A stretch of DNA of 64,000 bases, from contig NZ_JAXMIH010000005.1 in NCBI RefSeq assembly GCF_034366625.1, positions 124,001 to 188,000 of the forward strand. Direction: 5' to 3'. Each line of letters starts with the position of its first letter. Position 1 is the stretch's first letter. The notes beneath the pieces are model-generated. The model had not been told where the DNA came from, did not search any database, and saw nothing but the letters and a program-made list of their open reading frames with translations. This document shows, piece after piece, positions 1 through 64,000 of this stretch. The position numbers and the translations under genes were made by a program. The stretch is from Prosthecobacter sp. Lineage in GTDB: Bacteria > Verrucomicrobiota > Verrucomicrobiia > Verrucomicrobiales > Verrucomicrobiaceae.

Positions 1-2924
1 ACTCCAAGCACCTGCCTGAGATAGCGCCCCGTGTGCGAAGCCTCACACTTAGCCACTTCCTCCGGCGTGCCCGCAATCACCAACGCACCACCCGCAGCAC
101 CGCCCTCCGGCCCGAGATCAATGACCCAGTCGGCGCATTTGATGACTTCGAGGTTGTGCTCGATGACGAGCAGGCTGTGGCCTTCGTTGACGAGGCGTTG
201 CAGCAGCTTCACCAGCAGCGCGATGTCATCGAAGTGCAGGCCGGTGGTCGGTTCGTCGAGCAGCAGCAAGCTGCCGGAGCCTTGCTTCGCTTTGGGATTC
301 GTGGGGTTCTCAATGAGATGCCCGATGAGCTTCAAGCGCTGCGCTTCACCGCCGGAAAGCGTGTTAAGCGGCTGCCCGAGCTTCAAGTAGCCAAGTCCGG
401 CCTCATTGAGCATTTGAAGCTGCACTACGATCTGCGCGGCTTTCTTTGACGATTCAAACAACGGGCTGCTAAACCACGCCACCGACTCCTCGGCGGTCAA
501 ACCGAGCACATCGTGAATGCTTTTGCCATGCAGCAGGATTTTCAACGCATGCGGCTGATAGCGGCGACCTTCGCACTCGGGACAAGTCACATAGAGATCG
601 CTGAGGAACTGCATCTCGATCTTTTCGTAGCCGTTGCCCGCGCAGCGTTCGCAACGGCCTTCGCCGGAATTGAAGCTGAAGAAGCCCGGCATGATGCCCT
701 GCGTCTTCGCATCCTCCGTTTCGGAGAACAGCGTGCGGATGTGATCAAACGCACCGAGAAACACCGCCGGTGTGGAGCGCGGTGTGCGTGCCAGCGGCGA
801 TTGATCGACCATCACGACCTCGCGCAGGTTCTCATGGCCGGTGATCTTGCTCACGCGGCCCGGTTCGTCCTCGCAGACCTCGCCGCGTAGCTTTTGCAGG
901 TTCCGGTAGAGCACATCATGCACCAGCGTCGATTTGCCGGAGCCGCTGACGCCCGTGACGCAGCAGAACACGCCGAGCGGGATGTCCACGTCGAGCTTCT
1001 TGAGGTTGTTTTGGCGCGCGCCGTGGATGCTGAGGTACGGAGTCCCGCCTTTAGGCGGCTTGGTGCTCTTGGGTGTTGCGGCGCCCTTTCCGCCTGAAGG
1101 CGGGACTCCCAACTTTCTCCGCTCCTTCGGCACGGGCACTGATTTCCGTCCGAACAAGTAATCTCCCGTCAACGATCCAACCTTCGCGCTCAGCTTCGAC
1201 AGCGGCCCGCTGAACACCAACTCGCCGCCTTTGTCTCCACGCCCTGGACCGATGTCGATGACGTTGTCGGCGCTGCGCATGACGGCTTCTTCATGCTCGA
1301 CGACGAGTAGCGTGTTGCCTTTGTCACGCAGGCCTTCCATGACGCCGATGAGGCGGCCGATGTCACGCGGATGCAGGCCGATGCTCGGTTCATCGAGCAC
1401 GAACAGCGTGTTCACCAGCGAAGCGCCGAGACAGGTCGTCAAATTCACGCGCTGAAGTTCGCCACCGCTCAAGGTGCGTGTTTGACGGTCCAAATTCAGA
1501 TACCCGAGGCCCGCACGATCCATGTAGCTGATGCGGCTGGCGATTTCATCGCGCAGCATCGCGGCGGCGTGATCACCGTCCTTGAGCTGCCAGGATTGCA
1601 CGAGCGGATGCAGATCGCTCACCGGCAGACGCCAGAGATCGGCCAGCGTGTGCTCGCCGATGCGGAAGTTGTGCGCCTCCTTCTTCAAACGCCCGCCGCC
1701 GCAGTCCATGCACTCCGTGTAGGCGCGGTAACGGCTCAGAAACACGCGCACATGCATCTTGTAGCTGCGCGACTCCTGCCACTTGAAGAACCCGCGCACG
1801 CCATACCATTCGCCGCGATTGTAAGCCTCCTCGGGATCATCCCGCGTGCCTTCGATGAGCCATTTGCGATCGGCATCGCTGTAATCTTCAAACGGCTTGT
1901 GAATATCGACGCCACGCTTCCGTGCCGCACGTTCGAGATCGGTCTGCGACTCGCCATAGGTGCTGCCTTGAAACGGTCGCACCAAACCTTCATTGATGCT
2001 GAGCGACTCATCAGGAATCGCCTTGCCCATGTCGAGACCTAGCGTGCGGCCAAAGCCGCGGCACGTCGGACACGCGCCGATGGGTGAATTGAAGCTGAAC
2101 AGGCCCGGCGTCGGTGGTGGCAGCGTGATGCCGCAGTCCGCGCAGCTCCAGTCGGTGGAGAAATGCCGGGTTTCATCGTCAATGCTCGTCGCGACCTTGC
2201 CTTTGCCGAATCGAATCGCCGCTTCCACCGCCTCGCTGATACGCGCGCGTTGTTTCGCTTCGAGCGTCACGCGATCCTGCACCACCATCACCTGCGCTGG
2301 CAGTTTGCGCTCGGTGATTTCATCGAGGCGCACGATCTGGCCATACAGCCAGATGCGCACAAAGCCTTGCGCTTGCAAGAAGGCCGCGAAATCAGCCGAC
2401 GCGGTGTCCTTCGGCACCGGAACGGGAAACAGAATCAGCGCCTGCTTGCCTGCGTGGCCGTGCAACAGCGTGTGCAGGATGCTCTCCGTCGTTTCCGGCT
2501 TCACCGCCTGTTTGCATGACGGACACGTCGCCGAGGCGATGCGCGGGAACAGCATCTTGAGGTAATCATTGATCTCCGTGATCGTCCCGACGGTCGAGCG
2601 CGTGCTGCGCATGTTGTTCACCTGCTCGATGGCGATGGCCGGCGGGATGCCCTCGATCGAATCGACCTGCGGCTTGTCCATGCGCTCGAAAAACTGCCGC
2701 GTGTACGGCGAAAACGTCTCCACATACCGCCGCTGTCCCTCCGCGTAGATTGTGTCGAACGCCAACGACGACTTGCCGCTGCCGCTCGGCCCCGTAATCA
2801 CATTCAGCTTCCCCAGCGGCAGATCCAGATCGATCCCCTTCAGATTGTTCTGCCGCGCCCCGCGAATGCGGATGACGTCGTCAGAAATGGGGCGGCGGGC
2901 AGTTTTTTTCGGAACACGAGACAT
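1..2924 (-). CDS. uvrA: UvrABC excinuclease subunit A, nearly complete (C-terminal tip beyond the window)
   Basis: UvrA is the damage-recognition ATPase of nucleotide excision repair and acts as a dimer that loads UvrB. The reading frame stays open from the ATG at 2924 to the left edge. It shows the first Walker A (GPSGSGKSSL) near the N-terminus, the first zinc module (CADC ... CPTC around LFSFNSP), the signature LSGGELQRV, a second Walker A (GVSGSGKST), the second zinc module (CERC ... CPEC) and LSGGEAQRL followed by LLLLDEPTTGLH. Translation ends in TPEEVAKCEASHTGRYL, so only the last few residues are missing. Between the two ATPase halves, about 24 extra residues are encoded by a palindromic element (1039..1109). 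Eight C bases directly precede the start codon and there is no Shine-Dalgarno motif. Confidence 0.96.
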   Translation of the reverse strand, partial: MSRVPKKTARRPISDDVIRIRGARQNNLKGIDLDLPLGKLNVITGPSGSGKSSLAFDTIYAEGQRRYVETFSPYTRQFFERMDKPQVDSIEGIPPAIAIEQVNNMRSTRSTVGTITEINDYLKMLFPRIASATCPSCKQAVKPETTESILHTLLHGHAGKQALILFPVPVPKDTASADFAAFLQAQGFVRIWLYGQIVRLDEITERKLPAQVMVVQDRVTLEAKQRARISEAVEAAIRFGKGKVATSIDDETRHFSTDWSCADCGITLPPPTPGLFSFNSPIGACPTCRGFGRTLGLDMGKAIPDESLSINEGLVRPFQGSTYGESQTDLERAARKRGVDIHKPFEDYSDADRKWLIEGTRDDPEEAYNRGEWYGVRGFFKWQESRSYKMHVRVFLSRYRAYTECMDCGGGRLKKEAHNFRIGEHTLADLWRLPVSDLHPLVQSWQLKDGDHAAAMLRDEIASRISYMDRAGLGYLNLDRQTRTLSGGELQRVNLTTCLGASLVNTLFVLDEPSIGLHPRDIGRLIGVMEGLRDKGNTLLVVEHEEAVMRSADNVIDIGPGRGDKGGELVFSGPLSKLSAKVGSLTGDYLFGRKSVPVPKERRKLGVPPSGGKGAATPKSTKPPKGGTPYLSIHGARQNNLKKLDVDIPLGVFCCVTGVSGSGKSTLVHDVLYRNLQKLRGEVCEDEPGRVSKITGHENLREVVMVDQSPLARTPRSTPAVFLGAFDHIRTLFSETEDAKTQGIMPGFFSFNSGEGRCERCAGNGYEKIEMQFLSDLYVTCPECEGRRYQPHALKILLHGKSIHDVLGLTAEESVAWFSSPLFESSKKAAQIVVQLQMLNEAGLGYLKLGQPLNTLSGGEAQRLKLIGHLIENPTNPKAKQGSGSLLLLDEPTTGLHFDDIALLVKLLQRLVNEGHSLLVIEHNLEVIKCADWVIDLGPEGGAAGGALVIAGTPEEVAKCEASHTGRYLRQVLG
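1039..1109. repeat. Palindromic element inserted in frame inside uvrA
   Basis: Arm 1039..1058 (GGAGTCCCGCCTTTAGGCGG) and arm 1090..1109 (CCGCCTGAAGGCGGGACTCC) are reverse complements at 19 of 20 positions, with a 31-base spacer. Each arm also contains a small hairpin (CCGCC/GGCGG). Read as uvrA the element gives GVPPSGGK ... PPKGGTP, located between the PVPKERRK segment and the HGARQNNL segment that opens the second ATPase half. This stretch is short and variable in UvrA, and the frame is kept. The layout resembles mobile palindromic units that tolerate insertion into protein genes, such as Rickettsia palindromic elements, but I do not claim homology. Confidence 0.85.
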
Positions 2925-2932
2925 GGGGGGGG
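2925..2932 (-). other. Homopolymeric C8 tract abutting the uvrA start codon
   Basis: On the coding strand eight C residues sit immediately 5' of the uvrA ATG, where a ribosome binding site would normally lie. Such a tract can slip during replication and change leader length. Whether it has any regulatory effect is unknown. Confidence 0.4.
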
Positions 2933-3012
2933 CGGCGAGAGTAGCGATACGCCCCGAAGTGGCAAACGGGCGCTCAAGGACGCGAAAAGAAAGCGTCGCC
3001 ATAACGAGTCCC

Positions 3013-3113
3013 GATCCCGAAGGGATCATCGAAGGTAGCCAGGGGTCACACGACCCCTGGTAACCATGTCACAAAACCCGTTGCCCAAGGGCGCATGCCG
3101 GCGGCATGCTAGC
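3013..3113 (+). repeat. Composite three-hairpin repeat, copy 1 (left of the Y1 transposase)
   Basis: Three hairpins occur in fixed order. A: GATCCC/GGGATC (3013-3018 with 3022-3027, loop GAA). B: CCAGGGGTC/GACCCCTGG (3039-3047 with 3052-3060). C: GCATGCC/GGCATGC (3093-3099 with 3103-3109), followed by TAGC. The stretch between A and B reads ATCGAAGGTAG, and CAAGGGC precedes C. The same arrangement recurs at 3663..3764 and, inverted, at 3817..3917. The order and palindromes look like a REP/BIME unit linked to the neighbouring transposase. Confidence 0.85.
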
Positions 3114-3139
3114 ACCGTCCTCTTACCCCACGCCTCCGC

Positions 3140-3586
3140 ATGCCCGGCACCTACACCTCGCTGCATTACCATGTGATCTTCTCGACGAAGAACCGGGAGC
3201 CCATCATCGCCGCCGCATGGCGTCCGCGACTGCACGAATACCTCGGCGGCATGATTCGCGGGCTGGAGGGCACCCCGATCTGCGTCGGTGGCGTGGCGGA
3301 TCATGTGCATCTGCTGTTTGGCCTCAAACCGACGCATTGCCTCTCCGACTTCATGCGCGATCTGAAGAAAGACGCGACGAACTGGGTCAAGGACACGCTC
3401 CATGAGCCACATTTCGCGTGGCAGGAAGGCTATGCGGCGTTCACGGTGAGTCCGACGGCGATTCAATCGGTGCGCGACTACGTCAACGATCAGGAAGAGC
3501 ATCATCGCGTGAGAACCTTCCGCGAGGAGTTGGTGGCGATGTTGCGGCGGACGGGCGTGGCGTTTGAAGAACGGTATTTGGATTGA
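3140..3586 (+). CDS. Y1 (HUH) transposase, IS200/IS605 TnpA-like or REP-associated (RAYT)
   Basis: A 148-residue single-domain Y1 transposase. These enzymes cut and join single-stranded DNA at hairpin ends using a His-hydrophobic-His metal site and one catalytic tyrosine. The HUH motif is DHVHLLF with His55 and His57. The likely nucleophile is Tyr114 in VRDYVNDQEEHH, with Gln118 as candidate third metal ligand. The N-terminal SLHYHVIFSTKNR and the GYAAFTVS segment are typical of the family. No accessory tnpB is present. Hairpin repeats lie on both sides in direct orientation, with a third inverted copy downstream, so the gene may be the driver of a genome-wide REP family. It looks intact in length. 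No Shine-Dalgarno motif precedes the ATG. Confidence 0.9.
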   Translation: MPGTYTSLHYHVIFSTKNREPIIAAAWRPRLHEYLGGMIRGLEGTPICVGGVADHVHLLFGLKPTHCLSDFMRDLKKDATNWVKDTLHEPHFAWQEGYAAFTVSPTAIQSVRDYVNDQEEHHRVRTFREELVAMLRRTGVAFEERYLD

Positions 3587-3662
3587 GGCGGAGGTGTGGA
3601 GGTGAAGAAAAGTCGCAGGCAAGCATCCAGCACCCAATATAGCGCAACGATTTTGTGCCTTC

Positions 3663-3764
3663 GATCCCGAAGGGATCATCGAAGGTAGCCGGAGGTCAAA
3701 GACCTCCGGAAAGCCGGATCAACGTCTCCGCGTCTCAAGGGCGCATCCCGAAAGGGATGCTAGC
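3663..3764 (+). repeat. Composite three-hairpin repeat, copy 2 (right of the Y1 transposase)
   Basis: Same order and orientation as copy 1. A: GATCCC/GGGATC (3663-3668 with 3672-3677). B: CCGGAGGTC/GACCTCCGG (3689-3697 with 3701-3709). C: GCATCCC/GGGATGC (3743-3749 with 3754-3760), followed by TAGC. Stems B and C differ in sequence from copy 1, but both arms change together and pairing is retained. Confidence 0.85.
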
Positions 3765-3816
3765 GCCGCTGTTCGTCCACACGCCTGCAACCGAGGCCAC
3801 AGAACATTCGCCCACC

Positions 3817-3917
3817 GCTAGCATGCCTCCGGCATGCACCCTTGAGAGAGCTTGGGGTTCGCACGTCATCCAGGGGTCATTCGACCCCTGGCTACCTTCG
3901 ATGATCCCTTCGGGATC
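3817..3917 (-). repeat. Composite three-hairpin repeat, copy 3 (inverted)
   Basis: Inverted copy of the same unit. C: GCATGCC/GGCATGC (3821-3827 with 3831-3837), B: CCAGGGGTC/GACCCCTGG (3870-3878 with 3883-3891), A: GATCCC/GGGATC (3903-3908 with 3912-3917). It ends 6 bases from the stop codon of the decayed Mrr fragment. Confidence 0.85.
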
Positions 3918-3923
3918 GTTGCA

Positions 3924-4165
3924 TCACTCCCCTTCGGCGAAGTAGTCTGAGTCGATGCGCTTCACCGCATAGACTTGAGCGACCGAGACGCCGACGTTGT
4001 GGTCGATCATGAGTTCGGCCAGCTCGTCACCGTCGATGAGGACGATCTTGCTGTTGCTGACGTTCTTGGCGAACACGACGGCATCTTTGGTGAACGTGGA
4101 GGTCGTGATGAAGATGCCTTTGGTGGCTTTGTTGCCAGAGCACTGGCGAACTGCTGCACATCTGT
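3924..4165 (-). pseudogene. Remnant of an Mrr-type restriction endonuclease, truncated and frameshifted
   Basis: Read on the minus strand, the 3' part encodes KGIFITTSTFTKDA, then VLIDGDELAELMIDHNVGVS and KRIDSDYF. This matches the C-terminal end of the Mrr_cat family, whose members carry GVFITTS.F and a conserved LIDG..L..LMID.NVGVS. The upstream piece DVQQFASALA also fits the family (EVQQF.GAL) but lies in a different frame. The shift falls near 4131-4138 and is consistent with a small deletion. The N-terminal part and the catalytic D...QxK region are absent, replaced by a lipoprotein gene whose stop codon abuts the fragment. This is a dead restriction gene next to mobile repeats. Confidence 0.75.
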
Positions 4166-4888
4166 TCAGCCGACGGTGAACTCCAATTTTGTTTGGATGA
4201 AGTCATCGAACGGGAAGGCATATGGTTGACCATCTACCTCCATATATATACACCCATTTCCAACACCCAAAATCTCCGCCATATCTGGAGAAGGCCCGTT
4301 ACTGGGCGGATCCGGTACCACAAAATACTTGGTCGTCCATTTTGGGGTTCTATCTGGCTTGGAGGATTGCGCGAAAACAAAAAACCGCCTGGTACTCCAG
4401 CATAGGTCATCAAAGACCACGACGGTGTGATCTTTTGGACAGTAGAAGATGCGGTTTACAGAAGAATCTTCATTGCCGGTGGAAAAGAGGCTTTCTGCCT
4501 CACCGACCAACTTACCATCCCAGAAAAGCTGATAACGAGATGCCGTGCGTGTAGGGCCATAAGGAAGCCCGTCAGCATAGGTGGCTTTTCCGAGCTTGAG
4601 TTTCAGCGCCAAATGGTCGCCCAGTTGCATGGACTTGAAGCGGTGACCAGGTCCTTTGGACTCGTCCGTTTGCGGGACATCCTCTCGAGAGCACTGGTAG
4701 CGGCGGTAGCGCTCCAGAAAATGGGCTTTCGCCTGACGATCACCTTCTTTTAACCGCTGTATCTCGGTCTGCGCACGAGCCTGCTCGGCTTTGTAACTTT
4801 GTTCCCAAGCCGCTGCTTCTTTGTCTTCCACTGATCGACAAGCGGTGATGACGATCAGTCCTAGAAGTAAAACAGATGGTCTCTTCAT
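4166..4888 (-). CDS. Hypothetical lipoprotein
   Basis: A 240-residue protein starting MKRPSVLLLGLIVITACRS, a lipoprotein signal with lipobox ITAC. After the cysteine comes a charged, probably helical stretch (about 20-65), then a domain I do not recognise with a tryptophan- and tyrosine-rich middle (RYQLFWDGKLVGEAESLF, CWSTRRFFVFAQ). It starts 6 bases after the stop of the upstream DUF255 gene on the same strand, so it could be co-transcribed. Its base composition is visibly lower in GC than its neighbours and it lies against a broken Mrr gene, which suggests acquisition. Function unknown. Confidence 0.75.
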   Translation of the reverse strand: MKRPSVLLLGLIVITACRSVEDKEAAAWEQSYKAEQARAQTEIQRLKEGDRQAKAHFLERYRRYQCSREDVPQTDESKGPGHRFKSMQLGDHLALKLKLGKATYADGLPYGPTRTASRYQLFWDGKLVGEAESLFSTGNEDSSVNRIFYCPKDHTVVVFDDLCWSTRRFFVFAQSSKPDRTPKWTTKYFVVPDPPSNGPSPDMAEILGVGNGCIYMEVDGQPYAFPFDDFIQTKLEFTVG

Positions 4889-4894
4889 GTGAAC

Positions 4895-7069
4895 TCATTT
4901 CCCCAACGCCTTCTCCAATTCCTCCACCGTCGTCACGGGGGCTTGGCAGGTGAAGTTTTGGCAGACGTAGGCGGCGGGTTTGTCGCTGACGGGTTTCATG
5001 CCTGCAATGGCTTCGTTGTGCTGGCCGAGCCACTGCTGACCTGTGCCGCCGTCGGCGAGGAGGAGGGCGGCGTTGGGAAGGAACTTGCGATGGAGGTGTT
5101 GGGCGAGCTTTTGAAACTCAGGGGCCGTTTTGTCGCCGGCGAGGACGATTTGCTGTTTGCCGCGATGGTGCAGGTCGAAGGCGATGGCCATGACGGGCAC
5201 GGAGGAGGGGCTGCTCTGAAGCGTGGAGCCGAAGAGGGCGAAGATTTTCTCGGCCTGCTGCTTCCAAGTGTCTTTGGCGAGCAGGGCGCTGAGGCGCACG
5301 AGGTTGAGGGCGGCGAGAGAGTTTGGTGAAGGCTCGGCGCCGTCGTAGTCTTCCTTGATACGGAGGACGCTGTTGGGCATGTCGGTGTGGACGCTGTAGT
5401 AGCCGCCGTTTTTGGTGTCGAGGAAGAGGGTGTCCATCTCGCTTTGCAATTCGACGGCCCACTGGAGCCATTTCACGTCGAAGGAGGCCTGATAGAGATC
5501 GAGCAGGCCGTGAATGAGGCAGGCGTAGTCGATGGCGAAGGCCTTGGGGCCGCGCTCGCCTTCGCGCCAGGAGCGGTGCAGGCTTTTGCCGGGTGTGGTG
5601 CAGAGCTGATCGTGGATGAACTGTGCGGCTCCGGTGGCGAGTGCGGTTGTTTCGGCATCGCCAAAGGCGGCTCCGGCACGAGCTAGGCCGGAGATGGCGA
5701 GTCCGTTCCACGCGGCGATGATTTTGTCATCAAGATGCGGGCGCGGACGTTTAGTGCGGGCTTCAAAGAGCGTGCTCAGGCCTTTGTCGATGATGACTTG
5801 AACTTCTTCGGGGGTCTTCTTGAAGAACTCGGCGGTCTTTTTGAAGGAGACGGCGCGGTAGAGGGTGTTGAGGCCTTTGAGTTCGCCATGTGGATCGCTT
5901 TCGGGGCGTGCGTTGCCATCGCGGCGGGCACCGTAGGCGTAGCGGAAGATGTTGCCGTCGTCTTTGCCGAGCAGTTCGTCGATTTCGGCGGCCTTCCAGA
6001 CGTAGAAGGCGCCTTCGGTTTTGTGCGCGGCATCGGCGGTGGCGAGGCTGTCGGCGTCTTCGGCGGAGAAGAAGCCGCCGTCCTTGTGGCGCAGGTCGCG
6101 CTTGAGATAGGCGACGGTGTTGCGGGCGATGGTTTCAAAGAACGCGGTCTGCGTGATCTGCCAGCCTTCGACATAGGCGGTGAGGAGTTGCGCCTGATCG
6201 TAGAGCATCTTTTCGTAGTGCGGGATGTGCCAGTAGGCATCGACGCTGTAGCGGTGGAAGCCGCCGCCGACGTGGTCGCGCATGCCGCCATTGGCCATGC
6301 CGCGCAGCGTCTTGACGGTCATCTCCATGGCCCACTGGCTCTCGGAGACGCGGTCTTCGCCCTTCCGCTCAGCGAGGATGCGATGAATGCGCATGAGCAG
6401 GTTCAGTGTGGTGGGCCGTGGGAACTTCGGTGCGCCGCCGAAGCCGCCTTCATGGTAATCGAAGGAGCCGGAGAGATCGTCGTAAGCCTTCTGCACGAGC
6501 GTCTCGTGACTGATGTCGGTGACGGCGCTGTTTTCGTTGTCGAGATGCTCCTGGAGTTTCTCCACCGAGCGCGCGGCACGTTCGTCGATGCCTTTGCGAT
6601 CTTCGGTCCACACCTTGTGCAGCTCGTTGAGCAGATTCTTGAACCCGATGCGGCCCGGCGTGTTCTCCGGCGGATAATAGGTACCGCCATAAAACGGTTT
6701 CAGCTCCGGTGTGAGGAACACACTCATCGGCCAGCCGCCGTGGCCGCTCGCCGCCTGAACGTAGGTCATGTAGGTGAGATCGACATCGGGCCGCTCCTCG
6801 CGATCGACTTTGATGGGAATGAAGTTGTCGTTGATGAGCTTGGCGACTTCCTCGTTCTCAAACGACTCGCGTTCCATGACGTGGCACCAGTGGCAGGTCG
6901 AGTAGCCGGACGAGAGGAAGATCGGCTTGTCCTCGGCCTTGGCCTTCGCGAAGGCCGCATCGCCCCACGGCAGCCAGTTCACGGGATTGTGCGCGTGCTG
7001 AAGCAGGTAGGGCGAACGCTCCTTGGCGAGGGCGTTGGTGAATTTGTGGGACTGGCCGGAATCACTCAT
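4895..7069 (-). CDS. DUF255 / YyaL-SSP411 family protein (thioredoxin-like plus alpha/alpha barrel)
   Basis: A 724-residue protein of the YyaL family (COG1331; human relative SPATA20). The N-terminal third is a thioredoxin-like DUF255 domain with [15 protein letters not shown] and the CxxC-like motif [14 protein letters not shown] near residue 60, followed by VDREERPD and [11 protein letters not shown]. The rest has the alpha/alpha toroid pattern of six-hairpin glycosidase-like folds ([27 protein letters not shown]). The length is normal for the family. There is no signal peptide, so a cytoplasmic site is likely. The family is widespread, but its biochemical role is not settled. The start at 7069 lacks a Shine-Dalgarno motif. 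Confidence 0.93.
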
Positions 7070-7137
7070 TGGGGTAATGAGTTAACGTCCGCATGAGGGG
7101 CGGGGTTGCAAGCGGTCAAGAGCTGCGCGTCAAGAGT

Positions 7138-7185
7138 GTCAAGGTGGTCAAGATGGTTACTGGCACGACGCTTGACGACCTTGAC
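7138..7185. repeat. Inverted repeat built from GTCAAG units
   Basis: GTCAAGGTGGTCAAG (7138-7152) and CTTGACGACCTTGAC (7171-7185) pair at 14 of 15 positions around an 18-base loop. Further GTCAAG or CTTGAC units occur on both sides (for example 7106-7111 and 7203-7207). The element lies between the DUF3999 stop and the DUF255 start on the minus strand. It has no T-run, so it is more likely a repeat or mRNA-stability hairpin than an intrinsic terminator. Confidence 0.6.
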
Positions 7186-7212
7186 CAATTGACCGGCGCA
7201 GCCTTGACTTGG

Positions 7213-9135
7213 TTACTTTTCCACCTGCTTTGGCAGCATCTTCGCGACGATCCACAGCAGCGCACCGACTACCAACGCAAGTGCGGCCCAGAGCCACGGA
7301 GAGCCTTTGCCGCTGGTGAGGGGATCGGCCTGGTAGCCGGGGAGTTTCTCTTCGTCGCCGAGCGTGGCGGCGACCTTGGTCGCGGTTTCAAATTCGCGGC
7401 GGACGAGTTGGAGGTCGTAGCGCGTGTGGGTGGCGCGGCTGTTGCCGTAGCAGAGGCTCACCGGCTTGGTATCGGGAACGCGGAACAGCAGGCGCACGAC
7501 GGGATAAACGACGCGCGCGCTGGTGATTTGCAGCGGCGCGTTATCGCCGTTGTCGGTGGCGAGGCGGATCGTCTCGGCCCGTGGGGCGCTGTAGAGGGGA
7601 AGGTGGAAAGTGGTGGGTGTTTGTCCCGGCGTGCGCTGCCAGTTCGCGGTGCCGAGAATGCGCTCGAAGTGGCCCTGCTCGTTGTGAATCTGTTCGGTGA
7701 CGCTCAGAGTGCGCCGGAACAAGGGCGTGGGCGAGTCGAGCAGCAGGGTGCTGCCTGGGAAATTGGCAAAGGGCATCGTGATGTCCCACTTGGACCAGCT
7801 AGGAGCCTTCGGGTCGGCAACTTCGACGAAGGAGATGGCTCGTTCGCGCTCCAGGCCCGGTTTGATGGCGAGAAAGGGAACCTGACGGCCCTCACGAACG
7901 ATCCGCACGTCGTTGAGATCATTCTCGCAGCGGGCGAGCGCGGCGGGATCGAGTTCGAGCTCAATGACGCCGGCTTCGCTGAACTGAATCGCCCGTTGGA
8001 ATGACCAAGCGGAGACATCAATGGCCGCTCCGGTCTCGCCGACTTCGGGCGCGGTGGCGGTCTTGCGAAAGTCGGCGTTTGCTTCGACGGCGCTGGCCGT
8101 GGCGGAGTTGGCGCTCGCATCGCGCAGTTTGTCACTGAGCGCGGCGATGTCGTAGCGTGGTTCGGATGCCTGCGCGTTGCCTATGTAGAGCTGCCATTCG
8201 CCAGCGGTGTCAGCTTGAAACACTAGCGGCACGATGTGGCGCGTGACCTCGACGCGGTCGAGGCGCAGCGGCGGACTGTCGCCGTTGTGGATGACGAGTT
8301 CGACCTCACGTTTGGCGGCGAGCTGATGCGCGGGGACTTCGAGGTCTTCAGCCGTGAATCCTTCGTGCTGGATGCGGAACAGCGTGTGCGTCGTGTTCAA
8401 GAGCGTGGACACTCGCTGGAACACCAGTTCGGGCGTGTGAACGCGCACGGCGCCGAGCAGCACATTCGCGCTGCCGAGATCAAGCGTGAGGCGCGTTGTG
8501 TCCTTTTCTTCGGTGCGGGATCGAATCGTCGCTAAATGCGGCACGGTGCGCAGCTCCGGTAGTTCCCGCACGATTTGAGCGCCGGTGAAGGCGACGGGCC
8601 CGGTGCGTGAGTCGTCGATGGTGATGCGGAATTGCCTCCACACCGCCGGAGCGATGGGCAGCCGCAAACGCTCGGTGCCATTCTGGCGGCAGAGCACTTC
8701 GCCGCTGCCGAGCGTCTGCCACGTCGTGCCGTCGCTGCTGGCTTCGAGCGTGGCGGCCTTGATGAAGTTTTCGCCGTTGGTCTTCAGCACCAGTTCCTGA
8801 ATCGTGAAGGTGTCAGGCGGCTGAAACTCGAGCACGGTGGTCGTCGGATTTAGCGTGGCCTTGAAGCCGACAGCTCCGACACTCGCCGGACGCATGGTGC
8901 GCGGCAAGGCGATGATGTAGGGCGTTTCGACACCAGCGGGATTGATGACACGAAGATCATGAAACGGTGCTCCGCCGGTCGTGCGAGAGGCATCAAGCAG
9001 CGCGGGTTCGAGTTCGAGGCGGGTGAGGCCGGGCTGCGTGATGCGCACAGTCTGGCGGTGCGTCCACGCGGCGAAATCGGCGGCGCTGGCTGCCGTGGAG
9101 AAGCACAAAGCGAGGAGCAGGGGATGCGGGTTCAT
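7213..9135 (-). CDS. DUF3999 family exported protein
   Basis: A 640-residue protein. The chosen start at 9135 gives MNPHPLLLALCFSTAASAADF, a clear signal peptide; the same frame is open further upstream but only as antisense of the DUF2339 gene. The body contains long beta-rich repeats with discoidin-like character (LRVINPAGVETPYIIALP, LYIGNAQASEPRYDIAAL, LCYGNSRATHTRYDLQLV), and the C-terminus has one membrane helix (WLWAALALVVGALLWIVAKML) followed by KQVEK. This is the DUF3999 layout. These genes are often beside DUF2339 genes, as here (53 bases downstream, same strand), so the pair probably acts together at the cell envelope. Function is unknown. Confidence 0.85.
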   Translation of the reverse strand: MNPHPLLLALCFSTAASAADFAAWTHRQTVRITQPGLTRLELEPALLDASRTTGGAPFHDLRVINPAGVETPYIIALPRTMRPASVGAVGFKATLNPTTTVLEFQPPDTFTIQELVLKTNGENFIKAATLEASSDGTTWQTLGSGEVLCRQNGTERLRLPIAPAVWRQFRITIDDSRTGPVAFTGAQIVRELPELRTVPHLATIRSRTEEKDTTRLTLDLGSANVLLGAVRVHTPELVFQRVSTLLNTTHTLFRIQHEGFTAEDLEVPAHQLAAKREVELVIHNGDSPPLRLDRVEVTRHIVPLVFQADTAGEWQLYIGNAQASEPRYDIAALSDKLRDASANSATASAVEANADFRKTATAPEVGETGAAIDVSAWSFQRAIQFSEAGVIELELDPAALARCENDLNDVRIVREGRQVPFLAIKPGLERERAISFVEVADPKAPSWSKWDITMPFANFPGSTLLLDSPTPLFRRTLSVTEQIHNEQGHFERILGTANWQRTPGQTPTTFHLPLYSAPRAETIRLATDNGDNAPLQITSARVVYPVVRLLFRVPDTKPVSLCYGNSRATHTRYDLQLVRREFETATKVAATLGDEEKLPGYQADPLTSGKGSPWLWAALALVVGALLWIVAKMLPKQVEK

Positions 9136-9188
9136 GATTGGAAAGTAGTAATGAGCTTCAGCTCGTTCTGATGCGCGGTGAAGACGAG

Positions 9189-12100
9189 CTAAAGCTCTGG
9201 AGTGCTTTTGTCGTCGGTGAGGAAGCGTTGATACAGGAACGAGGCGACGAGCGCGATGATGGCAACCGCGATCAGGGCACCAATGCGGTAGCCGCTGTCG
9301 ATGTTCGCGAGATCGTGCAGGAAGAGCTTCAGCAGCGTGACCGCGAGCAGGCCGATGCCGGCGTAGCGCGTGGGTGCGTTGCGCTTCCAGATGCCGAGCA
9401 CGAGCAAGGTGAGCGCGAACAAGGCCCAGGCGATGGTGTAGGTCATGTCGCGGGCCAGATTGCCGTTGAAGTCGAAGGTGATCGAGCGCTGGCCCGCCGG
9501 CGTGAAGGCATCGGCGATTTCGATGTTGAGCAGCAGGAAGAGCAAAATGCCGCCGAGAGAGCCGAACAGGCCACGCAGGTTGATTTTGCCCCAAAGATGA
9601 CTTGGAGGTGTGAGCCAGAAGGCGGCGAAGAACATCGCCAGCGCGGAGAGGCTGTAGGCGTAGAGCTGCCAGTTGAGGATCGGCGTCTCGCCACGGATTT
9701 GATACTCCAGCACGGCGGGATTGACGGCGAGACGGACGAAGGCGGCGACGAGCAGCGCCGTGCCGGTGCCCCGCAGGCCGGGATGCGGCACGCGGCGGAA
9801 AAGCCAGCACAGCGCCGCACCTTCCAGCGCCCAGCCAATTGTGATCCATTGCTTCTCGAACTGGATCGGGAAGATCAGCGTGATGAAAAACAGCGCCACA
9901 CCGCCGAACCACGCGAGTTGGGTGAGACGTGCGGGATTTTCGGCCCCGTGCTGTTTCAAAACGAAGACGAGGCAGAGCAGGGGAGCGATGGCGAAGGCAA
10001 CGGGGAGCAGGCCTATCGAGTCATTCGGCCAGGTTTGGCCAACGAGACGATACACAAGGCTGAAAGTGCCGATGCTTGCCGCCGCGGAGGCGATCCAGGG
10101 CAGTTTGCGCGTGGCGAACTGCTTCTGAAACACGAGCGGGAACGCGGTGAAGATGGCGTAGAAGCCGAGATACCAGAGCAGCGGCGTGGTGGCCTGCTCC
10201 ACGCTGAAACTTTGCTGATGCCAGGCCCATTCGAGCGCCAGCACGCAGCCCAGCGCTGTCGGCGCGAGCGCGGTGATGCCGCTGATGCGCACAAGGCCGA
10301 GCAGGAAAACGGTGAGCAGCAGTGCGAGGCCGAAGACCGGCGACGGATTCGCGATTTGCAGCCGCAGTGTGGCGAGGATAAGCAGCAGGAAAGGCAGCAC
10401 CGCCGAGCTGACCGGCAGCAGCGCGGAGAACGCGGCCTTGGGCAGTTTGCGCGAGAGGAAGCTGCTCGCGATGCCGAACAGCACGGCGAAACCACCGACC
10501 ACGAAGAGGAATGGCATGAGCGTGAAGCCGATCTCACGCGGCCAGCGGAACAGCCACGCGCCTGCGGTGATCAAGGTGAGCACCAGCGCTGCCAGCACCG
10601 GCATGAGCCTGCCAGTCATCACCGCGAGGCCGATGATGAGCAGATCGACGAGCAGGATCACCGGCCAGATCGAGAGACTGATCGCATCCAGGCAAAGCAC
10701 GGGCATGAGCAGCAGGATGAGCGTGATGACGGGCACCCAGCCTGCGAAGGGCACCTGATTTGGCGCTTTACGCTCCATCAGCACTGCAAACGCGGTGTGG
10801 AACAGGCCGAAGGCGAGGAAAGTGCCCAGCGCATGCGGCAGGAGCTCGGGGGTGAGCTTGTTAGCCGTCCAGATCGAGAGGTGTAGGAAGGTGAGCGTGC
10901 CGATGATGCTCTGCGCGATGCCGACGCTTGATTGATGCCATACGATTCGCAAGGCGATGACGTTGATGCCAAGCACGAAGGTGTAGAGCAGTACGGGGCG
11001 CTCCGTGATGGCCCCGAAGCCGAGAAACACGAACGCGGTGAACAGCGCGCTGCCGCACAGCGCCAGCGCGGATGCCGCCGGGAAGAGATCGTCGGCGTCC
11101 CGTTGCTTCGACCACCAGGCGGCGAGCGAGAACAGCGCCGCGAAGCCTAGAAACACGATCACGGGAGTCCAGGTGGCCGAACCGATGGCGTATTGCGATG
11201 AGTGGAAGAATTTCACCAGCCACCCGGCTTGCATGAAGATGGTGCCTGCGGCCGCCAGAGCGGTGAGATGGAGCCAGCGTTTGTTTTTGGCGACGGCGAG
11301 CACACCGATGTCGAGCAGCGCGATGTAGCTAAAGAGGCCGAAGGGTTGATCGCGACCTGTGGAGCAGAGGATCGGCGTCAAAAAACCGCCGAGCATGCCG
11401 AGCACGGCTACGACCTGCGCATTGAGCCGCACGGCGAGCAGGAAGGCCGCGCCGGTGATGAGCGTCATGAGCAGAAAAGCCACCAACGGCTGATCGAGCG
11501 GTGGGATGCGCCAGATCGAGTGCGCGGCGAAGGTCACGCCGTAGAGCATGACGATGCCCGTGGCACAGAGTGTGTTCGCAAGCGTGATATAGCGCTCGCG
11601 GCGATGCATGACCACACCACCACCGACAAGACCGATGCCGATGACGAAACCGATGGCCGTGCGCAGCTCCGGTGAAATCCAGCCGCGCTCAATGCTGAGC
11701 TTCACGAAGAAGATGACGCCGAGGAACAACGCAAGACCGCCGACCCACGCGAAGAGCTTTGCACCCATGAATTGTTCGAGATTGATGCGAACGGCGGGGA
11801 CTGAAGGTGGTTGGGGTGCAGCGGACGGGCTGAAGCCCCCTGCCCGCATCTCTTCGCGAAGCGATGCAGGCGGGGAACTACGAACGGGCTCCGGAGCTTG
11901 GGTGAAAACGGGTTCGGGTTGGGGGATCGGCGGCGGCGCGGCAGGTTCAGCGACGAGTTTCGGAGCAGGAGCCGAAATGAACTCACGCGGTGCCACGGGA
12001 GGCGGCGCATGTTTGGCCCGCGTTTCCGCAGCGGCAGGTTCCTCCTGCGGACGCGTCATCTTGTTCACCGTTTCCAGCCGTTCGATGCGCTGAATGAGCC

Positions 12101-12269
12101 GTGCCTCACGTTCGATGCTGCGGGCCTGTTGCTCGCGCAGAAAGCCGACTTGCTTGCCCAGTTCGTCGGTCTGGCGCCATGTCTTGCTGGCGGAGACGAG
12201 CGCGATGATTGGCATCACGAGCACCGCGCCGCTGACGACCAGGAGGATGAGAATGATGAGTTCTTCCAT
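9189..12269 (-). CDS. DUF2339 giant polytopic membrane protein
   Basis: A 1026-residue protein. The start at 12269 (MEELIILILLVVSGAVLVMP) is preferred because it begins with a membrane helix; the open frame continues upstream into the leader. After the helix come a charged coiled segment (about 35-75, QVGFLREQQARSIEREARL) and a Pro/Ala-rich linker to about residue 150. Then more than twenty hydrophobic helices follow, starting at GAKLFAWVGGLALFLGVIFF, the typical DUF2339 entry motif. Part of the linker is encoded by a palindromic element (11827..11875). It lies upstream of the DUF3999 gene and is divergent from a LysR gene. Function unknown; an envelope or transport role is plausible. Confidence 0.88.
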   Translation of the reverse strand: MEELIILILLVVSGAVLVMPIIALVSASKTWRQTDELGKQVGFLREQQARSIEREARLIQRIERLETVNKMTRPQEEPAAAETRAKHAPPPVAPREFISAPAPKLVAEPAAPPPIPQPEPVFTQAPEPVRSSPPASLREEMRAGGFSPSAAPQPPSVPAVRINLEQFMGAKLFAWVGGLALFLGVIFFVKLSIERGWISPELRTAIGFVIGIGLVGGGVVMHRRERYITLANTLCATGIVMLYGVTFAAHSIWRIPPLDQPLVAFLLMTLITGAAFLLAVRLNAQVVAVLGMLGGFLTPILCSTGRDQPFGLFSYIALLDIGVLAVAKNKRWLHLTALAAAGTIFMQAGWLVKFFHSSQYAIGSATWTPVIVFLGFAALFSLAAWWSKQRDADDLFPAASALALCGSALFTAFVFLGFGAITERPVLLYTFVLGINVIALRIVWHQSSVGIAQSIIGTLTFLHLSIWTANKLTPELLPHALGTFLAFGLFHTAFAVLMERKAPNQVPFAGWVPVITLILLLMPVLCLDAISLSIWPVILLVDLLIIGLAVMTGRLMPVLAALVLTLITAGAWLFRWPREIGFTLMPFLFVVGGFAVLFGIASSFLSRKLPKAAFSALLPVSSAVLPFLLLILATLRLQIANPSPVFGLALLLTVFLLGLVRISGITALAPTALGCVLALEWAWHQQSFSVEQATTPLLWYLGFYAIFTAFPLVFQKQFATRKLPWIASAAASIGTFSLVYRLVGQTWPNDSIGLLPVAFAIAPLLCLVFVLKQHGAENPARLTQLAWFGGVALFFITLIFPIQFEKQWITIGWALEGAALCWLFRRVPHPGLRGTGTALLVAAFVRLAVNPAVLEYQIRGETPILNWQLYAYSLSALAMFFAAFWLTPPSHLWGKINLRGLFGSLGGILLFLLLNIEIADAFTPAGQRSITFDFNGNLARDMTYTIAWALFALTLLVLGIWKRNAPTRYAGIGLLAVTLLKLFLHDLANIDSGYRIGALIAVAIIALVASFLYQRFLTDDKSTPEL
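11827..11875. repeat. Palindromic element inside the linker of the DUF2339 gene
   Basis: CCCTGCCCGCATC (11838-11850) pairs with GATGCAGGCGGGG (11863-11875) at 11 Watson-Crick positions, one G-T and one mismatch. The centre contains the perfect palindrome CTTCGCGAAG (11852-11861). A short hairpin GGGC/GCCC (11827-11838) flanks it. In the protein it encodes PASLREEMRAGGFSPS within the Pro/Ala-rich cytoplasmic linker, where insertion is likely harmless. Confidence 0.6.
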
Positions 12270-12361
12270 AATGCCGCGCAGTGTCTCAGGATCGGCGGGC
12301 AATGGAAATTGATATTTCCAGGTGGCATCATTGATAAAGCGTATAGCCTTCCACTCGTCCC

Positions 12362-13237
12362 ATGAACGTCCATCACCTCGAACTCTTTTACTACGTGGCG
12401 CGGCATGGCGGCGTGAGCGCCGCAGCACGGGCGATGCCGTATGGCATCCAGCAGCCGGCGATCAGCGCGCAGATTCTCCAGCTCGAGGACGTGCTCGGAG
12501 TCACGCTGTATCAGCGGCGGCCGTTTCAGCTCACGCGTGAGGGGCAGGCGCTCCACGATTTCATCGCACCTTTCTTCAGCGGTCTCGCGGAAATGGCGGA
12601 TCGCATTCGTGGTGGTGGTGAAAAGCGGCTGCGCATCTCGGCTGCGGAGATCGTGCAGCGAGATTACCTGCCAGAGCTGCTGGCGCGCATGCGGCAGCGG
12701 GTGAAGGGCTTTCATTTCACCCTCACGCATGGCCGTCAGCAGGAGATCGAGGCGCTGCTGGCCGCGCAGGAGATCGACATCGGCCTCAGCACGTTGATGG
12801 ACAAGACGGCGGCGAACATCGAGGCGCGTGAACTGCTGCGCCTGCCGATGGTGCTGCTCGTGCCAAAGCAGAGCGGCCTCACGAAAGCGGCGCAGATTTT
12901 TGAAAAGGATCGCATCGACCTGCCGCTCGTGGCTTTGGAGGCCAAAGATGTGATTTCGCGTTCGTTCCAGGCCGCGCTGCGTCAGCGTAGCCTTGAATGG
13001 CTGCCCAGCCTTGAGGTCGGCAGCCTCGATCTCGTGGTGCGCTACGTTGCTGAAGGCTTCGGCGCGGGATTGGCCCTGCGGCATCCGCGTGTCGAGCTGC
13101 CTGCTGGTGTCAAAGCTCTCGCGCTCGATGATTTTCCACCGCTGAGCTTTGGCGCGCTGTGGACCGGACGCCTGTCACCGCTCGGCGAGGCGTTTCTTGC
13201 GGAGGCAACGACACTAGCGGGGGAATTGGCGGCGTAG
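12362..13237 (+). CDS. LysR family transcriptional regulator
   Basis: A 291-residue LysR-type regulator. The N-terminal winged helix-turn-helix spans about residues 1-60 (MNVHHLELFYYVARHGGVSA, IQQPAISAQILQLEDVLGVTLYQR). The remainder is a periplasmic-binding-protein-like effector domain (LRISAAEIVQRDYLPELLARM through FGAGLALRHP). It is divergent from the DUF2339/DUF3999 pair with a 92-base shared upstream region, the usual arrangement for a LysR regulator and its target, so those genes are its most likely regulon. The effector is unknown. No Shine-Dalgarno motif precedes the ATG. Confidence 0.92.
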   Translation: MNVHHLELFYYVARHGGVSAAARAMPYGIQQPAISAQILQLEDVLGVTLYQRRPFQLTREGQALHDFIAPFFSGLAEMADRIRGGGEKRLRISAAEIVQRDYLPELLARMRQRVKGFHFTLTHGRQQEIEALLAAQEIDIGLSTLMDKTAANIEARELLRLPMVLLVPKQSGLTKAAQIFEKDRIDLPLVALEAKDVISRSFQAALRQRSLEWLPSLEVGSLDLVVRYVAEGFGAGLALRHPRVELPAGVKALALDDFPPLSFGALWTGRLSPLGEAFLAEATTLAGELAA

Positions 13238-13299
13238 ATCTCACGGCCATGTTTCACTTCATGCTTGCATCCATGCCCAGAATCCGTCATGCCCGTGGC

Positions 13300-14208
13300 A
13301 TGAAGTCCTGTCTTCTCATCCTTCCTCTGGTTTTGACCCAATGCGGCGACGAGCCCAAGAAACGCGAGCCTGCTCCAGCGCCGAAGCCGGTGGTGGCGGA
13401 ACAACCGGCGGCCCCGGCCAAAGCAGAACCCAATGCGGTCTATTGGACGCAGGAGATGCTGCACACGGAGATCAAGTACCACAATCCGGGTTACACGGGC
13501 GACGGCCAGTTCAACATCGAGGGCGGCAAGGTGATCGCGTTGAGTCTCCGCGGGGCGAAGATCGAGAACGTGAAGTTTTTGCAGCACCTCGAGCCGCTGG
13601 CGCTGGATTTGAGCGAGACGCCGATCACCGACCTGCGGCCGATGCAGGGGAAGAAGCTGGTGGAGCTGTATCTTGAAGACACGAAGGTGCAGGATCTCTC
13701 GCCGATCCGCGGCATGCCGTTGGAGAAGTTGTATTTGAGCCGCACACCAGTGCGCGACCTCAGCGCGCTCGAAAACATGCCGCTGGTGGAGCTGAACGCG
13801 GTTGGCTGCCCCATCGGTGACATCTCCGGCATCGCCAAGTGCCCGATCACGATGCTCTGGCTCACGGATTGTCCGGTGGAGAACATCAGTGCGCTCAAAA
13901 CAGTGCCGCTGGTGAGTGTGACGTTGCACCGCACGAAGGTGAAGGATTTGTCACCACTCAGCGGCACCGCCTTGCAGCGCCTGCACATCGCTGAAACGCC
14001 GGTGACAGACCTCTCCCCGCTCAAAGGCATGCACCTCACGCGTCTCGTCTTCTCGCCGGCGAACATCACGGCAGGCATTGATGTGGCGAAATCGTTGCCA
14101 TTGCAGGAGATAGGCACGCGGTTTGACGACGGGGCCAAGGATTTGCAGCCTCCGGCCAGTTTTTGGCCCGCCTATGACGCAGCGGTCAAAGCGGTGCCCA
14201 AACCGTGA
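13300..14208 (+). CDS. Leucine-rich-repeat lipoprotein
   Basis: A 302-residue protein. The start at 13300 gives MKSCLLILPLVLTQCGDEPK, a lipoprotein signal with lipobox LTQC; earlier in-frame starts would bury it. An Ala/Pro/Lys linker to about residue 45 is followed by about seven to eight short leucine-rich repeats of internalin-like form (LDLSETPITDLRPM, LYLEDTKVQDLSPI, LYLSRTPVRDLSAL, VTLHRTKVKDLSPL). Many verrucomicrobial and planctomycete proteins of this sort occur, some on protein kinases, but there is no kinase domain here. It is probably an envelope-anchored protein-binding scaffold; the partner is unknown. Confidence 0.87.
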   Translation: MKSCLLILPLVLTQCGDEPKKREPAPAPKPVVAEQPAAPAKAEPNAVYWTQEMLHTEIKYHNPGYTGDGQFNIEGGKVIALSLRGAKIENVKFLQHLEPLALDLSETPITDLRPMQGKKLVELYLEDTKVQDLSPIRGMPLEKLYLSRTPVRDLSALENMPLVELNAVGCPIGDISGIAKCPITMLWLTDCPVENISALKTVPLVSVTLHRTKVKDLSPLSGTALQRLHIAETPVTDLSPLKGMHLTRLVFSPANITAGIDVAKSLPLQEIGTRFDDGAKDLQPPASFWPAYDAAVKAVPKP

Positions 14209-14268
14209 GAATTCGCAGATTTGTCTTGTGGTTGCGGCCCAGCTACTGACAGAATCACGGCGAATTTC

Positions 14269-14859
14269 ATGAAAGAGTTTGCTTACATCCATGACGAGAA
14301 GCAGAACCCGTCGCCCCTGCGCGCGGTGCCTGCTCTTGCCAGTTTTAGCGATGACCAGCTCGATGATGTGCTGAATTCCAGCAGCCTGCTCCAGTGCGAG
14401 CCGGGCGATCACATCATCAAGGAGGGCAGCATCGACTCCCGCATCTACGTCCTGCTCAGTGGTGAGCTGGAAGTGCGGGTCGGCGGCAAAAAAGTCGCTT
14501 CCATCACCCGCATCGGCGAAGTTTTCGGCGAGCTGGCGCTCGTCAACCAAGACAAGCGCCTCGCCTCGGTCATTGCCTCCACGAAGGCTGTGTGTCTCGC
14601 GGTGGACCAGAAATTCCTCCAGGACATCCATCCGCGTGAGGAAGATCCTGATTTTCACGCCGCTCTTTACGAATTCGTCGCCCGCCTCGTTGTGCGGAAG
14701 CTGGAGGCCACGTCGAAACGTCTGGCCGAAGTCGAAAAAGAGCTGCGCGTGCTGCGTGAGGCCCATGCGGAGATCAAACCGGTGCCATCACCGGCTCCCA
14801 AGCTCAAGCGGCCCGTGAAACGCGTCGTCACTGTCAGGAAGCCTGCCCGCGCACGATGA
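14269..14859 (+). CDS. Cyclic nucleotide-binding domain protein
   Basis: A 196-residue protein. The domain spans about 20-145: LRAVPALASFSDDQLDDVL, the beta-roll strands around GDHIIKEGSIDSRIYVLLSG, and the phosphate-binding cassette region GEVFGELALVNQDKRLASV, which keeps FGE..L but has K/R at the Arg-Ala position rather than a clean RTA. A helix (RLVVRKLEATSKRLAEVEKELRVLRE) with coiled-coil character follows, then a basic tail rich in Lys, Pro, Arg and Val. There is no DNA-binding helix-turn-helix, so this is not a CRP regulator. It may be an adaptor responding to cAMP or a related ligand. A class III cyclase gene lies about 22 kb away (36655..40059). Confidence 0.85.
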   Translation: MKEFAYIHDEKQNPSPLRAVPALASFSDDQLDDVLNSSSLLQCEPGDHIIKEGSIDSRIYVLLSGELEVRVGGKKVASITRIGEVFGELALVNQDKRLASVIASTKAVCLAVDQKFLQDIHPREEDPDFHAALYEFVARLVVRKLEATSKRLAEVEKELRVLREAHAEIKPVPSPAPKLKRPVKRVVTVRKPARAR

Positions 14860-14865
14860 GCGCGT

Positions 14866-15990
14866 TCAGGTTCCCGCGCCAATCGTGATCCGTTTCTCCG
14901 GAATCGGCGATTCGATGATGCCGAGCTCGGTTTCCTGCTTCAAACGGAGCTGTCCGCAGGCAGCGGCGATGTCATGGCCTTTTTCGCGGCGCAGTGTGGC
15001 GGTGACACCGGCATTCGTGAGTACGGCGAGAAAGGCGTCCTGACGTTCTTCGCTGGGGCGTGCCCACTCCAGGCCATCGACGGTGTTGTAGGGGATGAGA
15101 TTGACCTTCGCATTGGCAGCACGGGCGCGTTTGGCGAGCGCATGGGCTTGTTGCATGCTGTCATTCACATCGGAGATGAGGATGAACTCGAAGGTGAGGA
15201 ACTGCTTCCGCTTTTGATTCCAGTAGTCGAGCGCCTCGAACAACTCGGCGAGGTTGTGCTTGCGGTTCACGGGCATGATTTTCTCGCGCACCTCGTCGGT
15301 GGCGCCGTGAAGGGAGATGGCGAGGCGGATTTGCAGTGGGAAATCGGCGAGTTTTTTGATCTGAGGTGCCAAGCCGCTCGTGCTGACGGTCATGTGGCGC
15401 GCGCCGATGCCGACACCCCAGTCGGCGTTGAGGATCTCAATGGCCTTCGTGACGTTCGAGTAGTTCGCGAGCGGCTCGCCCATGCCCATGAAGACGAGGT
15501 TGTCCACGCGTTCGCCCGCATAGGCCTCGACCTGCACGATCTGCTCGACGATTTCGCCGGCGGTGAGATTGCGCGCGAAGCCGGCGAGACCGCTGGCGCA
15601 GAATTTGCAGTCGTAAGCGCAGCCGACCTGGCTGGAGACGCAGAGTGTACGGCGGTCGGATTTGCCGCCATAGAGCGCGGGATTGGCCGGAATGAGCACG
15701 GTTTCGACGTAGCGGCCGTCATGCAGCTTGAGGAGGAATTTGCGCGTCGTGTCGGCGGAGCCGGTGATTTTGGCGATGCTGAGCGAGCGTGTGACGAAAC
15801 GTGTGGCGAGCGCCTCGCGCGTCGCTTTCGGCAGGTTCGTCATTTCATCGAAACTGGCGGCGCGTTTGGCGAAAACCCACTCCACGAGCTGTTTCGCACG
15901 AAACGCGGGCTGGCCGAGTTCCGCGAACACATCGGCGATTTCCTCCGGCTTCATGCCGAGGAGTGCCTGGGGTGTGCTGGCGGTGCTCAT
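14866..15990 (-). CDS. rlmN: Dual-specificity 23S rRNA/tRNA adenine C2-methyltransferase RlmN
   Basis: A 374-residue radical SAM enzyme that methylates C2 of A2503 in 23S rRNA and A37 in some tRNAs. The cluster motif CAYDCKFCASG (CxxxCxxC) is present, as are LVFMGMGEPLANY, STSGLAPQI, LAISLHGATDEVREKIMPVN and the C-terminal RREKGHDIAAACGQL, which holds the second catalytic cysteine. Length is normal. The start at 15990 (MSTASTPQALLGMKPEE) is chosen over a longer in-frame extension. It is convergent with the upstream cNMP-binding gene, with 6 bases between stop codons. Confidence 0.96.
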   Translation of the reverse strand: MSTASTPQALLGMKPEEIADVFAELGQPAFRAKQLVEWVFAKRAASFDEMTNLPKATREALATRFVTRSLSIAKITGSADTTRKFLLKLHDGRYVETVLIPANPALYGGKSDRRTLCVSSQVGCAYDCKFCASGLAGFARNLTAGEIVEQIVQVEAYAGERVDNLVFMGMGEPLANYSNVTKAIEILNADWGVGIGARHMTVSTSGLAPQIKKLADFPLQIRLAISLHGATDEVREKIMPVNRKHNLAELFEALDYWNQKRKQFLTFEFILISDVNDSMQQAHALAKRARAANAKVNLIPYNTVDGLEWARPSEERQDAFLAVLTNAGVTATLRREKGHDIAAACGQLRLKQETELGIIESPIPEKRITIGAGT

Positions 15991-16060
15991 GGGGGCTGTG
16001 ATAGTGGCGGTGGATTTGAAATTTGGCATTTCAAATCTCAAATCACCGCCGCAAGCGGGG

Positions 16061-16924
16061 CTAGGGCTGCCGCTCCTGCTCGCGGAACTGCGTGGGCGTG
16101 AGCTTGGTCATCTTCTTGAAATCCTTGGAAAAGAAGAACTGGTCGTGATAGCCGACCTGGCGGGCGATTTCTTTGACGGGATCGTCGGATTCGATGAGGC
16201 GGCGCTTTGCCTGATTGATGCGCTCCCGCCGCAGCCAGTCGATGGGGCTGGTGCCGATGGCGGCTTTGAACTGGCGGCTGAAGTGGCTCTCGCTCATGCC
16301 GCTGAGGTTCGCCAACTCGGACACGCGCATGGGCAGATGGAAGTAGAGGCGCATGCGTTCGAGCGCCTTGGATACGGCCTGTGGCAGCTCTGGCTGCACG
16401 AGACCTGGTTCGGAAAGGCGCACGTGGAAGGCGAGGCCGATGATGGCGGCCACGGCGGCGCTGGCGAGCGCGGCATCGCTCGGACGCGTGCCGCTCATGT
16501 ATTGAAACGCATTTTGGAACTCGCGCATGACGGCCTGCTCGTTGATGCCTTCGAGCACAGGCTGCGAGCGCACTTGCAGCAGCTCGGCGATACGGTCGAG
16601 CGAACGGCCTTCAATCCGCATCCAGTAAAGCTCCCACGGATCACGATTGTGCGCCCCGTAGAGGTGCGGGTGGTGGCAGTTTACCCAAACGAGGCCACCA
16701 GGGCCGACCTCGTGCCGTTTGCCGCCCACTTGCACCCAGCCACGGCCCTTGAGGCAGAGAATCAGCTCGTGGCCCGGATAGGTCTCGCGCTCGATGCGAT
16801 GCTCAAAGCCAGCCTTCAGGTGCCCGGCACGCACCACGGAATAAAACAAATCACGCTGCCAGTCCGCAGGAGTGGCGTAAAGATTCGTCAGGAAGACGGT
16901 TTCCTGGAACAGCGTGGCTGCCAT
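16061..16924 (-). CDS. AraC family transcriptional regulator
   Basis: A regulator of about 287 residues. The N-terminal cupin sensing domain (YPGHELILCLKGRGWVQVGG, GGLVWVNCHHPHLYGAHNRDPWELYWMRIEG) is followed by a C-terminal double helix-turn-helix of about 100 residues (MRVSELANLSGMSESHFSRQ, INQAKRRLIESDDPVKEIAR, QVGYHDQFFFSKDFKKMTKL). This layout is common in regulators of sugar use. A GGAGG lies just before, so the start could also be the ATG at 16939. The gene is divergent from the FmdB-type gene, and no sugar operon lies next to it. The target is unknown. Confidence 0.92.
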   Translation of the reverse strand: MAATLFQETVFLTNLYATPADWQRDLFYSVVRAGHLKAGFEHRIERETYPGHELILCLKGRGWVQVGGKRHEVGPGGLVWVNCHHPHLYGAHNRDPWELYWMRIEGRSLDRIAELLQVRSQPVLEGINEQAVMREFQNAFQYMSGTRPSDAALASAAVAAIIGLAFHVRLSEPGLVQPELPQAVSKALERMRLYFHLPMRVSELANLSGMSESHFSRQFKAAIGTSPIDWLRRERINQAKRRLIESDDPVKEIARQVGYHDQFFFSKDFKKMTKLTPTQFREQERQP

Positions 16925-17084
16925 GAACGAATAATACATCTCCTCCCACCATGGTGTCGAGGACTGATTACATCTTCCAAAAGCTGAGCCGGGGAAAATC
17001 CTTTTGCAGCAGAGGGTGCAGCACGGCATAATCACCACCCCGTTGCGCGATCCCAGAAACCCCCCGCGCACTTTTTCCAGAACC

Positions 17085-17402
17085 ATGCCCACCTACGATT
17101 ACGAATGCCAGACGTGTGGCCACCAATTTGAAGCCAAGCAGTCCATGAAGGACGCGCATCTCACCGACTGCCCGCAGGAGGGCTGTCCCGGTCCGATCAA
17201 GCGCAAGATCGGCCTCGGTGCCGGTTTGATCTTCAAAGGCTCCGGCTTCTACATCACTGACTACCGCAGCGATTCCTACAAAGCCGGTGCGAAGAAAGAT
17301 TCTGAAGGCTCAGCTTCATCTACAAGCACACCGGCCGCTCCCAGCACGCCTGCGCCTGCCAGTCCTGCACCCGCGCCTGCGAAAACAAGCACGGCGGCCT
17401 GA
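17085..17402 (+). CDS. FmdB family zinc-ribbon protein
   Basis: A 105-residue protein starting MPTYDYECQTCGHQFEAKQS, the standard opening of the FmdB/CxxC_CxxC_SSSS family. The zinc ribbon has CQTC then C-P-Q-E-G-C near residues 12-35, followed by KRKIGLGAGLIFKGSGFYITDY, which is also characteristic. The C-terminal third is a low-complexity Ala/Ser/Pro/Lys tail. The family is described as putative regulatory proteins, but a firm molecular role is lacking. Confidence 0.92.
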   Translation: MPTYDYECQTCGHQFEAKQSMKDAHLTDCPQEGCPGPIKRKIGLGAGLIFKGSGFYITDYRSDSYKAGAKKDSEGSASSTSTPAAPSTPAPASPAPAPAKTSTAA

Positions 17403-17431
17403 TTCTGCCTTCACACACACCTCCTGCCGCC

Positions 17432-18004
17432 GTGACTCACCACCTGCTTCAGACGCTGCGGTTGCTTTTGGTCAGTGCGCTGGCGGGTGCAGCTTGGGTG
17501 GCGCATCGTCCTGCCGAACTGCCCAACACACCCCCGCCTAGCGCTGCCAAGGCCGATGACATGCTCGACATGCTGCGCCAGACGGCGATCAAGCGCGCGG
17601 CGGTGATGGAAATCAGCGAGGCCGAGGTGAACCGTCATCTTACCACGACGCTTGCGGGCAAGGTCGCGAACGTGTTTGGTGACTGGGTGGCCTTTGATGG
17701 AGCGCGCATTGACTTGGAGCCGGACAGCGCACGACTTTTCCTGGTGTGGAAGCTCAAAGGCCACACGCGCACCGCCAGCGTCGATCTCGCCATCAGCCGT
17801 GATGCGGACAACTTCCACGTCGAGCTGTTGCACGGTGCCTATGGTCATCTTGGCATGCCGCGCGGCATGATGCGCCCGCTGTATCCATCTTTGCGTGCGG
17901 TGGCGGAGGCGCTCGACCCTGAGATTCGGGCGCTGTTCCAGATGACCCGAATCACCATCGCCAAGGACAAACTCGTGCTCGATCCCCGCTTCCCTTCCGC
18001 ATGA
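17432..18004 (+). CDS. Hypothetical exported or membrane-anchored protein
   Basis: A 190-residue protein with a GTG start at 17432 (MTHHLLQTLRLLLVSALAGA), which reads as a signal peptide or membrane anchor. The rest (about 40-190) has alternating beta and helical patterns (VAFDGARIDLEPDSARLFLV, FHVELLHGAYGHLGMP) that I cannot assign to a family. Its stop overlaps the start of the next gene (ATGA at 18001-18004), so the two are translationally coupled and probably act together. Confidence 0.8.
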   Translation: MTHHLLQTLRLLLVSALAGAAWVAHRPAELPNTPPPSAAKADDMLDMLRQTAIKRAAVMEISEAEVNRHLTTTLAGKVANVFGDWVAFDGARIDLEPDSARLFLVWKLKGHTRTASVDLAISRDADNFHVELLHGAYGHLGMPRGMMRPLYPSLRAVAEALDPEIRALFQMTRITIAKDKLVLDPRFPSA

Positions 18005-20469
18005 TTCGTCATCTTCCATTCGTCCAGGCGGTCGTGATCGCGTTCATCTGCGCCACACTGTTTGCCACGGCGCAGACGCCCGCGCCGCCCTTCCCGCAGC
18101 TCACCAAGGAGCAGAAAGCGGCCGCTGCGGCCATCGAGGCACCAAAAACTTTCACGCCACCACCGCTGCCAGGCCAGTTGCAGGGCAACGCGCCTGCCAA
18201 GCCTGCGGCACCATCCACCCCGCCTACAGAACCGGCGAAGGCAGTCGTGCCGCCGCCTGCTGGCAATGCCGCCAGCAAGATGCAGGTGCTCGAAGCCGTC
18301 ACGCAGCCTGCGGCCAATCAGGTGCCGCGATCGGCAGCTCCTTCGGATAAAATCCCCATCACCAGCTCCACCAGCACCACAGGACAGTTCATCGTGCATG
18401 GGAAGGTGTTTCAGACTCGCAGTGCCATGTCCACACGCTGCGAGGAGATTTCGCAGGAGCTGCGCAAGGTGCTTCATGACAAGGAGCCATGGGTGCTTCC
18501 CGTCGTCGTGCTGCTCAACACAGGCGAAGAAGCCACCAAATCGAAGGGCCCGCCGATTTCCACCGCCATCACCGAACTCACGCACGGCGGATTTCATGTG
18601 CAAGTCACGATCAACGAACGTCCCGGTCTCAAAGAGACGGACTTACGCAAGGAAGTTGCGCGCGCCCTCCTCGCCGAACGCATCCTGCGCAATCATCAAA
18701 AAATCACCACGCCCGAAGGGCGCCTGCTGCTCCCGGACTGGATCATGACCGGTGTGCTGCACGCGATGGACTACCGCGCCAGCGCCCGTCCCAGCGCCCT
18801 GTTTTCCACCATCTTCCGCAGCGGCAAAATCTACGGCATCGAGGAGATCATCGAGGCCTCTCCGGTCGAGATGGACGGCCTCTCCCGCACCATCTACGAA
18901 ACCTCCTGCTGCGCCCTGGTGCTCGCACTTGTCGATCAGCCGGACGGCTCTCAGCGCTTCAACAAATTCCTCAACGCACTTGCCAGCGATCCACGTTCCG
19001 AGCGCGAGCTGCTCAGCGCCGCGTTTCCAAATTTCGCCGCCTCGGCTTCGAGTTTGAACAAATGGTGGTCGCTCCAGCTTGCCACGCTCTCCAAACCTGG
19101 CATCGCCGAGCCGTTCACCGCCGTCGAGAGCCTCAAGGCCATCGAAGGCGCCATCACCATTCGCTACGAGGCAAAACCCGACGAGGTGCCGAAGAACGTG
19201 AAACCGCGTCCGTTTGTCCTTCCCACACCTCTGGTCGTTGCGTCGAGTGAACCAAGGCCGCTGCAGCCATCAGTCACAGACGATCCGCCCAAACCGAAAT
19301 CCAAGGACACGGCCGAACCCAAAGTCGGCGAAGCAGAAGATGCGAGCGATGAAAAACCGAAACGCAGCCTGTGGCGACGTCTGCTTTTCCTCGGCGATCC
19401 CGATGAGGACGAGTCCAAAACCGCTGAAACGCCTGTCGCGAATGAGGCTGCCCACGATGCGGAAAAGAAGCCGGGATTCTTTGGGCGTCTCTTTGGCGCC
19501 GGTTCCGACGAGAAGAAGGAAACAGACAAACCCAAGGCCGCTGAAGTCGAAAAACCCAAGACCGCAGCAGCAGACGAACTGGGGGCCAAGGAAGAAAAGA
19601 AACCCTCCCTGCTCAATCCGCTGAACTGGTTCCGCGGTGGCAGCAAAGACGAAGAGCCGAAAAAGGAGGATCTGCCTGTCAAAGATGCGCAGGCACCCGG
19701 CGCACCGTCTGCCTCTCTCGATGTTGCCCGCCTCATTTCGCCGGCGCTCGCTGATGCCTGGCAATGGCTTGCTCCTGCGGCGCCACGCATGACCGCAGAA
19801 CCGCTGTTTGATTTCCGCAAACGCAAACCCAAGCCGGACGAAGAGAAAAAGGAGGAAACACCCCGGAAGGCTGCTGCCAAACAGGATAGCAAGCCGCGCA
19901 CGAGCAATCCCAACTCCAAATCGACCTCCAAACCGTCAACGGCTCCCTCCGGCACGCCTCGCACCAATAATCCGAACGCCAAACCCGTTCCGGCGGAACT
20001 GATCAAACCCGCCACCGGTGCCGCCCCGCTCACATCCGCCGCCAAATCCGGCTTGGTACCTGTGGTTCTGCCACTGGAGGAATACCAGCACATCCTCAAG
20101 CGCCCGGATCGCGTCCAAATCCTCAACTACAACGTCGCCTCTCTCCGGGCGCTAGAACTGCGCGTCAGCGTGCTGTTCCGTCCTGTCGTCACCGGTTATC
20201 TCGCCGCTGTGGTTGACCTGCAGGCAGGAAAAACCAAGGACATGGAGAAGCGCCTCGCCACGCTGCATGCGTTTGCCCTCGTCGCGTATCAGAAATCCAT
20301 CGCCGTGCGCGATTACCTCGACTGGTTCGAAGCCAGCGAAAACGGCCGCCTCTCCGGCAAGTTCGACGACTTCCTCGAACTTCCCGCCATCATCCAAAAA
20401 GAACTCCCGCCACGCACCGATCCGATCTCAAAGTATCTCGATGCCATCGATAAGGAGTTCACGAAGTAG
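18001..20469 (+). CDS. Large unknown exported protein with low-complexity linkers
   Basis: An 822-residue protein with an N-terminal signal peptide (MIRHLPFVQAVVIAFICATL, cleavage likely near FATAQ) and a Pro/Ala-rich linker to about 130. A folded region spans about 130-390; its pattern (KEVARALLAERILR, LLLPDWIMTGVLHAMDYRAS) resembles peptidase MA-like domains, but no HExxH is visible. Between 454 and 551, three short aromatic/basic motifs (KRSLWRRLLFLGD, KKPGFFGRLFGAGSDE, KKPSLLNPLNWFRGGSKDE) sit in acidic Lys/Glu-rich spacers. A second linker and a C-terminal folded region (about 680-822) follow. It is coupled to the preceding gene. No function can be assigned. Confidence 0.82.
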   Translation: MIRHLPFVQAVVIAFICATLFATAQTPAPPFPQLTKEQKAAAAAIEAPKTFTPPPLPGQLQGNAPAKPAAPSTPPTEPAKAVVPPPAGNAASKMQVLEAVTQPAANQVPRSAAPSDKIPITSSTSTTGQFIVHGKVFQTRSAMSTRCEEISQELRKVLHDKEPWVLPVVVLLNTGEEATKSKGPPISTAITELTHGGFHVQVTINERPGLKETDLRKEVARALLAERILRNHQKITTPEGRLLLPDWIMTGVLHAMDYRASARPSALFSTIFRSGKIYGIEEIIEASPVEMDGLSRTIYETSCCALVLALVDQPDGSQRFNKFLNALASDPRSERELLSAAFPNFAASASSLNKWWSLQLATLSKPGIAEPFTAVESLKAIEGAITIRYEAKPDEVPKNVKPRPFVLPTPLVVASSEPRPLQPSVTDDPPKPKSKDTAEPKVGEAEDASDEKPKRSLWRRLLFLGDPDEDESKTAETPVANEAAHDAEKKPGFFGRLFGAGSDEKKETDKPKAAEVEKPKTAAADELGAKEEKKPSLLNPLNWFRGGSKDEEPKKEDLPVKDAQAPGAPSASLDVARLISPALADAWQWLAPAAPRMTAEPLFDFRKRKPKPDEEKKEETPRKAAAKQDSKPRTSNPNSKSTSKPSTAPSGTPRTNNPNAKPVPAELIKPATGAAPLTSAAKSGLVPVVLPLEEYQHILKRPDRVQILNYNVASLRALELRVSVLFRPVVTGYLAAVVDLQAGKTKDMEKRLATLHAFALVAYQKSIAVRDYLDWFEASENGRLSGKFDDFLELPAIIQKELPPRTDPISKYLDAIDKEFTK

Positions 20470-20476
20470 GCGGACC

Positions 20477-21040
20477 TCAGTTCAGCCCCACGTCCTCGGG
20501 CATGCCGGCCATCACTTTATAAATCGGCCCCATGTCTTCGAGAATGGCACCCCACATTTTGGCGGGTTTTTCGACGGTGAGGACAAGCGGACGTGCGCTG
20601 GTGGTGATCCACGAGCGCAGCTCGAGCTCGTTTTCAAGCTGACCGCCGCTCCAGCCGGAGTAGCCGACGAAGCCGCGCACATCGTGACCCAGGCTCAGTG
20701 CATGCAGCGCATCGGCCACGGACAGGTGCGTCTGACAGCGCAGCGTGCGGCGGCGCTTGTTCCACTGTAGCGCGGCAAAGGCCAGCTTGTCCGTCGCCAC
20801 CGGGCCGCCCATGAACACCGGCACCTCGCCGAGGGCACCGAGATCCTGGTCCGGCAGCAGGTCGGCCACACGCTGCTCCAGCGGGCGGTTCAGGATGTAA
20901 CCAAAGGCACCGTCCTTCGCATTGTGCGCCGCCATGAAGACCACGCAGCGCGCGAAGTTCGCATCACGCATCGCCGGTGAAGCGAGCAGCAAATTGCCAC
21001 TGAGAGAAGGCGATGATTCGTTTTTGTTTTCCGAAGGCAT
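20477..21040 (-). CDS. yqgE: YqgE/AlgH family protein (DUF179)
   Basis: A 187-residue member of the UPF0301/AlgH family. It shows LSGNLLLASPAMRDANFARC, GAFGYILNRPLEQRVADLL, PVFMGGPVATDKLAFAALQ and GYSGWSGGQLENELELRSW, all hallmark segments. Length is normal. The family has been linked to alginate regulation in Pseudomonas, but the general biochemical role is not established. It is convergent with the upstream gene (7 bases between stops) and is separated from the oxidoreductase behind it by a strong terminator. Confidence 0.94.
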   Translation of the reverse strand: MPSENKNESSPSLSGNLLLASPAMRDANFARCVVFMAAHNAKDGAFGYILNRPLEQRVADLLPDQDLGALGEVPVFMGGPVATDKLAFAALQWNKRRRTLRCQTHLSVADALHALSLGHDVRGFVGYSGWSGGQLENELELRSWITTSARPLVLTVEKPAKMWGAILEDMGPIYKVMAGMPEDVGLN

Positions 21041-21085
21041 GCGATGTCTGACGCAATAACTACGCCAGTCGCTCGATTGTGCATC

Positions 21086-21132
21086 GAAAAAAATGCGCGC
21101 CGAACTTCACAGCTCGGCGCGCAGTTTTTTTT
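21086..21132 (-). terminator. Bidirectional intrinsic terminator
   Basis: A perfect 9-bp stem GCGCGCCGA (21095-21103) / TCGGCGCGC (21114-21122) is flanked by seven to eight A residues on the left and eight T residues on the right. It therefore forms hairpin plus U-tract on both strands. It ends minus-strand transcription from the oxidoreductase gene (stop at 21155), upstream of the yqgE start. Confidence 0.9.
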
Positions 21133-21154
21133 GAAATTGCGAAACCCGGTCGTT

Positions 21155-22516
21155 TTATGCCGCCGCGACTTCGAAGCCCTTACGATAGGTCTTTGTCAGC
21201 AACGCGTCGGCCTCCGGCGCATTCGGGAAGCGCAGGTTTGCCGCGTCCCATTCCAGCACCTTGTTCGCCTCCTCCATGCGTCCCGTGACCGGATCGATCT
21301 TCGGAATCGCCAGACGAGTGGCCACGTTGCCGAGCTGCACGGTTTCGGCGAGCGGACCGGCGTAGTGGAAGCCGTCACTGGTCTTCTTGCTCGCGAGGCA
21401 GGCGTCCACCCAGGTGTGCCAGTGGCTGCGGGCCTCCTCTTTCGGGTATTTGAAGCCGGTGAATTTGTCGAGCGGATACAGCCGGGGCCCCGCCACATGC
21501 GCGAGCACCATCGTACCGCCTTCGCCGATGAAAATCGAGCCGCTGCTGGGCAGATCAATGTCACCAGGCATCTGCGCCAGCTTGTAGCTCGGCTTCAGGC
21601 CGCCGTCCATCCACGTCAGCTTCATCGTCTTGCCCGCCGTGTACTCAGTGCCGGGGAAGACGTAGTGAATCGTCTCATGCGTGGGCCAGATCTGGTCGTT
21701 GATGCCGCTGTTCTTTGCCTGAACGCTGATCGGCGCGGTCAAATCGAGCGCGGTGAAGACAGGGTCCATGATGTGGCAGCCGAAGTCGCCCAACCCGCCG
21801 CCGCCAAAGTCCTGCCAGTCACGCCAGATGAACGGGTGATAGGCCTGCGCATACTCGCGCATCGGCGCGGCACCGATCCACAGGTCCCAGTTCAGATTCG
21901 CCGGCACCGGAGACGATGGCGGCGGCTGGAACATGCGCGTCCGCTCATTGCCGGTCACGCCGACCCACGAGTACACTTCCTTGATCTTGCCGATCGCGCC
22001 TTCTTTGATCAAACGCGTGCCCATGCGGTACTCGATGGCCGAGTGGATCTGATTCCCCATCTGCGTCGTGAGATTCTTCTTCTCCGCCCACAGGCGCATC
22101 TGCCGAGCCTCCCACACCGTGTGCGCCAGCGGCTTCTGACAATAGACATGCTTCCCACGCTGCATCGCCGCCACGGCGACCGGCGCATGCATGTGATCGG
22201 GAATGCCCACCGTCACCGCATCAAACCCATCACCCAGCGTGCTGAACATCTCGCGGTAGTCGGAGAAATGCTTCACGCCCGGAAACTCCTTGTCCGCCTT
22301 GTCGAACCGGTTCGCGTCCACATCGCAGAAGCCCACAAACTTCACCGCCGCATGCGATCCGACGTTGTGCAGATCGCTGTAGCCCATGCCGTTCACGCCC
22401 ACGCAGGCCACCTGCAGTTTGCTGTTGAGGTTCTGGCCACGCACGAACGCGGGAAACGCGACGGCGGCAGAGGCCAGGGATGAATTCTTCAGAAAGGAGC
22501 GGCGTGAAGTGGGCAT
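21155..22516 (-). CDS. Tat-exported Gfo/Idh/MocA family oxidoreductase
   Basis: A 453-residue NAD(P)-dependent oxidoreductase. The N-terminus MPTSRRSFLKNSSLASAAVA is a twin-arginine signal (RRSFLK). The Rossmann segment is LQVACVGVNGMGYSDLHNVG followed by VGFCDVDANRF, and the lysine motif is CQKPLAHTVWEARQM, equivalent to EKP in the family. The C-terminal domain contains HIMDPVFTALDL, GTMVLAHVAGP and SHWHTWVDACLASKKTSDGF, typical of the large PVC-specific expansion of exported Gfo/Idh/MocA proteins thought to act on sugars in the periplasm. The substrate is unknown. It is followed by a strong terminator. Confidence 0.93.
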   Translation of the reverse strand: MPTSRRSFLKNSSLASAAVAFPAFVRGQNLNSKLQVACVGVNGMGYSDLHNVGSHAAVKFVGFCDVDANRFDKADKEFPGVKHFSDYREMFSTLGDGFDAVTVGIPDHMHAPVAVAAMQRGKHVYCQKPLAHTVWEARQMRLWAEKKNLTTQMGNQIHSAIEYRMGTRLIKEGAIGKIKEVYSWVGVTGNERTRMFQPPPSSPVPANLNWDLWIGAAPMREYAQAYHPFIWRDWQDFGGGGLGDFGCHIMDPVFTALDLTAPISVQAKNSGINDQIWPTHETIHYVFPGTEYTAGKTMKLTWMDGGLKPSYKLAQMPGDIDLPSSGSIFIGEGGTMVLAHVAGPRLYPLDKFTGFKYPKEEARSHWHTWVDACLASKKTSDGFHYAGPLAETVQLGNVATRLAIPKIDPVTGRMEEANKVLEWDAANLRFPNAPEADALLTKTYRKGFEVAAA

Positions 22517-22572
22517 GATTCGGTAGGTTGGGTTGTGAGCCTCAAACCTACGTTGCTTTGAGAGCCGTTTGT

Positions 22573-24732
22573 TCAGAGCATTCCACGCAGCCCGGTGAAG
22601 CGCTTCCGGCTCTCCTGCTTGCTCACGGCGAGCGACAGCGCCCGCTCATCGCCGACGAGCACGCACAGCTTCTTCGCACGCGTGACGGCGGTGTAGATCA
22701 GGCTGCGCTCCAGCAGCACGTAATGCTGCGTGCTGACGGGAATGATGACGCAGGGGAACTCGCTGCCCTGGCTTTTGTGAATGGTCAGCGCATAGGCGGG
22801 CTGGAGTTCGTCGAGTTCGCCGGGTTCGTATTCGACAAGGCGATCCGCATCGTAACGAACATGAATTTTAACGGGGTCGGCATCCATCGCGACGATATGG
22901 CCGATGTCGCCGTTGAAGACTTCCTTGTCGTAGTTGTTGTGCGTCTGGATAACCTTGTCACCGACGCGGAAGGTCACGCCAAAACGCTCGATCTCGAATT
23001 TCAGCTCGTTCGGCGGATTGAGCGCGAGTTGCAGGGATGCGTTAAGCGAGATCGTGCCGAGCAGGTTGCGGTTCATCGGCGTGAGCACCTGGATGTCGCG
23101 AATCGGATCGAAGCCATACTTGGCGGCCAAACGCGTATGCGCCAGTTCCACCAGCGTGTGCTTGATCTCTTCCGGCTCGGTGGCTTCGAGGAAAAAGAAG
23201 TCGCTGCGGCTTGAGGGTTTCAAATCGGGCACCTGGCCGCGGTTGATCGCATGCGCGCTGGTGATGATGCGACTGCTGGCGGCTTGGCGGAAGATTTCCG
23301 TGAGCTTCACGCATGGAGCGGCTCCACTGACGATCAAATCGTGCAGCACCATGCCAGGGCCAACGGACGGGAGCTGATCCGCATCGCCGACGATGAGCAG
23401 ATGCGCGCCCTGAGGCAAGGCGGAGAGCAGTTGGGCCATCAGTGGCGCGTCGATCATCGACGCCTCGTCGATCACGAACAAATCACCCACGAGCGGCTTG
23501 CCGCGATGCCGGCCCCATTGTCCATCGCCTTGGAATTCGAGCAGGCGATGCAGCGTTTTGGCCTCCAGGCCGGTGCTTTCGGTCAGACGCTTCGCCGCAC
23601 GGCCGGTGGGAGCTGCGAGCACGAGTTTGACCTGCTTGCTTTGCAGTATGAGCAGGATGCTGCGCAGAATGGTGGTCTTCCCCACGCCGGGTCCGCCGGT
23701 GATGATGAGCAGGCGTTGCCGCAAGGCCTCGCGCACGGCCCGCTGCTGGCTTTCGGCCAGTTCTTTGCCCGTTTTCTTCATCACCCACGCCAGCGCTGCG
23801 TCCTCGTCGATGACCGGATACGCCGCTGGCAATGCAGCGAGTGATTTCACGCTCGCGGCGATGCTTTGCTCCGCCGCACGCAGATACGGCAAATACAAGA
23901 ACTCACCGTGACGCTCGATCTGATCGCTTGTGATCAGCGCTTCGACTTGCGGAGCAATCAATGCTTCCACGCCGAGCAACTCAGCCGCTTTTTCGACCAC
24001 CTTGGCCTCCGGGAAGCAGCAGTGGCCGTTCCCCGCCGCCGTTTCGAGCACATGCAAAATGCCAGCCTTGATGCGCTCCGGCGCATCCTCGGCCACGCCG
24101 AGCTGATAGGCGATGTCATCCGCCGTCTTGAAGCCGATGCCGCGAATGTCCTGCGCCAGCCGATACGGATTCTCCTTCAACACCGTCTGCGCTTCGTCGC
24201 CATACGTTTTGTAGATCCTCAGCGCTCGCGAGGAGCTGATGCCGTGCTGATGCAGGAATAGCATGATGCCGTGAATCGACTTCTGCTTCATCCACGACTC
24301 GCGGATCTCGATGCGGCGCTTCTTGCCCACACCCTCGACGTCTTCGAGCTTCTTCGATTCGTTCTCGATGATGTCGAAGACCTTCGGTCCGAACTTCTCC
24401 ACCATCCGCTTCGCATACTTTGGCCCGATACCCTCGATCAAGCCGCTGCCGAGGTAGCGCTCGATCCCCGCGAGCGAATCCGGCCGCTTCAAGCTCAACT
24501 CATCCGCCTTGAACTGCGGTCCGAAATCGCGATTCGGCTCCCACACGCCCCGTGCCTCGAATTCCTCGCCCGCCACCACTCGCGGTGCTTTCCCGATCAA
24601 GCTGACGACATCGTTTCTGCCCTGTGGCACGACTTTGAGGATGCAGAAGCCGTTGTCCTCGTTGTGAAACACCACGCGGTCCACAAGTCCGCGCAGGACT
24701 TCGGCTTTGGTGGTGTTTCGTGGTGGGGGCAT
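22573..24732 (-). CDS. recD2: RecD2-type ATP-dependent 5'-3' DNA helicase
   Basis: A 719-residue superfamily 1B helicase of the RecD2 (RecD-like) type, which works without RecB and RecC. An OB-like N-terminal segment (VDRVVFHNEDNGFCILKV) is followed by a helix-hairpin-helix block (LIEGIGPKYAKRMVEKFG, LEDVEGVGKKRRIEIRESW, DIRGIGFKTADDIAYQLG). The Walker A is ITGGPGVGKTTILRS, the DEAS-like Walker B is LFVIDEASMIDAPLMAQLL, and later motifs include GDADQLPSVGPG and the C-terminal YALTIHKSQGSEFPCVIIPV plus YTAVTRAKK. It probably acts in repair and replication fork processing. Confidence 0.95.
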   Translation of the reverse strand: MPPPRNTTKAEVLRGLVDRVVFHNEDNGFCILKVVPQGRNDVVSLIGKAPRVVAGEEFEARGVWEPNRDFGPQFKADELSLKRPDSLAGIERYLGSGLIEGIGPKYAKRMVEKFGPKVFDIIENESKKLEDVEGVGKKRRIEIRESWMKQKSIHGIMLFLHQHGISSSRALRIYKTYGDEAQTVLKENPYRLAQDIRGIGFKTADDIAYQLGVAEDAPERIKAGILHVLETAAGNGHCCFPEAKVVEKAAELLGVEALIAPQVEALITSDQIERHGEFLYLPYLRAAEQSIAASVKSLAALPAAYPVIDEDAALAWVMKKTGKELAESQQRAVREALRQRLLIITGGPGVGKTTILRSILLILQSKQVKLVLAAPTGRAAKRLTESTGLEAKTLHRLLEFQGDGQWGRHRGKPLVGDLFVIDEASMIDAPLMAQLLSALPQGAHLLIVGDADQLPSVGPGMVLHDLIVSGAAPCVKLTEIFRQAASSRIITSAHAINRGQVPDLKPSSRSDFFFLEATEPEEIKHTLVELAHTRLAAKYGFDPIRDIQVLTPMNRNLLGTISLNASLQLALNPPNELKFEIERFGVTFRVGDKVIQTHNNYDKEVFNGDIGHIVAMDADPVKIHVRYDADRLVEYEPGELDELQPAYALTIHKSQGSEFPCVIIPVSTQHYVLLERSLIYTAVTRAKKLCVLVGDERALSLAVSKQESRKRFTGLRGML

Positions 24733-24833
24733 GTGCGCAGGCTAGCCAAGGATGTGCCTTCTCACAAATCCGATTGCCGCGCCCGCGCTTGATCCGCTGC
24801 CGATTTGGTCCCTTCTTCGGTTCAAACCAGCCC

Positions 24834-25442
24834 ATGCCTTCTTTGTTGTCCCATTATCAACTGTGTCTTCGCGATGGGCTTCCTGTGATCCTGCGCCCGC
24901 TGCTACCGGATGACCGGGAGCGGATCATTGATGCCTTCAAGCGGCTCTCGCCTGAATCCACTTACTTCAGGTTCTGGACGCGCTTTCGCGGTGTCAATCC
25001 GACCTTCATCGACAAGCTCTGTGCGGAAGATCAGGGCCAGCATGCGAGCTGGATCATCGTCATTCAAGACAACGACGATGTTCCCGGCGTGGGCGGCGGC
25101 TCTTTCTGGCGATCCGGTGAGGATGTGAGCATGGCGGAGGTTTCCTTCACGGTGGCGGATGAGTTTCAGGGCCAGGGAGCTGGCACCATTCTGCTGGCCG
25201 CCTTGTGGGAACATGCATTAGCCACCGGCATCCGGCAATTCGTGGCGCATGTGCTGGATGCCAATCATGTCATGATCACTTGGTGGAGCAGCCTGGGTGC
25301 GGCCGCCGTCCAGCATCCGCATGGCTGGGAAATGACGCTCACGCTCGATGAAGCCGCGCTGCCTGACACGTCGGCGGCCAACAGCTTGCGGCACTGGCTT
25401 GCCTTCCTCCGCGCCTCACCTCCAGAACCTCACTTGGAATGA
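24834..25442 (+). CDS. GNAT family N-acetyltransferase
   Basis: A 202-residue GNAT protein. The opening LRDGLPVILRPLLPDDRERI and RLSPESTYFRFWTRF is that of the acetyltransferase domain found alone or at the C-terminus of protein acetyltransferases of the Pat type. The acetyl-CoA loop is EVSFTVADEFQGQGAGTILL (Q/GxGxG/A). The start at 24834 is chosen over a longer upstream frame that overlaps the divergent recD2 promoter region. Protein acetylation is possible, but the substrate cannot be told from sequence. The stop overlaps the extended frame of the next gene. Confidence 0.88.
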   Translation: MPSLLSHYQLCLRDGLPVILRPLLPDDRERIIDAFKRLSPESTYFRFWTRFRGVNPTFIDKLCAEDQGQHASWIIVIQDNDDVPGVGGGSFWRSGEDVSMAEVSFTVADEFQGQGAGTILLAALWEHALATGIRQFVAHVLDANHVMITWWSSLGAAAVQHPHGWEMTLTLDEAALPDTSAANSLRHWLAFLRASPPEPHLE

Positions 25443-25495
25443 AGAGATCTCGTTGCAAGACTTCCGCGCCTCCCCACGACTCCTGCGTCCCCAAA

Positions 25496-28078
25496 ATGAC
25501 CCTTCGCCTTCTTTCCCTCATCGCGCTCACGAGTGTTGCTGCATTCGCTCAAACGAGCCCCACTTACACCTTCCCCATCCAGGCCAAGACGCCGGAGGAA
25601 GAGTTGAAGACGATCCAGTTGCCAGACGGCTATTCGCTGGAGCTGGTGCTTAGCGATCCGCTGATCAAGGAGGCGATGGCGATCGCGTTCGATGGCGACG
25701 GCAAAATGTACGTCGTCGAAATGCGCACCTACATGCAGGACATCGACGGCACGGACGAGCTGACGCCGAAGAGCCGCATCTCGCTGCACGAATCGACGAA
25801 GGGCGACGGCGTGTTCGACAAGCACAGCGTCTATCTCGATAACATTTTGCTGCCCCGCATGGTGCTGCCGCTGGATGACCGTGTGCTGGTCGGCATCACG
25901 AACACGAATGACATCACGCTGCATCGCGATGCGAATGGCGACGGCGTGGCTGATGAACAAACGCCATGGTATGTCGGCGGACCGCGTGGTGGCAACATGG
26001 AGCACCAGCCGAGCGGTCTCGTTTGGGGTCTGGATAACTGGATTTACACCACCTACAACGGCTACCGCCTGCGCTGGAATGGCAAGGAGGCACCGCTCAA
26101 AGAAAACACCGCGCCAAATGGCGGCCAGTGGGGCCTCGCTCAAGACGACTACGGCAAGATGTGGTGGAGCAATGCCGGTGGCGAGAAAGGCCTGTGGAAT
26201 TACCAAGCGCCAATCCTTTATGCCGCGATCAATGTGAAGCAGCAGAAGAGCGAGAAGTTCGACACCGTGTGGCCCATCGTCGCGCTCGGCGATTTCCAAG
26301 GCGGCACCGGACGCTTCCATTCGCCGACCGACCTGCGTTTGAACCACTTCACCGGCTGCGCTGGCCAAACCATCTATCGCGGTGACCGCCTGCCGAAGGA
26401 ACTCTACGGCAATGTCTTCCTGCCCGAGCCCGTGGGCCGTTTGATCCGCCGTGCCACCGTCGAAGTCAAAGACGGCATCACCACCGTCGCGAACCCGTAT
26501 GAGGAGCAGATGAGCGAGTTCATCCGCAGCAGCGATCCGAACTTCCGCCCACTGAACATGACCACCGGCCCCGACGGCTGCCTCTACATTGTCGATGCCT
26601 ATCGCGGCATCATTCAGGAAGGCAACTGGGTGAAGCCGGGCAGCTTTCTGCGCGGTGCCATCGAGCCCACAGGCATGCAACATGTGACTGGTCATGGCCG
26701 CGTGTGGCGTCTCGTTCACAAAGACTTCAAACCCGGCCCGCAGCCGAAAATGATCGGCGAAACGCCTGCGCAGCTCGTTGCGCATCTCACGCATCCGAAC
26801 GGCTTCTGGCGCGACACCGCGCAGCGCATGATCATCGTCAAAGGCGACAAGTCAGTTGTCCCTGCACTCATGGAGATGTCGGCAAAAAAAGAAAATCATC
26901 TCGCGCGCCTGCATGCGCTTTGGACCCTGGAAGGTCTCGACTCGCTCACCCCCGACATCATCCGCACCGCGATGAAGGATGAGCATCCGCAACTCCGCGC
27001 CAATGCGATCCGCGTCGCCGAGTCGCTGATTAAAAAGAACGACACGAGCCTGATCGCCGATGTCAAAGCACTCAAGACCGACAAAGACCCGACCGTGGTG
27101 CTGCAAACCCTCTTCACCGCCCGCCATTTCAACTGGCCGAACTGGAAGCTCGAAGCGCAGAGCACGCTGCTGACTTCGACCAGCGTCGGAGTGCGCGAGA
27201 TAGGCGCGCAGTTGCTCGTCGAAGACCCGAAGATCGCGGGCAAGTTCAGCAACGATCAGAAGAAGCAGCTCGAACGCGGCCAGGAAATCTTCCGCTCGCT
27301 CTGCTTTGCCTGCCACGGCTTTGACGGCAGCGGCATGCCGATTGCTGGCCGTGAAGGTGCCACGCTCGCTCCACCGCTCGCCGGATCGAAAACCGTTGTG
27401 CAGGGCGATGCGATCATCCGTGTCATGCTCAACGGACTTTCCGGTCCCATCAACGGCAAGACCTACGAGGCGCAGATGGTCACGATGGCGACGAATGACG
27501 ACCAATGGATCGCCGACGTGGCCAGCTACATCCGCAGGGCCTTTGGCAACAGCGGCAAATTCGTGGAGAAGAAAGATGTCGCGAAACTGCGCAAAGATTT
27601 GTCCAAGCGCATCACGCCCTGGACCATTGAGGAGCTGCAACAGCTCTACCCGCAATCGCTGACGAATCGCAAAGACTGGAAGCTCACCTCCAGCCACAAC
27701 GACAAAAATTTGAAGCATGCCATCGATGGCGATCTCGCGTCACGCTGGGACTCGGGCATGTCGCAGAGGCCCGGCATGTGGGTGCAGATCGAACTGCCTG
27801 CGGCCACCGAAATCGCCGGTCTCGTGCTCGATACCGCCAAATCGCGCAACGACTGGCCGCGCGGCTGGAAGATCGAAGTTTCGCTGAACGGTATCGAGTG
27901 GGACAAACCTGTGCTCGAAGGCAAAAGCGAGACCAACGTCACCGAATTCCTGCTGCCAAAACCCGTGAAGGCGAAGTTCATCCGCATCACCGACACCGGC
28001 GAGGTGATGCGCCTGTACTGGTCCATCCACGAGCTGGAAGTACTCGCCGCGATGCACGCGCATCCAGCGGCGGATTAA
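25496..28078 (+). CDS. PVC-type exported protein: dehydrogenase-like propeller, cytochrome c and discoidin domain
   Basis: An 860-residue exported protein; the start at 25496 gives the signal peptide MTLRLLSLIALTSVAAFAQT. The first about 420 residues form a six-bladed propeller of the membrane-bound dehydrogenase type (LPDGYSLELVLSDPLIKEAM, DGDGKMYVVEMRTY, GPDGCLYIVDAYRGIIQ). A HEAT-like helical part (about 440-580) follows. A monoheme cytochrome c has heme motif CFACH at Cys603, Cys606 and His607. The C-terminal domain (about 720-855) is an F5/8 type C module (AIDGDLASRWDSG, WVQIELPAATEIAGLVLDT). Such fusions are typical of Planctomycetes and Verrucomicrobia and probably oxidise carbohydrates outside the cytoplasm. 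Confidence 0.92.
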   Translation: MTLRLLSLIALTSVAAFAQTSPTYTFPIQAKTPEEELKTIQLPDGYSLELVLSDPLIKEAMAIAFDGDGKMYVVEMRTYMQDIDGTDELTPKSRISLHESTKGDGVFDKHSVYLDNILLPRMVLPLDDRVLVGITNTNDITLHRDANGDGVADEQTPWYVGGPRGGNMEHQPSGLVWGLDNWIYTTYNGYRLRWNGKEAPLKENTAPNGGQWGLAQDDYGKMWWSNAGGEKGLWNYQAPILYAAINVKQQKSEKFDTVWPIVALGDFQGGTGRFHSPTDLRLNHFTGCAGQTIYRGDRLPKELYGNVFLPEPVGRLIRRATVEVKDGITTVANPYEEQMSEFIRSSDPNFRPLNMTTGPDGCLYIVDAYRGIIQEGNWVKPGSFLRGAIEPTGMQHVTGHGRVWRLVHKDFKPGPQPKMIGETPAQLVAHLTHPNGFWRDTAQRMIIVKGDKSVVPALMEMSAKKENHLARLHALWTLEGLDSLTPDIIRTAMKDEHPQLRANAIRVAESLIKKNDTSLIADVKALKTDKDPTVVLQTLFTARHFNWPNWKLEAQSTLLTSTSVGVREIGAQLLVEDPKIAGKFSNDQKKQLERGQEIFRSLCFACHGFDGSGMPIAGREGATLAPPLAGSKTVVQGDAIIRVMLNGLSGPINGKTYEAQMVTMATNDDQWIADVASYIRRAFGNSGKFVEKKDVAKLRKDLSKRITPWTIEELQQLYPQSLTNRKDWKLTSSHNDKNLKHAIDGDLASRWDSGMSQRPGMWVQIELPAATEIAGLVLDTAKSRNDWPRGWKIEVSLNGIEWDKPVLEGKSETNVTEFLLPKPVKAKFIRITDTGEVMRLYWSIHELEVLAAMHAHPAAD

Positions 28079-28083
28079 GCTGG

Positions 28084-29049
28084 CTACACTTTCAGCCCAT
28101 AGAATTTGATCGCATTCCCGCTCCACAGCTTCCGCTGCTCGCTGACAGGTCGGGACGAAACGATCTGTTTCAACGCATTCACCCAACCGCGCACCGGGCT
28201 GCCGAGCAGACATACCGGCCAGTCGCCGCCGAAGAAGACGCGGTCCGCGCCGAAAGCGTCGAGGCAGTGGTTCACCACCGGGGCGAGGTCTTCGGCGTGC
28301 CATTTACCGGGAGGGACGAAGGCGACGATGCCGCTGATCTTGCACATGACGCCGGGCTGCGCGGCGACGGCATCAATGCCGCGTTTCCATTCATCGGCGG
28401 TGCAGCTTCGCTTCAAACCGGGGCCGAGCTTGGGATTGAAAGCCTTCGGATCGCCGTTGCCGCAGTGGTCGAGCACGAATCGTGTTTCGGGGCACTGCTG
28501 GATGAGTTTCACGCTGTCTTTCAGCTCGGTGGGACGCATGGTGAGTTCGAAATTGAGGCCGTGTTTACCGAGCGTGCGCACACCGCGCACGAATTCGTTG
28601 CTCAAACAGAAGCCCGGAGGCGTGGAGCCGCCGTGAAGCACCTGGCGCAGGCCTTTGACGATGCCGTTGCCCGCGAAGCGTTTCACATAGCCCTCAAACT
28701 CCGCCGAGGCAGGCCGACCACCGATGGTCGCGGCGATGGTGGGCGTGTTTGCAGCTCTACATTGGGCCACGATGCCGTCGGCTTCCTTGATGTGATCACT
28801 CGGAGCCACATCGACCTCCATGTAGATCGCCTTCACGTTCAGGCCTGCGGTGGCCTTCAAGTAGTCGGCAGTGACATAATCATGCTGCAGCACTTCCGGT
28901 GCTCCACCGAGCCAGGGGAGATTCAAATCGCGCCTGTCCCAGAGATGCTGATGCGTGTCGATGATGAGAGCGTCTGGTTCGCTGGTGAGGGTGGAACAGG
29001 AGGTGAGAGCGGCTCCGGTGGAGGTTTGAAGGAAGTGGCGGCGATTCAT
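28084..29049 (-). CDS. Amidohydrolase 2 family protein (lactonase-like, COG3618)
   Basis: A 321-residue TIM-barrel metal-dependent hydrolase. The N-terminus MNRRHFLQTSTGAALTSCST has RR and a Cys after a hydrophobic stretch, so it is Tat-exported or a Tat lipoprotein. Metal-site motifs are IIDTHQHLWD at the start, RFVLDHCGNGDP, and FFGGDWPVCLL near the end. The family includes L-fuconolactonase and L-rhamnono-lactonase. It is convergent with the PVC dehydrogenase/cytochrome gene (5 bases between stop codons), so a shared role in extracytoplasmic sugar oxidation is possible. The substrate is unknown. Confidence 0.88.
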   Translation of the reverse strand: MNRRHFLQTSTGAALTSCSTLTSEPDALIIDTHQHLWDRRDLNLPWLGGAPEVLQHDYVTADYLKATAGLNVKAIYMEVDVAPSDHIKEADGIVAQCRAANTPTIAATIGGRPASAEFEGYVKRFAGNGIVKGLRQVLHGGSTPPGFCLSNEFVRGVRTLGKHGLNFELTMRPTELKDSVKLIQQCPETRFVLDHCGNGDPKAFNPKLGPGLKRSCTADEWKRGIDAVAAQPGVMCKISGIVAFVPPGKWHAEDLAPVVNHCLDAFGADRVFFGGDWPVCLLGSPVRGWVNALKQIVSSRPVSEQRKLWSGNAIKFYGLKV

Positions 29050-29134
29050 GGTGGTTTAGGGCTGTACGCCCGTTTGCGAGATCATTTCACCGGCATTTGC
29101 CGATTCGGCATTTTCCGCTACGCTCCGCGCGCTC

Positions 29135-29911
29135 ATGGAACTCGCCCTCACCCCCCTGCTCGCCGTCAATTTCTTCGACTTCTCCTGGATCAACAGCCCG
29201 GAGGCCTGGATTGCCTTGCTCACGCTCACCGTGATGGAGATCGTGCTGGGGATCGACAACATCGTGTTCATCTCGATCCTCGTGGACAAGCTGCCGCCGC
29301 CGGAACGGCCGCGCGCCCGCTTCCTGGGCCTCGCTTTCGCGATGATCACACGCATCCTGCTGCTGCTCTCGATTTCGTGGGTCATGCAGCTCAAGAATCC
29401 GTTGTTCGGCTTGTTTGGGCATCAGATTTCTGGCAAGGACTTGATCCTGATCCTCGGTGGCTTGTTCCTGCTGTACAAAGCGACGGTCGAAATCCATCAC
29501 AAGGTGGAAGGTCATACTGAAGTGGAAAAGACCACCAAAGCCCGTGCCGCGCTGGGAGCCATCCTTATGCAGATCGCGATCCTCGACATCGTCTTCTCGC
29601 TCGACTCCGTCATCACCGCCGTGGGCATGGCGGACGACATCATGGTCATGGTGATCGCGGTGATGATCTCTGTCGGCTTCATGATGGTCTTCGCAGGCTC
29701 GGTGAGCGACTTCATCAGCGAGCATCCCACGGTGAAGATGCTGGCGCTTTCTTTCCTGCTGCTCATCGGCACCACGCTGATCGCCGAGGGTTTCCACGTT
29801 CACTTCGAGAAGGGCTACGTCTATTTCGCCATGGCCTTCTCCATCTTCGTCGAGATGTTGAATATCCGCATGAAGAAGCGGGCGGCCAAGGCGGCGGCTC
29901 TGGCCGAATAA
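29135..29911 (+). CDS. TerC family integral membrane protein
   Basis: A 258-residue TerC/YjbE-type membrane protein with about seven helices. The two acidic family motifs are present: TVMEIVLGIDNIVFISILVD and IAILDIVFSLDSVITAVGM. The C-terminal helices end in a basic RMKKRAAKAAALAE tail. TerC homologues take part in metal ion homeostasis, including manganese export and metal loading of secreted enzymes, and in tellurite resistance when part of ter operons. There are no other ter genes here, so a metal homeostasis role is more likely. Confidence 0.93.
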   Translation: MELALTPLLAVNFFDFSWINSPEAWIALLTLTVMEIVLGIDNIVFISILVDKLPPPERPRARFLGLAFAMITRILLLLSISWVMQLKNPLFGLFGHQISGKDLILILGGLFLLYKATVEIHHKVEGHTEVEKTTKARAALGAILMQIAILDIVFSLDSVITAVGMADDIMVMVIAVMISVGFMMVFAGSVSDFISEHPTVKMLALSFLLLIGTTLIAEGFHVHFEKGYVYFAMAFSIFVEMLNIRMKKRAAKAAALAE

Positions 29912-29947
29912 AGTGGTCCGCACTTCGCGAAGCGCGCCGCAGGCAAT

Positions 29948-30070
29948 CCTCTGTGCGGCGCTCCGCCATGTCTCATCATGCCGAATGTCTGCAAAGCGCA
30001 AGGCACGGATTCCCTGCGAGAGTTTTTCCCGTTTAGCAAAACCGAGAGACTACCATGCGCCGCACAGAGG
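29948..30070. repeat. Long-spaced inverted repeat in the terC-hsp20 gap
   Basis: CCTCTGTGCGGCG (29948-29960) and CGCCGCACAGAGG (30058-30070) are perfect 13-bp inverted arms bounding about 97 bases with no convincing gene. Just outside the left arm, CTTCGCGAAG forms another palindrome. This could be a small non-autonomous mobile element or a genomic repeat. The gap 29912..30296 otherwise holds the candidate regulatory sites listed next and no credible open frame. Confidence 0.55.
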
Positions 30071-30095
30071 ACTGTGCAGAACACTTTGGCAAAAA

Positions 30096-30161
30096 TGGCA
30101 CAATGTTGTGCCGTAAACCGGCCATTTTTGGCACAAATCGTCACCGCTCTTCACCGGTGAC
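30096..30161 (+). promoter_or_regulatory. Candidate activator sites upstream of the sigma-54 promoter
   Basis: GGCACAA-TG-TTGTGCC (30097-30112) is a perfect palindrome, and the same half-site returns as TTGGCACAAA at 30128-30137. A hairpin-forming GTCACCG/CGGTGAC follows (30140-30161). The sites lie about 90-130 bases before the -24/-12 element, the distance at which bacterial enhancer-binding proteins usually bind. Confidence 0.55.
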
Positions 30162-30222
30162 GGACCAGGTCAATCACGCTGGAGCCTCGTAAAATCAAGG
30201 CTTCCAGCTCGACTGGCATGGT

Positions 30223-30239
30223 CTGGCACGGCTGATGCA
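30223..30239 (+). promoter_or_regulatory. Sigma-54 (-24/-12) promoter for the hsp20 genes
   Basis: CTGGCACGGCTGATGCA fits the consensus YTGGCACGRNNNTTGCW at every defined base but one (A for T before TGC). GG at 30225-30226 and GC at 30237-30238 are separated by exactly 10 bases. The predicted transcript starts near 30250, leaving a leader of about 47 bases before the first hsp20 ATG. Confidence 0.75.
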
Positions 30240-30296
30240 TGAGTAGGGGCGGAACACCATTCCAACCCCAAAACTCAAACCAAACTCATCCAAGCC

Positions 30297-30734
30297 ATGA
30301 AACTCATCCGCACCAACCCCTCCAGCCTCGGCCGTGTCTCCGACTTCGAAGAATGGTTCCGCCATCCGTTTGCCGGACTGCCGTCGCTGGGTCAATTCAT
30401 CAACAACCTTGGCGAAGTCTTCCCCGGCGTGACCGGCGATCGCCTGGCCGTCGATGTGCATGAGGACAAGGACAACTACTTCGCCAGCTTTGAGCTGCCC
30501 GGCGTGAAGAAGGAGGATGTCAAAATCGAGCTGAACAACGGCCTGCTCACCGTCTCCGCCGAGAAGCGTGAGAAAGACGGCGACAACGAAAGCTCCTACA
30601 GCCTCACGCGCTCCGTGTCCGTGCCCGATGGCGTCAATATCGAAGCCATCGCCGCGAAACTCGAAGACGGCATCCTGCGCGTGACCCTGCCGAAGGCCGA
30701 GCACAGCAAACCCCGCACCATCGCCCTGAACTGA
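30297..30734 (+). CDS. Hsp20/alpha-crystallin family small heat shock protein (first copy)
   Basis: A 145-residue ATP-independent holdase. The alpha-crystallin domain runs from about residue 45 to the end: LAVDVHEDKDNYFASFELPG, VKKEDVKIELNNGLLTVSAE and the closing EDGILRVTLPKAEHSKPRTI with the A-x-x-n-GvL-like signature. A short N-terminal arm carries SDFEEWFRHPFAGLP. It heads a two-gene unit with another Hsp20 gene 87 bases downstream, behind a sigma-54 promoter candidate. No CIRCE element was seen. Confidence 0.95.
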   Translation: MKLIRTNPSSLGRVSDFEEWFRHPFAGLPSLGQFINNLGEVFPGVTGDRLAVDVHEDKDNYFASFELPGVKKEDVKIELNNGLLTVSAEKREKDGDNESSYSLTRSVSVPDGVNIEAIAAKLEDGILRVTLPKAEHSKPRTIALN

Positions 30735-30741
30735 ACCAACC

Positions 30742-30785
30742 TGGAGTGATGGAGCGCTGGAGTACTGCTCCCGCTCATCACTCCA
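30742..30785 (+). repeat. Imperfect hairpin between the two hsp20 genes
   Basis: TGGAGTGATG (30742-30751) pairs with CATCACTCCA (30776-30785), followed by AATTTT, and further CACTCCA units occur before the next ATG. It could partly terminate or stabilise the transcript between the two genes, giving unequal expression, or be one more repeat family. Confidence 0.55.
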
Positions 30786-30821
30786 ATTTTCCAAAACTCC
30801 ACCACTCCATCTTACAACACC

Positions 30822-31202
30822 ATGAACACCACCTGCTCCCCCCGCACCTCCGCTCCCGCCACCTCCGGCGTCACCGAATCGCTGCGCAAGCCGCTCTACA
30901 ACGTCAACGGCAACGCCGAGGCCTACGAAGTCCGCGTCGAAATGCCCGGCGTGCCGAAAAGCGGCGTGAAGCTCGACCTTGAGGACAACATCCTCACCGT
31001 TCGTGGCGAGCGCAACACCACCGTGCCGGAAGGTATGAAAGCCCTCCATCGCGAGCTGTCACCGCTCAGCTACCTGCTCCGCCTGCGTCTCAACACGCCG
31101 GTGGAAGAGGACAAGATGACCGCGAAGCTCGAAGACGGCGTGCTCACCCTGCGCCTGCCGCTCAAGGAAGTCGCGAAACCGCGCCAGATTCCCGTGCTGT
31201 AA
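30822..31202 (+). CDS. Hsp20/alpha-crystallin family small heat shock protein (second copy)
   Basis: A 126-residue second small heat shock protein. The alpha-crystallin domain covers about 30-126 (AEAYEVRVEMPGVPKSGVKL, LEDNILTVRGERN, KLEDGVLTLRLPLKEVAKPR). The N-terminal arm is Ser/Thr/Pro-rich and unrelated to that of the first copy. Paired Hsp20 proteins of this sort can form mixed oligomers. It is followed by an intrinsic terminator, so the two genes form a closed unit. Confidence 0.94.
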   Translation: MNTTCSPRTSAPATSGVTESLRKPLYNVNGNAEAYEVRVEMPGVPKSGVKLDLEDNILTVRGERNTTVPEGMKALHRELSPLSYLLRLRLNTPVEEDKMTAKLEDGVLTLRLPLKEVAKPRQIPVL

Positions 31203-31229
31203 ACCAGCGCTTCTCAAAAAACTCCAGCG

Positions 31230-31274
31230 CCGCCCGCCTCGCCAAAACAGGGGATGCGGGCGGCTGCTTTTTTA
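31230..31274 (+). terminator. Intrinsic terminator after the hsp20 pair
   Basis: GCCGCCCGC (31230-31238) pairs perfectly with GCGGGCGGC (31257-31265), and six T residues follow at 31269-31274. Confidence 0.88.
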
Positions 31275-31311
31275 CCTTCCAGCACGGCACGATCTCGGCT
31301 AGTAGCGAGTC

Positions 31312-32691
31312 ATGCCTGACAAACCCTCCTCGCAACCGGCCCTCGTTCAATCCATCGGCGGCTGGCAGATCATGTTTTACGGCCTCGGCTCGATGCTTGG
31401 CGCGGGCATTTACGCCCTCATTGGCAAGGCGGCGGGTGGTCTTGGCAATGCCATGTGGCTCGCCTTCCTCATGGCGATGATCGGCGCGATGCTCACTGGC
31501 CTCTCGTATGCCTGCGTCGGCGGACGTTATGCGAAAGCCGGCGGCGCGGCCTACGTCACGCAGCGCGGACTGCGCAAACCGCTGCTCAGTTATGTCATCG
31601 GCATCGCCGTGATGATGAGCGGTCTCACCAGCATGGCCACCGGCTCGCAGGCCATCATCGGCCAGGTCAAAGAACTCTTCACCTGGAGCCTGGATGACAC
31701 CAGCATCAAGCTCATGTCCATCGGCGTCGTGTTTCTCGTCGGCTGCGTCATCTATCGTGGCATTCGCGAGAGCATGTGGCTCAACATCCTCTGCACCGTC
31801 ATCGAGGCCAGCGGGCTGCTGTTCATCATCGCCGTTGGCGTGCGCTACTGGGGCAGCGTAGATTACTTTCAATCGCCCGGTGACACTGTGGCAGGCGGCG
31901 TCGGCTCCGGCATCACCTTTGCTCTCATCATGCAGGGCGCGGTGCTCACGTTTTACTCCTTCATTGGTTTCGAGGACATCCTCAACGTGAGCGAGGAAGT
32001 CAAAAATCCGGCCAAAAACGTCCCCTTCGGCCTCATCAGCGCGATGATCCTCGCCACCGGCATCTACATGGCCGTCGCCATCACCGCCGTGTCCGTCGTG
32101 CCGTGGCAGGAACTCGCGAAAAGCGACGCACCGCTCATGGAAGTGGCCCGCCGCGCCGCACCGTGGTTCACCGGCATCAAGCCGGTCTTCGCCGGCATCA
32201 CCATCTTCGCCATCGCGAACACCGCACTGCTGAATTACCTCATGGGCTCACGCCTGCTCTACGGCATGAGCCGCCAGGGCCTGCTGCCGCCTGTTCTCGC
32301 TACGGTCCATCCGGTGCGCAAATCGCCGCACATTGCTGTCTTCGTGCTCTTTGGCATCGTTTCGCTGCTCATCCTCAGCGGCAGCGTCAAGCAGCTCGCG
32401 GAGTCCACCGTGCTGCTGCTGCTCATCGTCTTCACCGCCGTGAACATCTCGCTCGTCGTCCTCAAACTCCGTCCCGGCGAGCCACGCGGCGGATTCGAGC
32501 CGCCGCTGCTCGTCCCCATCTTTGGAGCGCTCGTCTGCGCCATGCTCATCATCGTCCGCGTGGAAAGCGCCATCAGCAGCCCCGACCACGCCCAGCGCCC
32601 CGCCCCGCTCATCGCCGGAGCCATCATTTTGATCAGCGTGGCGCTGTACTTTGTGCTCAAGCCCAAGAACCCGGTGGTGGTTGAGGATTGA
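31312..32691 (+). CDS. APC superfamily amino acid permease
   Basis: A 459-residue inner-membrane transporter with about twelve hydrophobic helices. The first helix carries the unwound-helix glycine motif GLGSMLGAGIYALIGK, followed by FLMAMIGAMLTGLSYACVGG. A central segment FYSFIGFEDILNVSEEVKNP is the consensus motif of the family, with LLYGMSRQGLLPP later. Length and pattern fit amino acid/polyamine/organocation transporters. The substrate cannot be determined. No Shine-Dalgarno motif precedes the start. Confidence 0.92.
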   Translation: MPDKPSSQPALVQSIGGWQIMFYGLGSMLGAGIYALIGKAAGGLGNAMWLAFLMAMIGAMLTGLSYACVGGRYAKAGGAAYVTQRGLRKPLLSYVIGIAVMMSGLTSMATGSQAIIGQVKELFTWSLDDTSIKLMSIGVVFLVGCVIYRGIRESMWLNILCTVIEASGLLFIIAVGVRYWGSVDYFQSPGDTVAGGVGSGITFALIMQGAVLTFYSFIGFEDILNVSEEVKNPAKNVPFGLISAMILATGIYMAVAITAVSVVPWQELAKSDAPLMEVARRAAPWFTGIKPVFAGITIFAIANTALLNYLMGSRLLYGMSRQGLLPPVLATVHPVRKSPHIAVFVLFGIVSLLILSGSVKQLAESTVLLLLIVFTAVNISLVVLKLRPGEPRGGFEPPLLVPIFGALVCAMLIIVRVESAISSPDHAQRPAPLIAGAIILISVALYFVLKPKNPVVVED

Positions 32692-32842
32692 AGAAGAACT
32701 CGTCTCACAACAACCCCGGTAGAGCGGTGCCCAAGCCACCTCACTAAGACAGCCAGCATGCCCGCTTCGACGAGGAGGAAACCCGGCAACGATGCGGGCG
32801 CGCGGCAGACGGTGTTATTTGGACGAGGCAGTTTGGTGACCT

Positions 32843-33871
32843 CTACCGATCACCAAGTGATCCGAGCCTCTGAATTTCTTTGCCTGACCTGAATGCCTCA
32901 TCAAGCTCGTCACCGGTGAATTCGATAAATGAGTCATGAGGAACCATGTTCCGAGCATAGATTACGGTCGTGACACGCAGTTCTCTTGGTGGTGAGATAC
33001 CTGCTGACCATCCCTGAAAGCGTCCAATCCTGACTAACTGGCCCGGGTGGAGGGGTTCGGGACTTGCGAACTTCCAATTTGTATGTGGAACCTTCGCCCA
33101 GCCGTGAGCTCTTTCTGGATAAAACTCAAAGAGTGAATTGAGCGAATTTTTCGAATGCGCTTGGACAATCAACTCATGCGCAGTCATCGAACCTGTGTTC
33201 TCCACCGCAACTGATAAACAGACAGAAACCCTATCTTCTCGTGGCGGCTCAAGTTTGAGCATGTAACGGGTCGCCAAGCGAGGTGCCAGGTTGGGATGAA
33301 ACAAACTACGAAGCAGTGACATCGGGCATGGTTTGGAACCATCTTGTAGGCGGAGGTAAAATTCATTCTCCGACCACCTGGAGCGATGCGGTTTCAACGC
33401 GCTCTCAGGAACCAAGCAAACCACAAATCCCTCTTTTATTGAAGCAGACTTGGTAATCGCCTCAACTCGGATACCTCGCAACGGAGGGTCTAGAGCATCC
33501 GTAGCCCATTGAATCAGTCGTTCAGCTAACTGTGGGGCATCATGCACTAACGATACTCCTTCCGCTTTTCGATCTGGAGCCTTGATTCCCCAGATCAGCA
33601 CACCTCCGCCCGAGTTTGTGAAGGCCCCTAAACACTTGCTCCAAATCTGCTTTAGATTCGCATCATTCTTTTCGCGCACTGCCTTCTTATCCTCAGGCAA
33701 GGGAGCGGTAAGCTGTTTAGCCTCTTTAAACTCTCTCCATTCATTTTCATCCGTCGCTGCTTCTGGCTGAGCGATTTTTTCAAGGAAAGCAAAAGCACGC
33801 TTCTCCTTTGAAACGATCTCCTCGAAAAACAGTTCTGCTCGTGATTTGCTGTTTAGTGATAGCGAACTCAT
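32843..33871 (-). CDS. Schlafen/AlbA_2 domain protein
   Basis: A 342-residue protein; the start at 33871 (MSSLSLNSKSRAELFFEEIV) is preferred over a longer frame that reads back through the DAHP synthase gene. The AlbA_2 domain (about 45-200) has the features NEWREFKEAK, AFTNSGGGVLIWGIK, GFVVCLVPES and NEFYLRLQDGSKPCP. AlbA_2 proteins are nucleic-acid related, and several are linked to phage defence or regulation. The C-terminal half (about 215-342) looks like a beta-rich accessory domain that I cannot name. GC content is clearly lower than in both flanking genes, suggesting recent acquisition. It is alone on its strand here. Confidence 0.82.
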   Translation of the reverse strand: MSSLSLNSKSRAELFFEEIVSKEKRAFAFLEKIAQPEAATDENEWREFKEAKQLTAPLPEDKKAVREKNDANLKQIWSKCLGAFTNSGGGVLIWGIKAPDRKAEGVSLVHDAPQLAERLIQWATDALDPPLRGIRVEAITKSASIKEGFVVCLVPESALKPHRSRWSENEFYLRLQDGSKPCPMSLLRSLFHPNLAPRLATRYMLKLEPPREDRVSVCLSVAVENTGSMTAHELIVQAHSKNSLNSLFEFYPERAHGWAKVPHTNWKFASPEPLHPGQLVRIGRFQGWSAGISPPRELRVTTVIYARNMVPHDSFIEFTGDELDEAFRSGKEIQRLGSLGDR

Positions 33872-33958
33872 GGAGTTGGGAGAGTGCTTCTGAGCATTTA
33901 CACATTCAACTTTCAAATCCTCGCTCTTTTTGAAATCATGGTTGAGAATCCATCGCCC

Positions 33959-35002
33959 ATGAGCCAGACCGCCAATCTCCATATCGCCTCCAACATCGCG
34001 CTGCCGTCGCCGCGCTCGATGGTCGTTGAAATCGCCCCTACCGAGGCGCAAACCGCCTTTGTGGCCGAATCACGCCGCGACATCCGCGACATCCTGTTCG
34101 GCAATGACTCGCGATTCCTCATCGTGCTCGGTCCGTGCTCGATTCACGATCCCGAGGCCGGTTTGGAGTATGCGCGGAAGCTCGCTGCGCTGGCGCAAGA
34201 GCTGAAGGACCGGCTGTGCATCGTCATGCGCGTCTATTTTGAAAAACCGCGCACCACGGTCGGCTGGAAGGGCCTCATCATGGACCCCGACCTCGACGGC
34301 ACCTGCAACATCCCCGACGGCCTGCGCCTCGCTCGGAAAATCCTGCGTGACGTGCTTGATCTCGGCCTGCCCACCGCCACGGAGTTGCTCGATCCCATCA
34401 CGCCGCAGTACATCGCCGATTTGATCAGTTGGAGCGCCATCGGAGCGCGCACAACGGAATCGCAAACGCACCGCCAGATGGCCTCCGGGCTCTCCATGCC
34501 GCTCGGATTCAAAAACGGCACCTTTGGGCACATCATGCCCGCCATCAACGCGATCAAAGCCGCGATGCAGTCGCAGACCTTTCTCGGCGTGAGTGAGGAC
34601 GGCGTGGCCTCCGCCGTGACGACGAGCGGCAATCCCGACTGCCACATCATCCTGCGCGGCGGTGAAAGTGGCCCGAACTATGGAGCTGACGATGTACACG
34701 AGACCATCGCCGGCCTTGAAGCCGCGAAGCTCAAGCCCGCGATCATGATCGACGCCAGCCACGGCAACTGCGCCAAGGACCACCGCCGCATGCCCGATGT
34801 CTTCCGCGAAATCGTGCGCCAGCGCGCCGCCGGCCAGAAAGCCATCATCGGCGCGATGCTGGAGAGCAATCTCGTCGGAGGCAGTCAAAAATTTCCACAG
34901 CCACTCGACCAACTCACACGCGGCCAGTCCATCACCGATGCATGCATCGACTGGGACACGACAGAGAGCCTGCTGCGTGAAGCGCATGCTGCTTTGAAAT
35001 GA
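33959..35002 (+). CDS. 3-deoxy-7-phosphoheptulonate (DAHP) synthase, AroG type
   Basis: A 347-residue class I (AroFGH-like) enzyme that condenses phosphoenolpyruvate and erythrose 4-phosphate, the first step of aromatic amino acid synthesis. Motifs are FLIVLGPCSIHDPEAGLEYA, VMRVYFEKPRTTVGWKGLI (active-site KPRT), GARTTESQTHRQMASGLSMP, PVGFKNGT-like LGFKNGTFGHIM, IMIDASHGNCAKDHRRM and IIGAMLESNLVGGSQ. Length matches E. coli AroG. Starts at 33938 and 33959 are both possible; 33959 aligns better with the family. No other shikimate genes are nearby. Confidence 0.95.
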   Translation: MSQTANLHIASNIALPSPRSMVVEIAPTEAQTAFVAESRRDIRDILFGNDSRFLIVLGPCSIHDPEAGLEYARKLAALAQELKDRLCIVMRVYFEKPRTTVGWKGLIMDPDLDGTCNIPDGLRLARKILRDVLDLGLPTATELLDPITPQYIADLISWSAIGARTTESQTHRQMASGLSMPLGFKNGTFGHIMPAINAIKAAMQSQTFLGVSEDGVASAVTTSGNPDCHIILRGGESGPNYGADDVHETIAGLEAAKLKPAIMIDASHGNCAKDHRRMPDVFREIVRQRAAGQKAIIGAMLESNLVGGSQKFPQPLDQLTRGQSITDACIDWDTTESLLREAHAALK

Positions 35003-35028
35003 TCCGGCCAAAAGCCGTGAGTAGTGCT

Positions 35029-35080
35029 CCAAGGTGATGATTTCGTGGGTCAGCCAACTCATTTGGCTCCTTGGTTTTTT
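35029..35080 (+). terminator. Intrinsic terminator after the DAHP synthase gene
   Basis: A nested stem forms: outer CCAAGG (35029-35034) with CCTTGG (35069-35074), inner AGCCAA (35052-35057) with TTGGCT (35063-35068). Six T residues follow directly at 35075-35080. Confidence 0.75.
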
Positions 35081-35085
35081 AATCC

Positions 35086-35114
35086 TTGTCTTAAACAAGC
35101 GCACTACCTATATC
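35086..35114 (+). promoter_or_regulatory. Sigma-70-type promoter and palindrome before the aldehyde dehydrogenase gene
   Basis: TTGTCT (35086-35091) and TATATC (35109-35114) are separated by 17 bases, a good -35/-10 arrangement 16 bases before the ATG at 35130. The -35 overlaps the inverted repeat CTTGT/ACAAG (35085-35089 with 35095-35099), a possible operator. The leader would be very short. Confidence 0.55.
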
Positions 35115-35129
35115 CTGTTTTAGTTCATT

Positions 35130-36650
35130 ATGAGTGCCCATACTTCCGCCACATTGTCCGCATTGCCTCTTTGTGCCGCGAACATCACTTTCATCCAACG
35201 GGCCAACAAACTCCTCATCGGCGGTCAGTGGGTGCCATCGGCCAGTGACAAAACCTTCCCCAGCTACAATCCAGCGACCGGCGAAGTGCTGACGCATTGC
35301 GCGGAAGGTGACGCGGAGGACATCAACCGTGCAGTCAAGGCGGCACGAAAGGCGTTTGAATCGGGACCGTGGAAGACGATGACTGCCTCGGAGCGCGGGC
35401 GCATCGTGTGGAAGATCGGCGATCTGATGCTGCAGCACATCGATGAGCTGGCGGAATTGGAAGCGCTGGACAACGGCAAGACGCTGACCGAGGCGCGTTA
35501 CGTCGATCTGCCGCTGTCGGCGGACGCATTTCATTACATGGCGGGCTGGGCCACGAAGATCACGGGACAGACGATCAATGTGTCCGTGCCGTATGCGCCG
35601 GGGGCGAAGTTTCATGCTTATTCGCTGAAGGAACCTGTCGGCGTGGTGGGGCAGATCATTCCGTGGAATTTTCCGCTGCTCATGGCTGCTTGGAAGCTGG
35701 CGCCGGCACTCGCTGCGGGCTGCACGATCGTCTTGAAACCAGCGGAACAGACCCCGTTGACCGCGCTGCGGCTCGGCGAACTGATGATCGAGGCCGGTGT
35801 GCCGGAAGGCGTGGTGAACATCGTCACGGGCTACGGCGAGACGGCGGGCGCGGCGCTCGCGGCGCATCCAGATGTCGATAAAGTGGCCTTCACCGGCTCC
35901 ACCGAGGTCGGGAAGCTGATTTTGAAGGCGGCAGCGGGGAATTTGAAAAAAGTAAGCCTCGAACTCGGTGGCAAATCACCGCAGGTGATCTTCAAGGACG
36001 CGCCGAGCATCGAAGCGGCGATCGCGGGCGCGGCTCAGGGCATCTTTTTCAATCAAGGCCAGTGCTGCGTGGCCGGGACGCGGTTGTTTGTGGAGCAGGA
36101 CATCTTCGAAGAAGTCACGCAGGGCATCGCGGCGGCGGCGAAGAACATCAAATTGGGCTTCGGGCTTGATGCAGGCACGCAGATGGGGCCGCTGGTGTCG
36201 CAGGAGCAGCTCACGCGGGTCACGGGTTACATCGAGTCCGGCAAACAAGATGGCGCAAATTTCCTCACTGGCGGTGCGCGGCATGGGGACAAGGGTTACT
36301 TCGTCGAGCCGACGATCATCACCAACACGCGGCCGGAAATGAAGGTGGTGCGTGAGGAAATCTTCGGTCCCGTGATCGTGGCGGAACCTTTCACTGACGA
36401 GGCGGATGTGATGCGTCGTGCCAATGACACCACCTATGGCCTCGCCGCAGGCGTGTGGAGCAATGATGTGGCGCGTGCCCACCGTGTGGCCGCCGCCTTC
36501 CACGCGGGCACCGTGTGGGTGAACTGCTACTACGTTTTCGATTCGGCGCTGCCGTTTGGCGGCTACAAGCAATCCGGCTGGGGGCGTGAGATGAGTGGTG
36601 AGGCGCTGGAGCTGTACACGGAAACCAAGGCGGTCATCATCGGTCTGTGA
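35130..36650 (+). CDS. Aldehyde dehydrogenase family protein
   Basis: A 506-residue NAD(P)-dependent aldehyde dehydrogenase of the betaine/phenylacetaldehyde dehydrogenase-like group. It shows VGQIIPWNFPLLMAAWKLAP, the coenzyme loop VAFTGSTEVGKLILKAA, the general-base motif VSLELGGKSPQVIF and the catalytic cysteine Cys313 in FNQGQCCVAGTR, plus EEIFGPVI and PFGGYKQSGWGREMS. Length is normal. It ends 4 bases before the GTG of the next gene, so the two may share a transcript. A choline dehydrogenase-like GMC gene lies downstream of that, which could fit alcohol-to-aldehyde-to-acid oxidation, but the substrate is unproven. Confidence 0.94.
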   Translation: MSAHTSATLSALPLCAANITFIQRANKLLIGGQWVPSASDKTFPSYNPATGEVLTHCAEGDAEDINRAVKAARKAFESGPWKTMTASERGRIVWKIGDLMLQHIDELAELEALDNGKTLTEARYVDLPLSADAFHYMAGWATKITGQTINVSVPYAPGAKFHAYSLKEPVGVVGQIIPWNFPLLMAAWKLAPALAAGCTIVLKPAEQTPLTALRLGELMIEAGVPEGVVNIVTGYGETAGAALAAHPDVDKVAFTGSTEVGKLILKAAAGNLKKVSLELGGKSPQVIFKDAPSIEAAIAGAAQGIFFNQGQCCVAGTRLFVEQDIFEEVTQGIAAAAKNIKLGFGLDAGTQMGPLVSQEQLTRVTGYIESGKQDGANFLTGGARHGDKGYFVEPTIITNTRPEMKVVREEIFGPVIVAEPFTDEADVMRRANDTTYGLAAGVWSNDVARAHRVAAAFHAGTVWVNCYYVFDSALPFGGYKQSGWGREMSGEALELYTETKAVIIGL

Positions 36651-36654
36651 TCTT

Positions 36655-39600
36655 GTGAAATGCGCGCAATGCAGCTCTGACAACCCGGCCGAGGCCAAAT
36701 TTTGCACCCAATGCGGGGGCGAATTGAAGCGTCGTTGCGCGCAGTGCCTGACGGAAATCAGCGCCAAGGCTAAATTCTGTCATGAGTGCGGCACGCCGGT
36801 GGGAGTGAGTCCAAACCAAGTCGGCGTCGCCGAACCGGTCGCCGCCGAGCCACGCGTTTTGCCCACGGTCACGCGGGAAATGGCCTCTGCGGCCATCGCT
36901 CCGGCGGATGGTAACACGGCGGAGCGCCGCCAGCTCACGGTGATCTTCAGCGATCTCGTGTCCTTCACGCAGTTGTCGCAAAAAATGGACCCGGAAGACC
37001 TCAACACCGTGGTGCATGACTACTACAACGTGTGCAAGGCCGTGTGCAAAAGCTACGAGGGCCATGTGGCCAACTATCTTGGCGACGGCGTGCTGATGTT
37101 CTTCGGTTACCCCGTGGCGCATGAAGACGATGCCAGCCGTGCCGTGCGCACCGGCCTGGCGATCATCGAAGGCGTGTCCGCGCTCAATCAGCGCACGCAC
37201 AACACCGGCGGCATCAAGCTCCAGGTGCGCGTGGGCGTGCATACCGGTCTCATGATCGTGGGCGATGATCGTGCGGGCAACTGGCAGCAAATGGCGCTGG
37301 GCGAAACGCTGAACATCGCCGCACGCGTCCAGGCGGTGGGGCAGCCGGACTCCGTGGTGGCCAGCGCGGTGACGCAGAAACTCATCGAGGGCTTTTTCTC
37401 CTGTCGCAGCCTCGGCATTCACACGCTGAAAGGCGTGGAGCGGCCGATGGAGGTGTTTGAAGTCTCGCATGAAACGACCGCGCGCAGCCGTCTCGAAGCT
37501 GCGGGCCGTGGCGGCCTCACACCGCTCACCGGTCGCGAGAGCGAGGTGCAGCAGTTGCTTGAATGCTGGGAGGAAAATTATCAGGGCAAGGGACAGGCCG
37601 TGCTGCTCAGTGGCGAGGCAGGCATCGGCAAATCACGGCTGGTGCAGATGCTCAAGGAGCATGTCGCCAATGTGCCGGGCGCGTGGCTCACTCCGTGCCA
37701 GTGCTCGCCGTATCACAAGAGCACGGCGTTCCATCATTACGCCGATCTGCTGGAGCGCGTGGTGCTGAAATTTGACCGCAATGAACGCCCGCGTGACCGG
37801 CTGCAAAAAGTGGAGGGCTTGCTGCGCCAGTACGGTATTGAGCTGGAGGTGACGCTGCCTTCGCTCGCGGCGCTGCTGTCCATCCCGCCAGAGGCCGGCT
37901 ACACGCCGGTGGAAGAGCCGCAGCAGCAGAAACGCGCCATTATTGAGAGCTATGTTCACATCTTGAAGGAGCGTTCGAAGAAACAGCCGCTGCTGCTCGT
38001 GGTGGAGGATTTGCAGTGGGCTGATCCGTCCTCGCTGGATATTTTGGGCGAGGTGGTGGCCGCTGTGGCGGACCACCGCATCCTGGCGCTGTTCACCTGC
38101 CGGCCGGATTTTGATTCACCGTGGAAAAATGTGCTGCAGGTGAAACACATCGCCCTCCAGCGGCTCAATCCGCAGCAGGTGCGCACGATCTGCCTGCGTG
38201 TTGCCCATGGCAAGGCGCTGCCGGAGGAAGTGATCGAGCAAATCATCTCCCGCACCGATGGCGTTCCGTTGTTTGTCGAGGAATTGACGAAAATGGTCAT
38301 GGAGTCCGGCATGTTGAAGGAATTGGGAGATTCCTTTGCGCTCTCCGGCCCGCTGCCATCGCTGGCGATCCCCACCACGCTGCAAGATTCGCTGATGGCG
38401 CGTCTGGACCGGCTGCACACGGTCAAAGAGATCGCACAGGTAGGCTCCGTGATGGGTCGCGAATTCATCTTTGAGCTGATGCGGCATGTGTATCCGCTGG
38501 AGAACTCGTTGCTGCGCGTCAGCCTTGCGCAGCTCGTGGATGCGGAGCTGCTGTTTCAGACCACGGGCGACTCCGACGCCACCTACACGTTCAAGCACGC
38601 GCTCGTGCAGGAGGCGGCCTACCAGTCGCTGGTGAAGTCACGCCGCCAGCATTACCACCGCATCATCGCGCAGGCGCTGGAGGAGCATTTCCCGCACACC
38701 GCCGCCACGGACATGGAAGTGCTGGCGCATCATTACACGGAGGCCAATCTGCCGTGGCAGGCCGTGCCGTATCTGCTCAAGGCCGGTGCCAGCGCCGCGA
38801 ACCGTTCCGCGCATTCGGAAGCCATCACGCATCTCAATCGCGCCATCGAGTTGCTCAAAAAACTGCCCGACAACTCCCAGCGCTGGCAGCACGAGATCCA
38901 GGCGCTCATCGCTCTCGGTGTCTCGCTCACCGCGACGAAAGGTTACGGCGTCAAGGAAGTCGAGCGCACCTACACGCGTGCGCGTGAACTGAGCGAGCAG
39001 TGCGGCACGCCAGGACAGTTGTTTCAGTCACGCTACGGCCTGTGGCGGCTGCACATGCTGCGCGCGGAATACGGCATCGCCACGCAGCAGGGCGAGGAGT
39101 TGCTCGAACTCGCCAACCGGCAGGACAACACGGCCTTTCACATCGCCGCGCATCGTGCGCTGGGTGCCACGCTGTTCTATCGCGGCCAGTTTCAGCGCTC
39201 CAACGAGCACGTCGCCAGCGTGATCGCCGCCACGACCACCACCGAGGGCGACAGCGACACGCTGGTGCGTGACATCTACGACGTCGTCGATCCCCGCGTC
39301 ACCTGCCGCTCCTATCTCTCATGGATCTTGTGGATGCTCGGCCATGTCGGCCAGGCGCAGAAGGAAAGCCAGCGTGCCATCGCGCTCGCGGAGCAGTTGC
39401 AGCATCCGTTTTCCATCGCGCTGGCCCTCAGCTTCGCCACCTGGCTGGAGCAGTTTTGCGGCAATGTCGCGCGCGTCAAAGAACTGGCCGCACGCGCCAT
39501 GGCGCATTGTAAAATGCACGGCTTTCCGTTCTGGATCGGCTGGAATCAAGTCATGCTCGGCTGGGCCGCCGCGCATGAGAAAGGCACCATCGGCGATGCC

Positions 39601-40059
39601 GTCTCCCTCATTCACAAAGGCCTCGCCTACTGGAATGAAAAAGGTTCCAACCTCGGCCGCGGTTACTTCCTCTGCCTGCTGGCCGAGACGCACATGCGCC
39701 GCGACGAATGGGCGCAGAGCATGGACGCGCTGTCCCAGGCCCAGGCCTTCGCGAATGAAACCGACGAACGCTACTGGGAGGCCGAGCGCTTCCGTCTCAG
39801 TGGCGAGTTGCTGATGCGCCAGGGGCAATCCTCCGAGCAGGCGGAAATTTTCTTCCAGCAGGCGCTGGCCAAGGCGCGTGAGCTGTCCGCCCGCTCTCTT
39901 GAACTGCGCGCCGCCACCAGCCTCGCGCAATTGGCGCAGAAGAATGGTCGCGCGGGTGATGCCAAAGCCACGCTCGCCGCCGTGCTCACGACGTTCGCCG
40001 AAGAACAGGACACGCCGGACATGGCCGCCGCCCGCACGCTCCTCGCCGAGCTGGTCTGA
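36655..40059 (+). CDS. Zinc-ribbon, class III cyclase, AAA/STAND ATPase and TPR protein
   Basis: A 1134-residue signalling protein with a GTG start 4 bases after the aldehyde dehydrogenase stop. Two zinc ribbons come first (Cys3, Cys6, Cys17, Cys20 and Cys28, Cys31, Cys42, Cys45). A class III nucleotide cyclase domain (about 90-285) keeps both metal aspartates, Asp100 in VIFSDLVSF and Asp144 in YLGDGVLMFF, and the Asn/Arg pair in GETLNIAARVQA. An ATPase follows with Walker A GEAGIGKS (320-327) and Walker B LLLVVEDLQWADPS, then a helical and TPR-like C-terminal half (about 690-1134). The catalytic residues suggest an active cyclase controlled by the ATPase/TPR part. The signal is unknown. Confidence 0.93.
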   Translation: MKCAQCSSDNPAEAKFCTQCGGELKRRCAQCLTEISAKAKFCHECGTPVGVSPNQVGVAEPVAAEPRVLPTVTREMASAAIAPADGNTAERRQLTVIFSDLVSFTQLSQKMDPEDLNTVVHDYYNVCKAVCKSYEGHVANYLGDGVLMFFGYPVAHEDDASRAVRTGLAIIEGVSALNQRTHNTGGIKLQVRVGVHTGLMIVGDDRAGNWQQMALGETLNIAARVQAVGQPDSVVASAVTQKLIEGFFSCRSLGIHTLKGVERPMEVFEVSHETTARSRLEAAGRGGLTPLTGRESEVQQLLECWEENYQGKGQAVLLSGEAGIGKSRLVQMLKEHVANVPGAWLTPCQCSPYHKSTAFHHYADLLERVVLKFDRNERPRDRLQKVEGLLRQYGIELEVTLPSLAALLSIPPEAGYTPVEEPQQQKRAIIESYVHILKERSKKQPLLLVVEDLQWADPSSLDILGEVVAAVADHRILALFTCRPDFDSPWKNVLQVKHIALQRLNPQQVRTICLRVAHGKALPEEVIEQIISRTDGVPLFVEELTKMVMESGMLKELGDSFALSGPLPSLAIPTTLQDSLMARLDRLHTVKEIAQVGSVMGREFIFELMRHVYPLENSLLRVSLAQLVDAELLFQTTGDSDATYTFKHALVQEAAYQSLVKSRRQHYHRIIAQALEEHFPHTAATDMEVLAHHYTEANLPWQAVPYLLKAGASAANRSAHSEAITHLNRAIELLKKLPDNSQRWQHEIQALIALGVSLTATKGYGVKEVERTYTRARELSEQCGTPGQLFQSRYGLWRLHMLRAEYGIATQQGEELLELANRQDNTAFHIAAHRALGATLFYRGQFQRSNEHVASVIAATTTTEGDSDTLVRDIYDVVDPRVTCRSYLSWILWMLGHVGQAQKESQRAIALAEQLQHPFSIALALSFATWLEQFCGNVARVKELAARAMAHCKMHGFPFWIGWNQVMLGWAAAHEKGTIGDAVSLIHKGLAYWNEKGSNLGRGYFLCLLAETHMRRDEWAQSMDALSQAQAFANETDERYWEAERFRLSGELLMRQGQSSEQAEIFFQQALAKARELSARSLELRAATSLAQLAQKNGRAGDAKATLAAVLTTFAEEQDTPDMAAARTLLAELV

Positions 40060-40081
40060 ACGATTTTCCCACACCACACGC

Positions 40082-41602
40082 ATGACCACAGACACCTATG
40101 ACTACATCGTCGTCGGCGCAGGCTCCGCAGGCTGCGCCGTCGCCGCACGGCTTTCCGAAAATCCAGCCGTGCGCGTGCTGCTGCTCGAAGGCGGCGGCAC
40201 GCATGACCACGCGAACGTGCATGATCCGGTGCAATGGCCCACGCTGTTCTATGGCGAGCTGTCCTGGAACTATGTGACGGCACCGATGAAGTCCTGCCTC
40301 AACCGCGTTGACCATGTGCCACGCGCGAAAATGCTCGGCGGCTGCCACAGCCACAACGCGAACGCCTGGGTGCGCGGCCATCCCTCCGATTACGATCGCT
40401 GGGCCGCTGCGGGCAATGACGGCTGGAGCTGGAAGGACGTGCTGCCCGTGTTCAAGAAAATCGAAGACTGGCAAGGCCCCGCCGATGAACTGCGCGGCAC
40501 TGGCGGCCCGATGTATGTCACACCACCGGTGAATCCGAACCCGGTGGCCGCTGCATTCGTCGAATCCGGCCCCGCCATCGGTTTGCCGAAGGTGTTCGAC
40601 AACAACAGCACGTCGATGGAAGGCACCAGCTACTTCAATTTTACCGTGAAGGACGGCAAACGCTTCAGCGTCGTGAACGCCTACCTGCTGCCCGCGATGC
40701 AGCGCAAAAATCTCACTGTCATCACGAATGCGGAGACGCATCGCGTCATCATCGAAGGTGATCGCTGTGTCGGTGTCGAATTTGCACACGAAGGCAGGCT
40801 GCAAACCGTCCGCGCTGACAAAGAAGTCGTGCTCAGCGCCGGCGTCATCGGTTCGCCGTCGATCCTATTGCGTTCCGGCATCGGTCCTGCGGCTGAATTG
40901 GAACAACTCGGCATCAAGGTCGCGCTGGACCTCCCAGGCGTCGGCAAAAACCTCCAGGACCACGTTTTGTTCGCCGGCATCAACTACGAATGCAAAATCG
41001 AACTCCCTGCTCCGCGCAACAACGGCGCGGAAAGTACCATGTGGTGGAAGTCCGACTCCGCACTCGCCACGCCCGACATCCAGCCCGTCATCATCGAGTT
41101 CCCCTTCGCCACGCCCGATCTCGCGCCGCTGCTGCCGAACCAAAACTGCTACGCCATCGCTCCGAGCATCGTGCAGCCGCAGAGCCGCGGCTCGCTCACC
41201 CTCGCTTCCGCTGATGCCAGCGTGGCGCCCATCATCGACGTGAACTACTTCGAGGCCGAGGCCGATGTAAACGCGATGCACTTCTGCATCGAACTGTGTC
41301 GCGAAATGGGCGCTTCATCCGCCTTCGACCACTTGCGTAAACGCGAAGTCATCCCTGGCAAGCAGGGACGCATCGAAATGATCGAGACGCTAAAAAAAGG
41401 TGCCACCACCTACTTCCATCCCACCAGCACCTGCAAGATGGGCAGCGACGACCTCGCCGTCGTCGATTCACGTCTGCGCGTGCGCGGCATCACCGGCCTG
41501 CGCGTCGCGGATGCCTCCATCATGCCCACGATCACGACGGGCAACACCAACGCGCCCTCCGTCATGATCGGCGAGCAGGCGGCCGCCTTCATTTCAGCGT
41601 AA
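40082..41602 (+). CDS. GMC family FAD-dependent oxidoreductase (choline dehydrogenase-like)
   Basis: A 506-residue glucose-methanol-choline oxidoreductase. The FAD site is DYIVVGAGSAGCAVAARLSE at the N-terminus with VLLLEGGG after it. GMC signature 1 is around KMLGGCHSHNANAWVRGHPSDYD, signature 2 near VVLSAGVIGSPSILLRSGIG, and the C-terminal active-site region is YFHPTSTCKMG followed by GLRVADASIMPTITTGNTNA. There is no signal peptide, so it is likely cytoplasmic. It precedes the DNase II-like gene by 25 bases on the same strand. Whether the oxidoreductase and nuclease cooperate is unclear; they may simply share a transcript. Confidence 0.94.
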   Translation: MTTDTYDYIVVGAGSAGCAVAARLSENPAVRVLLLEGGGTHDHANVHDPVQWPTLFYGELSWNYVTAPMKSCLNRVDHVPRAKMLGGCHSHNANAWVRGHPSDYDRWAAAGNDGWSWKDVLPVFKKIEDWQGPADELRGTGGPMYVTPPVNPNPVAAAFVESGPAIGLPKVFDNNSTSMEGTSYFNFTVKDGKRFSVVNAYLLPAMQRKNLTVITNAETHRVIIEGDRCVGVEFAHEGRLQTVRADKEVVLSAGVIGSPSILLRSGIGPAAELEQLGIKVALDLPGVGKNLQDHVLFAGINYECKIELPAPRNNGAESTMWWKSDSALATPDIQPVIIEFPFATPDLAPLLPNQNCYAIAPSIVQPQSRGSLTLASADASVAPIIDVNYFEAEADVNAMHFCIELCREMGASSAFDHLRKREVIPGKQGRIEMIETLKKGATTYFHPTSTCKMGSDDLAVVDSRLRVRGITGLRVADASIMPTITTGNTNAPSVMIGEQAAAFISA

Positions 41603-41627
41603 CCCAACATCAACCACACAGACAGAC

Positions 41628-44615
41628 ATGAGCACCACCAGCATCAGCCTCGGCACGGAGGACCGTCTCACGATTCTCTATTCGTATCCCAACGTCACGG
41701 GAGACACAAAATCGCTCGCGGACACCATCGCACATTGGTTTGGGCAAACCCTCGTCCGCGATGGCTGCGCGAGCGCCAGCGCCAGTGTCCGCGTCGATGG
41801 CACGGGCAATTATTTCCTCGACCTCACCGGCCCGGACAATCTGGCCGCCAGTTTCGCGGGTTACGCCAAGCGCCTGCCGCAATTCCTCGCCAATGGTTGG
41901 GCCGCCTGGACCAACGTCGTGCCGATGCTGCAAAAGACCGGCAAGTGGGATCCTTGCCCTGACAAACCGGCCTCATCCTATCTGCCATGGCGCTTCTTTC
42001 TCCCGCACGGCATGCCCATGCTGAATCAAAAGGCGCTGCTGTTCTTCCATTACCCGCCGATCCGCCTGCTCCAAACCAATCAAGACTACCTCGACGATCC
42101 CGTGCCCGTGCGCTGTGAGGAACTGCTCGCCGCCAACGGCGTCACCTCGCTCCCGGGCGATCTCGCCAGCGGTGACATCATGCTCTTTAACACCGTCATG
42201 GATGCCACGCCCATCGGTGCCGAGGATGATCAAGGCTCCAAGAACCCGCAGCAGTGCGCCAAAGACAACTGCCCCGCCACCGCCTACGATCCAGATTACG
42301 GCCTCATCCCCATTCAGTACTTCCCCGACTACCAAAAGGCCCAGGTCTCGCTGCTTCTCAATCCCTCGCCCAAGTCCGGCTACACCGCGCCCATCGTCAT
42401 CTACGGCGCACATCCGCTGGCGACCTTCAACAAGCTCTATGGCACGAAACTGAAGGTATATCAGACCACTGTCGTCACTGGCATTCTTCCCGGCCTGAAA
42501 ACGCCCGTGCTGGCCTCCTCACACCCGTATGTGTTCTACGGCATGGCCCAAGGCTTCGGCCCTGGTCAAATCGGTGCCGGCAGCATTCTCCCACCCTTCA
42601 AGGATGATAAGGGGCAGATGCACTACCCGCTCAAGGATGCCACCGCGCAGATGATCAAAGACCTCGCCGTCGCCCGCTGGCTCAAGTCGATGACCGACGA
42701 CCCGTCACAACCTGTTGCCGACGTCTGGACCGCCGCGCAGAAGTTCTGGAACGATCCTGCGCAAACCAACACCGTCAGCGACCTCGTGCAGCATCAAGGC
42801 TCGCTTTGGTACTACAATCTCCCCAAGCTGGACTTTAAGTTCAAAGTCCCGCTGTCATCTGCAAACGCCACCAAAGTCACCGCTGCCAAACCCGCAGCAC
42901 CCGCCAAACCCATCGCCACCACCATGAGCACCACCGCAGCATCCGTGAAATCAACCACCGGCCTCCAGGTCATCGGCGACAACGGCACGCCCGTTGACTG
43001 GTGGTTCATCTACAAGGTCTCGGCGGAATCGCAGTCACCAGGCAAACAGAAAGCCACCGGCCAGGAGTTCCTCTATTTCGACTCCGACATGGCCGCCAAG
43101 TCCGGCGCGAAGCCCGTTCTCTCCAAGAACCTCATTGATAAAAGCGGCGCGCTCTTTGACACCTACAGCCAGTTGTTCACGCCTGCCGCCAAGGCCAACA
43201 AAGACCTCGGTTACTTCTGCTACAACGACGAAGACCGTCACGAGCCAGGTAGCGCCACCGCCGGCACCGGCCCCTCGCCCTGCGGTCACTGCAAAGGCGC
43301 GCTGGCCTTCGATCTCGCCAGTGATTCCGCCCTCTGGCTCATCCACTCCGTGCCGCTGCTGCCGATGGCAGCAGAGTTCGTTTATCCCGGCACCGGCCTC
43401 AAAATGGCGCAGACGATGCTCTGCATCCAGCTCCAGAATGCCGCCGCCACCAAGAACATCGCCCAGCTCATGCTGGATGCGCACGGCCCGAATGTGCATG
43501 TCTCCTCCGACCTGCTCACCAACGCCAACAACAAGGTGAACAACTTTGCCAACCCGCCCGTGACCAACGTGCCCGGCAAACTCCGTGCGCTCGACACGAA
43601 TGATCCGCGCCTCGCGCTGATGGCGAACAACATTCCCAACAACCATGACGGCTCCAAAATCAAGCCCTACAGCGGCCAGGTGCCGTTCCAGTCCAAGGGC
43701 GGCCAGGCCTTCCTCGCCATCGCCAAAAATCGCGCCTGGGGCGATCAAACGGACAAGCTCGACACCACCCGCAAAGACTTCTACGACGACCTCGTCAGCG
43801 TCGCGCTCAACGAGAACATCGAAGTCGAGACCTGGGAGAATGCCGGGATCGACAAAACGACCGGCAAGCTCAAAATTCCGCCGCCCAATGAAAACGGCGA
43901 GCAGCATTCCGTCGAGAACATGCTCTCCGTGAACCTCGCCCCCATCGTCAGCCCGCCCGATATTCCGTGGTCCTGGGGTGAGGCCGTCGATCACGCCAAG
44001 CTCGCCATCTCCGACCACACCAATCCCGCCGGCACCGACCGCTGGGTCTGCGTCGGTGACATCAACTTCACCAACTCCATGGAAAAACGCGGCGGCGGCA
44101 CCTGTGCCTTCATCTGCGAGCCGCTCTGGAATGCGCTGAGCCAGATCCTCCTCGCCACGCCTGAAGCAAAAGCCAAGTCCTCAGGCGCAGCCGCCAAGAA
44201 GCCCGCTGCACCAACGAAACCTGCCGCCAAACCAAGCGCCGCCAAAACGGCTGCGGCCAAGCCTGTGGTGGCGAAGAAAGTCGCTGCCAGAAAGCCGGTC
44301 GCCAAAAAGAAGGCTCCAGCAAAGAAGACAGCTCCGAAGAAAGCCGCGCCGAAGAAGCAGCCGGTCAAAAAAGCCGCGCCAAAGAAAAAGACGCCAGCCA
44401 AGGCAGCGTCGAGGAAAAAAGTTCCGTCCGGCAAGAAGACCGGAAAGTCCAAGGTCATACCGAAGAAGAAAACAGCGGTGAAGAAGGCTCCAGCCAAGAA
44501 AACCGCGCCCAAAAAGGCGGCACCGAAGAAAACTTCCAAGAAGGCAGCGCCTAAAAAACCTGCCGCCAAGGCCGTGAAAAAGAAAGCGGCCAAAAAAGCC
44601 GGGAAGAAACGTTAG
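41628..44615 (+). CDS. DNase II family nuclease domain fused to a histone H1-like Lys/Ala/Pro tail
   Basis: A 995-residue protein in three parts. Residues 1 to about 410 form a domain I do not recognise. After a Ser/Thr/Ala linker, about 450-845 matches the DNase II fold: PVDWWFIYK (from 455), YFCYNDED, then the first HxK motif HCKG (His554, Lys556), ALWLIHSVPLLP, the second HxK in DHAK (His789, Lys791), and CVGDINFTNSMEKRGGGTC (808-826), which parallels the CVGDMN...RGGGT end of animal DNase II. Both catalytic HxK motifs of this phospholipase D-like enzyme are kept. The last about 140 residues are repeats of the AAPKK/APAKKTAPKK kind, resembling the tail of histone H1. There is no signal peptide. 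Domain assignment is from motif recognition; the fusion itself is seen directly. Confidence 0.85.
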   Translation: MSTTSISLGTEDRLTILYSYPNVTGDTKSLADTIAHWFGQTLVRDGCASASASVRVDGTGNYFLDLTGPDNLAASFAGYAKRLPQFLANGWAAWTNVVPMLQKTGKWDPCPDKPASSYLPWRFFLPHGMPMLNQKALLFFHYPPIRLLQTNQDYLDDPVPVRCEELLAANGVTSLPGDLASGDIMLFNTVMDATPIGAEDDQGSKNPQQCAKDNCPATAYDPDYGLIPIQYFPDYQKAQVSLLLNPSPKSGYTAPIVIYGAHPLATFNKLYGTKLKVYQTTVVTGILPGLKTPVLASSHPYVFYGMAQGFGPGQIGAGSILPPFKDDKGQMHYPLKDATAQMIKDLAVARWLKSMTDDPSQPVADVWTAAQKFWNDPAQTNTVSDLVQHQGSLWYYNLPKLDFKFKVPLSSANATKVTAAKPAAPAKPIATTMSTTAASVKSTTGLQVIGDNGTPVDWWFIYKVSAESQSPGKQKATGQEFLYFDSDMAAKSGAKPVLSKNLIDKSGALFDTYSQLFTPAAKANKDLGYFCYNDEDRHEPGSATAGTGPSPCGHCKGALAFDLASDSALWLIHSVPLLPMAAEFVYPGTGLKMAQTMLCIQLQNAAATKNIAQLMLDAHGPNVHVSSDLLTNANNKVNNFANPPVTNVPGKLRALDTNDPRLALMANNIPNNHDGSKIKPYSGQVPFQSKGGQAFLAIAKNRAWGDQTDKLDTTRKDFYDDLVSVALNENIEVETWENAGIDKTTGKLKIPPPNENGEQHSVENMLSVNLAPIVSPPDIPWSWGEAVDHAKLAISDHTNPAGTDRWVCVGDINFTNSMEKRGGGTCAFICEPLWNALSQILLATPEAKAKSSGAAAKKPAAPTKPAAKPSAAKTAAAKPVVAKKVAARKPVAKKKAPAKKTAPKKAAPKKQPVKKAAPKKKTPAKAASRKKVPSGKKTGKSKVIPKKKTAVKKAPAKKTAPKKAAPKKTSKKAAPKKPAAKAVKKKAAKKAGKKR

Positions 44616-44622
44616 CAGAACT

Positions 44623-44931
44623 GTGGACGACCTCGCTGAACGCATGCGTGCCGATCTGGCGGAGATCGGACGCACGTTCATGCCGTTCGGCAAGTACGGA
44701 CCACAGCACTTTCCACCGAACGGGGTGCCGATTTACGACATTCCGGCGGAATATCTTGGCTGGTTCGCGAACAAGGCCGGATTCCCGAAAGGCAGGCTCG
44801 GCGAACTGCTGCGCATGGTGCATCAGATGAAGGCGGACGGCTCTGACACTGCCTTCGATGTCTTCCGCAAGCGCCATGGCCGCACGGATCTCAAACCGGC
44901 GAAGCGGAGGTCGTGGAAGTTTGACGAGTGA
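44623..44931 (+). CDS. DUF3820 family protein
   Basis: A 102-residue protein with a GTG start 7 bases after the DNase II-like gene. It has the DUF3820 core FMPFGKYGPQHFPPNGVPIYD, IPAEYLGWFANKAGFPKGRL and GELLRMVHQM, then a basic tail. DUF3820 domains occur alone or next to or fused with exonuclease-type proteins, and the family carries a quorum-sensing virulence factor label of uncertain meaning. Close coupling to a nuclease gene supports a nucleic-acid role as an accessory or modulator. It is convergent with the DUF420 gene (6 bases between stops). Confidence 0.8.
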   Translation: MDDLAERMRADLAEIGRTFMPFGKYGPQHFPPNGVPIYDIPAEYLGWFANKAGFPKGRLGELLRMVHQMKADGSDTAFDVFRKRHGRTDLKPAKRRSWKFDE

Positions 44932-44937
44932 CTTCGT

Positions 44938-45372
44938 TTACCCACGAATCGGCGGCCCATACCAGACGTAGCACATCAGATACACGATGATGCCGGTCGC
45001 GGAGACATAGAGCCAGATGGGCACGGTCCACTTTGCCATGCGCTTGTGTTTGTCGAAGCGCTGACGCAGTGCGGGGACGACGGTCATGATGATCATCGGC
45101 AGGTTCAGGACGGCCAGCGGGATGTGCGTGAACAGGATCGTGAAATAGATCGGGCGCGTGAGACCGGTGCCGGCGAACTTCACATGGCCGGCGTGGTAGT
45201 GGTAATAAAGGTAGCAGCCGAGAAACGCGGTGGAGAACAGCAGGGCGACGATCATGCTGACGATGTGCGGCTTCTTCTGGCCGATCTTGATCATCGCGAG
45301 ACCAAGAATGATGTGCAGCAACGCGGCGGCGTTGAACAAGGTGTAAAGCTTGGGGAGTTCGAAAACGGTCAT
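44938..45372 (-). CDS. DUF420 membrane protein (CtaM/YozB-like, cytochrome oxidase maturation)
   Basis: A 144-residue membrane protein with four helices. It shows LFNAAALLHIILGLAMIKIG, CYLYYHYHAGHVKFAGTGLT, TILFTHIPLAVLNLPMIIMT and KRMAKWTVPIWLYVSATGII, matching DUF420 with its conserved histidines. Members of this family (CtaM) are needed for assembly of heme-copper oxidases in Firmicutes. It is the last gene of a run with SCO (3-base gap) and ctaB, which agrees with that role. Confidence 0.9.
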   Translation of the reverse strand: MTVFELPKLYTLFNAAALLHIILGLAMIKIGQKKPHIVSMIVALLFSTAFLGCYLYYHYHAGHVKFAGTGLTRPIYFTILFTHIPLAVLNLPMIIMTVVPALRQRFDKHKRMAKWTVPIWLYVSATGIIVYLMCYVWYGPPIRG

Positions 45373-45375
45373 GGG

Positions 45376-46086
45376 TTATTTCGCGCCGGGGGCCTTGTAG
45401 GGGGTCTTCTTTTGCTCGTTGAGCAGGTAGCGCAGGTCTTTGCGCAGTTTTTCGTCCCAGAACTTCGCAAACTCGGGGTCGGGATTCAAAATGTCGGCCA
45501 AACCACGCACATGGCCAAGGTGATCGATGACGGCGACGCGGAGATCGTGGATGTATTTGTCATCGGGTGAGAGGCGGTCTTTTTCCGGCATGTCCTGCAC
45601 GGGGCGGAACTGCGCCTGGCTGGTCATGAACTTGCGCACGGCCTCCTTTTCGCCGTTGAGGAACCACCAGTTGGCGTCATCCGCGATGCCGAGGGTGGTG
45701 GCGAATTTCTTCATCATCTCGGGCGTGTCCTCGGCATCGAGCGTGAAGCTGAGGAAGTGCAGGTTGGGTTCATTGCCGAATTCTCCGTGCAATTTTTTCA
45801 ATTTCGCGATCACGGCGGCACAGCCACGCGGACAACGCGTGAAGACCCAGGAGATGACGAGCACCTTGCCCTTGAGCTCCTCAAGATGAACTTTTTTTCC
45901 GCTGCGCTCGGTGAGTTCGAGGTCTTTTTCGAGTCGGCCGAGGATGGGCGGACGGTTCACGTCATTGTCGATGCGTGAGCGATAGATGAGGTAGTTGTAA
46001 AAGACGACGATGCCGAGCACGGCGATGATAATGGGCGCCCAGATCGAAAGGGGATGTAGTGGAGTTTTGGCGGGAGGTTCGTTCAT
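45376..46086 (-). CDS. SCO family copper chaperone
   Basis: A 236-residue SCO1/SenC-type thioredoxin-like protein anchored by one N-terminal helix (LSIWAPIIIAVLGIVVFYNY). The copper-binding CxxxC is in WVFTRCPRGCAAVIAKL, and the histidine ligand is in DDKYIHDLRVAVID. It inserts copper into the CuA site of cytochrome c oxidase and can act as a thiol reductant. It lies between ctaB (12 bases) and the DUF420 gene (3 bases) on the minus strand. All three metal ligands are present, so it should be functional. Confidence 0.94.
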   Translation of the reverse strand: MNEPPAKTPLHPLSIWAPIIIAVLGIVVFYNYLIYRSRIDNDVNRPPILGRLEKDLELTERSGKKVHLEELKGKVLVISWVFTRCPRGCAAVIAKLKKLHGEFGNEPNLHFLSFTLDAEDTPEMMKKFATTLGIADDANWWFLNGEKEAVRKFMTSQAQFRPVQDMPEKDRLSPDDKYIHDLRVAVIDHLGHVRGLADILNPDPEFAKFWDEKLRKDLRYLLNEQKKTPYKAPGAK

Positions 46087-46098
46087 GGCGGTGGCGGG

Positions 46099-47001
46099 TT
46101 ACGCGCGTTTCCAGGCGAGGATGGATACGAGCAGGATGGCCGGGAGATACATCAGCGTGCAGAAGAAGAGTTTGCGCGCGGTGGGACGTTCAGGCTGGCG
46201 GTTGAAGCGCAGCGCGAGCACACAGAGCCAGCCGCTGAGCAGCAGCGCGGGAGGCAGGAACCACCATGCATGGGCCACGCCGGCATAAACCGGGTAAAAC
46301 ATGAGCAGCACCGTGCTGATCGAATAAGCGAGAGCGTGCTGTGAGGTGCGCGCACCTTCCTCATCATCGTTGGCGAGCATCACGAAGCCGCCTTTGCGAT
46401 ACTCGTCGCGATACATCCAGTTGATGGCCAGGAAATGCGGGAGCTGCCAGAGGAAGAGCAGCAGGAAGAGGTAGATCGCACCCGGTTCGAGCATCAGATC
46501 CCAGCGGAAGTGCGTCGCAGACCCGGCAGGCAGCGGGCCTGCAGCGCCCGCCCAGCCGATGAGTGGTGGTAGAGCGCCCGAGACAGCACCAACGAGCGTG
46601 TTGGTGGCGCTTTGACGTTTCAGCGGTGTGTAAATGAAGAGATACACCGCCAGCGTGAGCGCGGTGAGCGCTGCGGCCTCCATGTTCACGCGAATCGTGA
46701 GATGAATCAGCGCCCAAGCACTCAACAGCCAGCCGATGCCAAAGGCGGCGGAAGGACTGACGCGACCCGAGGGCAGGGGACGATCCGCCGTGCGCTGCAT
46801 GCGTGAGTCCGGCTCGATTTCCATGAGCTGGTTGAACACGGCGGCACCGAACGCGGCGAGCGTGCTGCCGATGATCGTATGCACCAGCAGCCAGACATCG
46901 AAGCCCTTGGGCGCACGCAGCCAGAAACCAACGAACGTGGTGACGATGACGAGCGCACTGAGGCGGAACTTCGTCAGGGTCAGCAGGTCGCGGGTGGTCA
47001 T
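46099..47001 (-). CDS. ctaB: Protoheme IX farnesyltransferase
   Basis: A 300-residue UbiA-type membrane prenyltransferase that converts heme B to heme O for heme-copper oxidases. The first aspartate motif region is FNQLMEIEPDSRMQRTADRP, followed by LPSGRVSP, and about eight to nine helices follow. The second polar motif is WLPHFLAINWMYRDEYRKGG-like (QLPHFLAINWMYRDEYRKGG), a hallmark of CyoE/CtaB. Length is normal. It follows dnaJ by 6 bases and is followed by SCO, an assembly unit for cytochrome oxidase. Confidence 0.95.
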   Translation of the reverse strand: MTTRDLLTLTKFRLSALVIVTTFVGFWLRAPKGFDVWLLVHTIIGSTLAAFGAAVFNQLMEIEPDSRMQRTADRPLPSGRVSPSAAFGIGWLLSAWALIHLTIRVNMEAAALTALTLAVYLFIYTPLKRQSATNTLVGAVSGALPPLIGWAGAAGPLPAGSATHFRWDLMLEPGAIYLFLLLFLWQLPHFLAINWMYRDEYRKGGFVMLANDDEEGARTSQHALAYSISTVLLMFYPVYAGVAHAWWFLPPALLLSGWLCVLALRFNRQPERPTARKLFFCTLMYLPAILLVSILAWKRA

Positions 47002-47007
47002 GGCAGG

Positions 47008-48165
47008 CTAGCGGAAAAACTTCTTCGCCTTCTCAAAGAAGCTCTCCTCCATCGGAGAGGTTTGTTCGCCGAGAGATTGGGCGAATTCATCGAGCTTCTC
47101 GCGCTGTTCGGCGCTGAGCTTCGTCGGCACGGCAATCTGGACGTGAACGTAGAGATCCCCGAAGCGGTCTTCCCCGAGGATTTTCATGCCTTTGCCACGC
47201 AGACGGAAGGTGGTGCCATTTTGCGTGCCAGCGGGGACTTTGACGGCAGCCTTGGCCTCCATCGTCGGCACGGTGATCTCGCCGCCGAGGGCTGCGGTGG
47301 CGAAGGAAAGCGGCATGTCGCAGTGCAGGTCGTTGCCTTCGCGTTCGAAGATCTCGTGCGATTTGACTTGGATGACGATGTAGAGATCGCCAGCGGGGCC
47401 GTTTTTGAGGCCGAGGTCGCCATTGCCGCTGGAGCGCAGACGTGAGCCGTCTTCGATGCCTGCGGGCACTTTGACGCGGACCTTGGTGCGTTCTTTGGAG
47501 CGTCCGGTGCCGCTGCAGGTACGGCAGGGATCGCTGATCGTCTCGCCGCTGCCACTGCAATCGGGACAGGTCTGCTGAATCTGGAAAAAGCCGCGCGAAC
47601 TGATGACCTGGCCGACACCACCGCAGGTGCGGCAGGTTTTTTTGCCACCACCGCCGCTATTGGAACCGGTGCCGGAGCAGGGTTTGCACGAGGCGCTGCG
47701 CTCGTATTCGATCTCACGCTCCACGCCATGCGCGGCGTCTTCGAGGCTGATCTCCATGCCGTAACGCAGATCACTGCCACGCTGCGGGCCGTCGCGACGA
47801 CGACCGCCTCCACTGCCGCCACCGAAGAATTGCTCGAAGATGCCACCGCCGCCGCCACCGGCGAAGACTTCGCGGAAGATGTCGAAGGGATCGTGGAAAC
47901 CACCGCCACCACCGGCGGACGGGCCGCCCATGCCACCAGAGAAGGCGGCGTGGCCGTAGCGATCATACGCGGCGCGTTTTTGATCGTCGCTGAGCACGTC
48001 GTAGGCTTCGCCGACCTCCTTGAACTTGCCCTCGGCGCTCTTGTCGTCCGGATTTTTGTCCGGATGAAATTTCACCGCGAGTTTGCGGTAGGCTTTTTTT
48101 AGATCCTCAGCAGAAACGTCGCGGGAGACGCCGAGGACTTCATAATAATCGCGTTTGTCAGCCAT
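47008..48165 (-). CDS. dnaJ: Chaperone protein DnaJ
   Basis: A 385-residue type I J-protein. The J domain (1-70) has [20 protein letters not shown] and the HPD motif in [10 protein letters not shown] Gly-rich, Phe-containing region (about 75-130) follows. The zinc domain has four CxxCxGxG repeats ([32 protein letters not shown]). The C-terminal substrate-binding domains end in [20 protein letters not shown]. It works with GrpE, encoded 17 bases upstream, and a DnaK not in this window. Confidence 0.97.
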
Positions 48166-48182
48166 GTGGATGTGAAAAGGGG

Positions 48183-48740
48183 TTAGGCCGCAGCAGGACC
48201 GCTGGAAACGATGACGCTGGCAGGACGCAGCATGCGGTCCTTGAGCTTGTAACCACGACGCGTGACGCGGATGACGGTGCCTTCGGCGACTTCAACGCTG
48301 GCTTCCTGTGCAACGGCCTCATGCATATTCGGGTCGAAGGCTTTGCCCTGGGCTTCAATTTCCTGCACACCGCTGTCGCGCAGAAAATCCTGGATCTGGC
48401 GGTTCACCATGTTCATGCCCATGAAAATCATCGACTTCTCGGATTCGGCACGTGCGGCTTCGAGGCCCATGTCAAAATTGTCGATGATGGGGAACAGGGC
48501 GCGCAGCAGGTCGCCATTGGCGTAGGTGCGGGTTTCCTGCGCCTCGCGGGCGGAGCGCTTGCGGAAGTTGTCCAGCTCCGCCTGGCTGCGGTAGGCCAGA
48601 TCTTTCCAGCGATCCACTTCCTGGGTGAGTGCCGTGATGGGATCAAGCGGCGGCGCTGCTTCGGCAGGAGCGTCGGTGGCTGGATTGGGAACGGCTTCGG
48701 GCGGTGCTTGCTGGGTCGTCTCGGGACTCGGCTCGGTCAT
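48183..48740 (-). CDS. grpE: Nucleotide exchange factor GrpE
   Basis: A 185-residue co-chaperone that releases ADP from DnaK. An acidic, Pro/Ala/Glu-rich N-terminus (to about 40) leads into a long coiled-coil helix ([40 protein letters not shown]). The beta domain closes with [41 protein letters not shown], the GrpE signature. It is followed by dnaJ on the same strand. No dnaK or hrcA is adjacent and no CIRCE element was found. Confidence 0.96.
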
Positions 48741-48769
48741 AGTTTTCGCGGGGTTTTGGGGGGCCGCGA

Positions 48770-50218
48770 CTATGCCGTCTTCTGCATGGCAATCAAGGTG
48801 ATGTCATCATGTGAGCGCCGACCCTTCAAAAAGTGCTCCAAATCGGCGATGATGCCGCCGATCACCGCCTTGGGGCCATGGGGGGCGTGCTTGGCCAGTT
48901 GCTCCTGCACACGCTCTTCGCCGAATTCAATGCCCTTTGGGTCCATGGCCTCGTTCACACCGTCGGTGTAGAGCAGCAGGCAGTCGCCGGGCTGCATCTC
49001 GAAGCTTTCGTCCTTGGTGACGCGTTCAAACACTGCGCCCTTGTCGATGCCGACGCCGAGGCCGGGCGGATGAATCGCCTCGACCTTGCCCGTGGCCTTG
49101 CGCCAGAGCAGGGCGGCGTTGTGCCCGGCGCGTGCGATCGTGAGCTTCGAGCCGTCTTTGTCCACCACGACGTAGGACATGGTGATGAACATGTCCTCCC
49201 GGATGTCCGGGGCGATCTGGCGGTTCACCGCAGCCAGCACCGCGCTGGGCGAGGCTGCGGCTGCGGCCTTGGCACGCATGAGCGTGCGGCACATGACGGT
49301 GATCATGGCGGCGCCGAGGCCTTTGCCGGACACATCGGCGATCACGGCGCCGAACTTGCCCCCCGGCAGCTTGAGGAAGTCAAAGTAGTCGCCGCTGAGC
49401 GTGCGGGCCGGGATGTTCTTGCCTGCCACGATGAATCCAGGCACCTCGGGGTCACGGTCTGGCAGCAGCACTTGTTGGATCTGGCTCGCATTGAGGAGTT
49501 CCTGCTGGTCCATGCGGTTCTTGGCGGCTTCTTGATGCGACATGGCATTTGCCAGGGCGAAGGCAGACTGCTCAATGAGCGAGTTGAAGACCTCGAAGTC
49601 GTTCGCGTTGTAATTGCGGCCTTCTTTGGGCGAAGTGACGGCCAGTACCCCGAGCCTGCGCGTGCCAAAACTCAACGGACCGATCATGGCAATGACGTTT
49701 TGCTGGGTGGGAACCAGATTGGCACCCAGCCGCGCGTCAGTGCCGAGATCCGGCACCAGCTCCGTCTTTTGCTGGGTGTAAATGCTGCCGAGCAGCCCTT
49801 GGTCCAGCGTCACCGCCTGCATGCGCAACGTGCTCAGCAGCGTGGCGGAATTGTCCTTCATCTGCTGCTGCACGCGCTCCGGGACGATGATCAGCGGGGC
49901 GCAGAAGTCGGAATAGTGCCGTGGCACCAGATGCTGAGTGGCCTCGTCGATGAGGTAGAGCGCGCCACCCGTGCTTTGGGTGACTCGGATCGCGCCCTCG
50001 ACAATCAGCCGGTACATCGACGCCTGCTGGTCATCCCGCCAGATCGCCTCTCCGAGATCGTGCAGATAGTGAAACATGCGCCGTTCCTCGGCCACAATCG
50101 CCTCTTCCTGGGCACGCAGCTCGGCGATGGAATGCTTTTGCTGCCGTGCAATTTTGGCCAGCATCACGAGTCCTGCCGACAGCAGCAACACGATCAGGAC
50201 AAGAAGGACAGTGGTCAT
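48770..50218 (-). CDS. Membrane-anchored GAF plus SpoIIE-type PP2C phosphatase
   Basis: A 482-residue protein. One N-terminal helix (MTTVLLVLIVLLLSAGLVML) is followed by a short coil, a GAF sensor domain (about 55-220) and a SpoIIE-type PP2C phosphatase (about 235-480). The phosphatase shows IPARTLSGDYFDFLKLPGG, GAVIADVSGKGLGAAMITVM, ARAGHNAALLWR, GDCLLLYTDGVNEAMDPKG and the C-terminal HDDITLIAMQ. Such enzymes dephosphorylate STAS anti-sigma antagonists, and a STAS-domain gene lies 40 bases upstream on the same strand. The pair looks like a partner-switching module; the anti-sigma kinase is not in the window. Confidence 0.94.
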   Translation of the reverse strand: MTTVLLVLIVLLLSAGLVMLAKIARQQKHSIAELRAQEEAIVAEERRMFHYLHDLGEAIWRDDQQASMYRLIVEGAIRVTQSTGGALYLIDEATQHLVPRHYSDFCAPLIIVPERVQQQMKDNSATLLSTLRMQAVTLDQGLLGSIYTQQKTELVPDLGTDARLGANLVPTQQNVIAMIGPLSFGTRRLGVLAVTSPKEGRNYNANDFEVFNSLIEQSAFALANAMSHQEAAKNRMDQQELLNASQIQQVLLPDRDPEVPGFIVAGKNIPARTLSGDYFDFLKLPGGKFGAVIADVSGKGLGAAMITVMCRTLMRAKAAAAASPSAVLAAVNRQIAPDIREDMFITMSYVVVDKDGSKLTIARAGHNAALLWRKATGKVEAIHPPGLGVGIDKGAVFERVTKDESFEMQPGDCLLLYTDGVNEAMDPKGIEFGEERVQEQLAKHAPHGPKAVIGGIIADLEHFLKGRRSHDDITLIAMQKTA

Positions 50219-50257
50219 GGGTTCAAACGGCGTTCCCGGCTCATCCGGGCGGGCGCC

Positions 50258-50794
50258 TCAGGCGGGAACAGCAGCCGTGCCAGCCTCCAGCTCTTTTTCC
50301 AAAAACTCGATCACGTCGTGAAACCGGCACTCATTCGCATCACTCACCTCTGCCAGGGCCTGATGAGCAGAGAGCACATGCTCGGTCTGAGCCGCCTTGC
50401 ATTCCGCGCTGGTTTCACCGCAGTGCTGCAGGGCGTTGCAGGCCTCCTTGCGTTCATCAGTCCAGAGATTGCCCTCGACATCCAGTTGTAGAATATGATC
50501 CAGCCCCAGGCTGGTGAGCAGTTGCAGATTGCGCTGGTTGGCATTCAAAACGCTCAGTGACCCGCCGCCTGACTCGCGCAGGTTCAAGGCCGCGCCCGTC
50601 AGCATGCCCAGAAAAGTGGAGTCCATCATCGGGCAGCGCTCCAGATCGACGACGAGATTCGTCATGCCCTGGGTGATCACCCGCTGGAGCGCTTTCTTGG
50701 CCTGCAGGCTGTTTTGAAACGTGCCTCGTCCGTCCACCCGCATCCAGAACACACGTCCGATGGTGCCAACGAGAATGTGAGTGGGAGGGGTCAT
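50258..50794 (-). CDS. STAS domain protein (anti-sigma factor antagonist-like)
   Basis: A 178-residue protein; the start at 50794 (MTPPTHILVGTIGRVFWMRV) is preferred over a longer frame. The STAS domain (about 5-105) contains GTFQNSLQAKKALQ and the phosphorylation loop region DLERCPMMDSTFLGMLTGAA, where the Ser in MDSTFL is the expected phosphoacceptor. A helical extension of about 70 residues follows (CNALQHCGETSAECKAAQTE), with cysteines and an acidic helix. It probably switches between a kinase/anti-sigma factor and its target, controlled by the phosphatase encoded next to it. Confidence 0.9.
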   Translation of the reverse strand: MTPPTHILVGTIGRVFWMRVDGRGTFQNSLQAKKALQRVITQGMTNLVVDLERCPMMDSTFLGMLTGAALNLRESGGGSLSVLNANQRNLQLLTSLGLDHILQLDVEGNLWTDERKEACNALQHCGETSAECKAAQTEHVLSAHQALAEVSDANECRFHDVIEFLEKELEAGTAAVPA

Positions 50795-50805
50795 GCTTGG
50801 TGTTA

Positions 50806-51300
50806 TTAGTTCCAGAGCGCGGACTGCTGGCTGACCAGTTCTTCCTTGCCTCGCAGGACGCTCACGCGCCATGCGACCACACGGCCGCTTTTTTGATATT
50901 CCTGGCCGGTGATCTGGAATTTGGAAATGTTGCTGCGGCGGATGTCATCGACGATCTGCTCCTGTACACGTTTGCTCAGGCCGGAGAGCGCCTGCTGATA
51001 TTCAAACCGTACCGTCACTGGTTCGCTGCGGTCATCAGCCTTCCAGAACACGGTGTAGTAATGACCGAAGCGATCCATGATTTGTTCCTTCGTCACCGCG
51101 CCATAGACGTGATGCTCGCGCTCAAAGAGAATCGCCGGATCCTGCGAGCGCGGCTGGTAGTTCGGCATCAGATGGTAGTATTTCACCTTGCCGATGCGGC
51201 CTCCCGGACCCTCGACTGCACTGGAGCACGCGGAAAGAAAAAGGGCCAGGATGGCAAGGCATCCGAGGCGGAGGCAGGGGGGGCGTGTCTCTGTCGTCAT
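50806..51300 (-). CDS. Hypothetical lipoprotein
   Basis: A 164-residue protein with a lipoprotein signal (LRLGCLAILALFLSACSSAV, lipobox LSAC). The mature part has a beta-rich pattern (VKYYHLMPNYQPRS, HYYTVFWKADDRSEPVTVRF) and a helix (LSKRVQEQIVDDIRRSNISK). I do not recognise the family. It is the first gene of the minus-strand run that leads into the STAS, phosphatase, grpE and dnaJ genes (11 bases to STAS), so it may be a stress-related envelope protein. Confidence 0.82.
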   Translation of the reverse strand: MTTETRPPCLRLGCLAILALFLSACSSAVEGPGGRIGKVKYYHLMPNYQPRSQDPAILFEREHHVYGAVTKEQIMDRFGHYYTVFWKADDRSEPVTVRFEYQQALSGLSKRVQEQIVDDIRRSNISKFQITGQEYQKSGRVVAWRVSVLRGKEELVSQQSALWN

Positions 51301-51375
51301 GGAGGGGTGAATATTGGATTGAGATTCAGCATGTCAACGTCCCCTTCGATTCTTTGACTGTCCGAAGGACATAAT

Positions 51376-53709
51376 TCACAAAAGTGAGACTGGATCGACG
51401 TCCCAGGTCACGATTACGTCGTTTGGCAGCGTCGTCGCCTCGATCACGCGCTGAATGTGGCGGCACAGCGGGCGGATTTTGGGCGAACGCAACAAAAGCT
51501 GGTAGCGGTACTGCCCATGCGCCTTCGCCATCGCACACGGAGCCGGTTCGCCCATGATCACGCCTTCCGGCAAACCTTCCAACAGCCGGCGATGCAGCGT
51601 TTGCAGGGCAAATTCCGCCATCGTTTGATGTTTTCCCCGGCTGGCCAGCAGCACGACGTGCGTGTACGGCGGGTAGTGGAACGCCCGGCGCTGCTCCAGC
51701 TCCTGCTGCGCGAAGCCCTCGAAGTCGTTGTGGCGGGAAAACTGCACCGCAGGACTGTGCGGGGCATACGTTTGCACCACGACCTCGCCTTTGACCTCTC
51801 CGCGTCCGGCGCGGCCCGCCACCTGCACCAGCAGTTGCAGCGTGCGCTCCGCCGCGCGGAAATCGGGCAGATTGAGGGCCAGATCGGCATTCAACACGCC
51901 CACCAGCGTCACATTGGGAAAATCGAGGCCTTTGGCGATCATCTGCGTGCCAATGATGAGATCCAGCTTCTGCGCCCGGAAATCCCGCAGCAGGTCGCGG
52001 AGCTGGTTTTTGCGCTGAATCGTGTCCGTATCGACCCGGGCGATGCGCGCCTGCGGAAACACCTCGCGCACCACTGTTTCGACTCGTTCCGTACCAAATC
52101 CGGCGAATTTCAGTCCCGGTTCCTGGCAGGACGGGCACTTCGACGGCGGCAGCCTTCGTGCACCGCACACGTGACAGACGAGGCGGTTCTCGTGCTTGTG
52201 CAACGTCATCGGAATGCTGCAATCCTGGCACTGCACCGTCTCGCCGCAGCCCAGGCAGGTCAGCGAGGTGTTGAAGCCGCGCCGGTTCAAAAACAGGATC
52301 GTCTGCTCCTTCTTCTCCAAACGTGACGTGATCGCCGCCCGCAGCTTTTCAGAGAGGATGCCCGCGTTTGCCACGCTCGTTCCCGTGCCTTTGCGCCGCT
52401 CCATGCGCATATCGACGATGCGGATCAGCGGCAGCGTGCGTCCATCGGTGCGCTGCAAGAGCTTGAGCAGCTCGTACTTGCCGCTGGCGGCATTTTCAAA
52501 GGATTCCAGGCTTGGTGTCGCGCTGCCAAGCAGAACGACGCATTTTTCAAGGCTGCCGCGCACCACCGCCACATCACGCGCATGGTAGCGCGGCGTTTCG
52601 TCCTGCTTGAACGACGGTTCGTGCTCCTCATCCACGATGATGATGCCCAGCCGCTCCAGCGGCGCGAAAATCGCGCTGCGCGCTCCAATCACGATGTCGG
52701 CGCGGTCCTCGTGAATCTTGAACCATTCATCGTGGCGCTCGCCATCGCTCAAATGACTGTGCAGGACCGCGATTCGCTCGTGGCGGTCGGAAAAACGCGC
52801 CTTGAAGCGCTCAATCGTCTGCGGCGTCAGCGCGATCTCCGGTACCAGTACCAGCGCCGTGCCGCCACGCTCGATCACGCGTGCAATAGCCTGCAAATAC
52901 ACCTCCGTCTTGCCGCTGCCCGTGATGCCATGCAGCAGGATCGGTTTCGATTTCTCCGCCAAATCAATCGCTGCCGCGATGCGTGTGTAAGCCGCCTGCT
53001 GTTCGTCTGTGAACACCAGCGCCTGGCTGGGCAGGAACTCCTCGTCGTGAAACGGATCGCGCTCCACACGCACCTCGCTGCGCGTGATCCAGCCCGCCTT
53101 GAGCAGTGGTTTGAGGATCGTTGCCGCACGTGGCACATCCTGACGGATCTGACTCAGCGTCGCCTCGCCTTTGAAGCTGCGCAGGATATCGAGCACCCGT
53201 GCCTGCATCGGCGCTTTGTTGCGCAGTTTCTCGAATTCCGCCGGGGCGGGCTCCTTCACCAACTTCAGATGGCTGTCCATCACGAAGCTGCCTGGTTTGT
53301 CGCGCACCGCCTGCGGCAGCATCGTGCGCAGTACCGTATGCACCGAGACGACGTAATATTCCGCGATCCAGCGCGCCAACTTGAGCAGCCCCGGCGTGAA
53401 CATTGGCCGCTTCCCGATGAGCGAGGCGACTTCCTTGAGTTTTCCACGATGCGGCGACTCATCCAGCAACTCCAGCACCACCGCGTTCACGCGGCGGTTT
53501 TGCAGTGGCACCATCACCCGCGATCCCACCACCAGCTCGTCCGCCAGCGTCTCGGGAATCGCATAATCCAGCTCCATCGCCGCTGCGCCTTCGAGCTGCA
53601 CGCGGGCGACGCGTGTCTCGCTTGGCTGCGGGCCCGGCGCATCCACCGCCATGCCAAACAGATCGCTCTGCTTTGGCTTGGAAGGGTTGTTCGGCGGGGT
53701 TTGCGGCAT
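51376..53709 (-). CDS. priA: Primosomal protein N' (PriA helicase)
   Basis: A 777-residue 3'-5' helicase that restarts stalled replication forks. The N-terminal DNA-binding part includes PLQNRRVNAVVLELLD and ARWIAEYYVVSVHTVLRTML. The helicase core has Walker A in LLHGITGSGKTEVYLQAI, IALTPQTIERFKARF, DEEHEPSFKQDETPRYHARD, GSATPSLESF and LVQVAGRAGRGEVKGEVVVQ. The zinc-binding insertion has eight cysteines (CLGC, CQDC, CHVC, CPSC). Length is slightly above E. coli PriA. A Lys/Pro-rich N-terminal extension of about 30 residues precedes the conserved part. Confidence 0.96.
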   Translation of the reverse strand: MPQTPPNNPSKPKQSDLFGMAVDAPGPQPSETRVARVQLEGAAAMELDYAIPETLADELVVGSRVMVPLQNRRVNAVVLELLDESPHRGKLKEVASLIGKRPMFTPGLLKLARWIAEYYVVSVHTVLRTMLPQAVRDKPGSFVMDSHLKLVKEPAPAEFEKLRNKAPMQARVLDILRSFKGEATLSQIRQDVPRAATILKPLLKAGWITRSEVRVERDPFHDEEFLPSQALVFTDEQQAAYTRIAAAIDLAEKSKPILLHGITGSGKTEVYLQAIARVIERGGTALVLVPEIALTPQTIERFKARFSDRHERIAVLHSHLSDGERHDEWFKIHEDRADIVIGARSAIFAPLERLGIIIVDEEHEPSFKQDETPRYHARDVAVVRGSLEKCVVLLGSATPSLESFENAASGKYELLKLLQRTDGRTLPLIRIVDMRMERRKGTGTSVANAGILSEKLRAAITSRLEKKEQTILFLNRRGFNTSLTCLGCGETVQCQDCSIPMTLHKHENRLVCHVCGARRLPPSKCPSCQEPGLKFAGFGTERVETVVREVFPQARIARVDTDTIQRKNQLRDLLRDFRAQKLDLIIGTQMIAKGLDFPNVTLVGVLNADLALNLPDFRAAERTLQLLVQVAGRAGRGEVKGEVVVQTYAPHSPAVQFSRHNDFEGFAQQELEQRRAFHYPPYTHVVLLASRGKHQTMAEFALQTLHRRLLEGLPEGVIMGEPAPCAMAKAHGQYRYQLLLRSPKIRPLCRHIQRVIEATTLPNDVIVTWDVDPVSLL

Positions 53710-53814
53710 GCGGTCATCCTAGCCGCCGTGAATCACACGCCAAAACGATTCTTCTTTTGAGAAACGAACACGCCCGTGCCATCGTTCCCACGCAGCAGCA
53801 CGGAGCGATACGGC

Positions 53815-54624
53815 ATGTGGGACTTTCTGACAGAGCACTGGCGCGACGGCGTGGAGATCATCATCCTCGCCGCGCTGGCGTATCATGGATACCTGTTTTT
53901 CCGTGCGACACGTGGCGCGCGCATTCTGACGGGCCTGCTCATTCTGCTGCTGAGCCTCGCACTCATCTCGCTTTTGCTGGAGCTTTCGGTCATCAGCGGG
54001 CTGTTGCAGCGCTTCTCGGTCTTCCTCGCGATTGCGCTGGTCATCATCTTCCAGCCCGAATTGCGCCGCGTGCTGGCGGAACTGGGCAGCAGCCGCATTT
54101 TTTCCTTCAACCGCCCCGATCCCGAGGCGCTGGACGTGCTGATGGAGGCGATGCAGCAGCTTTCGTCACGCCGTTGCGGGGCGTTGTTCGCTTTGAAGCG
54201 TGGCATTGATCTCAAGCCCTATGCCGAATCTGGCATCGAACTGGATGCGGTCATCTCGGTGGAGCTCATCACCACCATCTTCCACCCCAAGACCTCCCTG
54301 CATGACGGCGGCATGATCATCGACCAGGGCCGCATCGCTGCCGCTGGCTGTGTGTTTCCTGTGAGCCAGAGAGATGTGCAGGACCGTGCCATCGGCCTGC
54401 GGCATCGGGCCGGCATGGGCATTTCCGACGAGACGGACGCCATCGCGCTGGCGGTGTCTGAGGAAAGCGGTGCGCTCTCGCTATGCTATCAGGGCAGGCT
54501 CGAACACGACCTGGAGCCGGATGAACTGCGTAACCGCATCAACGAAATCCTGAACGAAGGTTCGGGCACAGGCGCGGCGGAACCCCAACAGGAGGGCGGT
54601 CATGAACTGGGGTCATCGATTTAA
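53815..54624 (+). CDS. cdaA: Diadenylate cyclase CdaA
   Basis: A 269-residue enzyme that makes c-di-AMP from two ATP. Three N-terminal helices (about 10-70) anchor it, followed by the conserved IIFQPELRRVLAELG, and the DisA_N domain (about 95-250). The cyclase motifs are LHDGG at Asp164-Gly165-Gly166, where DGA is usual, and RHR at 196-198 (LRHRAGMGISDETDAIALAV, then SEESGALSLCYQG). The start at 53815 (MWDFLTEHWRDGVEI) has GGAG about 8 bases upstream, one of the few Shine-Dalgarno motifs in the window. It is followed by an overlapping CdaR-like gene and glmM, the classic cdaA-cdaR-glmM order. Confidence 0.93.
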   Translation: MWDFLTEHWRDGVEIIILAALAYHGYLFFRATRGARILTGLLILLLSLALISLLLELSVISGLLQRFSVFLAIALVIIFQPELRRVLAELGSSRIFSFNRPDPEALDVLMEAMQQLSSRRCGALFALKRGIDLKPYAESGIELDAVISVELITTIFHPKTSLHDGGMIIDQGRIAAAGCVFPVSQRDVQDRAIGLRHRAGMGISDETDAIALAVSEESGALSLCYQGRLEHDLEPDELRNRINEILNEGSGTGAAEPQQEGGHELGSSI

Positions 54625-54784
54625 GCAGCTGTTCACCCGCAACTGGCGCGAGAAGCTCATCTCGATCCTGCTGGCGTTTTTGTTCTGGTACATGATCAAG
54701 GCGCAGGATGCGCGCTCCACGCAGCCGCACCCCAGTGCCCGGCCCGCACCTGCCGCACCCGCTGCGCCTGCCGCACGGCTTTGA
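54602..54784 (+). CDS. Very short CdaR/YbbR-like membrane anchor
   Basis: A 60-residue protein, MNWGHRFKQLFTRNWREKLI followed by SILLAFLFWYMIKAQ and an Ala/Pro-rich tail. The pattern of a basic NW..K start followed at once by one hydrophobic helix ending in W[YF] is that of the N-terminus of YbbR/CdaR proteins (NWGLKLLSLLLAFLLW). Those normally carry three to four extracytoplasmic YbbR repeats that are missing here. It overlaps the end of cdaA by 23 bases and sits exactly where cdaR lies in cdaA-cdaR-glmM operons. It may be a minimal CdaA partner; the family link rests on position and a short motif. Confidence 0.7.
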   Translation: MNWGHRFKQLFTRNWREKLISILLAFLFWYMIKAQDARSTQPHPSARPAPAAPAAPAARL

Positions 54785-54818
54785 CACTGGCGGCGTTTTG
54801 CGTTAGAACGCGCGTCCT

Positions 54819-56180
54819 ATGTCTGAAAAGCGCCAGTTCTTCGGCACCGACGGCGTGCGTGCCGTGGCCAATCGTCATCCCATGACCCCTGAGTTCGTCA
54901 TGCGCCTCGCGCAGGCCGCCGCCGTTGTGCTTGGCGGCAAACCGGCGGGCGGGGAGCGCCCCAAGGCCGTTCTGGGCCGCGACACCCGTGCTTCCGGTGA
55001 AATGCTGGAGGCCGCTCTCGCCGCTGGCCTCAATTCCGCCGGTGTCGATGTCATTCTCGCCGGCCAACTGCCCACGCCGGCCGTGGCGATGCTCAGTGCA
55101 CAGCTTGGAGCGCATTTTGGCGTCGTCATCTCAGCCTCGCACAACCCGTTCAAGGACAACGGCGTCAAATTCGTCCATGGCGACGGTCACAAGCTCAACG
55201 ACAAGACCGAGATAGCCATTGAGCGCCTCGTGCTTGGCAATGAGGACACGCCACGTCCCGAAGGTCGCGGCATTGGCCGCATCACCACGCTCGCTGATGG
55301 CGTGGAGCGTTATGTCACGCACGCAGTCGCTTCGATGGAAGGCGTACGCCTTGACGGCATGCGTGTCGCACTCGACAACGCGCACGGTGCTTCCTCCTAC
55401 ACCAGCGCTCTCGCCTTGGAGCAACTCGGCGCTGACGTTCAGGTCTTCCATTCCGAGCCGGACGGTTTCAACATCAACGAGGAGTGTGGCTGCACGCACG
55501 CCGAGGAGATCGAACGCATCGTGCGCCAGTCTCAGGCACAGGCGGGCATCGCGCATGACGGCGATGCGGATCGCATCGCGCTCTGCGATGAAGAAGCCAT
55601 CGCCCTTGATGGCGACGAACTCATGGCCATCGCCGCTGAAGCCATGCTGCGCAAAGGCACGCTCAAGCAGAATACGCTCGCCGTCACCGTGATGAGCAAC
55701 TACGGCCTCGACGACCTCGTCTCACGCCTTGGTGGCCGCGTCATCCGCACCGGCGTGGGTGATCGTTATGTGCTCGAAGAAATGCGTTCACGCGGCTTGA
55801 ACCTCGGCGGCGAGCAGAGCGGCCACATCATCTTCGGCGACTGGGCAACGACCGGCGACGGCCTCATCGCCGGCCTGCAAGTCCTGCGCATCATGAAGGA
55901 AACCGGCGAGACGCTCAGCCAGCTCCGCAAGTGCCTGAAAAAATTCCCGCAGTGCTCCCGCAACCTCCGCGTGCGCACCAAGCCGCCCATCGACCAGCTC
56001 GTCGAAGCGCAGAAAATCATGAAGGAGACCGAAAAGAAGCTCGGCGACTACGGCCGCGTCCTCCTCCGCTACTCCGGCACCGAATCGCTCATCCGCCTTC
56101 TCGTCGAAGGCCGTGATGTCGAATACCTCGAAGCCCAGGCCGATAAGATCGCCTCCGCCATTCTCGCGCAGATTGGGTAA
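54819..56180 (+). CDS. glmM: Phosphoglucosamine mutase
   Basis: A 453-residue alpha-D-phosphohexomutase that interconverts glucosamine 6-phosphate and 1-phosphate for peptidoglycan precursor synthesis. It opens with the typical FFGTDGVRAVANRHPMTPEF. The phosphoserine is Ser107 in VVISASHNPFKDNG, the metal loop is IAHDGDADRIALCDE, the sugar loop is LGGEQSGHIIF, and the phosphate site is RYSGTESLIRLLVEG. Length is normal. The gene follows cdaA and the short CdaR-like gene; GlmM is a known CdaA partner in Firmicutes, where it inhibits c-di-AMP synthesis. Confidence 0.97.
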   Translation: MSEKRQFFGTDGVRAVANRHPMTPEFVMRLAQAAAVVLGGKPAGGERPKAVLGRDTRASGEMLEAALAAGLNSAGVDVILAGQLPTPAVAMLSAQLGAHFGVVISASHNPFKDNGVKFVHGDGHKLNDKTEIAIERLVLGNEDTPRPEGRGIGRITTLADGVERYVTHAVASMEGVRLDGMRVALDNAHGASSYTSALALEQLGADVQVFHSEPDGFNINEECGCTHAEEIERIVRQSQAQAGIAHDGDADRIALCDEEAIALDGDELMAIAAEAMLRKGTLKQNTLAVTVMSNYGLDDLVSRLGGRVIRTGVGDRYVLEEMRSRGLNLGGEQSGHIIFGDWATTGDGLIAGLQVLRIMKETGETLSQLRKCLKKFPQCSRNLRVRTKPPIDQLVEAQKIMKETEKKLGDYGRVLLRYSGTESLIRLLVEGRDVEYLEAQADKIASAILAQIG

Positions 56181-56192
56181 ACTCATCCCGTT

Positions 56193-56363
56193 ATGAAAGA
56201 CCACTTTGAATCAGCCTTGGCGATTGGATCCTGCATCCTCATCGGCTGCGGCACGATTGGCATGGCGTTTGGAACACTGCCTGGACTGGTGGCAGGTGTT
56301 GTATCCATTGTCGTTGGATTCCGGCTTCTTAACCAAGCCTGGCAAATGTCAAAAAAACAGTGA
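56193..56363 (+). CDS. Hypothetical membrane microprotein
   Basis: A 56-residue open frame from ATG 56193, translating as MKDHFESALAIGSCILIGCG, then a hydrophobic stretch with Gly repeats (FGTLPGLVAGVVSIVVGF) and a polar end NQAWQMSKKQ. It has two membrane-helix-like segments, lies 12 bases after glmM and ends one base before the bioD GTG. The tight spacing supports translation as part of the operon. Function unknown. Confidence 0.6.
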   Translation: MKDHFESALAIGSCILIGCGTIGMAFGTLPGLVAGVVSIVVGFRLLNQAWQMSKKQ

Positions 56364-56364
56364 C

Positions 56365-56988
56365 GTGAGCCACTACTTCATCACCGGCACCGACACCGAC
56401 GCAGGTAAGACCTACGTCACCTGCCTGCTGCTGGAGGCTTTAAAACGTGCTGGCAAACGCGCTGCGGGGTTCAAGCCCTTCGTTTGCGGCCAGCGTGATG
56501 ACGCGATTCATCTCGCCAACGCCAGCAGTGACGGTTTGACCGTCGAGGAGGTCAATCCGGTCTGGTTCAAAGTGCCAGCCGCGCCCTACGCCGCCGCCTT
56601 GATGGAAAACCGCCGCTTCGAGCTGAACGAGGTCATCGCCAGCTTCCACGTTCTCGCGCAACGCCATGATCACGTCCTCATCGAAGGTGCCGGTGGCTGG
56701 GAAGTCCCGCTAAACGAATTCGCCACCATGGCCGACTTCGCGCAGCGCCTCGTACTGCCTGTCATCGTCGTCGTGAACAACAAACTCGGCTGCCTCAACC
56801 ACACCATCCTCACCGTCCGCAACATCCAGGCCCGTGGCCTCACCTGCGCTGGTATCATTCTCAACTACGTCCACGATGAACGCGACGCCGCCAGCATCAG
56901 CAACCGCATGGTGCTGGAGCATTTCCTTGATGTGCCCGTCCTCGCCGAAATCATGCACGGCGAGACGGAGATCGAGTGGCCCTTGTGA
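56365..56988 (+). CDS. bioD: Dethiobiotin synthase
   Basis: A 207-residue ATP-dependent enzyme that forms the ureido ring of dethiobiotin. The Walker-type loop is FITGTDTDAGKTYVTCLLLE, followed by GFKPFVCGQRDDAIHLANAS, PVWFKVPAAPYAAALMENRR and LIEGAGGWEVPLNEFATMAD. The adenine-binding NNK stretch is VVVNNKLGCLNHTILTVRNI. It starts with GTG one base after the microprotein stop. No other biotin genes are in the window, so it is separated from the rest of the pathway. Confidence 0.94.
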   Translation: MSHYFITGTDTDAGKTYVTCLLLEALKRAGKRAAGFKPFVCGQRDDAIHLANASSDGLTVEEVNPVWFKVPAAPYAAALMENRRFELNEVIASFHVLAQRHDHVLIEGAGGWEVPLNEFATMADFAQRLVLPVIVVVNNKLGCLNHTILTVRNIQARGLTCAGIILNYVHDERDAASISNRMVLEHFLDVPVLAEIMHGETEIEWPL

Positions 56989-57018
56989 GTTGAAAGTAAA
57001 ACAGTCACGGAGTCGTGG

Positions 57019-57047
57019 TTGACAAGGAACTCGGCCACATTTCCAAT
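57019..57047 (+). promoter_or_regulatory. Sigma-70-type promoter candidate
   Basis: A perfect TTGACA (57019-57024) and TCCAAT (57042-57047, 4 of 6 to consensus) are separated by 17 bases. The expected start site near 57054 lies about 38 bases before the ATG at 57092. Confidence 0.5.
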
Positions 57048-57091
57048 CGTGGCAATGGCAGGCACGTGCTCGTCATCACTTTCAAAACATC

Positions 57092-57589
57092 ATGAAAACA
57101 TCCCTCATTCTGTGCCTGGCAACCCTGATTGGCGCTCCTCTGGCGTTCGCCGACAAATCCGTTGATTTCCCGAAGGCCGCCCCCCTCCTGTCCGTCTCAC
57201 TGCCTGACGCCTGGGAAGTGGATATCGACGACGACGGCCTCATGGCCACGCCTTCGAAAGATGATGACAGCGTGATCGTCGAATTCGTCGAACTCGAAGC
57301 GGCGCTCGCCGATCACGATGCCGCCGTCAAAGAGGCCAAAGAGACCATGGCTGAATTCAAAAAAATGAAGTATGACGACATGGAGAAGGGCGAAAAAGAC
57401 GGCCTGGGCATCACCATCATCAACGCCACCGGCGAAGACGAGCACGGCAAGGCCTTCATCAACCTCGTGCTGCTCGCCAAGCCAGGAACCAAGAATTTCA
57501 TCCTGATGTCCTGCATTTCGTCCAAAGAAGGCAGCGACAAGCATGGCGCGGCCATTGGTGCGTTGATCCAGTCACTGAAGGCCAAATAA
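57092..57589 (+). CDS. Hypothetical small exported protein, paralogue of the next gene
   Basis: A 165-residue protein with a signal peptide (MKTSLILCLATLIGAPLAFA, cleavage before DKS). The mature form has VDFPKAAPLLSVSLPDAWEV, then acidic helices (ALADHDAAVKEAKETMAEFK) and a conserved GLGITIINATG, FINLVLLAKPGTKNFILMSC. The arrangement is the same as in the gene at 57680, so the two come from duplication. It is followed by an intrinsic terminator. No function can be assigned. Confidence 0.85.
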   Translation: MKTSLILCLATLIGAPLAFADKSVDFPKAAPLLSVSLPDAWEVDIDDDGLMATPSKDDDSVIVEFVELEAALADHDAAVKEAKETMAEFKKMKYDDMEKGEKDGLGITIINATGEDEHGKAFINLVLLAKPGTKNFILMSCISSKEGSDKHGAAIGALIQSLKAK

Positions 57590-57621
57590 GCCGGTTTCAG
57601 CCTCTGATTCACCTGAGCGAC

Positions 57622-57654
57622 CCCTTTTTCACCTCTTGAAGAAGGGTTTTTTTT
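57622..57654 (+). terminator. Intrinsic terminator between the two paralogous exported proteins
   Basis: CCCTT (57622-57626) pairs with AAGGG (57642-57646) in an extended CCCTTTTTC ... GAAGAAGGG hairpin, directly followed by eight T residues (57647-57654). Confidence 0.75.
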
Positions 57655-57679
57655 ATTTTAATCCACACTCACACATCCC

Positions 57680-58171
57680 ATGAAAGCATCCCTCCTTCTC
57701 TGCCTCACCGTTCTCGCGCTCACGCCGCTTGCGAATGCCGATCAAGTCATCAACTACCCTGCCGAGAAACCGATCTTCTCCATTGCCTTTCCGGACGGCT
57801 GGAAAGTGGAAACCGATGACCAATCCGTCTCCGCGTCGTCCGCAGACGAGCTCGTGAACATGGAACTCATCGCCCTGGATGCCGATGAGGCCGCCAGCGC
57901 CATCGACGATGCCAAGGAAGGCCTCGAAGAAGAGCTCAAAGGCATCAAATGGCTCGCCGAGCCGGAGAAAGGTGAGATCAATGGCATCGGCGTGACCTTC
58001 CTGAACGGCAACGTGACCGTCGAAGGCGTGAAGATGGCCGTGAACTGCGCCGTGTTTGCCCCCAAGAAGACGGACAAGTTCTTCATGCTCTTCAATATCA
58101 TCCCGCTGGAATCGCTGAAGCAGCATGGCGACGATGTCAGCAAGGTGCTCAACTCCATCAAAGGCAAATGA
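57680..58171 (+). CDS. Hypothetical small exported protein, paralogue of the previous gene
   Basis: A 163-residue protein with signal peptide MKASLLLCLTVLALTPLANA. The mature form INYPAEKPIFSIAFPDGWKV mirrors the upstream paralogue, as do INGIGVTFLNGNVTVEGVKM and DKFFMLFNIIPLE. The common layout resembles small periplasmic domains that carry a conserved aromatic Gly-Trp turn (PDGWK, PDAWE). Its stop overlaps the start of the membrane protein at 58168 (ATGA), so it is coupled to that gene. Confidence 0.85.
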   Translation: MKASLLLCLTVLALTPLANADQVINYPAEKPIFSIAFPDGWKVETDDQSVSASSADELVNMELIALDADEAASAIDDAKEGLEEELKGIKWLAEPEKGEINGIGVTFLNGNVTVEGVKMAVNCAVFAPKKTDKFFMLFNIIPLESLKQHGDDVSKVLNSIKGK

Positions 58172-58527
58172 GCGAAGAACCCTCCGCCATTGCCGTGAAG
58201 ACGGGCGTTTCTGTCGCGTGGGTGATTTGCGGCGTTCTCTTCATCGTGCTTTGGATCATCGCCCATGTCGCCTGGGGCATGATGTCCTTGATGGCCAATG
58301 TGATGGCCAATGACTCGGGCGCAGCCTCCGGGGATACACACATGACGCTCATTGTTGGCATGCTGGGCGGTCAAATCCTCGCCGGTGGGGCCGGTATTCC
58401 CGCCGGGCTGGCCTTTTTCTGGCGCGGCAGGCGCAAACTGCTGCTGTGGCTGTTTGCCGCTCTCTTTGCCAGTGGCGCACTCATCCAGGCCGGTGTTTTC
58501 TGGTCCTTCTTCTCTTCCATGCCATGA
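58168..58527 (+). CDS. Hypothetical membrane protein
   Basis: A 119-residue protein with four hydrophobic helices (VSVAWVICGVLFIVLWIIAH, a middle pair around IVGMLGGQILAGGAGIPAGL, and LLWLFAALFASGALIQAGVF). No recognisable family. It overlaps both neighbours by ATGA, so three genes (57680, 58168, 58524) are translationally coupled and probably work together at the envelope. Confidence 0.8.
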   Translation: MSEEPSAIAVKTGVSVAWVICGVLFIVLWIIAHVAWGMMSLMANVMANDSGAASGDTHMTLIVGMLGGQILAGGAGIPAGLAFFWRGRRKLLLWLFAALFASGALIQAGVFWSFFSSMP

Positions 58528-59273
58528 ACAAGCCTCTCATTCTCTCCGCCCTTCTGTTCTCCAGCCTCCCCGCCTTGGCGGAGCCACAAACGTTGTTCTT
58601 CGCCCAGGAAAACGCCAAGGAGTACACACGCATCTCGTTGGTTATTGATGGCGACCAGGTCACCGGTACGCAGAACTGGCTGCCGAAACAACCCGATGGA
58701 CACGGCGCCCACGGCACGCTCGAAGGCATCGTCACCGGCGGCGGCATCATCCAGGTGCTCTATTCCTACACCATCGAAGGCTCCGAGCAGGCCGAGGAAG
58801 AGGTGCTCAAGCTCGATGGCGACAAGCTCTTCATTGGCGAGGGCGAGCTGCAGGAAGACCCCAAAAACAGCAGTCGCCTGAACCTCAAGGAGCCCAACAA
58901 GGTTGCCTTCAAGAAGGCGCTCAAAAAAATCCCCGCCACCGAGCCGAAAGCCGGCACGCCTGAGCGCAAAGCGGTCATGGATGCCATGCGTGACCCGGTG
59001 GCGAAGCAGGCAGGCACCCCTGTGCTCTTCACCGGCAATGTGCGTGTGAGCGGCTCATGGGCACGCTTCCAGGGCGATGTGCAGACCACCGATGGCAAGA
59101 AACCGAAAAACGCGGACTTCTCCGACTTGATGGAGCTCGATTTCTTCGCGCTGCTGAAAAAGAACGAAGACGGAACGTGGAAGGCCGTACACCACGGCTT
59201 CGCTGGAGACATCGGCATCGCCGAGGAAGCGCAGGAGAAATTTCCCGAAGCTCCTTGGGTGCTGTTTCAATGA
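58524..59273 (+). CDS. Hypothetical exported protein
   Basis: A 249-residue protein; the start at 58524 gives the signal peptide MNKPLILSALLFSSLPALAE. The mature protein has two beta-rich parts, about 20-120 (YTRISLVIDGDQVTGTQNWL, HGTLEGIVTGGGIIQVLYSY) and about 155-249 (VLFTGNVRVSGSWARFQGDV, TWKAVHHGFAGDIGIAEEAQ). The second resembles the end of proteins in which a jellyroll is closed by an aromatic pair, but I cannot name it. It overlaps the preceding gene (ATGA) and the convergent PAP2 gene by 7 bases. Confidence 0.82.
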   Translation: MNKPLILSALLFSSLPALAEPQTLFFAQENAKEYTRISLVIDGDQVTGTQNWLPKQPDGHGAHGTLEGIVTGGGIIQVLYSYTIEGSEQAEEEVLKLDGDKLFIGEGELQEDPKNSSRLNLKEPNKVAFKKALKKIPATEPKAGTPERKAVMDAMRDPVAKQAGTPVLFTGNVRVSGSWARFQGDVQTTDGKKPKNADFSDLMELDFFALLKKNEDGTWKAVHHGFAGDIGIAEEAQEKFPEAPWVLFQ

Positions 59274-59872
59274 GTCACTGGCTTCATGATTCGCCGCAGC
59301 GTTGCCACCACTCCAAGCCCCGTCAAAACTCCCAGCGCCATCGACGGCGGGATGTCGCTGGGCCAGTGCGCACCGCAGTAGATGCGTGAGTACGCGACCG
59401 CAGCGGCCAGCAGATACATGATGAGGCCAGCACGGCGATAAAAACACGCGATGACCGTGGCGGCCGCGAACATGTTCACGGTATGACTGGAGGGGAACGA
59501 CTTGCCGCGGACTTCGCCGTTCGGTTTACACACTTTGACCACTGGCTTCTCGAACAATCGCATGAACGCAGGCGAGGCGGTGCCGAGATCGCGCACGATG
59601 ACGCTTTCCATCGCATCACGCGGTCGCACGCGACCGATCGCCTTCTTCAGCGTGTTTGAGATGACGCCATCACCGAGACCCACCGCGACCCCGAGGCACA
59701 GCAGCATCACGCGCGCGCGTTTGCCGCCTCGCCAGCCGGTGAAAAGCACCGCCACAATGATGAGCGGCAGCCAGGCCTCGATGGCGGAGAGCGCCGGCAT
59801 CAGCCAGTCCAGCACCGGATGCGACCACGCGGTGTTGATCTGATGCAGCAGGCTGAGATCCCAGGCGTTCAT
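59267..59872 (-). CDS. PAP2 family lipid phosphatase
   Basis: A 201-residue membrane phosphatase; the start at 59872 (MNAWDLSLLHQINTAWSHPV) overlaps the stop of the upstream glycosyltransferase (ATGA), so the two are coupled. The three PAP2 signatures are present: KKAIGRVRP (KxxxxxxRP), FPSSHTVNM (PSGH-like, here PSSH) and SRIYCGAHWPSDI (SRxxxxxHxxxD). Five to six helices surround them. The coupling to a GT39-type enzyme suggests recycling or dephosphorylation of an undecaprenyl or lipid phosphate carrier. Confidence 0.94.
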   Translation of the reverse strand: MNAWDLSLLHQINTAWSHPVLDWLMPALSAIEAWLPLIIVAVLFTGWRGGKRARVMLLCLGVAVGLGDGVISNTLKKAIGRVRPRDAMESVIVRDLGTASPAFMRLFEKPVVKVCKPNGEVRGKSFPSSHTVNMFAAATVIACFYRRAGLIMYLLAAAVAYSRIYCGAHWPSDIPPSMALGVLTGLGVVATLRRIMKPVTH

Positions 59873-61404
59873 TGTGGGCTCACAGGTTTCCAACTTTTCA
59901 AATTCCGCCCCAGATACACGCTGAACTCACGCGTCTCCTGCCCCAGCGGGATGCGGATGTCGCCACGATGCTCCAGTTTCTCGAAGGCCTCGGTGAACAC
60001 GGCATTTTGCAGCAATGTCCCTTCCGTCGAAGGATCGAGGATCAGCGCATCGTGGCCAATGTGTTCCTCCGGCCCCGGCCAGATTTCATACTGCGACTGC
60101 ACCGTGTCACTCGGCTCCCAACGATACAAACGTGGATGTGAGGGCATGTAGAACGCCATCTGCGCCGCGTGGTAGCGATGCCCGAGCGCCATGACGAAAG
60201 TTTTGTCACGCTGCGGCACCTGATTGAGAAATTTCTGAGCCTCGATCCCCGCCTCGCGCCAACCACGGATGCTGGCGAGCTTGTTGATGCTCTTCAAATC
60301 CGTGGCGAAAACGATGACGAGCAAAAGATGCACGATGAGCACGAGCACCCCGCCGACACGCAGCGACCAGCGTTCCCAACCGGGATTGGCTGTCTTCGGC
60401 AGCAGTCCGCGCATCCATGCAGCCGCCAGCACAAACGCGGGCACAAAGAACGCCGCGGGCCAGTTCGGATTGATGCGCTGGCGTAGCGCAAGCACCGCAA
60501 AGCACGCCAAAGCTGGTGCAGAGGCCAGCAGCAGAAACAACGCGGGCCGCGTGAGCTTCGCCCGTTGCTTCAACGCCACAATCAACGCCGTCACGAGCGC
60601 CACGAACGTCACCGGCGTGTAGATCAGCGCCTGCAGGCCCACGTTTTCCAGTGTGCGTCCGATCCACTTGCCAAAACTGCGCGTCTCACCGTCGAAGTGG
60701 TGCTTGGTGTGCTCCAGCGTGATCCAGGCATGCTCCTGGTTCCACTTCAGCACCGGAATGATGAAGGCCATGCCGAGGACGATGGCGGCCCACATGCGCG
60801 GATTGCGCAGAAGACCCCGGTCTTCGCGTGAGACCGCCGCGAACACCAGCATCAGCGCCGGGAACGCCAGCATCATCTGCTTGCTCAGCGTGCCGATGCC
60901 GATCACGAGAGCCAGCGCGAGCCAGCGTGTGTTGCACGTTGGCTTTTGCGCCGCCAACCAGAACAACAGCAGCGACAGCGTCCAGCACAGCAGCAGCGGC
61001 GCGTCGATGGTCAGCAGCAGGTTCAGCCCCGCGTTCGCAATCGTCAGCAGCACCAGCAAGGCGGTGAGAAACGCGGTGCGCGCATCAAACAACACGAGCG
61101 CGATGCGGTGGATGATGATGAGCGTCGTCGTCCCGAGCAGCAGTGCCGCAAACCGGATGCCCCATTCTGCATTCCCTGTGAGCCAGCCGATCACGCCCAT
61201 CATCCAGCCGATCATCGGCGGTTTGCTGTAGTAGCACCAGTCCGGCCTGCGGCCCCAGTCCCAGTAATAAGCCTCGTCGCCCGCCAGATCCGCGCCATTC
61301 ACAAACAGCAGCATCACACCGACACGCACGAGAAAAACGGCGGCCAGCAGCCACCAGAAGCGTTTGAGCCAGGTCGAGGAGTCAGAGTCGGAGATCACAG
61401 ACAT
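59869..61404 (-). CDS. GT39 (ArnT/PMT-like) family glycosyltransferase
   Basis: A 511-residue polytopic membrane glycosyltransferase; the start at 61404 (MSVISDSDSSTWLKRFWWLL) is preferred over a longer frame. The first loop contains the catalytic acidic motif ADLAGDEAYYWDWGRRPDWC, then YYSKPPMIGWMMGVIGWLTG and LLTIDAPLLLCW. About ten to eleven helices follow and a soluble C-terminal domain of about 120 residues (VPQRDKTFVMALGHRYHAAQ). The family transfers sugars from polyprenyl phosphate carriers to lipid A or proteins. It is coupled to a PAP2 phosphatase. Confidence 0.9.
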   Translation of the reverse strand: MSVISDSDSSTWLKRFWWLLAAVFLVRVGVMLLFVNGADLAGDEAYYWDWGRRPDWCYYSKPPMIGWMMGVIGWLTGNAEWGIRFAALLLGTTTLIIIHRIALVLFDARTAFLTALLVLLTIANAGLNLLLTIDAPLLLCWTLSLLLFWLAAQKPTCNTRWLALALVIGIGTLSKQMMLAFPALMLVFAAVSREDRGLLRNPRMWAAIVLGMAFIIPVLKWNQEHAWITLEHTKHHFDGETRSFGKWIGRTLENVGLQALIYTPVTFVALVTALIVALKQRAKLTRPALFLLLASAPALACFAVLALRQRINPNWPAAFFVPAFVLAAAWMRGLLPKTANPGWERWSLRVGGVLVLIVHLLLVIVFATDLKSINKLASIRGWREAGIEAQKFLNQVPQRDKTFVMALGHRYHAAQMAFYMPSHPRLYRWEPSDTVQSQYEIWPGPEEHIGHDALILDPSTEGTLLQNAVFTEAFEKLEHRGDIRIPLGQETREFSVYLGRNLKSWKPVSPQ

Positions 61405-61504
61405 GCAGGCACACGATAGCGGTGCATTGCGGCTGTGAAACCGGGAATCCAATGTGTTGATCTTGTTTCTTGGCAAACAGCCGCCGGGGCGTCATCATCG
61501 CGAC

Positions 61505-62368
61505 GTGAATCTCCGTCTGGCCATCGCTTTGCTGCTGCTGACCGTCTCCACGGCCAGCGGCTTGACGATTGTCGGCTACGATCCTGCCGTGAACGACCGC
61601 TTCGCCTCTGGTTACGCCTCCGCACCGGTGGGAAACAGCTCACTCTCCTTCCTGGGCAATGGCTATGATCTCTCCGGCGTGGGCTGGAGTTCCACAGACA
61701 GCACGCGGAGCTTCGCGATGATCAGCGACCAGTACTTCGTTTATGCCAATCATCACGGACCTGGCTCCACGCTGAACTTTTTTAGCCCGACGCTGGGCTC
61801 CGTGGTGAGCTATGGCGTCAGCAACACCTACAACTTCACCTTCAACGGCCAGACCAGTGACTTTGCCATCGGCATGCTGTCTTCGGCACTGGACGGTGCC
61901 CATGGCATCACCAGCTATCCCATTCTCGATCTGCCGTTCACCATCGATTACCTCGGACTGCCGGCTCTCATTTACGGTCACGGCTCCAATGGCCCGCGGC
62001 TCGGTGCCAACACCGTCGATGTCGTGCTGCCCTACAATTTCCCCGGAGGCACCGGCAATGACAGCTACGGCATCGGCTACAGCTACAACAGCAGCCTGCC
62101 CGGTGATTCCATGTTCGAGAGCGGCGACTCCAGCAGCCCAACCTTTATCCCATGGCATGGACAGCTCGCCCTGGTCGGCACACACTCGGTGACCGGCACC
62201 ATCAGCGACACTCCGTATTCCATCGACAACCTCATCGCTGTCTATCTCGATCAAATGACCACGCAGGGCATCGACTTCAGCGTCGTTCCCGAGCCGTCGC
62301 GCGCCATGCTTCTGCTCGTCGGTGCTTGCGCCGTGCTGCGGCGCAGGCACCGTGCGCCACGGGAATGA
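61505..62368 (+). CDS. PEP-CTERM sorting domain protein
   Basis: A 287-residue exported protein with a GTG start at 61505 (MNLRLAIALLLLTVSTASGL as signal peptide). The body is a beta-rich, Gly/Ser/Tyr/Asn-rich region. The C-terminus has the sorting signal VVPEPSRAMLLLVGACAVLR then RRRHRAPRE: a VPEP motif, a helix and an arginine cluster recognised by an exosortase. These proteins are exported and linked to extracellular polymer. It overlaps folC by ATGA, an odd partner. No exosortase gene is in the window. Confidence 0.88.
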   Translation: MNLRLAIALLLLTVSTASGLTIVGYDPAVNDRFASGYASAPVGNSSLSFLGNGYDLSGVGWSSTDSTRSFAMISDQYFVYANHHGPGSTLNFFSPTLGSVVSYGVSNTYNFTFNGQTSDFAIGMLSSALDGAHGITSYPILDLPFTIDYLGLPALIYGHGSNGPRLGANTVDVVLPYNFPGGTGNDSYGIGYSYNSSLPGDSMFESGDSSSPTFIPWHGQLALVGTHSVTGTISDTPYSIDNLIAVYLDQMTTQGIDFSVVPEPSRAMLLLVGACAVLRRRHRAPRE

Positions 62369-63588
62369 TCAACGACACGGCGCAACAGGAAATCGACTGG
62401 CTCTACAGCACGCAGCTCTTCGGCATCAAGCTGGGACTCGACAATGTGGAGCGGCTGCTGCGCGAGCTGAATCTTCCCGCACACGGACAAAAATTCATCC
62501 ACGTCACCGGCACGAACGGCAAAGGCTCCACCTGCGCCTTCATGCATTCGATCCTGAAGGTCGCGGGCATCAATGGCGGGCTCTTCACCTCACCGCATCT
62601 CATTCATTTCGGCGAGCGCATTCGTGACGCGGAACGCATGATCACGTCCCCAGAGATCGCCGCTGGCATCGCACGCCTGCGTGAGCGTGTTTCCGACTGG
62701 AACCCGCATCCCACCTTCTTCGAACTCACACTCGCTCTCGCACTGGAATGGTTTGCGCAGCGGAACAATCCGTGGGTCGTGCTCGAAACCGGTCTCGGTG
62801 GCCGCTTGGACGCCACGAATGCGATCACGCCCGCTGTCACCGTCATCACACCCATTGGTTGGGATCACATGGACATGCTCGGCGACACACTGGCGAAGAT
62901 CGCCGCTGAAAAAGCCGGCATCATCAAGCCCGGAGTGCCCGTGATCACGATGATACAGGACGTGGAGGCGCTCGAAGTCATCCAACGTACCGCCACAGAG
63001 CGCACCGCACCGCTCACGATCATCGAAACACCCTGGAGCGGTGAAACTGGTCTCCCCGGCCCGCATCAACGCTGGAACGCCGCCATGGCTGTCGCTGCGT
63101 TGCGTGCCGCCGGCTTCGATCTCGATGGCAACGTGATCACTCGCGGCCTTCTGGATGTTCAATGGCCCGCCCGCTTTCAGAAAATCGGCCCCATCATCAT
63201 CGACGGCGCTCACAACCTCGATGCCGCTCGTGTCCTCGCTCAAACGTGGCGCGAGCAGTTCCCGAACGAGAAAGCCGCGATCATCTTCGGAGCGGTCTCC
63301 GGCAAAGACACCGCCGCCGTTCTGCGCGAACTCGCGCCCATCGCCGCTTCTTGGCATTTCACCGGCTTTGACTCGCCCCGTGCGCTTCCTGCGGCCAAAT
63401 TGCGCGAAATCTGGACGAGTCTCGACCTTGAATCGCGCTCTGTGACCATGCACGAACGCATCGGCGATGCATTGCAGACCGTGAACGAAAAGGATCGCGT
63501 TTTAATCGCCGGTTCACTCTATCTCGCCGGTGAATCGCTTGCCTTGCTCGAAAACAAATCAGCCGTATTTGAGCGGAGTGCTCAGTAA
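62365..63588 (+). CDS. folC: Folylpolyglutamate / dihydrofolate synthase
   Basis: A 407-residue Mur-ligase-type enzyme that adds glutamate to folates. The ATP-binding loop is FIHVTGTNGKGSTCAFMHSI, followed by GLFTSPHLIHFGERI, WVVLETGLGGRLDATN, ITPIGWDHMDMLGDTLAKIA (with AEKAGIIKPG) and the glutamate ligase domain start QRWNAAMAVAALRAAGFDL, IIIDGAHNLDAARVLAQTW. Length is normal. The start overlaps the stop of the PEP-CTERM gene. It is convergent with the LOTUS-domain gene and separated from it by a palindromic repeat. Confidence 0.95.
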   Translation: MINDTAQQEIDWLYSTQLFGIKLGLDNVERLLRELNLPAHGQKFIHVTGTNGKGSTCAFMHSILKVAGINGGLFTSPHLIHFGERIRDAERMITSPEIAAGIARLRERVSDWNPHPTFFELTLALALEWFAQRNNPWVVLETGLGGRLDATNAITPAVTVITPIGWDHMDMLGDTLAKIAAEKAGIIKPGVPVITMIQDVEALEVIQRTATERTAPLTIIETPWSGETGLPGPHQRWNAAMAVAALRAAGFDLDGNVITRGLLDVQWPARFQKIGPIIIDGAHNLDAARVLAQTWREQFPNEKAAIIFGAVSGKDTAAVLRELAPIAASWHFTGFDSPRALPAAKLREIWTSLDLESRSVTMHERIGDALQTVNEKDRVLIAGSLYLAGESLALLENKSAVFERSAQ

Positions 63589-63589
63589 A

Positions 63590-63679
63590 AGTACGATGGA
63601 CACTCTTGTCCGTCGATCCGGGTGTCGCGAACACGCTCGACTTTGCGGAGAGCCGACAGACATGAGTGTCTGTCGTACT
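63590..63679. repeat. Palindromic repeat between convergent genes, overlapping a stop codon
   Basis: The outer arms are AGTACGA (63590-63596) and TCGTACT (63673-63679). Inside are two hairpins: GATGGACA/TGTCCGTC (63595-63602 with 63607-63614) and GACAGAC/GTCTGTC (63655-63661 with 63668-63674). The left end begins 2 bases after the folC stop, and the right end contains the stop codon of the LOTUS-domain gene. It may also act as a bidirectional termination or mRNA end hairpin. Confidence 0.75.
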
Positions 63680-64000
63680 ACTCCTCCGTCGCCGAGACTT
63701 TGATGCGGTAACCGTTCTCGTTCTTCTCCAACTTCATCAGATTGCGCTCAGCCGCAGCCTCCAGCAGCGCACTGAAGGTGCTGAAGCCGTAAAAGCGCTC
63801 GTCAAACTGCGGCTGACGGCGGCGGATCGCCTGCTTCACCGGCCCGGCCCATACTGTGTCGCTACCACTGCGGCCCAGCATTGCCTCCACCGTCTCCACG
63901 ACGAGTTGGATCGCCTTCTCGGGATCGCCGCCCGGTTTTCTTTCCTGCGTGGCCGGTTTGGCCGCTGACGGAGCCGGTTTGGCACGCGCCAGTCGCGTCT
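63678..64000 (-). CDS. OST-HTH/LOTUS domain protein, C-terminal part (probably NYN-LOTUS)
   Basis: The frame is open from the right edge to the stop at 63678, giving about 106 residues. After an Ala/Pro/Lys-rich linker (RLARAKPAPSAAKPATQERK), a LOTUS domain follows: DPEKAIQLVVETVEAMLGRS, VWAGPVKQAIRRRQPQFDER, FYGFSTFSALLEAAAERNLM and the closing KNENGYRIKV. In bacteria this domain is usually at the C-terminus of NYN/PIN-like RNases (DUF88/LabA-like), so the missing N-terminal part is expected to be NYN. LOTUS domains bind RNA, including G-quadruplexes. The start lies outside the window. Confidence 0.85.
   Translation of the reverse strand, partial: TRLARAKPAPSAAKPATQERKPGGDPEKAIQLVVETVEAMLGRSGSDTVWAGPVKQAIRRRQPQFDERFYGFSTFSALLEAAAERNLMKLEKNENGYRIKVSATEE

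Follow-up and report, generated by a model that had tools for sequence, protein, structure and literature searches.

A bacterial DNase II fused to a domain of predicted UDG-superfamily fold and a lysine-rich tail

In a 64,000-nucleotide stretch of Prosthecobacter sp. DNA (contig NZ_JAXMIH010000005.1; the window), we characterized a gene whose 995-residue product joins a domain with a predicted UDG-superfamily fold, a DNase II domain and a polycationic Lys/Ala/Pro tail. We interpret this protein as an enzyme that destroys DNA, having two catalytic heads and a part that tethers it to DNA, and most likely serving in defence against foreign or modified DNA, an interpretation that we give about an even chance of being right. 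The gene and its parts, in window positions, are:

41628..44615, + strand: fusion gene for UDG-fold domain, DNase II and Lys/Ala/Pro tail, 995 aa (ORF with ATG start, Pfam, purifying selection)
41628..42860, + strand: N-terminal domain, residues 1–411, predicted UDG-superfamily fold (no library match; AlphaFold2, VIA-align)
42861..42974, + strand: low-complexity linker, residues 412–449 (sequence; weakly conserved)
42975..44153, + strand: DNase II domain, residues 450–842 (PF03265, E 3.1e-51; 5i3e, E 1.8e-40)
44175..44612, + strand: Lys/Ala/Pro H1-like tail, residues 850–995, net charge +57 (composition)

The gene is under selection, since comparison with its nearest relative, locus L003, gave dN/dS values of 0.17 for the N-terminal domain, 0.11 for DNase II and 0.34 for the tail; for the linker, dS between the two was saturated.

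DNase II, an enzyme associated chiefly with animal lysosomes and apoptosis, cleaves DNA independently of metal ions, leaves 3'-phosphates and has an acid optimum. The first-pass annotation, made from the sequence alone, had recognized the landmarks of this enzyme in order, with both catalytic HxK motifs intact, and our searches bear it out on both counts. Pfam DNase_II (PF03265) matched residues 450–842 strongly (174.9 bits against a cut-off of 23, E 3.1e-51) over profile positions 4–321 of 326, the sole DNase_II match of the profile search in the window's own genome, and phmmer matched a bacterial DNase II of solved structure, 5i3e/5unb, with E 1.8e-40. The motifs start at residues 455 (PVDWWFIYK), 554 (HCKG), 571 (LIHSVP), 788 (DHAK), 808 (CVGDIN) and 821 (RGGGTC), and the two HxK pairs are conserved across the aligned DNase II rows:

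43287..43295, + strand: first HxK, H554/K556 (His and Lys kept in 51/51 rows with letters; 2/53 rows gapped)
43992..44000, + strand: second HxK, H789/K791 (His and Lys kept in 50/50 rows with letters; 3/53 rows gapped)

The annotation had also called DNase II rare in bacteria, which is only partly right: it fits the window's relatives (only 6/189 genomes) but less well the 52 loci found in one scan and the seven phyla among the tree rows.

Expected to comprise about 140 residues of AAPKK-type repeats, the tail in fact spans 146 (850–995), with 54 Lys, 40 Ala and 19 Pro and a net charge of +57. It scores below the cut-offs of histone H1-like profiles (21.8 bits against 40 for Pfam HC2; 28.1 against 80 for NCBIfam hist_H1_lk_Burk) and is the only HC2-like match in the genome at E ≤ 0.01. 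When ORFs of 200 aa or more from the same loci are considered, Lys-rich tails occur in 8/52 DNase II ORFs compared with 3/390 others; of these three, two are additional DNase IIs that have diverged. The tail is, therefore, no freak of the fusion protein; Lys-rich tails are a repeated feature of bacterial DNase II, and their distribution on the DNase II tree requires at least six changes.

The approximately 410 residues preceding the linker had been left unassigned. This remains true of the sequence libraries, which return no match; otherwise the label no longer fits a conserved domain that has a predicted UDG-superfamily fold and also occurs as separate genes. Pfam yielded no family for the window's N-terminal domain at E ≤ 10, and PF03167 matched none of 13 family members at the same threshold. 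SelB_WH1 (E 0.03) and MtrH (E 0.28), each hit by one of these 13, were dismissed as chance. Four paralogues matched nothing in NCBIfam, a profile of the domain retrieved only two thioredoxins from the PDB (E 1.1–1.2), and PADLOC models gave no family for the fusion at E ≤ 0.1 or for the N-terminal domain homologue in locus L166 at E ≤ 0.001.

Structure prediction placed the domain. Its AlphaFold2 model (pLDDT 81.7, pTM 0.86) was aligned by VIA-align to the family-4 UDG 4zby with Z 11.8 over 187 residues at 3.2 Å, and 49 of the best 50 rows listed belonged to the UDG superfamily by title. The model of an Algoriphagus paralogue (27% identical), built from the same shared set of 13 sequences as the window model, likewise reached Z 11.8, over 188 residues of T. 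maritima UDG, whose chain has 191. UDG-superfamily members filled ranks 1–41 of the 50 listed, and the next row had Z 4.5. Foldseek ranked a UDG first for the window model (probability 1.00, E 0.01); neither model gave a match at E ≤ 0.001 (best E values, 0.01 for the window and 0.35 for the paralogue). Profile comparison by hhalign was not significant against nine family-4 UDGs (P 0.37). In a second comparison, with 40 UDGs from several families, namely 44 motif-picked candidate ORFs minus four in the wrong frame, the score of 14.4 equalled that of 30 column shuffles (mean 14.3, maximum 19.9). Because no PF03167 or other UDG profile matched, we describe only the fold and file the domain in no known UDG family.

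Candidate active-site residues were placed on the predicted fold by order, spacing and secondary structure:

42048..42059, + strand: motif-1-like H141-Y-P-P144 after predicted strand 137–140 (His, Pro and Pro invariant in 17/17; placed by order and spacing)
42087..42089, + strand: Y154, candidate base-stacking aromatic, compare F54 of Tth UDGa (Tyr in 13/17, Phe in 4/17)
42201..42203, + strand: D192, candidate base-reading acidic residue, Asn in UDGs and acidic in Brig1/Brig3 (invariant in 17/17; ends predicted strand 189–192; putative equivalence)
42522..42524, + strand: H299, candidate motif-2 catalytic His, compare H155 of Tth UDGa (invariant in 17/17; follows predicted strand 291–297)

In members found later and inspected by eye, D192 and H299 are also kept in L166, L170 and L171, and the H141 position is Asp in L166 and L170. 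The putative motif-1 place, where expected by order, reads [HD][YF]PP, with one Ser for Tyr/Phe, and shares only Pro with GQDPY, GxNPG or GE[AG]PG. From the motif-1 Pro to the aromatic, 11 residues are counted in the window, 10 in several paralogues and 11 in family-4 UDGs (P131 to F142 of A2). H299 stands in the order expected of the motif-2 His of UDG families 1 and 4, and its stretch was the only one that hhalign aligned with UDG motif 2, in the non-significant comparison with nine family-4 UDGs. At the putative place of the uracil-reading Asn of UDGs (N80/N123), the N-terminal domain has the invariant Asp. In the antiphage glycosylases Brig1 and Brig3, an acidic residue at the base-reading position is essential, E147 and D127, respectively (PMC11078745, PMC13160076), and by order and spacing D192 is a candidate counterpart of both.

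Loci were collected with peptide patterns from both domains of the fusion, so the presence of the N-terminal domain in 12/49 scanned genomes overstates its co-occurrence with DNase II; L047–L051 were brought in by matches covering DNase II only. The two domains are fused in the window, L003 and L004, all of one genus, and in the Planctomycete L002. As a separate gene, the N-terminal domain adjoins DNase II in L046 and lies near it in L030 and L047–L051, with such neighbours found in Bacteroidota, Pseudomonadota and Planctomycetota. It was present in only 1/288 genomes sampled from the window's phylum, and the tree places L002 inside the Verrucomicrobiota copies (support 100/99); given this patchiness and placement, horizontal transfer is likely. 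A phage or plasmid origin was rejected: no phage record matched, one plasmid record carried DNase II only and no viral contig had the N-terminal domain.

Upstream of the fusion lie:

35130..36650, + strand: aldehyde dehydrogenase, cluster membership uncertain (NCBIfam aldehyde dehydrogenases, below cut-off among the matches listed)
36595..40059, + strand: zinc-ribbon, class III nucleotide cyclase, AAA_16 and TPR regulator, probably in the same operon, 22 bp before the GMC gene
40082..41602, + strand: GMC-family FAD oxidoreductase, probably in the same operon, 25 bp before the fusion (PF00732/PF05199)

A GMC gene also precedes the fusion in L002, L003 and L004, with an alpha/beta-hydrolase-like gene between the two in L003 and L004. 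When ORFs were grouped by single linkage, most members without a Pfam check, the AAA-regulator component appeared in 23/55 clustered sequences (54 loci plus the window), that is, in 22 other loci; the GMC and aldehyde dehydrogenase components appeared in 5/55 and 6/55, respectively (flanks ≤8 kb), the latter in five loci besides the window. Three regulators checked by Pfam, including the window's, combine AAA_16 with kinase and/or cyclase domains, an architecture common in these bacteria. An assignment to Pycsar or kinase-based defence was not adopted, the PADLOC matches on the regulators being generic kinase and cyclase ones. Some clusters contain GMC, aldehyde dehydrogenase and glutathione genes. 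In 16/49 genomes, against 0.42 expected, a gene for a PF04185 phosphoesterase is found no more than 12 kb from DNase II, and in 12 of them the distance is at most 1 kb; these genomes are related by descent rather than independent, and none of the 16 bears the fusion. The one clear defence island seen is in L166, where the N-terminal domain gene overlaps the gene of an unrelated S1/P1 nuclease; AbiEii lies upstream and PbeA/DndA genes downstream. A TIR-nSTAND1-WD40 gene comes after the fusion in L002.

The calls on signal peptides rely on a hydropathy window and visual inspection, not on a trained predictor. The fusion shows no hydrophobic leader, in agreement with the first-pass annotation, and no clear leader was seen in 53 DNase II ORFs and 13 phosphoesterases. 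Three Pseudomonadota homologues of the N-terminal domain carry likely export signals, and its S1/P1 partner may also be exported.

On the mechanism that we propose, the enzyme would be made in the cytosol, probably from an operon with a controlling cyclase-AAA sensor. The UDG-fold domain would excise a base. Given the Asp at the putative position of the uracil-reading Asn of UDGs, that base is predicted to be of cytosine type and probably modified, not plain uracil. With both its HxK motifs, the DNase II domain would cut the backbone of the same DNA without a metal ion, and the tail would keep the enzyme on DNA. A more specific version, antiphage restriction across four phyla in which a UDG-fold glycosylase reads modified cytosine, a tethered or co-encoded nuclease (DNase II, or S1/P1 elsewhere) cuts and kinase/cyclase-AAA proteins exert control, is tentative, and we would sooner expect it to fail than to hold. 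Several points tell against our preferred reading: kinship with UDGs escaped sequence profiles and the putative motif 1 is HYPP, not GxxPG; the likely export signals of the Pseudomonadota homologues, and perhaps of the S1/P1 partner, fit poorly with a cytosolic enzyme; and the GMC, aldehyde dehydrogenase and glutathione genes of some clusters suggest metabolism.

Among the roles offered at first pass, all of them inferred, defence has gained one direct contextual support, the Pbe/Dnd–AbiEii island, and scavenging a recurrent phosphoesterase neighbour. In DNA scavenging for phosphate, bases and carbon, the nuclease would cut, the glycosylase-like domain would free bases and the phosphoesterase would release phosphate, a division of labour consistent with the enrichment of PF04185 near DNase II, with the exported forms of the N-terminal domain and with its S1/P1 nuclease partner in L166. 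The fusion genomes are absent from that enrichment, however, DNase II and the phosphoesterases would act in the cytosol because they have no clear leader, and kinase/cyclase-AAA sensors would be unusual partners, making scavenging unlikely in our judgement. The same absence of leaders suits destruction of the cell's own DNA, in which a STAND-like kinase/cyclase-AAA sensor would detect infection or damage and unleash the nuclease, with the phosphoesterase, on DNA and lipids. The regulator in 23/55 clustered sequences and the TIR-nSTAND1-WD40 gene of L002 point the same way, but such regulators may in part be near by chance, being so common, and killing self would not call for a domain that selects bases; we consider this decidedly unlikely.

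A substrate other than DNA is improbable. The DNase II-like head would then be a PLD-superfamily phosphodiesterase acting with a PC-PLC-like phosphoesterase, GMC and aldehyde dehydrogenase enzymes, for example in choline lipid breakdown, next to an inactive UDG-fold domain. The GMC and aldehyde dehydrogenase proteins do resemble choline and betaine-aldehyde dehydrogenases, below curated cut-offs among the matches listed, and the phosphoesterase matches PC-PLC, also below cut-off. Nucleic acid is indicated instead by the predicted UDG-like fold, by the polycationic tails and by two unrelated nuclease partners, DNase II and S1/P1, and the two oxidoreductases recur in few sequences (5/55 and 6/55). 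Choline-lipid breakdown was rejected as the main reading and kept as a rival. Even less probable, to the point of being very hard to credit, is a repair enzyme whose N-terminal domain removes damaged bases before DNase II trims. The predicted UDG fold would suit it, but PF03167 UDGs were found in 59/59 genomes sampled from the phylum, compared with 1/288 for the N-terminal domain, and DNase II, an endonuclease that cuts without specificity, would make a poor repair enzyme.

If the more specific, antiphage version holds, the DNase II fold of animal lysosomes and apoptosis would also serve bacterial immunity, and should both activities prove real, a single chain able both to excise and to cut would attack modified phage DNA more completely than a lone glycosylase. 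A glycosylase-like family without matches in the copies of Pfam, NCBIfam or PADLOC searched now has a predicted fold, candidate catalytic residues and a link to DNase II.

The tail shares the Lys/Ala/Pro repeat composition of histone H1-like proteins (Pfam HC2, NCBIfam NF038053) but misses both curated cut-offs and is here the tail of an enzyme. Burkholderia DNase II (5i3e/5unb) shares the DNase II domain, and its match to the fusion (E 1.8e-40) aligns both HxK motifs, whereas its 358-residue chain lacks a UDG-fold domain and a tail of such size. Family-4 UDGs (T. maritima 1l9g, S. tokodaii 4zby, T. thermophilus UDGa) and UdgX resemble the N-terminal domain in predicted fold, which spans almost the full UDG chain (Z 11–12), in a candidate catalytic His after a late core strand and in an aromatic 10–11 residues past the putative motif-1 Pro; unlike them, the domain has extra inserts and an N-terminal part, HYPP for GE[AG]PG and Asp at the putative place of Asn, and its sequence similarity to them is not significant. 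Brig1 is described as mainly monofunctional and Brig3 as single-domain (PMC11078745, PMC13160076), whereas here the domain is fused to a nuclease. As described there, both belong to the UDG superfamily with an acidic residue at the base-reading position, as we infer for the N-terminal domain; Brig3 is accompanied by a partner enzyme, BapA, and the best structural match of Brig1 is also S. tokodaii UDG (Dali Z 9.2).

The gene under study encodes a front domain (N-domain, residues 1–411), a DNase II domain and a Lys/Ala/Pro-rich tail (residues 850–995) in a single frame:

41628–44615, + strand: fusion ORF, 995 aa

The fusion reported by the first-pass annotation is real and its DNase II assignment is right: Pfam DNase_II matched residues 450–842 with 174.9 bits against a cut-off of 23, and re-reading of the sequence placed the motifs at the positions reported. 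Burkholderia DNase II (5i3e/5unb) was the best solved relative (E = 1.8e-40). Among 53 DNase II ORFs of related loci, His and Lys were kept in all 51 rows with letters at the first HxK motif (H554/K556) and in all 50 with letters at the second (H789/K791). The fusion gave the only DNase_II Pfam match in the window's own 6.65-Mb genome. Compared to its nearest relative, dN/dS was 0.17 for the N-domain, 0.11 for DNase II and 0.34 for the tail.

Our main finding concerns the front of the protein, which is predicted to fold like a DNA glycosylase. The annotation had left these ~410 residues unassigned; Pfam had no match for the window domain. AlphaFold2 modeled the window N-domain, supplied with 13 family members, at pLDDT 81.7 and pTM 0.86. 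With this model, Foldseek returned a Thermus uracil-DNA glycosylase (UDG) first (probability 1.00, E = 0.01) and nothing at E ≤ 0.001. VIA-align matched it to 4zby with Z 11.8 over 187 residues at 3.2 Å. By title, 49 of the best 50 VIA-align rows were UDG, UdgX, UNG, TDG or vaccinia D4, the sole other row being a phage DNA polymerase (Z 8.3). A second model, of an Algoriphagus paralogue 27% identical to the window N-domain (pLDDT 80.5, pTM 0.84), was built from the same 13 sequences and is, therefore, not fully independent. It matched Thermotoga maritima UDG (Z 11.8, 188 residues, 3.5 Å), with the UDG superfamily filling ranks 1–41 of its best 50 rows and a drop to Z 4.5 at rank 42; Foldseek matches were weak, led by UdgX (probability 0.63, E = 0.35). 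Sequence profiles gave no kinship between N-domain and UDGs: hhalign against nine family-4 UDGs covered only 13 columns, those near motif 2 (P = 0.37), comparison to 40 diverse UDGs scored like column shuffles without bringing the motifs together and the UDG profile PF03167 matched none of 13 members at E ≤ 10. The case for a glycosylase-like domain is, thus, built on conserved residues, the order of the motifs and the predicted fold. In other members, Pfam at E ≤ 10 yielded two stray weak matches only, NCBIfam gave nothing for the four paralogues tested and profile searches of the PDB found no credible relative.

A scan of genome contigs delivered 52 loci. The N-domain is also fused to DNase II in L002 (Planctomycetaceae), L003 and L004; because the proteins of the latter two are the same as in G014 and G036, genomes of the window's own genus, a single genus accounts for three of the four intact fusions. 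In another Planctomycetaceae locus (L005, 7998–10083), the fusion is split over three ORFs, reflecting a broken gene or a MAG error. Separate N-domain genes lie directly before DNase II in a gammaproteobacterial MAG (L046, with the DNase II start read in another frame), ~2 kb from it in a Phycisphaera MAG (L030) and ~2.2 kb from it in Algoriphagus and Gillisia (L047–L051). The DNase II of Algoriphagus boritolerans (L050, 7977–8732; G485) contains an in-frame TAG. Further separate paralogues occur in L003 (453 aa) and L004 (443 and 367 aa). Genome samples contained the N-domain in 4 of 245 members of the Algoriphagus family (including the new L166), 3 of 369 in a class-wide sample around Aestuariicella (L078, L170 and L171), 3 of 395 Bacteroidota (all already known) and 1 of 288 from the window's own phylum.

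In a tree of 52 DNase II rows, the kind of phylogeny proposed by the annotation, the fused copies (window, L002, L003 and L004) formed one clade (support 99/86), within which L002 joined the window and L003 before L004 (100/99); bootstrap values were not fully settled and the divergent L057 sat on a very long branch. Since the planctomycete branches inside the Verrucomicrobiota fusions, the tree suggests spread by lateral transfer. Associations with N-domain and phosphoesterase each need four changes, the tail at least six. The tail, likened by the annotation to histone H1, indeed comprises 146 residues with net charge +57; HC2-like in composition, it fell below curated cut-offs for such families in Pfam and NCBIfam; no other HC2-like match in the window's genome reached E ≤ 0.01. 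Lys-rich tails occurred in 8 of 52 DNase II ORFs versus 3 of 390 other ORFs (≥200 aa), two of these three being divergent DNase IIs. These two belong to G037 and G039, genomes from the same genus as the window, and each is directly followed by a phosphoesterase (PF04185) gene:

L057 and L058, 1216–2784, + strand: second DNase II type, very divergent and likewise ending in a Lys-rich tail, 522 aa (PF03265, 2.1e-19 for L057)

In the window, a GMC oxidoreductase gene lies 25 bp before the fusion and is itself preceded, 22 bp away, by a zinc-ribbon/cyclase/AAA_16/TPR gene. An AAA-regulator component united 23 of 55 clustered sequences (54 loci plus the window) by single linkage, three members having been checked for domains. 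Of 49 genomes, 16 encode a PF04185 phosphoesterase no more than 12 kb from DNase II, against 0.42 expected, and in 12 of the 16 the distance is at most 1 kb; three more weak matches were counted apart; genomes of the fused loci L002–L004 gave no PF04185 match. The Algoriphagus/Gillisia cluster (L047–L051, L080, L081 and L167) encodes glutathione synthetase, GCS2 ligase, gamma-glutamyl cyclotransferase, HAD phosphatase, a 238-aa protein without Pfam match and a ~1,800-aa kinase–AAA–GAF–cyclase protein. A short second N-domain stands beside the phosphoesterase in two of three Algoriphagus clusters read at length (L080 and L081, not L167). In L079, a short N-domain gene lies next to a phosphoesterase gene and is divergent to it. 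Six gammaproteobacterial loci (L016, L027, L032, L038, L041 and L045), in whose genomes no N-domain was found, carry DNase II between a phosphoesterase and a giant kinase/AAA-component gene, the latter accompanied by a pair of small conserved genes, of which one resembles gamma-glutamyl cyclotransferase. Seven base pairs after the window fusion lies a small PF12843 gene (44623–44931, +; putative quorum-sensing-regulated virulence factor), followed on the minus strand by DUF420, SCO1-like and CtaB-like ORFs (the last two by eye), as in L004. Directly downstream of the planctomycete fusion is a TIR–nSTAND1–WD40 gene (L002, 10811–14023, −).

Other N-domain genes occur without DNase II as partner or with export-type starts (the latter judged by eye and hydropathy):

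L166, 7687–18057: N-domain and S1/P1 nuclease pair in an AbiEii/PbeA/DndD-like/DndA island
L078, 9190–10524, − strand: N-domain homologue, lipoprotein-type start
L171, 9064–10473 (open frame), − strand: N-domain homologue, lipoprotein-type start
L170, 8284–9642, + strand: N-domain homologue, Sec-type start

In L166, the end of the 381-aa N-domain gene overlaps the S1/P1 nuclease gene (PF02265, 9.8e-45), flanked by AbiEii upstream and by PbeA (1,037 bits), a DndD/PbeC-like ATPase and DndA/SspA downstream. The N-domain, therefore, has two unrelated nucleases as partners, and one of these pairings belongs to a defence island. We read the fusion as an enzyme that destroys DNA with two heads and probably serves in defence, an evenly balanced call; DNA scavenging seems an unlikely role and destruction of self DNA an improbable one. 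The starts of L078, L170 and L171 would place a protein of predicted UDG fold outside the cytosol. The L170 cluster comprises cyclotransferase-like, kinase–AAA-like, N-domain and phosphoesterase-like genes (neighbors named by eye), with no DNase II seen within the 18.5 kb read. Among the best 3–20 matches listed per topic (bacterial DNase II, Brig and DNA glycosylases in phage defence, nuclease fusions, H1-like tails and DNase II together with UDG), no open-access paper dealt with the fusion or the N-domain family.

Across 17 aligned N-domain members, H141, P143, P144, R162, D192, P195, A198, H299 and D345 were invariant and position 154 was Tyr in 13 and Phe in four. By eye, three later-found members keep D192 and H299, and two of them (L166 and L170) have Asp in place of H141. 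D192 closes one predicted strand, and H299 follows another. From the motif-1 Pro to the aromatic residue, the window domain counts 11 residues, as do family-4 UDGs; several paralogues have 10. The family-4 enzyme UDGa is reported to use E41, F54, N80 and H155, with N80 reading the base and H155 stabilizing the leaving group (PMC5387724). In the antiphage glycosylase Brig1, E147 occupies the Asn position and is essential (PMC11078745); in Brig3, D127 is essential, the substrate is 5hmC and U is also excised from oligonucleotides (PMC13160076). We infer that D192 would be the counterpart of the UDG Asn and of this acidic Brig position. Because an acidic residue there is essential in both Brig1 and Brig3, the N-domain is predicted, by analogy to these enzymes, to target a cytosine-type base.
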